A stretch of DNA of 25,397 nt, taken from IMG/VR virus record IMGVR_UViG_3300048113_000529, positions 1-25,397 of that record; one strand, 5' to 3'. Under the pieces are notes generated by a model that was given only the letters and a program-made list of their open reading frames with translations, did no database searches and was not told where the DNA came from. Positions 1-25,397 of the stretch are shown one piece after another. The position numbers were made by a program, and so were the translations under genes. Every line of letters starts with the position of its first letter. Position 1 is the first letter of the stretch. This DNA is from a virus.

Positions 1-458
1 TACTCATAAAGCACCCACGGAAGTCCATGTAAGTGCAGAATCCCTGCCCAAAGCATTCCAACTTCGGGAGGGCGTGGAACGGTAAAAGGAGTCTTATGTC
101 CTTGTACCCATACAAGTGAAGCCACTTCTTTCTTCTCCACTTTTTTAATTCTCAAATATTTTAGTTGTGCAAAGTGTGTTTTTTCGTACACAAAAGGTTT
201 TCCTACGTTATCTATAAAGTACTTAGTACCTTGTTTCAATACTCCATTGTACGAAGTAATCATCTTTTTTAGAGGAAGAATATTTTTATGGGCTGTTTGC
301 ATACGTCTAGCCCCTAGAGTTCTTCCTTCTTTATTTTTGTCGTCTACTATCTTTTCTCCAAGAAAAAGGAGTCCATCGTGCAGCTCCCAATCTCCTGAAG
401 GTAGTAGGAATATAGGGTATTCTACAGTATAGCGTATATTACGATATGTGACTACCAT
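1..458 (-). CDS. Conserved phage protein of unknown function, 3' end outside window
   Basis: An open frame begins at ATG 458 inside the last codons of the polymerase gene (20-base overlap) and stays open for 152 codons to the window edge, so the C-terminus is missing. It starts MVVTYRNIRYTVEY. An AGAAG sequence about 8 bases upstream could serve as a ribosome binding site. The protein is mixed alpha/beta-like, with a basic stretch around residues 65-110 and an aromatic, proline-rich part (TPFTVPRPPE, then GMLWAGIL) near residues 122-142. I recall similar proteins next to replication genes in marine phages, but no function. The overlap suggests translational coupling to the polymerase. Confidence 0.8.
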   Translation of the reverse strand, partial: MVVTYRNIRYTVEYPIFLLPSGDWELHDGLLFLGEKIVDDKNKEGRTLGARRMQTAHKNILPLKKMITSYNGVLKQGTKYFIDNVGKPFVYEKTHFAQLKYLRIKKVEKKEVASLVWVQGHKTPFTVPRPPEVGMLWAGILHLHGLPWVLYE

Positions 459-2718
459 ACATCTTCTCGAATTTTCCGCCTGAATAATCTTCGTGAACAA
501 TCTCAAAATCACAGCCTACTGGAGCCCCTGGTATAGAAATACCTCTGTCCATTTGGATGAACTTCGCTAACTGCTCCATGTACTCTTCTACTTCATCGTC
601 CGGCACTTCTGCTAAAATGGAGTCGTGTACAAGTGCAAAAATACGAGCCTTCTTACCTTTTGCTTTAATCCACTCGCTCATATCAATAGCACCTAGAAGG
701 TTAATATCAGAAGCAGCAGACTGCACCAGAAAATTAAGACCAGACCTAACGCTATGGCTCTGGATGCCTTTGTCTGTCGATGCGACATTTGGTAATCTCC
801 TCTTTCTTCCGAAGAAGCTGTAAATGAAACCATTTTGTTGAATGAATTTTTGATTCTCTTCAATCCATGATTTTAATTTATGAAACTCTTTGAAATAATC
901 ATCAATTACTTCCTGAGCTTCGTTTCTAGTGAAAGGTTTACCACTGTCTTTTGTGACTTGCTCACTAATCTTGTTTGCTCCAGCACCGTACATGATACCA
1001 AAGGTTACGGCTTTAGCCGCCTGACGTTGCATACTGTATAGCTCTGCTACTTCACTTATTTCACAAGGTAACTTAAATACTTTGTGTGCAATTGCACTGT
1101 GGAAATTGCCTCCAGACTTAAACACATCCATAAGTGCTTTGTCCTTTGCAAGTACAGCGGCTACATATACTTCTGCCGTTGTTAAGTCCATTGCTACAAT
1201 TTTATGCCCGGGAGCTGCTTTGATACACCCTTTTACAATAGGGTTATCCCTAGGAAGCTGCTGCATATTAAGTTTACCACTAGAGCTAAGCCTGCCAGAA
1301 GTTGTGCCATGAAGGTTAAACCCCGTACGCAGTCTACTATCGCGATCCAGCTGTGGAAAGATTTTGTCCAGATAAGTATTTTTAATTTTGGATTTTTGAC
1401 GGATGGCAAGTATAAGTCCTGGGACTTCTGATTGCGTAGCCAGCTCTCCAAGTACTTCCGCATCTGTACTGTTTGCACCAGTACCAGTTTTCTTTCCAGT
1501 AGGAGTGAGACCAATGAAGTCAAAAAGAAGACTACGAAGCTGCACAGTACTATTAGGATTAAAATCTTTTCCATTAATTTGCTCAAATTTATTAATGGCA
1601 GGATGCTTATATAGCTCGGCTACTGCTTCGTCAATCTCTTCTTGCATGAGAGACTGAGATTTCAATAAACGTTGCTTATCAAACGGTACGCCATTGTCTT
1701 GGATGTCCGTCAAAAAACGGCAACCAGGAATTAGTATATTATCATACACTTTTGCTAAACGTTTGTTCTGCTTAATCTTTACAAACTTCTCGTAGAGAAG
1801 AAAAGTACAGGCAGCGTCCATGCCAGCGTATAGTTTCATTACATCAAAGGGGATATCACCCCAGTTAAAATCGTTTTTGAGAATACCATGTTGCTTACGA
1901 TAATTATCAATCCACTCGTACATTGGCTTCTCATAGTCCCCGTACTTGGTGTACTTCATAGACAGCTGCTTTAGACCATGAGTACCAGGGTTCTCATCAA
2001 TCAAGTAGTGCAGAAGCATCGTATCTTCAAAGCTAGGGAAAGTAAAATTGAAGTGGTACTCGAAAAATGCCATATCGAATTTGGCATTATGGAATACTAC
2101 TGTTTTCTTATTAAATAACTCTTGCAATAAGCGCTCTGTCTCTTCGTCAAAGCATTCTGTATCTATGTATGCACCACGATCAGCTTCATAACTGAGACTG
2201 ATACCAAGCATATGGCCGTCACGTGGATAAAGTCCGGTTGTCTCCGAGTCAAGAGCAACGTAAGGAAGAGGGGCGTCAATAGCAGCACGTATAAAAGTAT
2301 TGGCTTCCTCTGTATCTTGTATGCCCCACGCATTATATTCGGTAATTACTACGTCTTGTTTGTCGCCAGTAATGTACTCTATAATACTTTGCTTGGAGTC
2401 GTCCCATGTGCGCTGTGCTTCAGGCTTAAATGCGAGCATGGCGGGATTGATGACAGGCAGAAACTTCTCTTCGACTTTCTTGCCCGAGTACTCTGTAACA
2501 GAATTCACAGAGGTAAAGTACTTGAGTGCATCACTGCCGACTAGAATAAGCCAGTCGTAAGCATCTACATCAATCTCGATGTCGCAGTCTCGTTTTAGTA
2601 CTTTTTTAAGGTATGGATCGGAGCAAAGCTGATACTGATCAAACTCGAACTCGTCATCAAACTCTTTCTTGAAATTTGTTTTACTTGGTTTAGTTTCTAC
2701 TAATGCAACTTTAGGCAT
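439..2718 (-). CDS. Family A DNA polymerase with 3'-5' exonuclease
   Basis: Replicative polymerase of 759 residues. The exonuclease motifs are intact: Exo I D157-x-E159 (LDSETTG), Exo II N211...D215 (NAKFDM), Exo III Y297...D301 (YAGMD). Polymerase motif A is D511...E516 (DLTTAEVYVAA), diverged from the usual DYSQIELR. Motif B is R565...K569...F573...Y577 (RQAAKAVTFGIMYG), with Phe at the position of E. coli Pol I F762. Motif C is H698-D699-S700, with Ser where Glu is usual. A conserved GTTSGRLSSS lies at 471-480. There is no 5'-3' exonuclease domain. The first ~120 residues are extra and contain VGSDAL and LPVINPAML, resembling the C-terminal half of a uracil-DNA glycosylase fold (inference). 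The start overlaps the primase stop by 8 bases. Confidence 0.97.
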   Translation of the reverse strand: MPKVALVETKPSKTNFKKEFDDEFEFDQYQLCSDPYLKKVLKRDCDIEIDVDAYDWLILVGSDALKYFTSVNSVTEYSGKKVEEKFLPVINPAMLAFKPEAQRTWDDSKQSIIEYITGDKQDVVITEYNAWGIQDTEEANTFIRAAIDAPLPYVALDSETTGLYPRDGHMLGISLSYEADRGAYIDTECFDEETERLLQELFNKKTVVFHNAKFDMAFFEYHFNFTFPSFEDTMLLHYLIDENPGTHGLKQLSMKYTKYGDYEKPMYEWIDNYRKQHGILKNDFNWGDIPFDVMKLYAGMDAACTFLLYEKFVKIKQNKRLAKVYDNILIPGCRFLTDIQDNGVPFDKQRLLKSQSLMQEEIDEAVAELYKHPAINKFEQINGKDFNPNSTVQLRSLLFDFIGLTPTGKKTGTGANSTDAEVLGELATQSEVPGLILAIRQKSKIKNTYLDKIFPQLDRDSRLRTGFNLHGTTSGRLSSSGKLNMQQLPRDNPIVKGCIKAAPGHKIVAMDLTTAEVYVAAVLAKDKALMDVFKSGGNFHSAIAHKVFKLPCEISEVAELYSMQRQAAKAVTFGIMYGAGANKISEQVTKDSGKPFTRNEAQEVIDDYFKEFHKLKSWIEENQKFIQQNGFIYSFFGRKRRLPNVASTDKGIQSHSVRSGLNFLVQSAASDINLLGAIDMSEWIKAKGKKARIFALVHDSILAEVPDDEVEEYMEQLAKFIQMDRGISIPGAPVGCDFEIVHEDYSGGKFEKMYGSHIS

Positions 2719-3538
2719 ATAATTTACTCTTTAGTGTTTGTACTGATTTTAAAGGTAGCGCACCTGGATCTGTATCCTTGAGTGCTACATTTCTTGATAG
2801 CAGGCCTACTCGCTCTGCCATTTCTTTTACTTCTTTTGCAGCGTTCTGGCCTGCATCGTCTCCATCGAAGAAGATAATTACTTCCTCTACACCCTGTATA
2901 GAAAGCATACGTAATTTATCTTCATTTATATTTTTTGTCCCAAAGCAACAGACTGCATTATCTAGTCCTTTATCGTGCAGATTGATCATGTCGTAAATAC
3001 CTTCTACCAATACGACAGAACCTTGTATAGGATCTACTGAAGGATATAAAGGCATCTTCGCACCCGCTGGCGAGATCATATATTTTGGTGTGCCGCCAGT
3101 AGTATGACGACCATTAAATGCTACAATTCGACCTGATATATCTCGTACTGGAAATACAATACGACCAATATGATCAGGGTCATGATGTTGAAAAGCTTCA
3201 AACTTTTTGTATGTCTCAGGTTTGATCTCTCTCCAACTACCCGTGTAGGGTATAATATTTTTGGGGAAAGACAAACCAACCGACTCAGACCTCTTCTCTC
3301 TAATTTTCTTTTTTAGTAATTCTCGTCTTAGTTGTAGTTGGTTTGCTTTCTCACCAAAATGGGTAAAAATGTTTCCTTTATAGCCACAGGAAAAACACTG
3401 GAATACTCCCGTGATCTTATCAATCCGCATACTAGGATTTCTATCATCGTGCTCTGGGTTGAGACAACGAACGATAGCATCTGCGCCTTTGGGTATAAAA
3501 TAAACATCTTTTGATGTTAGTAGTTCTTCTACTGTCAA
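2711..3538 (-). CDS. DnaG/T7-type primase (zinc finger plus TOPRIM), no helicase domain
   Basis: A 275-residue primase. The N-terminal zinc-binding domain has C25, H30, C48 and C51 (RCLNPEH ... FQCFSCGYKGN), for recognising the priming site. A TOPRIM domain spans about 170-255, with the metal-binding residues E179 (LVEG) and D225/D227 (FFDGDDAG). The start is TTG: the upstream gene's stop TGA overlaps it as TTGA, the analogue of the usual ATGA coupling, and no ATG or GTG start fits. The helicase is a separate protein two genes upstream, unlike fused T7 gp4. The product should make RNA primers for the Family A polymerase, whose gene follows directly. Confidence 0.93.
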   Translation of the reverse strand: MTVEELLTSKDVYFIPKGADAIVRCLNPEHDDRNPSMRIDKITGVFQCFSCGYKGNIFTHFGEKANQLQLRRELLKKKIREKRSESVGLSFPKNIIPYTGSWREIKPETYKKFEAFQHHDPDHIGRIVFPVRDISGRIVAFNGRHTTGGTPKYMISPAGAKMPLYPSVDPIQGSVVLVEGIYDMINLHDKGLDNAVCCFGTKNINEDKLRMLSIQGVEEVIIFFDGDDAGQNAAKEVKEMAERVGLLSRNVALKDTDPGALPLKSVQTLKSKLYA

Positions 3539-3813
3539 CGTCCGATATCCTTAACATTGTCTCTACTAATTACTTGGTATGCACCCTTGTTGTATGCAGG
3601 TGCAATCGTATACTTACTATCTAGCTTTGGTTTTTCTACTAATTCTGTATTGTGTCCGCCCTGATCGTAAGATTTGTACTCAGGAGTTTCTCTACGATAG
3701 GTGGTAGTCTCTTGTAGTGGCTGAAATTTAGGCGTGTAACGCTTAGACTTAGGTAAAGGCTTTCGCTTTCTACCTGAGCTAGTGTGTCGTAAACTGCCGA
3801 ATGTAAGTGCCAT
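3535..3813 (-). CDS. Small basic conserved phage protein, unknown function
   Basis: 92 residues from ATG 3813, chosen because AAAAGGGG lies about 8 bases upstream; a longer frame reading to 3870 would run back into the promoter at 3842-3870. The N-terminal third is Lys/Arg-rich (SSGRKRKPLPKSKRY) and probably disordered, which would suit nucleic-acid or protein binding. The C-terminus (YTIAPAYNKGAYQVISRDN) looks like a short conserved folded motif. It lies between helicase and primase genes and is translationally coupled to the primase through a TTGA overlap, so a replisome accessory role is a reasonable guess, but no family function is known to me. Confidence 0.8.
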   Translation of the reverse strand: MALTFGSLRHTSSGRKRKPLPKSKRYTPKFQPLQETTTYRRETPEYKSYDQGGHNTELVEKPKLDSKYTIAPAYNKGAYQVISRDNVKDIGR

Positions 3814-3841
3814 ATGCTTTACCCCTTTTAAGTATCCGTAT

Positions 3842-3870
3842 ATTATACGCAAAAGAAGATAAAAAGTCAA
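3842..3870 (-). promoter_or_regulatory. Sigma70-type promoter for the small gene-primase-polymerase unit
   Basis: TTGACT (3865-3870), 17-base spacer, TATAAT (3842-3847) on the minus strand. Transcription would start near 3835, 22 bases before the 3813 start codon. The -35 region is only ten bases from the end of the helicase gene. Confidence 0.85.
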
Positions 3871-3879
3871 GAAATATTT

Positions 3880-5229
3880 TTAAAGATCATCAATATCTTC
3901 GCCAGTCTTGTGCGAGGAATCATCTTTCTCTTTAGGAGTCATTGCAGTCTCTGGGCCAATCTTTAGGCTATCCCAATCTACTTTAGAGCTGAAAGAGTTC
4001 ATGGAAGCTGAACGCATTTTTACACAGTTAAATGTAATGCATTCGTCCTCATGATCCCAAGTCTCCAAAGCATAGGCGGCATCTGCCGCATCAAGAATAC
4101 CTTTAGCGAATCGTGCTTCACCAGTTGCGTCTGTTTGGTAGGGAGATATTACAGTACAGTCATACTCTTGTGCCATTGACTTCAATGCTTTACTTACTTC
4201 AATCTGTTCAGTCCAGTCGTACTGACCTCCACGAGAAGGTAGACTCGACCGCTTTACCTGATTAATATAGTCAACAATAATAACACCAACATTCAGAGGT
4301 TTGACTTTTTTGTCAAGCTCGGCACGAATCTTGGAGAGAGTGAGAGAAGCATCGTACACTACGTCCAACTGCTGAGTCGGGAGAAGCTCGCAGGTGTTCT
4401 TTAGTGATGTATGCAACTTCTCAAAGTTACGGTGTTGTCTATACTCCTTCAAGCGGTCTTGTCCATCAACATAACGACCTGCCCACCACGTAGCTACTTT
4501 CTCCCACTCGGCTACGCTCAGATTCTGAGTACGGAGGCGAGAAAAAGGAACTTCTGTAGCGATAGCACAGCATCGTTGAAGGATCGACCGACTATCCATC
4601 TCAATAGTGAAATACATAGCCGATCTACCTGAAGCGTAAACACTGGTTGCAATGTTTGCACAAATGACAGATTTACCAGCACCCCGTTTACCGCCGAACA
4701 TAACAAGATCTCTAGGAGAAAACTTGATGTCGTGGTCGTACTCTTCATTGAGTCCGAGGGCCATATACCTGGCTAAATCTTCTTCTGGCTCAAACAAGTC
4801 AATACGTTGCATACTTTCTTGTGGGTCTTCGAGATCAACCTTATCTTCAACGTCTAGGACGATCTGATGTAGGTGGTTTACTGATTCCTGAGCATTTTCA
4901 AATGCTACAGAATGTTCAATATAATCTTCAAGTGAGTCCAGAATCTCTTTTTGAGTATATTCGTTCTTCAAATACTCGAGAAGCATCTGAGGGTCTGCAT
5001 CGACCTCAACTGCTTCTACTGCGTAGAGTTTCTCTCGAGTAGCTGAATCACGAATCTCAAACTTTAGATCTTCAATCGTAGGCATTCTATGGAACTCTTC
5101 ACAATGCTTATCAATAATCTTATACAGACTATGATACTCAGTTGCAAAGTATTGCTTATGCGCTACACTCCAGGTCTGAAAGTCCTGTAGCGTAAGCACT
5201 TGCTTAATAAGCGCACTAGCGATGTTCAA
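3880..5229 (-). CDS. DnaB-like replicative helicase
   Basis: 449 residues of a RecA-fold hexameric helicase. The N-terminal ~150 residues are helical, as in DnaB-type N domains. Walker A is GGKRGAGKS (about 179-187) and Walker B is IIVDY (about 317-321). The motif near VISPYQTD replaces the usual sensor QLNR-type sequence, and FNCVKMRSA fits the arginine-finger/KxR region. The start is taken as TTG 5229 because GGGAGA sits 8 bases upstream; a TTG at 5250 would put that site inside the gene, and no ATG fits. The tail is acidic (GEDIDDL). It should unwind DNA ahead of the polymerase with the separate primase. A hairpin at 5262-5287 separates it from the upstream DNA-binding gene. Confidence 0.93.
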   Translation of the reverse strand: MNIASALIKQVLTLQDFQTWSVAHKQYFATEYHSLYKIIDKHCEEFHRMPTIEDLKFEIRDSATREKLYAVEAVEVDADPQMLLEYLKNEYTQKEILDSLEDYIEHSVAFENAQESVNHLHQIVLDVEDKVDLEDPQESMQRIDLFEPEEDLARYMALGLNEEYDHDIKFSPRDLVMFGGKRGAGKSVICANIATSVYASGRSAMYFTIEMDSRSILQRCCAIATEVPFSRLRTQNLSVAEWEKVATWWAGRYVDGQDRLKEYRQHRNFEKLHTSLKNTCELLPTQQLDVVYDASLTLSKIRAELDKKVKPLNVGVIIVDYINQVKRSSLPSRGGQYDWTEQIEVSKALKSMAQEYDCTVISPYQTDATGEARFAKGILDAADAAYALETWDHEDECITFNCVKMRSASMNSFSSKVDWDSLKIGPETAMTPKEKDDSSHKTGEDIDDL

Positions 5230-5261
5230 TTGAAAGTCTCCCGATTTCAAATCTAAAATGT

Positions 5262-5287
5262 AGGGCAGACCCCGAAGAGACTGCCCT
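5262..5287 (-). terminator. Stem-loop with TTCG loop between D5-like gene and helicase, probable attenuator
   Basis: Minus-strand AGGGCAG and CTGCCCT form a 7-bp stem, extended after a T-T mismatch by CTC/GGG closed by a TTCG tetraloop. Only a weak T tract (ACATTTTAG) follows, so partial termination or mRNA stabilisation is more likely than full termination; no new promoter is seen before the helicase. Confidence 0.6.
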
Positions 5288-5306
5288 TAGTGTGTACTAA
5301 GAAGGA

Positions 5307-6032
5307 TTAAGCTGAAGCTTTTTCTTTCTTAGAAGCGCCATCATAGTCAGCGGCTGAAAGGCCACGACGAGTGAGCATAGTCTTAACGCCACGGGCGGTC
5401 TTACCAATTTGCTCTGCGATAGCTTCGACAGTCTGGCTACCGATGTCAGCGATGTCAGCCAAAGGATCTTCCTTAGAGGAGCCCTTAGTAACTTCTTGCT
5501 TAGGGATAGCATCAATGTCGCCTGAACGAAGCAAGCTAAGAGCTTTACCGCGTACAGAGTTTACTGAACGATCAAGAGCGTCAGCGATAGCTTCTACGAA
5601 AGCGCCATCGTTAACCATCTTAACGAAAGTAGCTTCTTCAGCTTCAGAGTACGTGCGTACAGCTTCAACTTTAGGAGCAGGCTTAACGTGTCCAGTTAAT
5701 TCCATAGACAAAATCTTGCCTTGGATTGACTTGGCTGAGAATGCGCCATCTTCAAAGTGAGAAGCGATTTCAGCATAAGTATAAGTGCCGCTGTTGTCAG
5801 AAACAAAAGCTGCAAGGGTAGCTTCTTGAGCATCGGTAAATGCGCGTGAAGCACTGGCAGAAGCCAGCTCTACGTCATGACCCATCTTGCGCAATTTGCT
5901 AGAGATGGAACGAGTAGAGGTTTCAAGCTGTACAGCTGCTTCCGCAACAGTAGCTTGGGATACGGGGCTTTCGCCACCGACAAAATCAGTAAGAGCATTA
6001 GTGCGCTCTTCAGTCCACTTAGGTAGTGCCAT
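5307..6032 (-). CDS. Multi-repeat HTH/Myb-like DNA-binding protein, D5-like candidate
   Basis: 241 residues from ATG 6032, with GGAGAAT 9 bases upstream inside the ligase C-terminal gene. At least four helical repeats are visible, each ending in a helix-turn-helix-like unit: about 5-55 (TSTRSISSKLRKMG), 65-117 (FSAKSIQGKILSM), 128-175 (DRSVNSVRGKALSLL) and 190-233 (GKTARGVKTMLTRRG). The recognition helices share the pattern S/T-x-R/K-S/G-I/V-x-x-K/M. No enzyme motif is seen. Its size and position among ligase, helicase and polymerase genes match the T5 D5 DNA-binding protein; that identification is inference. It is probably an abundant double-stranded-DNA-binding or transcription-control protein. 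Its C-terminus is Lys-rich. Confidence 0.85.
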   Translation of the reverse strand: MALPKWTEERTNALTDFVGGESPVSQATVAEAAVQLETSTRSISSKLRKMGHDVELASASASRAFTDAQEATLAAFVSDNSGTYTYAEIASHFEDGAFSAKSIQGKILSMELTGHVKPAPKVEAVRTYSEAEEATFVKMVNDGAFVEAIADALDRSVNSVRGKALSLLRSGDIDAIPKQEVTKGSSKEDPLADIADIGSQTVEAIAEQIGKTARGVKTMLTRRGLSAADYDGASKKEKASA

Positions 6033-6036
6033 TTTA

Positions 6037-6786
6037 TTATTCTCCAATAAAATCTAAAAGGTTAGTTATGATTTGAACGCCAGCATCTCTGGCTTTCTTA
6101 GTTTTAGCAGATTCAACTCCGCTTTCGTTTACTAGGATGGTGACATCCTTGGTCAAACTAGTCTTGACCGCATAACCAAGCTCTTGTAGTTTGTTATGAG
6201 CCTCGGCTTTCGTTTTGTAACTCTTTAGTCTACCACTAATACAAACCGTGCCGTGGGTTATGTTTGTTGTTTGAGTCTTTTCAAACTTGAAGCTAAAAGG
6301 TAGTAAGGATACTTGATAATACTCATTCTCAAGCCATTCACACAAATTAGCCGTAGACTTCTCACCAAGCCCAGCTTGTCGGCACATATCGTAGTCTATA
6401 TCTTCGATGTCTTCGCAGACTTTGGATAGCTTTTCCGATGCTGATTTACCAATGAGAGGTATACTAAATGCAGGTAGCAACACATTAAGTGGAGCACCGC
6501 GAGATCGTTGCAACTCATCTACTAACTTTACAGCAAGTCGCTCTGAGCCTAGGGACTCGGCAATATCTTCTACGCTTCTATCATAAAGTTCCTCTAGGGA
6601 GACAATATCTAGTTTAGCAATAGTAGCAGGGCCGAGACCTTTGATCTTCAAAGTCTTTGCAAAGTGTTCGATAAGTTTTGCAACTTTCTCACCACAGTGT
6701 GGATTTCTACAATACAGAAGATGATTTACACTTTCTAACACCGAACCACAGCTAGGGCAGTTTGTTGGGGCTTCGATCATGGTCAT
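6037..6786 (-). CDS. NAD+-dependent DNA ligase, C-terminal part (zinc finger, HhH, BRCT)
   Basis: 249 residues matching the C-terminal half of bacterial LigA. A four-cysteine zinc finger lies at about 11-32 (CPSCG ... CRNPHC), followed by helix-hairpin-helix repeats (LKIKGLGPATIAKL, and PLIGKSASEKLSKV) and a BRCT domain from about 178 (GTVCISGRLKSYKTKAEA) to the end. These parts hold DNA around the nick. There is no nucleotidyltransferase domain; that lies in the separate upstream gene 6866-7795. The start is ATG 6786 behind GAGGAATCACG. Split NAD+ ligase genes (subunits A and B) are known from T5-like phages. Four bases separate it from the next gene. Confidence 0.93.
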   Translation of the reverse strand: MTMIEAPTNCPSCGSVLESVNHLLYCRNPHCGEKVAKLIEHFAKTLKIKGLGPATIAKLDIVSLEELYDRSVEDIAESLGSERLAVKLVDELQRSRGAPLNVLLPAFSIPLIGKSASEKLSKVCEDIEDIDYDMCRQAGLGEKSTANLCEWLENEYYQVSLLPFSFKFEKTQTTNITHGTVCISGRLKSYKTKAEAHNKLQELGYAVKTSLTKDVTILVNESGVESAKTKKARDAGVQIITNLLDFIGE

Positions 6787-6812
6787 CGTGATTCCTCTGA
6801 AATTGAAATAGT

Positions 6813-6841
6813 ATTATACGGACTTTTAAGGTTTCTGTCAA
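6813..6841 (-). promoter_or_regulatory. Consensus sigma70-type promoter between the two ligase genes
   Basis: TTGACA (6836-6841), 17 bases, TATAAT (6813-6818). It lies between the ligase adenylation gene and the ligase C-terminal gene, so the second half has its own transcription start near 6806. Confidence 0.88.
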
Positions 6842-6865
6842 GAATTATTTTTTTGCAGGTAGCAA

Positions 6866-7795
6866 TCAATCTAATCTCCTAACAATCCGAGGTATGATCT
6901 CACCAGAGCGGATAACCTCTACCTTACAACCTATTTCGAGATTGAGGTCGCGTATGTACTCAATATTGTGCAGAGTTGCTCTCGATACCGTAGCATCTCC
7001 CACGACCACAGGGTCGAGAATAGCCACTGGACTTACAACTCCGCTCTTACCCAACTGCCATACTACATCTAACAGTGTGGTCTCCACTCCAGATACCTGC
7101 TCTTTCAGAGCAAAAGCACCTCGTGGGTGTTTAGAAGTGTAACCTAATGCATCGAATTTTGCATTTGACTTGAGACGATATACTTTGCCATCCTGAGGAT
7201 AGGCATCTGCTTTAAAGCGAGTAACCACATTTAGACCCATCTTATGCAATAGCTCAAGGCCACAAGCATAATTAGCAGTCCAACTTGGTGTAACATCGTA
7301 TGCTACAAATACTAACGGGCGTTTCTTGAACTCTTCTAGACCCGAAGATCCTTTAAGTCCAAGCGACCCCGAAGCGAAATTACGAGAGTTAGGTACACTA
7401 CTTGGAGCAACAACTTCGCCAGTAATCTGCATGAGTCCAGTATCATTGCACTCATTAGGAACTAACTGACGCATCTTATCTGTAATGTCACGACCTTGAA
7501 TGCCGTCTCCACGAGTGAGAGCGAGTTCAAGGTTGCCGTCAACATATAGAAGAGACACTGCCGCACCATCTAACTTAGGGGTAACAATACATTCATCAAT
7601 AGGCAGAGGAGCATCGTTGAGGTCAAAGCACTTCTGAAGAGAGTACATCTGGTACGCGTGCTTTACAGCATCTGTAACAGTGTAACCCACTTTAGTATAG
7701 TTGTGCTTATCTGCTAGAAGGTCAAATTCCGCATCAGAGATAGCGGGCGTACCTTCGTAGTACAACTGACTCATCTTGTCTAAAAAGCTCTGCAT
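6866..7795 (-). CDS. NAD+-dependent DNA ligase, adenylation and OB-fold part
   Basis: 309 residues. A shortened Ia domain keeps the NAD-binding signature (LYYEGTPAISDAEFDLL, about 11-27). The nucleotidyltransferase domain has the AMP-lysine motif PKLDG with K74, then LTRGDGIQGRDIT (about 93-105), ITGEVV, NSRNFASGSL and the FALKEQ region. An OB fold follows (EIGCKVEVIRSGEIIPRIV). It ends exactly where the zinc finger would begin in a full-length LigA of about 670 residues. Together with the 249-residue partner it would make a compact 558-residue ligase. GGAG lies upstream of ATG 7795. It should seal nicks in replicating phage DNA, using NAD+ rather than ATP. Confidence 0.94.
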   Translation of the reverse strand: MQSFLDKMSQLYYEGTPAISDAEFDLLADKHNYTKVGYTVTDAVKHAYQMYSLQKCFDLNDAPLPIDECIVTPKLDGAAVSLLYVDGNLELALTRGDGIQGRDITDKMRQLVPNECNDTGLMQITGEVVAPSSVPNSRNFASGSLGLKGSSGLEEFKKRPLVFVAYDVTPSWTANYACGLELLHKMGLNVVTRFKADAYPQDGKVYRLKSNAKFDALGYTSKHPRGAFALKEQVSGVETTLLDVVWQLGKSGVVSPVAILDPVVVGDATVSRATLHNIEYIRDLNLEIGCKVEVIRSGEIIPRIVRRLD

Positions 7796-7820
7796 GGTAT
7801 TCTCCTAAATAAGAAAGTAT

Positions 7821-7849
7821 ATTATACGGAACTTAAGCAAGTTTGTCAA
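7821..7849 (-). promoter_or_regulatory. Consensus sigma70-type promoter upstream of ligase adenylation gene
   Basis: TTGACA (7844-7849), 17 bases, TATAAT (7821-7826) on the minus strand; -35 begins 3 bases after the stop codon of the PC4-like gene. Confidence 0.88.
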
Positions 7850-7852
7850 GAA

Positions 7853-8152
7853 CTATTTATATAGATCCTGAATTAAATCTGAAAAGTGTTCTTCAATTAA
7901 ACTCTTAGACTCTGCTAAAGATAATATCTCTATCAAACCTGCGAACATTTCTCTCGAGTTAGAAAGATCAAGAGGCATTGCTACTCCTTCGGGTGTGGGT
8001 TTCCATTCTTCTTCGAAATCCATATAGTATTTACGCAAATGCATATACTCTACGTCTCGAAAAGTATTAATGGTAAGTCTTATCTGTATTTGTTTTACTT
8101 CATCATAGTGTATTACACGAGAGTATGCTTCTGGAGCCTGATGTAAATCCAT
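7853..8152 (-). CDS. PC4-like single-stranded-DNA-binding protein
   Basis: 99 residues. From about residue 20 it follows the PC4/p15 coactivator C-terminal fold: a beta strand QIRLTINTFRDVEYMHLRKYY, then a loop with KPTPEGVAMPL (compare the family's PGKKGIsL), then a helix REMFAGLIEIL. PC4-fold proteins bind melted DNA as dimers. T5 encodes a PC4 homologue implicated in recombination-dependent replication (established). This gene sits next to the split ligase, which supports the same role. Its ATG overlaps the preceding stop codon by one base (TAATG). The C-terminal helix (EEHFSDLIQDLY) is an extra acidic extension. Confidence 0.78.
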   Translation of the reverse strand: MDLHQAPEAYSRVIHYDEVKQIQIRLTINTFRDVEYMHLRKYYMDFEEEWKPTPEGVAMPLDLSNSREMFAGLIEILSLAESKSLIEEHFSDLIQDLYK

Positions 8153-8424
8153 TATCTTCTACCCTCATTCTTGAGAATGGAAGACAAAGGTACTACACTA
8201 GACACATTAGCGGGTCTGAGTAATCGGTATGAATCGGTATCCCAACAGAAGAAAAGAAGAGTATTGTCAGTTTCCTTGGCTCTATTCTTCTTTTTCTGAA
8301 TGTAGGGAGTTGTGAAGTCCAGAGTACAAACATTGTACTTTAGCTTTTTGGAGTGTTCGCTACGATAAGTAATAACGGCATCCCCATAGTCATGCACTAA
8401 ACGTGCTAGTTCTTGCTTTTTCAC
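8152..8424 (-). CDS. Conserved phage protein of unknown function
   Basis: 90 residues from GTG 8424, preferred over an upstream TTG because AGGAG lies 6 bases before the GTG. The sequence is beta-rich, with DYGDAVITYRSEHSKKLKYN and LLFFCWDTDSYRLLRPANV as the most distinctive blocks; the first half is basic. I recognise the block pattern from other phages but no function. It is coupled to the PC4-like gene by a TAATG overlap, so it could be a nucleic-acid-related accessory protein. Confidence 0.75.
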   Translation of the reverse strand: MKKQELARLVHDYGDAVITYRSEHSKKLKYNVCTLDFTTPYIQKKKNRAKETDNTLLFFCWDTDSYRLLRPANVSSVVPLSSILKNEGRR

Positions 8425-8502
8425 TTTAGCTCCTTGGTAGTAATTCAGCAATTTTTATTGCGAATCTACTTACTGCGAGGTGCTTTTGCTAGATACAAGA
8501 AT

Positions 8503-8528
8503 ACCCCGCTAGCCGAAACTAGCAGGGT
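8503..8528 (-). terminator. Stem-loop downstream of HTH gene, probable attenuator
   Basis: Minus-strand ACCCTGCTAG and CTAGCGGGGT pair over 10 bp (one G-T) around a 6-base TTTCGG loop, ending 7 bases after the stop of the 8535-8978 gene. The following T tract is weak (ATTCTTG), so read-through to the next genes is expected. Confidence 0.6.
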
Positions 8529-8534
8529 TAGTAT

Positions 8535-8978
8535 TTAACCTTCGTTAATTGCTTGAATTACTTTAGTGAAATACTGAGATGCTTTACCAGTCAACTTAGC
8601 AATGATTTCTTCATCTACTTCTTGACCTGCATCTCCAAGTGCGGCAATAAGTGCTTCTGCAGCAGCTGCTTTAGATACACGAGTACCGCCTCCTGTAGTA
8701 CCTCCGCTAGATTTAGCGGCGGGAGTTTTCTTAACATAAACGCCAGCTTTTGTTAAGATCATACGAACACCATTAGGTGATTCGTCTAGTTCTTCTGCAA
8801 TATCTTTCACAATCTCCATACTGGTCTCTGGAGTTGGTTCTGCTTCTTCGTACATTGATACTGCTTGTGCTTTTTTATCGTCGTCCCAAGCCACTTTGCG
8901 TGTCCTCTTGTTAGGGTTTTTGTTTCCTGGGCAATTACCCAGTGCTTGTAGTTGTTGAGTATAGAATCTGTCCGACAT
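8535..8978 (-). CDS. HTH DNA-binding protein of a widespread phage family
   Basis: 147 residues from ATG 8978 (GGAAG upstream; a TTG 15 bases earlier is less likely). After a short N-terminus comes a helical unit (VAWDDDKKAQAVSMYEE, then IVKDIAEELDESPNGVRMIL) that reads as a helix-turn-helix ending in AGVYVKK. A Gly/Thr/Ser-rich linker follows at about 92-103, then a second helical domain with RVSKAAAAEALIAAL and VDEEIIAKLTGKASQYF. The LAxE...S..SI..KL..xGVY-like pattern links it to the 20132-20452 and 21927-22256 proteins. No enzyme motif. Probably an abundant DNA-binding or transcription factor. Confidence 0.8.
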   Translation of the reverse strand: MSDRFYTQQLQALGNCPGNKNPNKRTRKVAWDDDKKAQAVSMYEEAEPTPETSMEIVKDIAEELDESPNGVRMILTKAGVYVKKTPAAKSSGGTTGGGTRVSKAAAAEALIAALGDAGQEVDEEIIAKLTGKASQYFTKVIQAINEG

Positions 8979-9009
8979 TTTTTCTTCCTTCAACTCAATT
9001 TGAAAAGAT

Positions 9010-9039
9010 ATTATACGCGGATTTCAGCATCTTTGTCAA
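9010..9039 (-). promoter_or_regulatory. Sigma70-type promoter for HTH gene 8535-8978
   Basis: TTGACA (9034-9039), 18-base spacer, TATAAT (9010-9015); the start codon follows about 32 bases downstream of the -10 element. Confidence 0.85.
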
Positions 9040-9049
9040 GAAGTATTTT

Positions 9050-9769
9050 TTACAACCTCTCGATTCTTACTCCGTACTCTCGTAAATGTTCGAGCTTACA
9101 TAGCTCATAGGCAGGAGCATACGCAGAGAACCCGCCCGAAACTACATTTGAAAAGAAGGTGTCCTCATTTTCTACCTTTTGACGAACATAGATAGAGTAT
9201 GCAGGACATCCATACTTCTTCTCGTAATCAAAAGCGGTCATACCCTTTTTACCGGCTAAAAACTCGGGGGTAAGTCTGCTCTTAACTTCTACTGCCGCAT
9301 GATATGTAGCCGACCAGGCAACCTCGCCCTCTACAAAATCATCAGACATACACTCATCAGGGTAGTAGTGAGCTGTCAGTCTTTCGTCTTTTCCTGCGGG
9401 TCTTTGCGGGACTCCAACTCTTTCAAGAATAGCCCGTACAAAGGATGGACTTCTGAAGAGTGACTTGCTGATATCTGTGATAGTATCTCCTGTGAGGTAG
9501 CTTTCGCACGCTTCAGCGATTTCTTCGCGTGACGCAGGACGACCTCGCAGAGACTGTTTTCTTTTCTTGACATATGCTTTTCTGTCCTCATAATCCTCGA
9601 TAATCTTATTCAGCCTAGTTGTGTTATAGGCTATATTTAGAATATCACAGGCTTCTTTCTTTGTTATAGGTTTTTCCGAAGAACTGGGGCTTAGAAGTGC
9701 TATCACCTTCTCTATGTTTTGATTCGATAAGTTCTCGTAACTCTTTTTCTTTACTGTTGCTCTTGCCAT
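9050..9769 (-). CDS. Probable HTH regulatory protein
   Basis: 239 residues from ATG 9769 with GGAG upstream. The N-terminal half is basic and has two HTH-like units: about 36-62 (TKKEACDILNIAYNTTRLNKI) and about 80-118 (REEIAEACESYLTGDTITDISKSLFRSP, continuing SFVRAILERVGVP). The second resembles resolvase-type HTHs. The C-terminal half is mixed alpha/beta (FSAYAPAYELCKLEHLR near the end) and unrecognised. Its first 125 bases overlap the 3' end of the upstream MazZ-like gene in another frame, an unusually long overlap. A transcription regulator is the best guess; the target is unknown. Confidence 0.8.
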   Translation of the reverse strand: MARATVKKKSYENLSNQNIEKVIALLSPSSSEKPITKKEACDILNIAYNTTRLNKIIEDYEDRKAYVKKRKQSLRGRPASREEIAEACESYLTGDTITDISKSLFRSPSFVRAILERVGVPQRPAGKDERLTAHYYPDECMSDDFVEGEVAWSATYHAAVEVKSRLTPEFLAGKKGMTAFDYEKKYGCPAYSIYVRQKVENEDTFFSNVVSGGFSAYAPAYELCKLEHLREYGVRIERL

Positions 9770-10049
9770 TCTCTAACTCCAACTCTAGTTTAAACATCAA
9801 GCAGCAAATAGCGTGTGCTAGATGTGAATAATTTGTTTCTGGGTCTTGTAACTCTGCATCCATGTGGGCGAATATATGCCGTAATGCACCACTTGTATAA
9901 CGCTTCTGGGCATTCTCTAGCTTACGCCAGTTTTCTTCATCGTACTTTTGTGCCCCGAAGGTTAATACTTTTGCTACTTCAAGTATGGCATTAGGAGGCA
10001 GAAGGTGCATCTTCGGTTTTTCATTGTCAAACTTTCTGCCCTCACTCAT
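9645..10049 (-). CDS. dATP/dGTP diphosphohydrolase-like protein (MazZ/DUF5664-like)
   Basis: 134 residues. Residues 5-90 match the dATP/dGTP diphosphohydrolase N-domain family: KFDNEKPKMHLLPP, VLTFGAQKYDEENWRK, a GALRHIFAHMDAE helix and ETNYSHLAHAICC. The acidic residues and HxxHA block are those expected for this all-alpha NTP-pyrophosphatase fold. Family members cut dNTPs to dNMPs; MazZ does so in the 2-aminoadenine (Z) genome pathway, but relatives occur in phages with normal DNA, and no purZ or datZ is seen here. The basic tail after about residue 93 extends 125 bases into the next gene. The start overlaps ThyX by 8 bases. Confidence 0.8.
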   Translation of the reverse strand: MSEGRKFDNEKPKMHLLPPNAILEVAKVLTFGAQKYDEENWRKLENAQKRYTSGALRHIFAHMDAELQDPETNYSHLAHAICCLMFKLELELENGKSNSKEKELRELIESKHREGDSTSKPQFFGKTYNKERSL

Positions 10050-10686
10050 GTACGAATTCCTGTATCATAGGAAAGAACGGCTCTATTACATATGCACACT
10101 GCTGTGCAATAGTCATATGTTCTTTTTGTGTGCCTGGAGTAGTTCGTACATCAATATAGTGAATCCAAGAGCGCACTGTGCCTTGCATATACAAACGAGT
10201 CTTTGTTAGACCCTCTGGCAGTACAGCTCTGGCTTGCTCTTTTGCAATACCATTTTCTATAGCCCATCGGTAAGCTGCACTAGCGGACTCAATTACTTTA
10301 TTCTGCTGTGCTACCCAGTGTTGGTGTAGTAATTCATCTTCAGTATCAATACTGTTCTGACGATTCTTAGCATCTTGTAGTCTGGTTTCTCGTATTACAT
10401 ACGGATATCCCTGCTCGTCTGGATTGGCATATCTTTGGCTAAACTCTTGAAAAGCAAAACTTCGATGACGTACTATCTGATGTGCAATGTCTCGAGTCGT
10501 ATTGATCTCGATTGCAACACTAGCCATCTCAAAAGGAGACCAGTGTTTGTGTTTAATGAGGTACCGAATTAGTTTCTCATTTGTTTCTTTATTCCATTGA
10601 TTGCTAGGGTTCGATACTCTAGCCATATATGCAATATCGTCTAAAAGATTAGACGAAGATCTAGATATAAGTTTTACGTGGCTCAT
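10042..10686 (-). CDS. thyX: Flavin-dependent thymidylate synthase
   Basis: 214 residues, the usual ThyX length. The defining RHRX7S motif is present at 73-83 (RHRSFAFQEFS, followed by QRY), which binds FAD and dUMP. Other family blocks are SPFEMASVAIEI and the C-terminal RSWIHYIDVRTTPGTQKE, containing the substrate-binding R and the helix that ends ThyX proteins. It converts dUMP to dTMP with methylenetetrahydrofolate and reduced FAD. It sits between the MazZ-like gene and a conserved phage gene, joined by short overlaps, in a nucleotide-pool block with the MazG-like gene at 11279. Confidence 0.97.
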   Translation of the reverse strand: MSHVKLISRSSSNLLDDIAYMARVSNPSNQWNKETNEKLIRYLIKHKHWSPFEMASVAIEINTTRDIAHQIVRHRSFAFQEFSQRYANPDEQGYPYVIRETRLQDAKNRQNSIDTEDELLHQHWVAQQNKVIESASAAYRWAIENGIAKEQARAVLPEGLTKTRLYMQGTVRSWIHYIDVRTTPGTQKEHMTIAQQCAYVIEPFFPMIQEFVHE

Positions 10687-11282
10687 TTTGCTGTGATCCT
10701 TTTGTCGTAGTCTGCATAGTCCTCATTCCACCAACAAGGTTTTGGTCGATGAGACCACACCGCAAAAGTGGCTTTATCGAGGTGATAGTAATCTCTGTAA
10801 GATTGTACAGGATTGTTATAGTCTTTAAGCTCGTCAGGCATTGCTAGTCCGAACTCTGTGAATCCGAGTCTTGGTAGATTTCGTGGCTCTGGTAGCTTGT
10901 TAACCACTTCCACAATCGATTTGTGTTGTTTCGCATAGCGATAATGATATTCATCATTGAGAGCATTGCCATAGCAGTGTGTCCATTCAAAATTGTCTAG
11001 TGATGATCTTACCCAGATAGTGCAAGGGTGATTATACATCATCGGTAGATAGGGGGTTAGCGGTCGTTCTTCCATAGGAAGATGTTTGATTTCTTTCTTG
11101 AGAGCGTTAAGATGGTCACGCTCCTCTTTGTTGAGAGCACGAGGTACAAAACCTAGATGCTCGTCAACCCAGATAGCAGTACACAGTAGTTGTGCTACTT
11201 CTAGAGGCATCTTTACAATATGTTTGTCTACGTGGTACTCTGCGCACTTGTCGAGGTCGTTGTCAAGATAGAATAAGTTCAT
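10683..11282 (-). CDS. Conserved phage protein of unknown function
   Basis: 199 residues. The start MNLFYLDNDLDKCAEYHVDKHIV continues into KMPLEVAQLLCTA; later blocks are NHPCTIWVRSS, EYHYRY...HKS and a C-terminal PVQSYRDYYHLDK ... WSHRPKPCWW. This order of conserved His, Cys and aromatic residues is found in many tailed phages, usually next to nucleotide metabolism genes; several His/Cys residues could bind a metal. I do not know a demonstrated activity. Its ATG overlaps the upstream MazG-like stop as ATGA, and its own stop overlaps the start of thyX. Confidence 0.85.
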   Translation of the reverse strand: MNLFYLDNDLDKCAEYHVDKHIVKMPLEVAQLLCTAIWVDEHLGFVPRALNKEERDHLNALKKEIKHLPMEERPLTPYLPMMYNHPCTIWVRSSLDNFEWTHCYGNALNDEYHYRYAKQHKSIVEVVNKLPEPRNLPRLGFTEFGLAMPDELKDYNNPVQSYRDYYHLDKATFAVWSHRPKPCWWNEDYADYDKRITAK

Positions 11283-11518
11283 GTATAGTCTTTATCCTGC
11301 ATTTTGGTCATACGTTTATCTATTAAATCTACCATCTCGTCTTGAGATATCTCGAAGTACTCCTGCAATAGAATAAGCATAGTAACAACATCGGCTAATT
11401 CTTCTTTTAGATTTGTTAATTGTTTGGTCTGCTCTCCGTGACGTAAAATTTTTGAACAAGCTCTAATAAGCTCACCGCACTCTTCCATAGTGATAATAAG
11501 AAGTTTTTCTGTATTCAT
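11279..11518 (-). CDS. MazG-like nucleotide pyrophosphohydrolase
   Basis: 79 residues, a single-domain all-alpha NTP pyrophosphatase. The metal-binding pattern E-x-x-E (EECGEL) followed by E-x-x-D (EELADV) is present, with the two helices separated by a short loop (RHGEQTKQLTN). Such enzymes remove non-canonical or surplus (d)NTPs, or lower alarmone levels. It is shorter than full MazG. It is the first of two such genes here; the other is at 18456 on the plus strand. Start codon and upstream stop overlap as TAATG. Confidence 0.85.
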   Translation of the reverse strand: MNTEKLLIITMEECGELIRACSKILRHGEQTKQLTNLKEELADVVTMLILLQEYFEISQDEMVDLIDKRMTKMQDKDYT

Positions 11519-11721
11519 TACTCCCCTCGTATATTGTCAGGTGTATATTGGGTGCAATCACTACACCTACTGTCAGGAGCAAGCCAGTCAGTATAGCCAT
11601 CACATAGATAGCACTGGTATATTCCCTCAAGAGCAGGATTGCGCTTAGATTGTTTTTTACGATCAACATGAGTTGAAGCCCGATTGAACTTGTTAAAGTG
11701 TTTAGCAACTGGATTTTTCAT
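11518..11721 (-). CDS. Small zinc-ribbon-like conserved phage protein
   Basis: 67 residues from ATG 11721 behind GGAG. The first half is basic (KNPVAKHFNKFNRASTHVDR, then KKQSKRN); the second has two Cys pairs, CYLC and CSDC, 17 residues apart, suggesting a zinc ribbon. Proteins beginning with this N-terminal block occur in many enterobacterial and marine phages without assigned function. It has its own promoter at 11748-11776 and leads the MazG-like/ThyX block. Confidence 0.8.
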   Translation of the reverse strand: MKNPVAKHFNKFNRASTHVDRKKQSKRNPALEGIYQCYLCDGYTDWLAPDSRCSDCTQYTPDNIRGE

Positions 11722-11747
11722 GGTAATCTCCGTAAAATTGAACAACT

Positions 11748-11776
11748 ATTATACTAGAGTTTGTGAAATTAGTCAA
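11748..11776 (-). promoter_or_regulatory. Sigma70-type promoter for the zinc-ribbon/MazG/ThyX block
   Basis: TTGACT (11771-11776), 17 bases, TATAAT (11748-11753). The -35 element overlaps the stop codon region of the upstream gene. Confidence 0.83.
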
Positions 11777-12233
11777 GAATTAATTCAAAGTACCCTGGAG
11801 CTAAATCAAGAATAGTTCCTGATCTTTCTAGCATTATGGTGCAGAACTCTGATAAGGCATCATCTGCCTCCCCTTCCCACTCGCAAAAGTTGTCAAGGTG
11901 TCTTGCGCCGCCCCATTTTATCCCAACCCCTACGTTTTCGGCGGCATACTTCATACACATTGCAATTTCTTCGTATGCACGAGTATTAGTACAAGGTATT
12001 CCGCACACAGATATTAAGAGAGATACTGCTACCCCATAGCTGTGTAAAGATGTGGCATTTAAGCTAGCACCTTTATCATACATTGCTTCGGCTAGTTTTG
12101 GGCTTCTTTGTCCCTCTACAACTTCGAACTCTACTTCTCCGATCTCTCTTGCCTCTCTTACTACTTCTGCAAGTTTAGGGTGTACATTATCCAAAAGCTC
12201 TTGTGAACTTTTATTTAATTTCATGTCGTACAT
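11769..12233 (-). CDS. M15/VanY-type peptidase-like protein with altered metal ligands
   Basis: 154 residues. Residues 10-72 follow the M15 peptidase pattern seen in the T5 endolysin: LLDNVHPKLAEVVREARE, then FEVVEGQRSPKLAEAMYDKG (family: QGxRSxxxQxxLYxKG), then TSLHSYGVAVSL (family: SxHxxGxAxDL). H64 remains but the zinc-binding Asp is Ser71, and the final D-x-x-H-F-E motif appears as LDNFCEW with no His. It is therefore probably not an active peptidase of the usual type, or it uses other ligands. It follows the spanin genes with a TAATG overlap. It may be a decayed or repurposed endolysin; a lysozyme is encoded separately. Confidence 0.6.
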   Translation of the reverse strand: MYDMKLNKSSQELLDNVHPKLAEVVREAREIGEVEFEVVEGQRSPKLAEAMYDKGASLNATSLHSYGVAVSLLISVCGIPCTNTRAYEEIAMCMKYAAENVGVGIKWGGARHLDNFCEWEGEADDALSEFCTIMLERSGTILDLAPGYFELILD

Positions 12234-12628
12234 TATTCTTCCTCTGTTCTAGCTACGGTTACTTCTTTATAGTATACGATTACTTCGCCCAATTGGCTGA
12301 TGTATCTTTTGATTTCTTGTGTATTATAGGCCATTAGCTCATAATCTGCAACTGTCATTGCGACAAACACGAGGTCTCCGCCATGTTTCTTTTTAATATC
12401 TTCCTCGAACTTATCCATATAGGTACGCTCTTCTTTCGGTATCTTTCGATCCGAAACTACGTACCATTTGGGTTCTTTTAGATTTAAAGGTCGAGGCATA
12501 GTAGGCTGTGTAATATCTATCTGTACGGGCTTACTGATAACCTCTACCTCTCTCGGAGGCATCTGTAGTAAACTACAACCACTAAGGGTTAGGATTGCTA
12601 ATGCTATTACTGATTTCTTCAATTGCAT
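12233..12628 (-). CDS. Outer-membrane spanin lipoprotein (o-spanin)
   Basis: 131 residues from ATG 12628, chosen for the strong AAAGGAGG ribosome site just before it. The N-terminus is a lipoprotein signal peptide: KK, then SVIALAILTLSGC with lipobox LSGC (Cys18), then a Pro-rich segment (PPREVEVISKPVQ, TQPTMPRPLN) like other o-spanins. The remainder is longer than a typical Rz1 and mixed, and may form a periplasmic domain. It should sit in the outer membrane and join the i-spanin to fuse the membranes at lysis. It starts 47 bases inside the i-spanin gene in another frame, the classic Rz/Rz1 arrangement. Confidence 0.83.
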   Translation of the reverse strand: MQLKKSVIALAILTLSGCSLLQMPPREVEVISKPVQIDITQPTMPRPLNLKEPKWYVVSDRKIPKEERTYMDKFEEDIKKKHGGDLVFVAMTVADYELMAYNTQEIKRYISQLGEVIVYYKEVTVARTEEE

Positions 12629-12974
12629 CAAATACCTCCTTTGTTCTCTGGTTTGCCTGAGTTTGTATCTGCCCAGGTCTTGCACTGGCTATCTTCGCAA
12701 GGTTGTGTCTACGAAAAATATCTAGGTATTCAGACATCTCAGCTTCGTACTGCTGATTCTGTTGTTGCATCTGAGCATTTGCTGCTGCTGTCTTCTCTGC
12801 ATTCAATGTAATTGCGGCTATTGTAGCCTTCTGCTCTTGATCCCGCAGGTCTTGGGCAAGGATCACTGCTGTCTGTTCTTCTAATTTATTTTTCATAGGC
12901 ACAACAGCGAATTGGTAATACAGAAAACCTGCACTACCCATCGCTGCTATGATTCCCATTAATAGTTTAGACAT
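12582..12974 (-). CDS. Inner-membrane spanin (i-spanin)
   Basis: 130 residues. One N-terminal transmembrane segment (about 4-26, LLMGIIAAMGSAGFLYYQF) is followed by a long Gln/Ala/Glu-rich coiled coil (about 28-88), and the family-typical end RRHNLAKIASARPGQIQTQ with ANQRT. This is the i-spanin plan: anchored in the inner membrane, coil in the periplasm. Its start overlaps the lysozyme stop by 8 bases (ATGTCTAA), and it contains the start of the o-spanin gene. Confidence 0.85.
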   Translation of the reverse strand: MSKLLMGIIAAMGSAGFLYYQFAVVPMKNKLEEQTAVILAQDLRDQEQKATIAAITLNAEKTAAANAQMQQQNQQYEAEMSEYLDIFRRHNLAKIASARPGQIQTQANQRTKEVFDAIEEISNSISNPNP

Positions 12975-13407
12975 TTTCCATTCTAACCATAAGTCTTTCT
13001 GCTCGATTCCCTACCTGTCTGTGCCACAGTGAGTCTCTGCCTTCAACCCCTGCTGTCTTCCAGTCTCCTGCATCAACAGCTTTCTTGAAGTTTTTAAACT
13101 TACTAAGTCGGGGACGACCAAGATTAAACATCATATTGACTAATATCTCTTGGACTTCCCCTGGATAAGTTTCCCACATATCAAAGAGAACTTTGCACTC
13201 TCCAATAGCAATGTCAAGGTCGGCTTGGAAGGCTTCTGTGACCCTCTCTTCGCTAACAGGAGTTCCAACGTCACATCCTTGCTCTGGATCTTTATCCGTG
13301 ATTAAGTGCCCGATACCAAAGGTAGCGTAGCCTAAATGATCAAGATATATTTCGTTTACTATTCCTTCATCTACTGCTAATTGTTTCTGTACTTGTTCTC
13401 TATTCAT
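12967..13407 (-). CDS. T4-type lysozyme (GH24 endolysin)
   Basis: 146 residues. The catalytic triad of T4 lysozyme is present in order: E14 (DEG), D23 (YLDHLGY) and T29 (TFGIGH). Later family blocks are DLDIAIGECKVLF, ILVNMMFNLG and the C-terminal WHRQVGNRAERL. It cuts peptidoglycan glycan strands. No signal peptide or anchor is seen, so it needs a holin for export; the 34-residue membrane ORF directly upstream is the candidate. AGGAG precedes ATG 13407. It is slightly shorter than T4 lysozyme (164). Confidence 0.96.
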   Translation of the reverse strand: MNREQVQKQLAVDEGIVNEIYLDHLGYATFGIGHLITDKDPEQGCDVGTPVSEERVTEAFQADLDIAIGECKVLFDMWETYPGEVQEILVNMMFNLGRPRLSKFKNFKKAVDAGDWKTAGVEGRDSLWHRQVGNRAERLMVRMENV

Positions 13408-13423
13408 GCTCTACTCCTTAGTA

Positions 13424-13528
13424 TTACATTCCTGCACTGGCGTATATTGTTATAAACGGCAAGGCTAAACAACTGACTGCTGTAACCACTGCGCATATTA
13501 CGCAAGCGGCCTCGTCTCTTTTTCTCAC
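13424..13528 (-). CDS. Very small single-TM protein, candidate holin
   Basis: 34 residues from GTG 13528 with GGAG 7 bases upstream. The charged N-terminus RKRDE is followed by one hydrophobic stretch, about 7-30 (AACVICAVVTAVSC, then LALPFITIYA), ending ASAGM. The stop is 16 bases before the lysozyme start. Position at the head of a lysozyme/i-spanin/o-spanin cassette suggests a pinholin-like or holin-accessory role, but it is shorter than most holins and shows no recognised family. An overlapping frame (ATG at 13541, Arg-rich) is less convincing. Confidence 0.5.
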   Translation of the reverse strand: MRKRDEAACVICAVVTAVSCLALPFITIYASAGM

Positions 13529-13594
13529 TTTTGTTCTCCATAGAACTTGGGCAATAGCCCCTGTATAGGCTACTCCGTGGTGAGCCTACTTTAC

Positions 13595-13816
13595 CTATAC
13601 CAAGTCTTTAAGGTCTTGATACCCACCTATATGCTCCCCATTCAATATAATCTGAGGAACTGTTGTTGCGTAGATGAACTTAGCTTGAAACTCTTCTACG
13701 CTATAATCAGTACCTAACTTTAGCACTGATATTTCCATATTTTTACTACGCGCTAAGGAAATGGCCATGTCACAGTAAACACAGCCGTCTCTGCTGTAAA
13801 TAAGTACTCTATCCAT
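13595..13816 (-). CDS. Glutaredoxin
   Basis: 73 residues. The thioredoxin-fold redox motif is C12-V-Y-C15 (YSRDGCVYCDMA); the cis-proline loop TTVPQIILNG and the glutathione-binding GGYQDL follow. This is the usual short phage glutaredoxin. It would reduce ribonucleotide reductase or other disulfides with glutathione. No ribonucleotide reductase gene is in the window. Its start overlaps the preceding stop by one base (TAATG). Confidence 0.94.
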   Translation of the reverse strand: MDRVLIYSRDGCVYCDMAISLARSKNMEISVLKLGTDYSVEEFQAKFIYATTVPQIILNGEHIGGYQDLKDLV

Positions 13817-14022
13817 TACTGGTTAATGAGTCCAAGGTCAAAACCTCTCTTTACAAGCTCATTACGATACTTTTGCTTGTGCTTAGGCTTTGTATTGCTA
13901 CTTAGTAGTGCTGATACCAACTCTTCTTCTGAAGTGTTGCGTAGGTAATAATGAACCGTCTTGTAGGTTTTCGCCTGACGGCTAATCAAAATTTTTGCTG
14001 ATTCTTTAAACTTTGCTGGCAT
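13816..14022 (-). CDS. Small basic protein of unknown function
   Basis: 68 residues, Lys/Arg-rich, predicted mostly helical (FKESAKILISRQAKTYKTV; HKQKYRNELVKRGFDLGLI). No motif recognised. The gene lies between the glutaredoxin and a 59-residue ORF and overlaps both, as part of one transcription unit from the 14358-14462 promoters. Confidence 0.7.
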   Translation of the reverse strand: MPAKFKESAKILISRQAKTYKTVHYYLRNTSEEELVSALLSSNTKPKHKQKYRNELVKRGFDLGLINQ

Positions 14023-14185
14023 TTTCTTTCTCCCGTTGGTATTCTAATTTAAGATCTTTGTAGCATCTCTCTGCTACTCGCTTGTCTCTGGTTCTCATGT
14101 ACAGGTTATGTGCATCTTCCACCTTATAGATAGGGTCTGAGACGCAACCATCATACTCTATAGTTATTTCGAGTTTATTCTTCAT
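14006..14185 (-). CDS. Small hypothetical protein
   Basis: 59 residues: MKNKLEITIEYDG followed by a charged helical part (VEDAHNLYMRTRDKRVAER, KDLKLEYQREKENASKV). It overlaps its upstream neighbour by 11 bases and its downstream neighbour by 17, the spacing typical of this operon, which is the main support. No family recognised. Confidence 0.62.
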   Translation of the reverse strand: MKNKLEITIEYDGCVSDPIYKVEDAHNLYMRTRDKRVAERCYKDLKLEYQREKENASKV

Positions 14186-14312
14186 CTAAGTGCAGTAGTC
14201 CTTCATCTACCAAGTGTTCGATAGTTGCTTCAATACCTTCTTGCTTGCCTAGAGCATGACAGGTCATTCCACACCCTATCACACAAAATGCAAACACAGC
14301 ATATTCTAACAT
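14175..14312 (-). CDS. Small membrane protein, first gene of the leftward unit
   Basis: 45 residues from ATG 14312 behind GGGAGAA. Residues 2-20 (LEYAVFAFCVIGCGMTCHA) are hydrophobic and probably a membrane segment; the rest is acidic (IEATIEHLVDEGLLHLDEE). A longer frame upstream would run through two promoters and is rejected. Function unknown. Confidence 0.68.
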   Translation of the reverse strand: MLEYAVFAFCVIGCGMTCHALGKQEGIEATIEHLVDEGLLHLDEE

Positions 14313-14357
14313 AAAAATTCTCCCTTTGTGAATTGGTTTCTCCATTTCAGAATAAGT

Positions 14358-14386
14358 ATTATACGCATAAATAAGGATATAGTCAA
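14358..14386 (-). promoter_or_regulatory. Sigma70-type promoter, leftward, proximal
   Basis: TTGACT (14381-14386), 17 bases, TATAAT (14358-14363); about 45 bases before ATG 14312. It drives the glutaredoxin/lysis unit together with the next promoter. Confidence 0.85.
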
Positions 14387-14433
14387 GAAATATCTTTACA
14401 ATGCTAATAAATTTTTTACTTTCTTTTGGGGGA

Positions 14434-14462
14434 ATTATACTTAACTTTATATAGAATGTCAA
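14434..14462 (-). promoter_or_regulatory. Perfect consensus promoter, leftward, distal
   Basis: TTGACA (14457-14462), 17 bases, TATAAT (14434-14439), exact consensus. It stands in tandem behind 14358-14386 and back to back with the rightward promoter at 14495-14523, with 32 A/T-rich bases between the two -35 elements. Confidence 0.88.
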
Positions 14463-14494
14463 GAAGAATTTTTGAGCGACCTCAAAAAAATTTC

Positions 14495-14523
14495 TTGACA
14501 ACCAACCCGCTTTCGGATATAAT
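14495..14523 (+). promoter_or_regulatory. Perfect consensus promoter, rightward, at the ATG
   Basis: TTGACA (14495-14500), 17 bases, TATAAT (14518-14523). Only six bases (AATCGC) separate the -10 element from ATG 14530, so the expected transcription start is the A of the start codon. Confidence 0.88.
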
Positions 14524-14529
14524 AATCGC

Positions 14530-14703
14530 ATGAAAAAATATAAAAGAAAGCCTTGGACTGACGAAGAGCGCAAAACACTTGCTGCTCACTACTTCTACCA
14601 AGATATTAAAGCAATGATGTATATGTTACCCGATCGAACAGAGCAGTCTATTCGTAATCAGGTTGCATATCTAAGAAAAAGAGGATACAGGTTTAAAAAA
14701 TGA
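14530..14703 (+). CDS. Small SANT/HTH-like DNA-binding protein, apparently leaderless
   Basis: 57 residues, basic. KRKPWTDEERKTLAAHYF, then DIKAMMYMLPDRTEQSIRNQ and a basic end (LRKRGYRFKK) match the three-helix SANT/Myb-like or HTH plan: W9 and the E-rich first helix, then a recognition helix with TEQSIRNQ. It resembles the repeats in the 5307-6032 protein. No ribosome site is possible if transcription starts at 14530. It heads the rightward cluster and overlaps the next gene by ATGA, so it may regulate the divergent promoters (inference). Confidence 0.75.
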   Translation: MKKYKRKPWTDEERKTLAAHYFYQDIKAMMYMLPDRTEQSIRNQVAYLRKRGYRFKK

Positions 14704-14783
14704 TACTAGATAATACGCAGATAGCCATAGTTTTTGCAATCTTAATTTTCTGGATCTTCGCCAGAGATAGGGATGATTTATGA
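14700..14783 (+). CDS. 27-residue single-TM peptide
   Basis: MILDNTQIAIVFAILIFW followed by IFARDRDDL: one hydrophobic segment and a charged C-terminus. It shares ATGA overlaps with both the HTH gene before it and the bS21 gene after it, so its translation may couple the two. Function unknown; it could act only as a coupling ORF. Confidence 0.55.
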   Translation: MILDNTQIAIVFAILIFWIFARDRDDL

Positions 14784-14989
14784 ATGTTAAAGTACGTAAT
14801 GGTAACGTTGAGCAAGCACTACGAATTTTCAAACGTAAAATTACCGACAGCAATAAGCTGTTCGATTACCGAGAAAAAGAATACCACGAAAAAAGAACAA
14901 CCAAGCGACAAAAAAAGAAAGCCGCAGCAGTTAATCGAGAAAGAAAACGACAACAAAAGCTGGCAGAGAAACCTTTTCCCTTGAAATAG
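14780..14989 (+). CDS. rpsU: Ribosomal protein bS21 homologue
   Basis: 69 residues, close to the 71 of E. coli bS21, and strongly basic. The family pattern is clear: VKVRNGNVEQALRIFKRK (E. coli: VRENEPFDVALRRFKR), then FDYREKEYHEKRTTKRQKKK with AAAVNRERKRQ, matching the RR(E)xYEKPTxxRxRxxxAAVxR part. bS21 sits on the 30S platform near the anti-Shine-Dalgarno end of 16S rRNA and affects initiation. Phage-encoded bS21 is known from marine and other viral genomes and is thought to replace or compete with host bS21. It lies directly before another promoter (14993-15021). Confidence 0.92.
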   Translation: MNVKVRNGNVEQALRIFKRKITDSNKLFDYREKEYHEKRTTKRQKKKAAAVNRERKRQQKLAEKPFPLK

Positions 14990-14992
14990 TTC

Positions 14993-15021
14993 TTGACAAC
15001 TTGCCTAAACAGGCGTATAAT
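14993..15021 (+). promoter_or_regulatory. Perfect consensus promoter after bS21
   Basis: TTGACA (14993-14998), 17 bases, TATAAT (15016-15021), starting 3 bases after the bS21 stop. Expected start about 15028, with the next ATG at 15045 behind GGGAGAA. Confidence 0.88.
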
Positions 15022-15044
15022 ATCTATATTAACTGGGAGAACAT

Positions 15045-15485
15045 ATGATAAACGTACAAACTGAAGGCAGAGACATATCCAAATACAGCACTTTTATTGA
15101 TGAGTGTATCATGTCCTTATTTCCTGAGGATGCAACTTATGACATCTACTTCGAGGTCAAGAAGTTCGTTGATAAAGACGGCTCTCATGCCGGTTTTTGC
15201 ATAGGTGACGATATTGAGTCTGTTATTAGTATCGCTACTCATTGGATATACGAAGACGGAGAGGAAATTCCGTATGAGCCACATGAGATGGCGGCTAATA
15301 TAGCACATGAGTTGGTGCACGCAAAACAGTTCTACAGGGAACAAATAAATATGGTAGATAACGTATGGAAGCACAATAATGTAAGAATTAACTGTGATAC
15401 CATAAAGTATGATGATCTGCCCTGGGAGGTCGAGGCTTACGCATATGAAGTAATACTCGCAGATCTATTATGGGAGAATGTATAA
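15045..15485 (+). CDS. Zinc metallopeptidase-like protein (HExxH)
   Basis: 146 residues. The zincin motif H88-E-L-V-H92 (NIAHELVHAKQF) is complete, and LPWEVEAYAYE (about 125-135) supplies a likely third, glutamate ligand, as in gluzincin-type minimal peptidases. The N-terminal part looks like the beta-sheet lead-in of such domains. No signal peptide, so it acts in the cytoplasm. Phage relatives exist, but the substrate is unknown; cleavage or binding of a host protein is possible. It has its own promoter. Confidence 0.85.
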   Translation: MINVQTEGRDISKYSTFIDECIMSLFPEDATYDIYFEVKKFVDKDGSHAGFCIGDDIESVISIATHWIYEDGEEIPYEPHEMAANIAHELVHAKQFYREQINMVDNVWKHNNVRINCDTIKYDDLPWEVEAYAYEVILADLLWENV

Positions 15486-15631
15486 TGATGGAAGTATTAG
15501 ATTTTTTAGGAGGACTTATTCTAGTAGCTTTATTTATAGCTATATCTTGGTCTATAATCTTACACAATAAAAATGAATATGATAAAATGAATAAAGAGGT
15601 AGAAAAAAATGACTCATCCCGCATTGGATAA
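15485..15631 (+). CDS. Small single-TM protein
   Basis: 48 residues: MMEVLDFLGG, then a membrane segment (LILVALFIAISWSIIL, 11-26), then a charged cytoplasmic-like tail (HNKNEYDKMNKEVEKNDSSR). GGGAGAA precedes the first of two adjacent ATGs; TAATG overlap with the peptidase stop. Function unknown. Confidence 0.68.
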   Translation: MMEVLDFLGGLILVALFIAISWSIILHNKNEYDKMNKEVEKNDSSRIG

Positions 15632-15818
15632 ACCTTACATACAACTAATCTGTAACCCCTACGAGCATCCTACATCTATCAACACTCGCGTCACTATTGA
15701 TGTAATGCAGAAAGATCTGTCAAGAGATGATATGATAGAAGTACTTGAAGGGTTTATGAAGGCAATGGGCTATTCTTTTAGCTCAAAAGAATCTCTTTGT
15801 ATCGAGGCATACGACTAA
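15609..15818 (+). CDS. Small hypothetical protein
   Basis: 69 residues with GAGG upstream of ATG 15609. It looks alpha/beta: NTRVTIDVMQ strand, then a helix SRDDMIEVLEGFMKAMGY, and an acidic end. It overlaps the preceding TM gene by 23 bases. No family recognised. Confidence 0.72.
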   Translation: MTHPALDKPYIQLICNPYEHPTSINTRVTIDVMQKDLSRDDMIEVLEGFMKAMGYSFSSKESLCIEAYD

Positions 15819-16057
15819 TGACTCCTCAAGAGATTGTAGATCATAAACGTAAGTGGATGATGGCCAGTTACCATGAAAGTACTGTACATACTGACCTTCG
15901 GAGTCAGGTGAGAGAGTGGTGTAAAGATCACTGCTTTCAATGGAGATACGACATTAAACACTTTACAGATGTTTACTTCGACACTGTAAGGTTTGAACTA
16001 GAAGAAGATTTTTACGCATTTAACCTTTGGTATATAGGAGTTTGGAAGGGTGACTAA
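15818..16057 (+). CDS. Small hypothetical protein, aromatic-rich
   Basis: 79 residues from ATG 15818 (TAATG overlap; a TTG 21 bases earlier is less likely). Rich in Trp, Tyr, Phe and His: SQVREWCKDHCFQWRYDIKH and DFYAFNLWYIGVWK. One Cys pair (CKDHC). Soluble, unknown. Confidence 0.75.
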   Translation: MTPQEIVDHKRKWMMASYHESTVHTDLRSQVREWCKDHCFQWRYDIKHFTDVYFDTVRFELEEDFYAFNLWYIGVWKGD

Positions 16058-16217
16058 GTTTTGGATTGCATGGAAGCACGCATTAGGTTCTTTTGATGAA
16101 GAAGATGGGTACGACAGCAAGAATGAGAACATCATCTCCGTGATACGTACTTTTATTGTACTCTCAAACTTAGCGTGTGCTTATATTATTATGTGGAATA
16201 TTATTAGGAGTTGGTGA
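16050..16217 (+). CDS. Small single-TM protein, paralogue of 16496-16699
   Basis: 55 residues from GTG 16050 with AGGAG upstream. An amphipathic start (TKFWIAWKHALGSFDEEDG) is followed by NENIISVIRTFIVLSNLACA and YIIMWNII, a membrane segment. Its order W-x-x-W/A-K-x-x-LG ... N-x-I-x-VIR ... TM repeats in the 16496 gene, so the two look like an ancient duplication. Function unknown. Confidence 0.62.
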   Translation: MTKFWIAWKHALGSFDEEDGYDSKNENIISVIRTFIVLSNLACAYIIMWNIIRSW

Positions 16218-16483
16218 TGGAAACAGTAGTAAATTGGTATAGAATAGTAATGGATCTAAGATACAACCCTTTGAGGTTTATTCCTGATCCTGTACTGCAG
16301 GGCTACTTACTCATGGCCTTATTTGTAATGTGGTCAGGCTTCTTTGGTCTGATTGCTATGTTTTACTTGGGTTGGCTGGGATATAGTATCCCTGTTTCAA
16401 TAGCGGTACACTTGTCAATAATTGTACCTACCATTATTACAAATGCAGTCTTTTTAGATGCAGAGCGAAAGAGTAAAAGCTAG
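16217..16483 (+). CDS. Membrane protein with two or three TM segments
   Basis: 88 residues from ATG 16217 (AGGAG six bases before; TGATG overlap with the previous stop). Hydrophobic segments at about 28-53 (GYLLMALFVMWSGFFGLIAM) and 56-80 (YSIPVSIAVHLSIIVPTIIT). The ends are charged. It stands between the two paralogous small TM proteins. No family recognised; a role at the host inner membrane is likely. Confidence 0.78.
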   Translation: METVVNWYRIVMDLRYNPLRFIPDPVLQGYLLMALFVMWSGFFGLIAMFYLGWLGYSIPVSIAVHLSIIVPTIITNAVFLDAERKSKS

Positions 16484-16495
16484 AGGTGTACACCT

Positions 16496-16699
16496 ATGAA
16501 ACTAAGAACATGGAGCAAGATTAGAATGTGGTGGAGAATTTGGGCTAAATCATTGGGGGAGAAAGTTGGTGAAACTGATCGACAAGCAAACACTATTGCT
16601 GTTATTCGCAGCATCTGGTGGTTTACACATATGGTTACTTGTTTGGCAATTATACTTAACGCAGTAGCAAACCATGGCTGGGGGTTAATAGGTCTATGA
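16496..16699 (+). CDS. Small single-TM protein, paralogue of 16050-16217
   Basis: 67 residues. Basic, Trp-rich start (KLRTWSKIRMWWRIWAKSLG), then ETDRQANTIAVIRSIWWF and a membrane segment (THMVTCLAIILNAV). The ribosome site lies in a perfect 12-base palindrome, AGGTGTACACCT (16484-16495), directly before the ATG, which could hide or expose it. Function unknown. Confidence 0.72.
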   Translation: MKLRTWSKIRMWWRIWAKSLGEKVGETDRQANTIAVIRSIWWFTHMVTCLAIILNAVANHGWGLIGL

Positions 16700-16911
16700 T
16701 TGACTCCGTTAATGCAGTTAATGCGGTTCAGGTAGTTAGTAGCTATACTAAAGTATATCCTGTAAAAGATAGCTTAGTCTTTTCTCAAGTGAAACACCTT
16801 CAAGACAGAGGGGCTTCCTTTGTAGAAGCAGTTAACTATGTTTCATATAACTCTCAGGCTGAACTTGAAAGATCACATAGTTCTGGAACAAATATTGATG
16901 TGGTAACTTAA
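16696..16911 (+). CDS. Small hypothetical protein
   Basis: 71 residues, ATGA overlap with the gene before. VNAVNAVQVVSSYTKVYPV and SLVFSQVKHLQDRGASFVEA suggest a mixed fold; Ser/Val-rich, no Cys, no TM segment. It is the last gene of this cluster before a 120-base gap with a weak promoter. Confidence 0.7.
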   Translation: MIDSVNAVNAVQVVSSYTKVYPVKDSLVFSQVKHLQDRGASFVEAVNYVSYNSQAELERSHSSGTNIDVVT

Positions 16912-16969
16912 TAGTTGATATATTTAAGAATTCTATTATTGATCTGGCTAGCTTTCTCTATTAAATTGG

Positions 16970-16998
16970 ATGACGACCTATACGGGGTTCGTTATAGT
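16970..16998 (+). promoter_or_regulatory. Possible weak promoter
   Basis: ATGACG (16970-16975), 17 bases, TATAGT (16993-16998) in the 121-base gap before the 17033 gene. Less close to consensus than the others. Confidence 0.4.
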
Positions 16999-17032
16999 AT
17001 AAACACACTATTGGAATGCAGGAAGGTAAAAC

Positions 17033-17290
17033 ATGAGGCGTAGAAGGAGATTATTTATGGGAAAACACACAGTATTAATGATTGACCCGCCCGAAGGGTG
17101 GAAGTATGGGTTTCCTCGACCTGCGCCTCAGAACTGGGGTTTATGGGAGTGGGAGAAAAAGAAAGAATGGTATATTGAACACGACTATCCTGAAGAAAAA
17201 ATTGATAGCTATGGCACTTCATTCTATGTTACAATGTACCATGTTGAAGTTGAGAATAATTATTTACAAGGTAAGGCAAATTTATTATGA
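17033..17290 (+). CDS. Small hypothetical protein
   Basis: 85 residues from ATG 17033 (AGGAAGG upstream), which gives a run of Arg (RRRRR) at the N-terminus. A second ATG at 17057 has an equally good GGAG and would give MGKHTVLMIDPPEGWKYG, 77 residues; which is used cannot be decided. The body is rich in Trp, Tyr and Pro with a Lys/Glu helix (EWEKKKEWYIEHDYPEEK). No family recognised. Confidence 0.72.
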   Translation: MRRRRRLFMGKHTVLMIDPPEGWKYGFPRPAPQNWGLWEWEKKKEWYIEHDYPEEKIDSYGTSFYVTMYHVEVENNYLQGKANLL

Positions 17291-17775
17291 AAGTAAAACT
17301 TGGTAATTATAAAGATAATGGAAAACGAAAGATCTCTGTAAAAATTGATAAGTATGATACTTGGTCAATGGATCATACTCTCGCATTCATAGTACACCCG
17401 ATGCTACTTCAGCTTCGTGATACTACTAATGGGTCTCCTTTCATAGAGCTTGAAGATCGACCCGAGCACTTGATCGGAACTATACCTGTACGTGAGCGTG
17501 GAGATATTGATGAGTTTCATCATGATGCATGGCAATGGGTACTTAATGAGATGATTCATGCTTTTGAATCAAAGCTTCAAGATGACTGGCAAGAACAGTT
17601 TTACTCTGGGGAGGCAGACTGGGAGATGGAAGATACGGAAAAAGATTTTAGCAAAGTGGTAAAAGGACCAAACCATACACTCGAAGTTGATGTAGAAGGT
17701 ATGAGGGTATACCAGGAACGCATTAGTAACGGCTTTCGTCTGTTTGGTAAGTATTACGAAAACTTGTGGGATTAA
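17287..17775 (+). CDS. Conserved phage protein of unknown function
   Basis: 162 residues. The blocks YDTWSMDHTLAFIVHPMLLQ and FHHDAWQWVLNEMIHAFES are well known in T4-like and other myovirus or marine phage genomes as a hypothetical family; I know of no function. The acidic middle (GEADWEMEDTEKDF) and an aromatic C-terminus (GFRLFGKYYENLW) follow. Soluble. ATGA overlap with the previous gene. Confidence 0.88.
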   Translation: MKVKLGNYKDNGKRKISVKIDKYDTWSMDHTLAFIVHPMLLQLRDTTNGSPFIELEDRPEHLIGTIPVRERGDIDEFHHDAWQWVLNEMIHAFESKLQDDWQEQFYSGEADWEMEDTEKDFSKVVKGPNHTLEVDVEGMRVYQERISNGFRLFGKYYENLWD

Positions 17776-17777
17776 TA

Positions 17778-17969
17778 ATGAAGTGGTTTAAGTTCAAAAA
17801 AGTCAAAGTATTTGATGCTATGAAGGACGATGTAGATCCTTCAGAGCTTACAATTGAAAACGCATACAAAACAAGATGGATATGGTATCACACTATATTA
17901 GCAATAGGTATCTTTTTTACAAATGTATTGTTAATAGCAATACTTGTAATATTAGGAATAAAACTATAA
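17778..17969 (+). CDS. Small single-TM protein
   Basis: 63 residues from ATG 17778, two bases after the preceding stop. A basic start (KWFKFKKVKVFDAMKDD) is followed by WIWYHTILAIGIFF and TNVLLIAILVILGI, a membrane segment of about 25 residues near the C-terminus. The plan (charged, then aromatic, then TM) recalls the 16050 and 16496 proteins. The ribosome site is weak. Confidence 0.7.
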   Translation: MKWFKFKKVKVFDAMKDDVDPSELTIENAYKTRWIWYHTILAIGIFFTNVLLIAILVILGIKL

Positions 17970-18166
17970 TGAGAAGAGGGAGACCTAGACCAATAAGCAC
18001 AGAATCCTCTCCTTGTATAAAAGTATGTGAGTTTAAGAAAGGAGCAGAGGAGTGCAAAGGTTGCTATCGTACCATTGACGAGATTCGTAACTGGATAATA
18101 ATGACAGATGAAGAAAAAAGAGCAATAAAGGAGAAGATACATGAGCGACGCAACGCACGGGGGTAA
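17969..18166 (+). CDS. DUF1289 family small cysteine protein
   Basis: 65 residues from ATG 17969 (TAATG overlap). The DUF1289 signature is clear: SPC16...C20 (SPCIKVC), C29-K-G-C32, then YRTIDEIRNWIIMTDEEKRA. Four cysteines in CxxxC...CxxC could bind zinc or an iron-sulfur cluster. In bacteria the family is small and of unknown function; phage copies are less often noted. The N-terminus (RRGRPRP) is basic. Confidence 0.85.
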   Translation: MRRGRPRPISTESSPCIKVCEFKKGAEECKGCYRTIDEIRNWIIMTDEEKRAIKEKIHERRNARG

Positions 18167-18398
18167 GGGAGATAGAGATCGTACTAGCAATAAAGAAGCT
18201 TTCTGGAGAAACTATGAGAAGGTCTTTGGCAAGAGAGATGCACCCGTAGAGATTTCGGAAAAACCTCTTACTCAGGTACAAATTGACCGCAAATTACGAG
18301 AGTGGGGCATGATGTATGATTGCCTACAAAATCTTTCTTTATATGATTACCCTATAGAGGAAGCTAAAGAGCTACTAAAACAAATAAAAATTTCTTGA
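18141..18398 (+). CDS. Small conserved phage protein
   Basis: 85 residues from ATG 18141 with AAAGGAGA upstream. It starts SDATHGGKGDRDRTSN, a Gly/His/Arg-rich start common in small phage proteins, then helices (EAFWRNYEKVFGK; LTQVQIDRKLREWGMMYD). It overlaps the DUF1289 gene by 26 bases. Its stop codon touches the -35 element of the next promoter. Function unknown. Confidence 0.75.
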   Translation: MSDATHGGKGDRDRTSNKEAFWRNYEKVFGKRDAPVEISEKPLTQVQIDRKLREWGMMYDCLQNLSLYDYPIEEAKELLKQIKIS

Positions 18399-18423
18399 CA
18401 ACTATGGTGAATGCGAGTATAAT
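18395..18423 (+). promoter_or_regulatory. Perfect consensus promoter for the NTP-PPase gene
   Basis: TTGACA (18395-18400), 17 bases, TATAAT (18418-18423); -35 overlaps the stop codon of the preceding gene. Confidence 0.88.
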
Positions 18424-18455
18424 ATACGCATAAACAAGAAAATAGGAAGAAAAAA

Positions 18456-18842
18456 ATGAGCAGTATGAATATTAGTAATTTTGAAAAGGTTGGTGATTTT
18501 ATGGAGGCCTTCGGTCAAGAAGTTCTTTATATACCCACTCGACCTGATTCTAACCTCGCGGCATTACGCCTCGATTTAATTGAAGAAGAAGTACAGGAGC
18601 TAAGAGATGGACTTGGAAGAGGTAGTTTACTTGAGATTGCAGATGCACTTACAGACATACTCTACGTTGTATACGGAGCTGGTCACGCCTTTGGCATTGA
18701 TCTTGACGATTGCTTTCATGAAGTTCACCGCAGTAACATGACTAAGCTAGGTGAAGATGGTCGTCCTCTTTATCGAGAAGATGGTAAAGTAATGAAAGGC
18801 CCGAACTACGAAGAACCTGATCTAACCCAATATATACTTTAA
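18456..18842 (+). CDS. HisE/MazG-superfamily NTP pyrophosphohydrolase
   Basis: 128 residues. The metal-binding helices carry E-E-E-x-x-E (LIEEEVQELRDG, about 42-53) and E-x-x-D-x-x-x-D (EIADALTDILY, about 60-70), with a third helix GAGHAFGIDLDDCFHEVHRS followed by NMTKL, a signature of phosphoribosyl-ATP pyrophosphohydrolase-like phage enzymes. It should cut (d)NTPs to monophosphates; the natural substrate cannot be read from sequence. The C-terminal tail (GKVMKGPNYEEPDL) is typical of phage members. It is first in a promoter-led group of four genes. Confidence 0.9.
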   Translation: MSSMNISNFEKVGDFMEAFGQEVLYIPTRPDSNLAALRLDLIEEEVQELRDGLGRGSLLEIADALTDILYVVYGAGHAFGIDLDDCFHEVHRSNMTKLGEDGRPLYREDGKVMKGPNYEEPDLTQYIL

Positions 18843-18853
18843 AGGAGAAAAAT

Positions 18854-19060
18854 ATGACTGATGTAGTAGAATTAACTATGTTTGACGAGTTTAATACAGT
18901 AGATGAAAAGCACGAATTTGAGATTGTTGAAAACGGTTTTGTGCTCAGAGTAAACGGACGTGGACATGATGACAACTGGCTTGCAAAAACCTTTGTCTTT
19001 GATGTACAAGAGGAATTTTACGCTGCCATTACTAGACTCACTCAGATGGAGCGTTCATAG
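18854..19060 (+). CDS. Small acidic hypothetical protein
   Basis: 68 residues, GGAG upstream of ATG 18854. Beta-strand-like FEIVENGFVLRVNGRGHDD then WLAKTFVFDVQEEFYAAI; acidic. No motif recognised. Confidence 0.72.
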   Translation: MTDVVELTMFDEFNTVDEKHEFEIVENGFVLRVNGRGHDDNWLAKTFVFDVQEEFYAAITRLTQMERS

Positions 19061-19323
19061 TGAAATACTTTGTCGTTGAAACCGTAGCTACTTACCATAT
19101 GAAATACTTAGTTGCACAGCCTGACCATCATCAATCTGAGTGGTGTCTGGACTCTGTAGTCTGTGAAGATGCTGATGATTTTCATCAAAACTATCTAGGA
19201 GAACAGGTACTTGGCTACAAGGAAGTAGACGACAAACAACTTATGTCTGAAGTAGAGAACAGCTACGTTGCTGAATGGGGCGTAGACCAAATTAAAGAAG
19301 TCTTTGCGAGGGTGGTGAAATGA
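19060..19323 (+). CDS. Small hypothetical protein, GTG start
   Basis: 87 residues from GTG 19060, whose G is shared with the preceding TAG stop. KYFVVETVATYHMKYLVAQP, then SEWCLDSVVCEDADDFHQNY and a C-terminal helix. Acidic and soluble. No family recognised. ATGA overlap with the next gene. Confidence 0.72.
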   Translation: MKYFVVETVATYHMKYLVAQPDHHQSEWCLDSVVCEDADDFHQNYLGEQVLGYKEVDDKQLMSEVENSYVAEWGVDQIKEVFARVVK

Positions 19324-19535
19324 GTGAAATGCTAATGAGATACAATGGTTACGTACACCAGATGTGGATGAAAAACTGTGATGAGAGAGCAGCGTGGTGC
19401 CAACCCGTACTTACAAAATCTGAGTATGAAGCTGAGCATGGTACTTTTTTACAAGACAACTTTTATATAGTGGAGATGGGAGACAAGGTTTGGAATGGTA
19501 AAGAATACGTTAATCCTACCCCTCTTCGAAAATAA
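19320..19535 (+). CDS. Small hypothetical protein, last of the rightward cluster
   Basis: 71 residues. RYNGYVHQMWMKNCDERAAW and a C-terminal DNFYIVEMGDKVWNGKEYV, which looks beta-rich. Two Cys, no paired motif. It ends the rightward cluster; no clear intrinsic terminator follows. Confidence 0.72.
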   Translation: MSEMLMRYNGYVHQMWMKNCDERAAWCQPVLTKSEYEAEHGTFLQDNFYIVEMGDKVWNGKEYVNPTPLRK

Positions 19536-20044
19536 ATTTTGTAAGCCAGCTTCATTTTTCTACTTTTTCAAAGCATGGAAGTCAACCCACCTACCCAAAA
19601 ATTAGACCTTTACAGATTTCAAAAAGTGTGATAAAATATATCCTAAATTGATAGATACTAAGATCAATTACAATTCTTCACAACTAACTGCTAGTGAGGG
19701 ACATAGTGATATTTATGCGATTGGAGTGGAATCGGAATTAAAGGAGATTCCATTCTCCAAACCCATAAGATTATTACGTTGTTGTCTCAAACTAGCAATA
19801 ACCCCACAATGACTTCACGTCAATCATAACGATTACATGATCAATTGCTAATGACCATGATAATTTACTATATACTGCAAAGGGTCGCAATGACCTGTAA
19901 CTATTCTGCTAAAACTTCGTCTCACTTTTACCACACTTACCATAATTTTGTCCGCTTCGCGATCATTTAAATCCGTATTCCTTTTCCATAATTTGTCCTA
20001 GATTGTCCTTTCCTGCGTTCTGTTTCCTAGAATTATTACAGGTA
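19536..20044. other. Gene-less gap between convergent clusters, with hairpins
   Basis: No credible ORF on either strand. A plus-strand promoter-like pair (19609-19637) is followed by AATTGAT/ATCAATT (19646-19669), then TGGAATC/GATTCCA flanked by GGAG/CTCC (around 19725-19760), and TGCTAGT pairing with ACTAGCA about 95 bases later. CAATGAC or TAATGAC occurs three times between 19800 and 19900. It could hold a structured RNA or a replication element, or simply separate convergent transcripts. Confidence 0.45.
19609..19637 (+). promoter_or_regulatory. Candidate promoter into the gene-less gap
   Basis: TTTACA (19609-19614), 17 bases, TAAAAT (19632-19637). The expected start near 19644 falls just before a 7-bp hairpin. 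Confidence 0.5.
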
Positions 20045-20070
20045 TAAAAAAGCCTCCAGAGAAGGAGGCT
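20045..20070 (-). terminator. Intrinsic terminator of the leftward unit
   Basis: Minus-strand AGCCTCC, 6-base loop, GGAGGCT, then TTTTTTAT. It ends transcripts from the 20132-21065 genes. Confidence 0.88.
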
Positions 20071-20131
20071 AGTTGAGCACCCGTTGCGGGGTCAAGTGTT
20101 ATCTTTGCTGTTATACTTTATCTTACTTTTG

Positions 20132-20452
20132 TCAAACGGCTCGCTGTGCACCCGTTGCTGCTTCCAGAGTTTTAAGCGTGCTTTTTGGAGCTTTCTCGAG
20201 ACCCGCCAGATGCTCAATTTCAAGTCCCAGATTCTCAGCAATGCTATGACATATCTCACTCTTTGTGACAGGTAGTTCCCCACTTTTGCTAGTGTAGACT
20301 GTTCTTTCATATACTCCCTCCCTACTGAGTTTACCAATTATTGATTTAGTACTCTTGCCTAGCTCATTTGCTAGATGCTCTACTGTTTCCATTTGTGGTC
20401 TATCTTTATATCTTACAGTAATATACTCGGTTTGTTCCTTAGTGTAATTCAT
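20132..20452 (-). CDS. HTH DNA-binding protein, paralogue of 21927-22256
   Basis: 106 residues. An N-terminal HTH is evident (TVEHLANELGKSTKSIIGKL followed by SREGVY), then a linker with SKSGELPVTKSEICHSIAEN and a short C-terminal helical unit (LEKAPKSTLKTLEAAT). The whole plan aligns with the 109-residue protein at 21927: YTxE...TVxxLAxE.xKSTxSIxxKLxREGVY...K.G..PV.K.EI...LEKA.K..L..L. Such proteins are frequent in marine phages but unassigned. Presumably DNA-binding. Confidence 0.85.
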   Translation of the reverse strand: MNYTKEQTEYITVRYKDRPQMETVEHLANELGKSTKSIIGKLSREGVYERTVYTSKSGELPVTKSEICHSIAENLGLEIEHLAGLEKAPKSTLKTLEAATGAQRAV

Positions 20453-20585
20453 AGCTAAACGGGTTCTCCACTGGTAAGCCTAATATTCTCATTACATTCT
20501 CTACGGGTGTGTGGTAGTGTTCCGCAATATCAAATATTGTCCAACCAGTTTCCCATTTTTCTCTCATATCTTCTTTAATCTTCAT
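20439..20585 (-). CDS. 48-residue HTH-like protein
   Basis: MKIKEDMREKWETGWTIF, then DIAEHYHTPVENVMRILGLP and VENPFSYELH: a single HTH unit with the typical D-I-A-x-x-x...V-x-x-V-M-x-I-L spacing. It overlaps the preceding gene by 11 bases and the following HTH gene by 14, so it fits the operon. It may be a small DNA-binding partner. Confidence 0.62.
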   Translation of the reverse strand: MKIKEDMREKWETGWTIFDIAEHYHTPVENVMRILGLPVENPFSYELH

Positions 20586-20895
20586 TAAACATATCCTCTT
20601 GAATAGTCAGTGTAAAGTTCTCGCCGTCTGCGTCAATCGACACAATGTGCCTACTTGTATAGCCTAGAAACTGTACTTCTACATTTTCAGTGCCTACCTT
20701 ATCTGCATACCTGCTCAGGTCTTGGTCATATGATAACTCCATCTCACTACATTGCTTCTCTAGCTCATGCATTTTTAAGTGTAACGCGTCCAATACATCA
20801 TAGATATCATCTAAATCGTCAATTTGACGTACTAAACTATTTCGTAAGGCATCCGCCGCTACTGTGTTACTTGGAAACGCTAAAATATTACTCAT
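20575..20895 (-). CDS. Small coiled-coil protein of unknown function
   Basis: 106 residues. After ILAFPSNTVAADALRNSLVR comes a helical, coiled-coil-like part (DDIYDVLDALHLKMHELEKQ, to about residue 62), then a beta-rich end (VEVQFLGYTSRHIVSIDADG, FTLTIQEDMF). Acidic. ATGA overlap with the gene before. No family recognised. Confidence 0.75.
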   Translation of the reverse strand: MSNILAFPSNTVAADALRNSLVRQIDDLDDIYDVLDALHLKMHELEKQCSEMELSYDQDLSRYADKVGTENVEVQFLGYTSRHIVSIDADGENFTLTIQEDMFNED

Positions 20896-21065
20896 TTACT
20901 TTCTCCATTGCTTTCATTGGCTATATATGCTTCCATATATGCATTAGCTTCTCGAATTGTTAGATCTGCACTTAGAGTTCGTACTATACTGCGATAGCCG
21001 CAGTCCTCAACGTGCCAAATCCACCAGTTACCCGTGTTGTGATCTTGACTTAGTTCATATTTCAT
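20892..21065 (-). CDS. Small hypothetical protein
   Basis: 57 residues from ATG 21065, with GGGAGAAT upstream and its own promoter at 21091-21119. A longer frame to 21188 would read through that promoter and is rejected. KYELSQDHNTGNWWIWHVED then a helix (LTIREANAYMEAYIANE). The Trp-rich beta part is distinctive; function unknown. Confidence 0.72.
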   Translation of the reverse strand: MKYELSQDHNTGNWWIWHVEDCGYRSIVRTLSADLTIREANAYMEAYIANESNGESK

Positions 21066-21090
21066 AGTTATTCTCCCATTTAATATAGAT

Positions 21091-21119
21091 ATTATACTCG
21101 TACTTGAGAAAAATGTCAA
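21091..21119 (-). promoter_or_regulatory. Perfect consensus promoter
   Basis: TTGACA (21114-21119), 17 bases, TATAAT (21091-21096), driving the 21065-20132 genes up to the terminator at 20045. Confidence 0.88.
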
Positions 21120-21186
21120 GAAAAATTTTATGGAGGTGTATACATTTAGGTATACTTTTTTGAAAAGATATAGGTTTACTACGGAC

Positions 21187-21211
21187 ATAAAAAAGCCACC
21201 CGAAGGTGGCT
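21187..21211 (-). terminator. Strong intrinsic terminator with TTCG loop
   Basis: Minus-strand AGCCACC, TTCG, GGTGGCT, then TTTTTTAT. No ORF lies between it and the promoter at 21514-21542. Confidence 0.9.
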
Positions 21212-21507
21212 CAGTATTCTTACTAGGGAATTAGGGTGAAAGATAGACCGCCTCGCTATACAATCAGCTACAGAGTAGCACCTCAGTTTTGCTTTTTATC
21301 GGGGAAAGGGAATAAACAAAATACCTACCTAAAACAAACCCTGACAAGATAGGTACTGTCAGACCCCTAACACCATACACTTTAGACAGCACTTGTTAGG
21401 TAGGCTGTGCCAGTACTTCCGCGAGATCAAGACACCAAAGGATTAACTATCACTCAAGCATTGCTACTGGACTTCTCAGATTGGTACTTGCCCAATCTCT
21501 ATTTAAT
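21187..21507 (-). ncRNA. Candidate structured non-coding RNA, about 320 nt
   Basis: Bounded by a perfect promoter (21514-21542) and a strong terminator (21187-21211), with no ORF longer than a few codons between. The predicted transcript starts with a hairpin AGATTGG/CCAATCT (21478-21498, 7-base loop). A 9-bp long-range stem CCTACCTAA/TTAGGTAGG joins 21396-21404 to 21324-21332, enclosing a hairpin CTGACA/TGTCAG (21341-21362). A second pairing of CTGTC with GACAG (around 21356-21389) competes with that hairpin. It may be a trans-acting RNA or a leader; the family is unknown. Confidence 0.6.
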
Positions 21508-21513
21508 ACAAGT

Positions 21514-21542
21514 ATTATACGCAGATTTAACCAAAGTGTCAA
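21514..21542 (-). promoter_or_regulatory. Perfect consensus promoter without downstream ORF
   Basis: TTGACA (21537-21542), 17 bases, TATAAT (21514-21519). It begins just after the stop of the 21546 gene and leads into the candidate RNA. Confidence 0.88.
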
Positions 21543-21545
21543 GAA

Positions 21546-21836
21546 TTATTTTTCTGTACCTGTCAAATATTCTATATTTTTACCGCGTAGGTCGTAATAT
21601 TCCTTGTCAGTTAGTTCGGTTTTTAACTCTGCAATATCTTCCTTAATTTCTTCTAATAACTGCTGTGCTTCCGCAACGGGTGAGATGTCCTTCACATCTT
21701 CTAGCTCTGCACAAATAGTCTCGATGTGAAAGGGATCAAGATCCCAGCAAGCATCAATAGCTTCATCTTCGCTGTTAGCCTCCACTTCGTAGCAGTGTAT
21801 CTCTACGACTCTATATTCGATTTCGTACTTGGGCAT
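21546..21836 (-). CDS. Small acidic hypothetical protein
   Basis: 96 residues, TTAGGAGG before ATG 21836. The first part is a ferredoxin-like strand-helix pattern: YEIEYRVVEIHCYEVEANSE, then DEAIDACWDLDPF (the pattern of small phage proteins that end strand two with EANSEDEAI). The C-terminal half is a coiled-coil-like acidic helix (AEAQQLLEEIKEDIAELKTE). No assigned function. Confidence 0.8.
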   Translation of the reverse strand: MPKYEIEYRVVEIHCYEVEANSEDEAIDACWDLDPFHIETICAELEDVKDISPVAEAQQLLEEIKEDIAELKTELTDKEYYDLRGKNIEYLTGTEK

Positions 21837-21837
21837 C

Positions 21838-21927
21838 TTAGCCTCCTAATAGCATAATAAATAAAGGAAAAGAGAATAGCGTGGCTACAAACCACGCTAG
21901 TCCATTGTATCGCTCTGCTACTGACAT
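21838..21927 (-). CDS. 29-residue single-TM peptide
   Basis: MSVAERYNGLAWFVATLF followed by SFPLFIMLLGG. Its ATG overlaps the HTH stop as TAATG and its end carries the ribosome site of the next gene. The frame also contains a 7-bp hairpin (21878-21898). It may be real or a translated attenuator. Confidence 0.5.
   Translation of the reverse strand: MSVAERYNGLAWFVATLFSFPLFIMLLGG
21878..21898 (-). terminator. Stem-loop after HTH gene, possible attenuator
   Basis: Minus-strand AGCGTGG, 7-base loop, CCACGCT, then ATTCTCTTTT, about 30 bases after the stop of the 21927-22256 gene. Confidence 0.5.
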
Positions 21928-22256
21928 TATCGTGCCTGAATAAGAGCAAGTAGGTTTTGCAGATCAGCTTTAGAAGCCTTCTCAAGAGTAGGGAAACCTC
22001 CCTGAGCACCAAGCTCAGTCTGAATCTCAGCTACAATCTCTGCTTTGCGTACTACTGGAGTACCAGTTTTAGTTACTCGTGGAGCTGCAACATAAACACC
22101 TTCGCGTACTAGCTTTGCAACGATTGAACGAGTGCTTTTGTTGAACTCAGACGCTAGTTTTGCAACTGTGTCTTTTGTTGGGTTATCTTGGTAGTCAGCA
22201 ACCATTGCGTCAACCATTTCGTCAGTGTAGTTAGGGGTTCTTTTTACTTCAGTCAT
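21927..22256 (-). CDS. HTH DNA-binding protein, paralogue of 20132-20452
   Basis: 109 residues from ATG 22256 behind GGGAGAAAA; a longer frame would run through the promoter at 22302. The N-terminal HTH is TVAKLASEFNKSTRSIVAKL followed by VREGVYV; the C-terminal unit ends LEKASKADLQNLLALIQ. The two units are joined by a basic Pro/Thr linker (APRVTKTGTPVVRKAEIV). Probably an abundant DNA-binding protein. Confidence 0.85.
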   Translation of the reverse strand: MTEVKRTPNYTDEMVDAMVADYQDNPTKDTVAKLASEFNKSTRSIVAKLVREGVYVAAPRVTKTGTPVVRKAEIVAEIQTELGAQGGFPTLEKASKADLQNLLALIQAR

Positions 22257-22301
22257 ATTTTTTCTCCCGAAAAATTTGGTTAATGTCGATTTAATACAAG
22301 T

Positions 22302-22330
22302 ATTATACGCGGTTGTGAGTGTTCTGTCAA
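22302..22330 (-). promoter_or_regulatory. Perfect consensus promoter for HTH gene
   Basis: TTGACA (22325-22330), 17 bases, TATAAT (22302-22307), starting 4 bases from the stop of the upstream gene. Confidence 0.88.
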
Positions 22331-22333
22331 GAA

Positions 22334-22606
22334 CTATTTCACCTCTTTTGGCAACCATTCCCAAAAGAATTCGTCACCATTTACCATGTCGATAACTTCC
22401 TCGTCATCTAACTCCCAGTCGTCCTCAATGTCGCCATTGTCGTAAAGTTCGTCACGCCACTGGTAGATCTGAGCTTCAAACTGCTCTTTAGTGTAGAACT
22501 CAAACTCGCCATCAGCGATATTAAATGCTACAACATCAGGTAGCTCAGGAGCTTTAGTAAGTTCACCTTTAGGGTCGTGTAGTACGCCGTTCATCCAGTA
22601 TGCCAT
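22334..22606 (-). CDS. Small acidic hypothetical protein
   Basis: 90 residues, GAGG before ATG 22606. AYWMNGVLHDPKGELTKAPE, a middle with FNIADGEFEFYTKEQFEAQI, and a very acidic C-terminal third (DNGDIEDDWELDDEEVIDM) ending WEWLP. Strong negative charge and aromatic residues would suit a DNA-mimic or a protein inhibitor, but this is speculation. It is transcribed alone from the 22652 promoter. Confidence 0.8.
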   Translation of the reverse strand: MAYWMNGVLHDPKGELTKAPELPDVVAFNIADGEFEFYTKEQFEAQIYQWRDELYDNGDIEDDWELDDEEVIDMVNGDEFFWEWLPKEVK

Positions 22607-22651
22607 GTCAATTTCCTCAAATGTTTGGTTGTTTTTTTAATTTATGCGTGT

Positions 22652-22680
22652 ATTATACGTGGAGTTAAGTACCTTGTCAA
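22652..22680 (-). promoter_or_regulatory. Perfect consensus promoter at the edge of the repeat array
   Basis: TTGACA (22675-22680), 17 bases, TATAAT (22652-22657), driving the 22334-22606 gene. Confidence 0.88.
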
Positions 22681-22788
22681 ATGTTTTTTAAGCAATTGTC
22701 GAAAATAAACGCAACTTAATTCCGGGGGGCCGGACACGACCTCGGCGTGTCAAGAATTATTTGCCCAAATTGTCAAAAATTATCATAA

Positions 22789-22817
22789 ATTATATCGCAC
22801 CCGCCCAGGTTTGTCAA
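22789..22817 (-). promoter_or_regulatory. Perfect consensus promoter, leftward, inside the array
   Basis: TTGACA (22812-22817), 17 bases, TATAAT (22789-22794). Two further TTGACA copies lie downstream at 22771-22776 and 22748-22753, 23 bases apart, without good -10 partners. Confidence 0.75.
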
Positions 22818-22863
22818 GACTAGACTTAATTTGCCCGAATTTGCAGCAACTCGCAAAAAGTAC

Positions 22864-22893
22864 TTGACAGCGCAAGCTGGAGTACTGTATAAT
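22864..22893 (+). promoter_or_regulatory. Promoter of repeat module I, first copy
   Basis: TTGACA (22864-22869), 18 bases, TATAAT (22888-22893) on the plus strand, with no gene downstream on that strand inside the window. Confidence 0.7.
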
Positions 22894-22957
22894 CGGCGCC
22901 ATTTTGAGCAAGACTTGACCAAACGGCATTTAATTGGTGCCCGGTCACAAAAAAGAC

Positions 22958-22986
22958 TTGACAAGTTCGCTCGCGTACTGTAAAAT
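22958..22986 (+). promoter_or_regulatory. Promoter of repeat module I, second copy
   Basis: TTGACA (22958-22963), 17 bases, TAAAAT (22981-22986). Shares GTACTGTA and AATCGGCGC with the first copy. Confidence 0.6.
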
Positions 22987-23202
22987 CGGCGCGGAGCATC
23001 CGACGCAAATCGTCGTCGTACTACTACTGGCGCGAGCGCGCCGATTTGTCAACCTCTTTGCTGAAAAAAAGACTTGACCATTTGGTGGCAATTCGGTCAC
23101 ACGTTTTTGAGGCCCATACAAAATAATCGTTGACGTACTACTGGCGCCCCCGCGCCAAAAATTTTTGTCAAGACCTGCTCAACAAATAATTTTTCTTGAG
23201 GC

Positions 23203-23231
23203 AAAAAAAAATGTTCCACATGGAACATTTT
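23203..23231 (-). terminator. Intrinsic terminator of the PPK2 operon, parS-like sequence
   Basis: Minus-strand AAAATGTTCC, 4-base loop, GGAACATTTT, continuing to nine T residues. It lies 40 bases after the PPK2 stop. The core TGTTCCACATGGAACA also differs from the ParB site consensus TGTTNCACGTGNAACA only in the centre. Confidence 0.75.
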
Positions 23232-23252
23232 ACGGGTCTACAGCCAGGCCAG

Positions 23253-23279
23253 GCTAAATGAGAATGGTTCTCATTTAGC
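23253..23279. repeat. 12-bp perfect inverted repeat over the PPK2 stop codon
   Basis: GCTAAATGAGAA, TGG, TTCTCATTTAGC. The right arm contains the last codons and the TGA of the PPK2 gene. No T tract follows on either strand; it may protect the mRNA 3' end in series with the terminator. The AATGAGAA...TTCTCATT core resembles a Fur box, probably by chance. Confidence 0.75.
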
Positions 23280-23888
23280 TAAATAATTATTTAAGCGCGT
23301 TATAAATTCCAATCTGCCCGCTTTTTTATCGTCATAATTTACAGAGTGCCATTTTCCGCAATTATTAAATACAGTCTCTTTTGCAATTGTATATTCATCA
23401 TATTGCGCAATCGCTTTTTTGTCGTTCGGTGACATTTTCCAATATTTTAGCGGTGATAATTCGCGTTCCGTCAGTCGAGAGATTTGTTCGCGCTCCGAGA
23501 TTGAGAGCCACATTTTTATAAAAGTAACATTTTGGGATTTCTCCCAATCTAAAACCCTAGCCATAAAATTGCGATATTGTTTATCAGAACACCAGTTATT
23601 GATTTTTTGGCACATTGCGCGAGAATACCACGACCGATCATAAAAAACAATTTGACCCTGCTGAGGCATTTTGTCTGCCCAATAGCCTAGCCAGTTAGCC
23701 ATTACCGATGGGCTAGGTTTATTTGATAGGCAAACGCTAAACCATGCCGGATTTAGATATTGCGTCAATTCGCGGATAGTACCAGATTTTCCGGCCGAGT
23801 CCCGGCCTTCTAAAATAACAGCAATTGGCTTGCTGTTATTTTCTGCCAGTTTGTTCAGTCTAGCTTGCTGAGTTTCTAAAGCGTTCAT
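23271..23888 (-). CDS. PPK2-family polyphosphate kinase
   Basis: 205 residues. The three PPK2 signatures are in order: Walker A ILEGRDSAGKSGTIRELT (about 26-43), Walker B FYDRSWYSRA (about 82-91), and the lid/C-terminal part LKYWKMSPNDKKAI (about 146-159), then a YDDKKAGRLEFI block. PPK2 enzymes transfer phosphate between polyphosphate and nucleotides, often making NDP/NTP from NMP/NDP. Lengths above about 230 are usual, so this is a compact, single-domain form. Subclass cannot be told. Its ATG overlaps the exonuclease stop as ATGA. In a phage it could draw on host polyphosphate for nucleotides. Confidence 0.9.
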   Translation of the reverse strand: MNALETQQARLNKLAENNSKPIAVILEGRDSAGKSGTIRELTQYLNPAWFSVCLSNKPSPSVMANWLGYWADKMPQQGQIVFYDRSWYSRAMCQKINNWCSDKQYRNFMARVLDWEKSQNVTFIKMWLSISEREQISRLTERELSPLKYWKMSPNDKKAIAQYDEYTIAKETVFNNCGKWHSVNYDDKKAGRLEFITRLNNYLAK

Positions 23889-24604
23889 TTAGTTTTGCTC
23901 CCGTGAATATTTTTGTCATTTTCAACCGCGCGATCCTGAACCAATCGCCAAGGTTGTGCATTTACCTTGCCGTATGGTACGCGTTTTTTCTGAGCAAAGC
24001 AAGAGGCGAGAATTTGAGTCTCAATAATCGCATCGCTGAGGGCAGTATGATCCTCAATAAAATCGGGATTGTTGCTAGTGTATCGGTAGCAAAATTCCGC
24101 ACCAGTCTTGATGTTGCCAGCAGGCGAAACCCAACCATTTGCGCGAGCCAGTTTTTTGTAGGTTTTTTGGGAAAGTTTAGTCTCGCAAGCGAATTGCCAA
24201 ATATCGAGAACCTGCAAACCAGAAGGGCAAACTGGTGAGCCGTCACCTAATAGCGCGTTTGTTGAGCGCATAACGCGCAGATCAAAACCGGCATTGTATG
24301 CGCTGATAGTCGAAATATTAAATTCTGCAATATCAGCGCGTATCTGATCAACAATAGTTTGCCAGTTTTCCAAACGCACCAAGCCATCATCTAGCATCGG
24401 GGCATAATGGGTAAACATTTTTTTGGCATAAAATGCGCCCATCATGCGGCTTGCATCAGTGAAAATCTCGCGCACCAGTGCGTTATAGGTTTTGTAGATA
24501 GTGCCATGCTTGTCGCAGATGGTATAGCCAACATCATAAACCGAACCGCTGAGATCACAAGTTTCAGTATCTAGCACCATAAAAACATTTTTTGAAATAG
24601 TCAT
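23885..24604 (-). CDS. DEDDh 3'-5' exonuclease
   Basis: 239 residues of a DnaQ/RNase T-like fold. Motif I is MVLDTET (D-x-E, about 9-15), motif II is YNAGFD (about 103-108), and motif III is EDHTALSDAII (H...D, about 183-193). The C-terminal ~40 residues are basic and unrelated. It may trim DNA or RNA ends and supply nucleoside monophosphates, which the adjacent PPK2 could rephosphorylate (inference). One base separates it from the HAD gene. Confidence 0.93.
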   Translation of the reverse strand: MTISKNVFMVLDTETCDLSGSVYDVGYTICDKHGTIYKTYNALVREIFTDASRMMGAFYAKKMFTHYAPMLDDGLVRLENWQTIVDQIRADIAEFNISTISAYNAGFDLRVMRSTNALLGDGSPVCPSGLQVLDIWQFACETKLSQKTYKKLARANGWVSPAGNIKTGAEFCYRYTSNNPDFIEDHTALSDAIIETQILASCFAQKKRVPYGKVNAQPWRLVQDRAVENDKNIHGSKTK

Positions 24605-25078
24605 TTATCCGATTCCCTGTAGTTTAGAATTTAATTGTACAGCATTTTTCGTTCGAATGCCAAGCTTTTCGGCCATTTCCAAAACGCCTAAATTGTCATC
24701 ATAAAAAACCGCATTACGCGCCCATCTTGCAAGAGGCTGATCTTTGAAATAATTAAACAGCAATTCCCTTTTTAAATCAGCATCGCCATCAGTGCAACCC
24801 ATTGGGCGAGATAAGATAGCTTCGGCCTTTAGATCATGGTGCGCTAAAAAAGCGTAGTCATGGACAGATAAAACGCGAGCAGTGCAAACAATAACAGTGT
24901 GCCCAGAGCGATAAGCCGAGCGCATCAAACGCGCCAGAGGTAGCAATTTATCAGCAAAGATTTTTTGCCGAGTGCAGTTGTCGATCCAGTGATCCAGATC
25001 AAGCGATCCATCAGCGCGAGTCAGTTGGCGGTGGCTTGAGTCGATCACAGTGTGATCTAAGTCAAAAATGTAAATCAT
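24605..25078 (-). CDS. HAD-superfamily phosphatase
   Basis: 157 residues. HAD motif I is FDLDHTVID (nucleophile D6, acid D8), motif II is VIVCTAR (Thr about 96), motif IV is FYDDN (about 125-129). A Lys in the LKAEAI or DLKREL region is motif III. The lack of a large cap and the early DHWIDN segment recall polynucleotide-kinase-type 3'-phosphatases and phage 5'-nucleotidases. Substrate unknown; end repair or nucleotide dephosphorylation fits its place next to an exonuclease. GGGAG precedes ATG 25078. Confidence 0.9.
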   Translation of the reverse strand: MIYIFDLDHTVIDSSHRQLTRADGSLDLDHWIDNCTRQKIFADKLLPLARLMRSAYRSGHTVIVCTARVLSVHDYAFLAHHDLKAEAILSRPMGCTDGDADLKRELLFNYFKDQPLARWARNAVFYDDNLGVLEMAEKLGIRTKNAVQLNSKLQGIG

Positions 25079-25081
25079 GGT

Positions 25082-25273
25082 TTACGCTCCCATGTTGGCG
25101 GCAAACCCGCCAATGCTGATTAAATTTAAAATGGTTAGATTGTGCATTCCCGCGTTCACAGATTGAATGGTCAATAACACCAGCCCGCAGATAGCGACAG
25201 GGATCACCAGAGTAAAGGCAAAAATTGCCATTAGCACCGCGCCTAAATATCCAGAGTAATCGTAAATGTTCAT
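25082..25273 (-). CDS. Small two-TM membrane protein
   Basis: 63 residues, AAGGA upstream of ATG 25273. Almost wholly hydrophobic: YLGAVLMAIFAFTLVIPVAI with CGLVLLTI, a short polar turn (QSVNAGMHNL), then TILNLISIGGFAANMGA. The spacing loosely recalls PQ-loop or SemiSWEET-type half transporters, but no PQ motif is present. First gene of the PPK2 operon, three bases from the HAD gene. Confidence 0.7.
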   Translation of the reverse strand: MNIYDYSGYLGAVLMAIFAFTLVIPVAICGLVLLTIQSVNAGMHNLTILNLISIGGFAANMGA

Positions 25274-25292
25274 AAAAAATTATCCTTTGTTT

Positions 25293-25330
25293 GAGGCATG
25301 AGTATATCATGCCTCGCCCATAAAATGCAA
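25293..25330 (-). promoter_or_regulatory. Promoter with operator-like palindrome for the PPK2 operon
   Basis: TTGCAT (25325-25330), 18 bases, TATACT (25301-25306) on the minus strand. The -10 element lies within a perfect 9-bp inverted repeat GAGGCATGA-TATAC-TCATGCCTC (25293-25315), a likely repressor or activator site. This promoter is weaker than the TTGACA/TATAAT class elsewhere. Confidence 0.6.
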
Positions 25331-25333
25331 CCC

Positions 25334-25397
25334 TTATTTAAGATTGCTCAATAATTTATTTAGAGCCGATCCGGTGGCCTTTTCTAGTCCGTCTAGC
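25334..25397 (-). CDS. C-terminal end of an upstream gene
   Basis: Only the last 20 codons are in the window, reading LDGLEKATGSALNKLLSNLK and then TAA. The helical, Leu-spaced pattern looks coding; identity cannot be told. Confidence 0.5.
   Translation of the reverse strand, partial: LDGLEKATGSALNKLLSNLK

Follow-up and report, generated by a model that had tools for sequence, protein, structure and literature searches.

The transcription unit and its neighbourhood

The window, the whole 25,397-nucleotide stretch analysed here, is a 25.4-kb virus record of a T5-like phage. It carries the T5-like markers family A DNA polymerase, D5-like regulator and two-gene NAD-dependent ligase, and its DNA polymerase is approximately 45% identical to those of cultured Demerecviridae. 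The two ligase genes (6037-6786 and 6866-7795, minus strand) have one promoter each. A polyphosphate kinase 2 (PPK2) gene, here in a T5-like phage, is located at 23271-23888 (minus strand); PPK2 matches number only 15 among 50,697 phage records, every one below 60% identity. Two genes for small proteins resembling part of the D5-like transcription regulator (20132-20452 and 21927-22256, minus strand) flank a unit on the same strand which runs for about 315 nt from promoter to terminator and contains no conserved open reading frame (ORF).

The promoter of this unit (TTGACA-17-TATAAT, 21514..21542, minus strand) matches the consensus at 12/12 positions and would place the start of transcription near 21507. 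An intrinsic terminator (21187..21212, minus strand) consists of the hairpin GAGCCACC-TTCG-GGTGGCTT (21212-21193) and a T-run, and the next gene has a separate promoter beyond it (21091..21119, minus strand; 12/12 matches). A sequence-only reading of the window had pointed out the perfect first promoter, leaving its strand unstated, the TTCG-loop terminator, the lack of an ORF between the two and the next operon's own promoter, and all four hold. The window contains 13 exact-consensus promoters, so a single one proves little, and it is the promoter-terminator-promoter series that is the remarkable part. Consensus promoters also cluster on both strands of a short non-coding stretch at 22652-22986 (minus strand at 22817 and 22680; plus strand at 22864 and, with one mismatch, at 22958).

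The longest ORFs in the unit, both beginning with GTG, encode 42 aa (minus strand) and 38 aa (plus strand). The 42-aa frame is shortened to 20 aa in the homologue in contig L005, frame-breaking indels separate homologues of the unit, and no reading frame is conserved among them. ARAGORN found neither a tmRNA nor a tRNA in the window. The single-sequence folding energy is ordinary (z -0.19 for the window, -0.95 for L005), and the case for a structured RNA therefore rests on comparison rather than stability.

Relatives and the fold of the conserved core

The unit recurs, with the same neighbours, in a further 16 contigs of uncultured T5-like phages, all of them metagenomic, which makes 17 contigs including the window. 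The RNA occurs as one copy per genome at a fixed place beside genes for small D5-like DNA-binding proteins. An upstream promoter matching at least 10 of 12 consensus positions is present in 15/17 units, the other two being cut by contig ends; a script detected the terminator in 15/17 (it missed that of L091, and L100 is cut). A downstream promoter is present in 16/17, the remaining unit, L100, being cut off, and this argues against a leader and for an RNA that stands on its own. The downstream gene itself varies between units and is either a 57-aa MKYELSQ-like gene or the FP gene.

These relatives were collected by several routes. A search with a neighbouring protein located L005, whose copy of the RNA shows 78% identity along most of the sequence and has the same neighbours. 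A conserved 16-nt word gave 15 matches, among them L007, L008, L011 and L015; ten others (L009, L010, L012-L014, L016-L020) were rejected by inspection and blastn. A 20-position pattern added L026. The pattern matches L021-L025, from another search, were rejected in the same manner. Three pattern matches in genome contigs gave no covariance-model match. Searching with a profile built from the SANT-like/D5-like protein encoded downstream yielded 47 T5-like loci, in which nhmmer and the covariance model R1, built on seven seeds, identified L027, L028, L029, L032, L036, L040 and L070; run against 52 sources, R1 produced 14 matches with E<=1e-5, seven of them non-seeds. The RNA is present in 11 of the 47 loci (L027-L033, L036, L039, L040, L070), several of which are re-cut copies of contigs already counted. 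The last pattern matched 50 stretches, comprising five loci already known (L008, L011, L015, L026 and L006, the last being the same contig as L005), four re-cut copies of contigs known to carry the RNA (L097, L108, L121, L132), 38 stretches with no convincing match to R1 or R2, and three new loci, L091, L094 and the truncated L100, which were added with the help of model R2. R2 gave one match apiece in 13/50 records and 3/13 whole records, and matched 0/8 cultured T5-like genomes. Close relatives sought in the 50,697 phage records were absent or limited to terminator-sized matches, and a search of plasmids gave none.

The conserved core, defined by the extent of the R2 match, occupies 21235..21409 on the minus strand as a single copy (E 2.2e-29, the window being one of R2's seeds). 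Coordinates below refer to the minus strand, and percentages to cells paired in alignment A8 (15 sequences; L007, whose 5' end is cut, was excluded from A5 and A8, and L100 from all alignments). At its 5' side, hairpin P2 (ACAGC/GCUGU in the window, 21386..21408) is 97.8% paired with double-sided changes in three pairs, and its loop, CCUAAC, pairs with GUUAGG to form P3 (21366..21400; 87.6%, four double-sided pairs), so that P2 and P3 make up an H-type pseudoknot. An almost invariant linker, UAAAGYGUAUGG, occupies 21373..21384, and its UGGY may pair with RCCG in the loop of P4; in A8 this predicted contact is paired in 88.5% of cells, with double-sided changes in two pairs. P4 itself (CUGACA/UGUCAG, 21341..21362) has an inner helix that is 98.2% paired and an outer helix that is 78.5% paired without double-sided changes. 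P6 (UUUUG/CAAAA with inner UUUA/UAAA, 21287..21321) is made of helices 6, 7 and 8, which are 96.4%, 81.0% and 86.7% paired and contain five double-sided pairs. A single-stranded GAGG junction (21281..21284), found in 14/15 sequences of A8, leads from P6 to P7 (GCUAC/GUAGC, 21267..21279), a hairpin of variable sequence with double-sided changes in five of its six pairs. The last of the core hairpins, P8 (AUAG/CUAU, 21243..21259), is paired in 100% of cells with three of four pairs changed on both sides and displays a purine-rich AGGNGG loop, CGAGGCGGU. The terminator stem lies outside the conserved core and varies freely.

Double-sided changes are therefore spread over P2, P3, inner P4, P6, P7 and P8. 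Standard pairs make up 89.2% of the 604 pair cells in A8. The alignment contains 95 double-sided compensatory cells against 32.1 ± 4.4 in shuffles, none of 500 of which reached 95; these figures are to be read in the light of a structure set by hand and by eye on the same sequences, of an alignment made with R2 that hence leans to its structure and counts, and of related rows, which inflate shuffle tests. In control counts with the pairing partners displaced by one to three columns, 13 to 34 double-changed cells remained. In alignment A3, made with MAFFT without structure from seven sequences, 13 pairs of the hand-set structure carry double-sided changes, compared with 7.2 in shuffles (0/500). 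Six relatives found by a model or profile built without them (L028, L029, L032, L036, L040, L070) gave new compensations, for example a G-C to C-G change in P2. Across the aligned units, comparison shows a predicted structure that is conserved while the sequence drifts, and no conserved ORF. This is the opposite of homologues that keep an ORF and lose the pairs, the outcome by which the sequence-only reading had proposed that its candidate could be refuted.

The covariance search suggested by that reading thus recovers the core in relatives, with compensation well above the shuffled level, and the Rfam scan that it also suggested matched no family. Its fold fares less evenly. The three structures it listed do exist in the sequence of the window, and the CTGACA/TGTCAG pairing around which it saw alternative inner pairings is the P4 helix, where a C-G pair in the window is replaced by U-A in L005; the pseudoknot of the core was not listed. 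The 9-bp long-range stem is complete (9/9 pairs) in the window only, each of the other 14 sequences forming 2 to 8 of the pairs, and shows no covariation, 65.5% of its cells being paired compared with 64.3% in shuffles.

Variable 5' parts and larger RNAs in the same slot

The 5' part of the unit is variable. The 5' hairpin described in the earlier reading (AGAUUGG/CCAAUCU, 21478..21498, minus strand) is present in the window and is replaced by other hairpins in relatives. It is followed by a domain closed by P1 (CCAGUA/UACUGG, 21410..21470, minus strand; seven-sequence alignment) with a conserved internal motif, GAGUGAU...UUGAUCUC, that by eye appears k-turn-like. The P1 domain is missing or replaced in L011, L026, L028, L029 and L036, with simple closing stems forming the 5' part in L011 and L026. 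In L036 a tRNA-Gly gene stands immediately 5' of the core, and in L032 a tRNA-Met lies between core and terminator. The 5' hairpin of L027 (3941-4000) has 90% identity across 60 nt with the hairpin that intervenes between the pieces of a permuted tmRNA in L052 (2335-2394) and L060 (94-153).

Permuted tmRNA (RF04321) scored over the cut-off in 9/50 records and in a further 1/9 records. Two-piece tmRNA genes of this kind lie at L043 2580-2911, L044 2651-3029, L046 2638-3017, L047 2844-3227, L052 2237-2605, L061 3243-3619 and L094 1846-2158; tmRNA in two pieces has been described before, in marine phages (PMC9004378). The encoded tags in these T5-like contigs include ANDDVYSLAA, GNDDIYDIAA and GNDDIYDMAA. 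In L046 and L044 a long conserved stretch follows approximately 150-190 nt past the tag, pairing CAUACUGGG...CCCAGUAUG, before a tRNA-Cys gene. Mutual exclusion between the RNA and permuted tmRNA, which had been suggested by 13 and 9 records without overlap, is refuted by L094, in which the RNA, a permuted tmRNA and a tRNA-Trp lie side by side.

In contigs with no R2 match, the slot before the FP-motif gene is often taken by a larger ORF-poor promoter-terminator unit of about 450-650 nt (L043 3882-4390, L046 3690-4200, L047 3812-4390, L052 2815-3270, L061 3924-4400, L071 3800-4385, L049 3838-4480). A 3' domain common to 12 of these larger units is 96.9% paired, with 35 double-changed cells against 12.0 in shuffles. 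Rfam applied to six tmRNA-bearing loci returned tmRNA and tRNA only. R2 scores the L052 slot weakly, at E 0.98 over 614 kb and 8.4e-4 when the slot is searched alone, a search chosen after the first result had been seen; on the L066 slot it gave nothing convincing (best E 0.48). The reciprocal model R3, of the larger type, found no window-type slot among 42 sources (best E 0.74, elsewhere) and reached a best E of 0.25 on cultured T5-like genomes. A hairpin with an AGGNGG loop is present in 20/26 slot RNAs compared with 5.3 expected, in a test that was picked after the motif had been seen and whose rows are related.

Common descent of the larger slot RNAs and the window RNA is, on these comparisons, unproven, with one weak match and one failed cross-test. 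A broader proposal would make the window RNA one form of a superfamily with an old core, an equally old 3' AGGNGG hairpin and an exchanged 5' part, serving an RNA-based takeover of host translation; we consider this speculative and rather improbable. If true, it would place such RNAs in most phages of an uncultured T5-like clade, at one fixed genomic slot and with 5' parts swapped with tRNAs and tmRNA segments, as a phage RNA class without a described counterpart.

Possible roles and comparison with known RNAs

We propose that the unit is a free-standing, trans-acting structured non-coding RNA gene of a T5-like phage, a reading to which we assign a probability of roughly 85%; the figure covers the free-standing, trans-acting structured RNA and excludes any role in translation. 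The earlier reading had likewise preferred a free-standing structured RNA to a leader, and the 16 further contigs, the compensations above shuffles and the separate downstream promoter bear this out. A host-type (sigma-70 type) promoter would drive the RNA, which would work in trans as a folded object, its variable 5' module presenting or protecting the conserved core. That a pseudoknotted RNA is kept by a phage group despite sequence drift means that it must have a role.

The place of the gene beside tRNA and tmRNA genes, and the modules it has in common with them, suggest that it targets RNA metabolism or the machinery of host translation. We put this forward tentatively, as the likeliest of the roles considered and yet an idea more likely to fail than to hold. 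The exchange of modules with parts of tRNAs and tmRNAs that occurs in nature nevertheless gives a testable lead towards translation. Anti-Shine-Dalgarno pairing was looked for in the 26 slot RNAs, where the runs were mostly no longer than in shuffles (the lowest fractions of equally good shuffles being 0.06 to 0.11).

It is possible, although we lean clearly against it, that the RNA is a decoy or inhibitor of a host protein such as a nuclease, RNA polymerase or a defence protein. The host-type promoter would suit such a function, as would the display of conserved unpaired elements in a rigid fold (the UAAAGYGUAUGG linker, the AGGNGG loop and the k-turn-like motif). The same almost invariant 12-nt linker and the other conserved unpaired segments could instead be the sites at which an antisense small RNA base-pairs with messages of the phage or its host. 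This is unlikely, as duplex energies calculated against 37 start regions of genes in the window are no better than those of shuffles, which were equally good in 52/60 cases for the full RNA and in 47 to 100 of 100 for five segments. A multimeric RNA-only assembly in the style of GOLLD or ROOL would account for the pseudoknot, for a variable 5' part joined to a conserved 3' core and for tRNAs in or beside the unit, features that recall those RNAs as described in PMC12286853; this too is improbable for an RNA that is far shorter (about 315 nt) and has no match to GOLLD or any other Rfam family.

If the unit were a 5' leader or riboswitch that controls the next gene through an attenuator, the terminator behind the structured region would be explained, and the alternative pairings of the earlier reading look switch-like. 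However, a riboswitch is co-transcribed with the gene it controls, and here a separate promoter is predicted past the terminator, a strong promoter of the next gene's own that recurs in every downstream region not cut off. Furthermore, the terminator stem varies freely outside the core, the competing 9-bp stem lacks covariation and the gene that would be controlled differs between units, and we regard a leader as very unlikely. A decayed protein gene or intergenic filler with a chance promoter and terminator agrees with the ordinary folding energy and is hardly credible given the compensatory changes, the position conserved in 17 contigs and the frame-breaking indels between homologues.

The free-standing RNA proposed here was compared with known families and described phage RNAs. 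An Rfam scan of the window gave no family at its gathering score, and relaxing the threshold to E 10 for the unit gave seven chance-like matches, ROOL not among them. The GOLLD model (RF02032) scored over its cut-off in 0/28 records, the window included, its best match (E 0.17, 7.6 bits) being in G039 only, and the permuted tmRNA model (RF04321) has no match in the window. Our literature search, in which journal coverage was partial and which is hence not proof that the RNA is unpublished, returned no account of it. Related phages encode permuted tmRNA near the same slot, and in L094 it adjoins the RNA, whereas the window core has neither a tag reading frame nor tRNA-like ends. The window RNA is neither GOLLD nor tmRNA.

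The abundant ORF-less transcript of phage ICP1 is similar by description, being likewise a long non-coding RNA of a phage with a role given as unknown, although at approximately 800 nt it is longer than the 315 nt seen here (PMC7567579). Several large RNAs, GOLLD and ROOL included, still have no settled role. GOLLD, whose function is given as unknown, is similarly phage-encoded and structured, with a conserved 3' and a variable 5' part and tRNAs near or inside it, but it exceeds 800 nt (PMC12286853). ROOL is likewise a phage RNA with pseudoknots found near tRNA islands, and differs in being longer than the window RNA, which has no Rfam match (PMC12286853). The window RNA can accordingly be viewed as a covariation-supported relative of GOLLD and ROOL in way of life, one whose total length of about 315 nt and core of about 175 nt make it more tractable for expression, probing and structure determination than the 600-800 nt examples.

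Follow-up and report, generated by a model that had tools for sequence, protein, structure and literature searches.

How phage T5 halts DNA transfer once the first segment has entered has long been an open question. Entry is stopped at the injection stop signal (iss). Its repeats, palindromes and DnaA boxes have been proposed to bind components of the host and to block the second step of transfer, which was still described as poorly understood in 2026 (PMC13250531). The T5 map runs from terminase to the terminal repeat, with dmp as its first gene and other pre-early genes, then to iss at the inner end of that repeat and to the early genes. The iss holds DnaA boxes, several Fur-type boxes and repeats; at 9449-9708 of T5 (AY543070, L077), in the annotated iss, a run of Fur-type boxes adjoins the DnaA boxes. 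The literature searched mentions the DnaA boxes of iss and makes no mention of Fur boxes there. The other cultured T5-like phages examined also have clusters of Fur-type and DnaA boxes in their pre-early region, most clearly phiR2-01, Klebsiella GZ8 and the Aeromonas and Vibrio phages. Clusters of Fur-type boxes were seen at 8363-9390 of phiR2-01 (L340), at 9476-9546 of GZ8 (L341) and also in L332, L335 and L336. A good parS was found in none of 12 cultured T5-like phages.

The whole stretch of DNA analysed here (the window) is a 25.4 kb virus record of a T5-like phage. It encodes a DNA polymerase that shares 44-45 % identity with the polymerases of T5-like phages cultured on Aeromonas and Vibrio, together with a split NAD ligase, a D5-like regulator, a primase and a helicase. 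A DNA search with 22300-25397 against cultured phages gave no match, so the group looks uncultured in this collection.

The first-pass annotation had described a region without any credible gene at 22681-23202, with three module types, each present twice, in the order I-II-I-III-II-III. We agree on the lack of a gene, and all six modules are present in that order, at 22864-23171 on the plus strand. Module I occurs at 22864-22899 (TTGACA-18-TATAAT-C-GGCGC) and 22958-22992 (TTGACA-17-TAAAAT-C-GGCGC), module II at 22912-22949 (GACTTGACCA ... CGGTCACA) and 23071-23101, and module III at 23018-23052 (GTACTACTACTGGCGC-GAG-CGCGCC...TTTGTCAA) and 23135-23171 (GTACTACTGGCGC-CCC-CGCGCC...TTTGTCAA). The element extends beyond the six modules. 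On the left, a conserved G-rich leader, AATTCCGGGGGGCCG (22718-22732, plus strand), forms its outer edge. On the right the earlier extent proved too small, as a parS-type palindrome, TGTTCCACATGGAACA (23212-23227), and a Fur-box-type palindrome, GCTAAATGAGAATGGTTCTCATTTAGC (23253-23279), lie beyond it. The change of base composition that had been claimed is present but only slight, with GC going from about 0.40 to 0.43.

At least ten TTGAC(A) elements on both strands had been reported, and we counted 10 TTGAC on both strands of 22681-23202 (mean 1.2 and maximum 6 in 1000 shuffles). TTGACA was found seven times in these 522 bp (mean 0.34 and maximum 3 in 1000 shuffles). GGCGC, with eight copies in the array and a shuffle mean of 1.8, and repeated 12-mer positions, ten with a shuffle mean of 0.04, were both above all 1000 shuffles. 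Eight of the 18 GGCGC of the window fall in the array, and GGCGC fits the T5 nick consensus PuGCGC. The array could be read as a cluster of site-specific single-strand nick sites, as T5 has a major nick inside iss, annotated at 9748. However, T5 nicks are dispersed over the genome whereas the modules stand at one place, and the array carries GGCGC on both strands, which makes this reading highly improbable.

The stretch from 22652 to 22986 contains four perfect or near-perfect sigma-70 promoters, of which two point rightward and two leftward. The full promoter score of 12/12 is reached by the rightward one at 22864 and by both leftward ones, at 22817-22789 within the array and at 22680-22652 (TTGACA-17-TATAAT), the latter a promoter for the early genes on its left. 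The description of modules I as complete promoters holds, with 12/12 for the first copy and 11/12 for the second. GC-rich discriminators occur in sigma-70 promoters such as rRNA promoters, and module I has the same build, TTGACA-17/18-TATAAT-GGCGC, but no rRNA or tRNA gene follows the array and promoter-less copies of the core lie alongside. This core, TCGTCG..ACTACTACT and then GGCGC...CGCGCC, is common to modules I and III, and module III has no -10 element. Just as had been noted, only some -35 elements have a -10 partner, the remaining TTGACA copies standing without one. The further suggestion that many TTGACA copies serve a non-promoter purpose, for instance as protein-binding sites, gained support, because module III keeps the core without a -10 and usually without a -35, and because the array is joined to parS- and Fur-type sites. 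A structured non-coding RNA made from the module I promoters is scarcely credible. The plus strand of the window folds better than shuffles (z -4.1), but so does the minus strand (z -2.4), and the relative L047 is no better than shuffles (z -0.4 and -0.6). Searches against Rfam and for tRNAs found nothing, and the candidate RNA is left with no Rfam match.

Regarding conservation, we scanned with module III alone, using no gene, and obtained 61 viral stretches with 52 distinct arrays. Their gene neighbourhood is almost always the same. With the adjacent exonuclease-like protein as query, 53 related viral loci were recovered. These relatives are contigs, and some may derive from one population. 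A lack of conservation in relatives had been named as evidence against the element, and the outcome is clearly the opposite, as the modules and their order are kept. The array is retained in the closest relative, and the exact order I-II-I-III-II-III is found in L004 and in L006, where it reads leader-I-II-I-III-II-III. More widely, the order leader–I–…–III is kept in T5-like phages with only 50-70 % identity in the neighbouring exonuclease, and repeated promoter-like units followed by parS appear in this order in about 50 related viruses. Of 49 arrays, only 10 had a recognisable module II, and the leader was present in 30 of the 37 with enough upstream sequence; the lasting parts of the array are the leader, module I and module III. 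The modules are confined to one place per record, and the short motifs with the widest distribution show an enrichment of about 10- to 500-fold relative to the rest of the same phages. We also considered module III as a bacterial element and rejected this, since its 24 matches in bacterial genomes are scattered and none occurs with the phage genes.

The arrays are closed by a parS palindrome. With at most one mismatch, TGTTYCACGTGRAACA is present in 43 of the 48 arrays with enough flank, 22-203 bp past the last module III, and is absent from the other 430 kb of the same loci. Array phages usually have one such site. At 30 of the 43 sites it is exactly TGTTCCACGTGGAACA, and the site in the window differs from this by one mismatch. 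The palindrome is within the published bacterial parS consensus (PMC4368675). Published P. aeruginosa sites include TGTTCCACGTGGAACA and TGTTCTACATGGAACA (PMC4368675), the first being parS2 and parS3 of this species and also a P. putida site (PMC4368675, PMC7022226). The array site belongs to the same 16-bp palindrome class as the chromosomal parS of the ParABS systems of P. aeruginosa and P. putida (PMC4368675, PMC7022226), but it sits in a T5-like phage, mostly as a single copy, with no phage ParB found. Members of the ParB_N family were detected in none of 16 phage records, although the family was matched in 11 of 14 control genomes, so the expected binder would be the ParB of the host. As a candidate intrinsic terminator, parS was rejected. 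No T-run follows the hairpin on the plus strand at any of the 43 sites, so array parS is generally no terminator; an A-run precedes it in 4 of 43, which is a T-run on the minus strand, and the palindrome of the window does score as a terminator on that strand. Exact consensus parS is frequent in viral contigs in general (at least 239 stretches, L081-L319), and few of these 239 carry the array. In some parS-bearing viral contigs the site is present 5-12 times, and such contigs may represent prophages, plasmids or pieces of bacterial DNA.

A Fur-type palindrome was found within 400 bp after parS in 12 of 48 arrays, and in other cases it stands beyond the dmp block, on the side away from the array. 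The palindrome beside the array is of the TGAGAATNATTCTCA type, like Fur boxes, and belongs to one class with the boxes in the T5 iss, but no iron gene adjoins it, and Fur would be its predicted ligand.

On the parS side of the array, the window encodes on the minus strand an adjoining polyphosphate kinase 2-like protein (PPK2; 23271-23888), an exonuclease-like protein (PHROG 20187, with a weaker match to PHROG 192, DNA polymerase exonuclease subunit; 23885-24604) and a relative of the T5 pre-early gene dmp, deoxynucleoside-5'-monophosphatase (29 % identity; 24605-25078). Past the leader, the next conserved gene usually encodes a predicted DNA-binding protein of 145 aa (PHROG 1725; 21927-22364, minus strand), and in part of the group a protein of 90 aa with no assigned function (22334-22606, minus strand) is present. 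In the long contigs in which these genes are present, the map reads TerL - dmp/exonuclease-like/PPK2 block - (Fur) - parS - III - I - leader - DNA-binding gene - D2/D3/ligase. PPK2 is on the other side of the array in several contigs. The array sits between the dmp-holding block and the early genes, as iss does in T5; "pre-early" here refers to the dmp relative and its position in T5, not to expression data. In two contigs, G003 (L016) and G004 (L020), the dmp-exonuclease-PPK2 block is inverted, and the orientation of the array to the early genes is unchanged. These two contigs lack parS.

The orientation of the block bears on the main rival explanation, a promoter-operator region for temporal control. 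Under it, the tandem module I promoters would drive transcription in the direction of the pre-early block, and the core of modules I and III would be the binding site of a phage regulator, possibly the PHROG 1725 protein, with no role in DNA entry. The module I scores of 11-12 of 12, the single core common to both module types and the predicted DNA-binding gene adjoining the array all agree with it, and in two contigs, G003 and G004, transcription from these promoters would read dmp-exonuclease-PPK2 in the sense direction. In most contigs, however, the promoters run antisense into the block, because the block is in the other orientation there, and a promoter-operator alone leaves parS unexplained. 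We regard it as rather doubtful; the remaining rivals, namely an origin, a decoy, nick sites and a structured RNA, have weaker support still.

An origin had also been suggested. Initiation could then be promoter-primed, with parS alongside as in bacteria, whose parS sites lie near oriC (PMC4368675). No other long, conserved repeat region without genes accompanies the array, which has a single location in each genome, and in G009 the cumulative skew minimum coincides with it. In G005, however, the minimum is elsewhere, and skew follows the gene strand, for example at 67-78 kb of that contig, so GC skew is uninformative about an origin. No DnaA-box cluster lies near the array. The suggestion gained no direct support, and we consider an origin unlikely.

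Compared with iss, the array is likewise non-coding and repeat-rich, with Fur-type palindromes and a position between a dmp-holding block and early genes, and both have repeats, palindromes and candidate sites for host DNA-binding proteins, whose binding to the array is predicted. T5 has DnaA boxes and GTGCAAATCCGACA-type repeats, whereas the array group has parS and the promoter and module III units. In the long contigs, the flanks of the array lack TTATCCACA, and a search for A1 and A2 relatives at E 1e-5 found none; the array has no DNA similarity to the T5 iss. The two share a kind of site and not a sequence, because the cultured phages are without a good parS and the array group is without a DnaA-box cluster. 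The T5 iss stops DNA entry until A1/A2 act; for the array group a stop would be assigned by analogy.

Our best explanation, which we put at a probability of about 45 %, is that the array makes up most of a cis-acting region for docking and control, placed where pre-early genes meet early genes and most likely working like the T5 iss. As it stands at the map position of iss, it may be where incoming DNA first engages host DNA-binding proteins. The sites, their conservation and order, the single place per genome, the position and the fixed orientation are observed; from them we infer host-protein binding and a function in entry and switching. Tandem sigma-70 promoters with the GC-rich GGCGC discriminator, a parS of the chromosomal type as predicted target of host ParB, and the adjoining Fur-type box that part of the group carries would attract abundant host proteins, with module III as promoter-less copies of the module I core within the docking region. 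Host RNA polymerase, ParB and Fur would assemble on the array once the segment enters the cell, and the complex would hold or time both DNA entry and the switch from pre-early to early genes. The strong promoters, usually without a downstream sense gene, are not explained by a pure entry-stop model. In a more specific form, which we put forward tentatively, these phages would carry parS fused to a promoter and operator array at the limit of the DNA that enters first. ParB of the host, a protein that loads at parS and spreads along DNA, would hold or time entry together with RNA polymerase and Fur, and would replace the DnaA of T5 and its cultured relatives. Sites close to consensus for several host factors lie within about 600 bp, and the array could instead be a decoy soaking up host RNA polymerase, ParB or Fur. 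This is very unlikely, as there are few sites per genome, usually one parS, against abundant proteins, and a decoy has no need for a fixed order, position and orientation.

On the reading as a docking region, the array would be a second, different design at the iss map position, in which parS takes the place of the DnaA boxes of T5 and Fur-type sites are common to the two. By this analogy, the comparison suggests a general rule that the border of the first-entering DNA may be marked by sites for abundant host DNA-binding proteins. Conservation of a host-type parS in T5-like phages that encode no detectable ParB of their own would also amount to a new role for bacterial centromere proteins.

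Five contigs (L024, L029, L031, L050 and L051) terminate in or beside the array, which is expected of an assembly break at repeats or of terminal-repeat ends. Elsewhere in the window, at 14000-19500, the series of minus-strand genes is broken by a plus-strand block of small genes, one of them encoding a MazG-like pyrophosphohydrolase (18456-18842), and this block reverses the GC skew.
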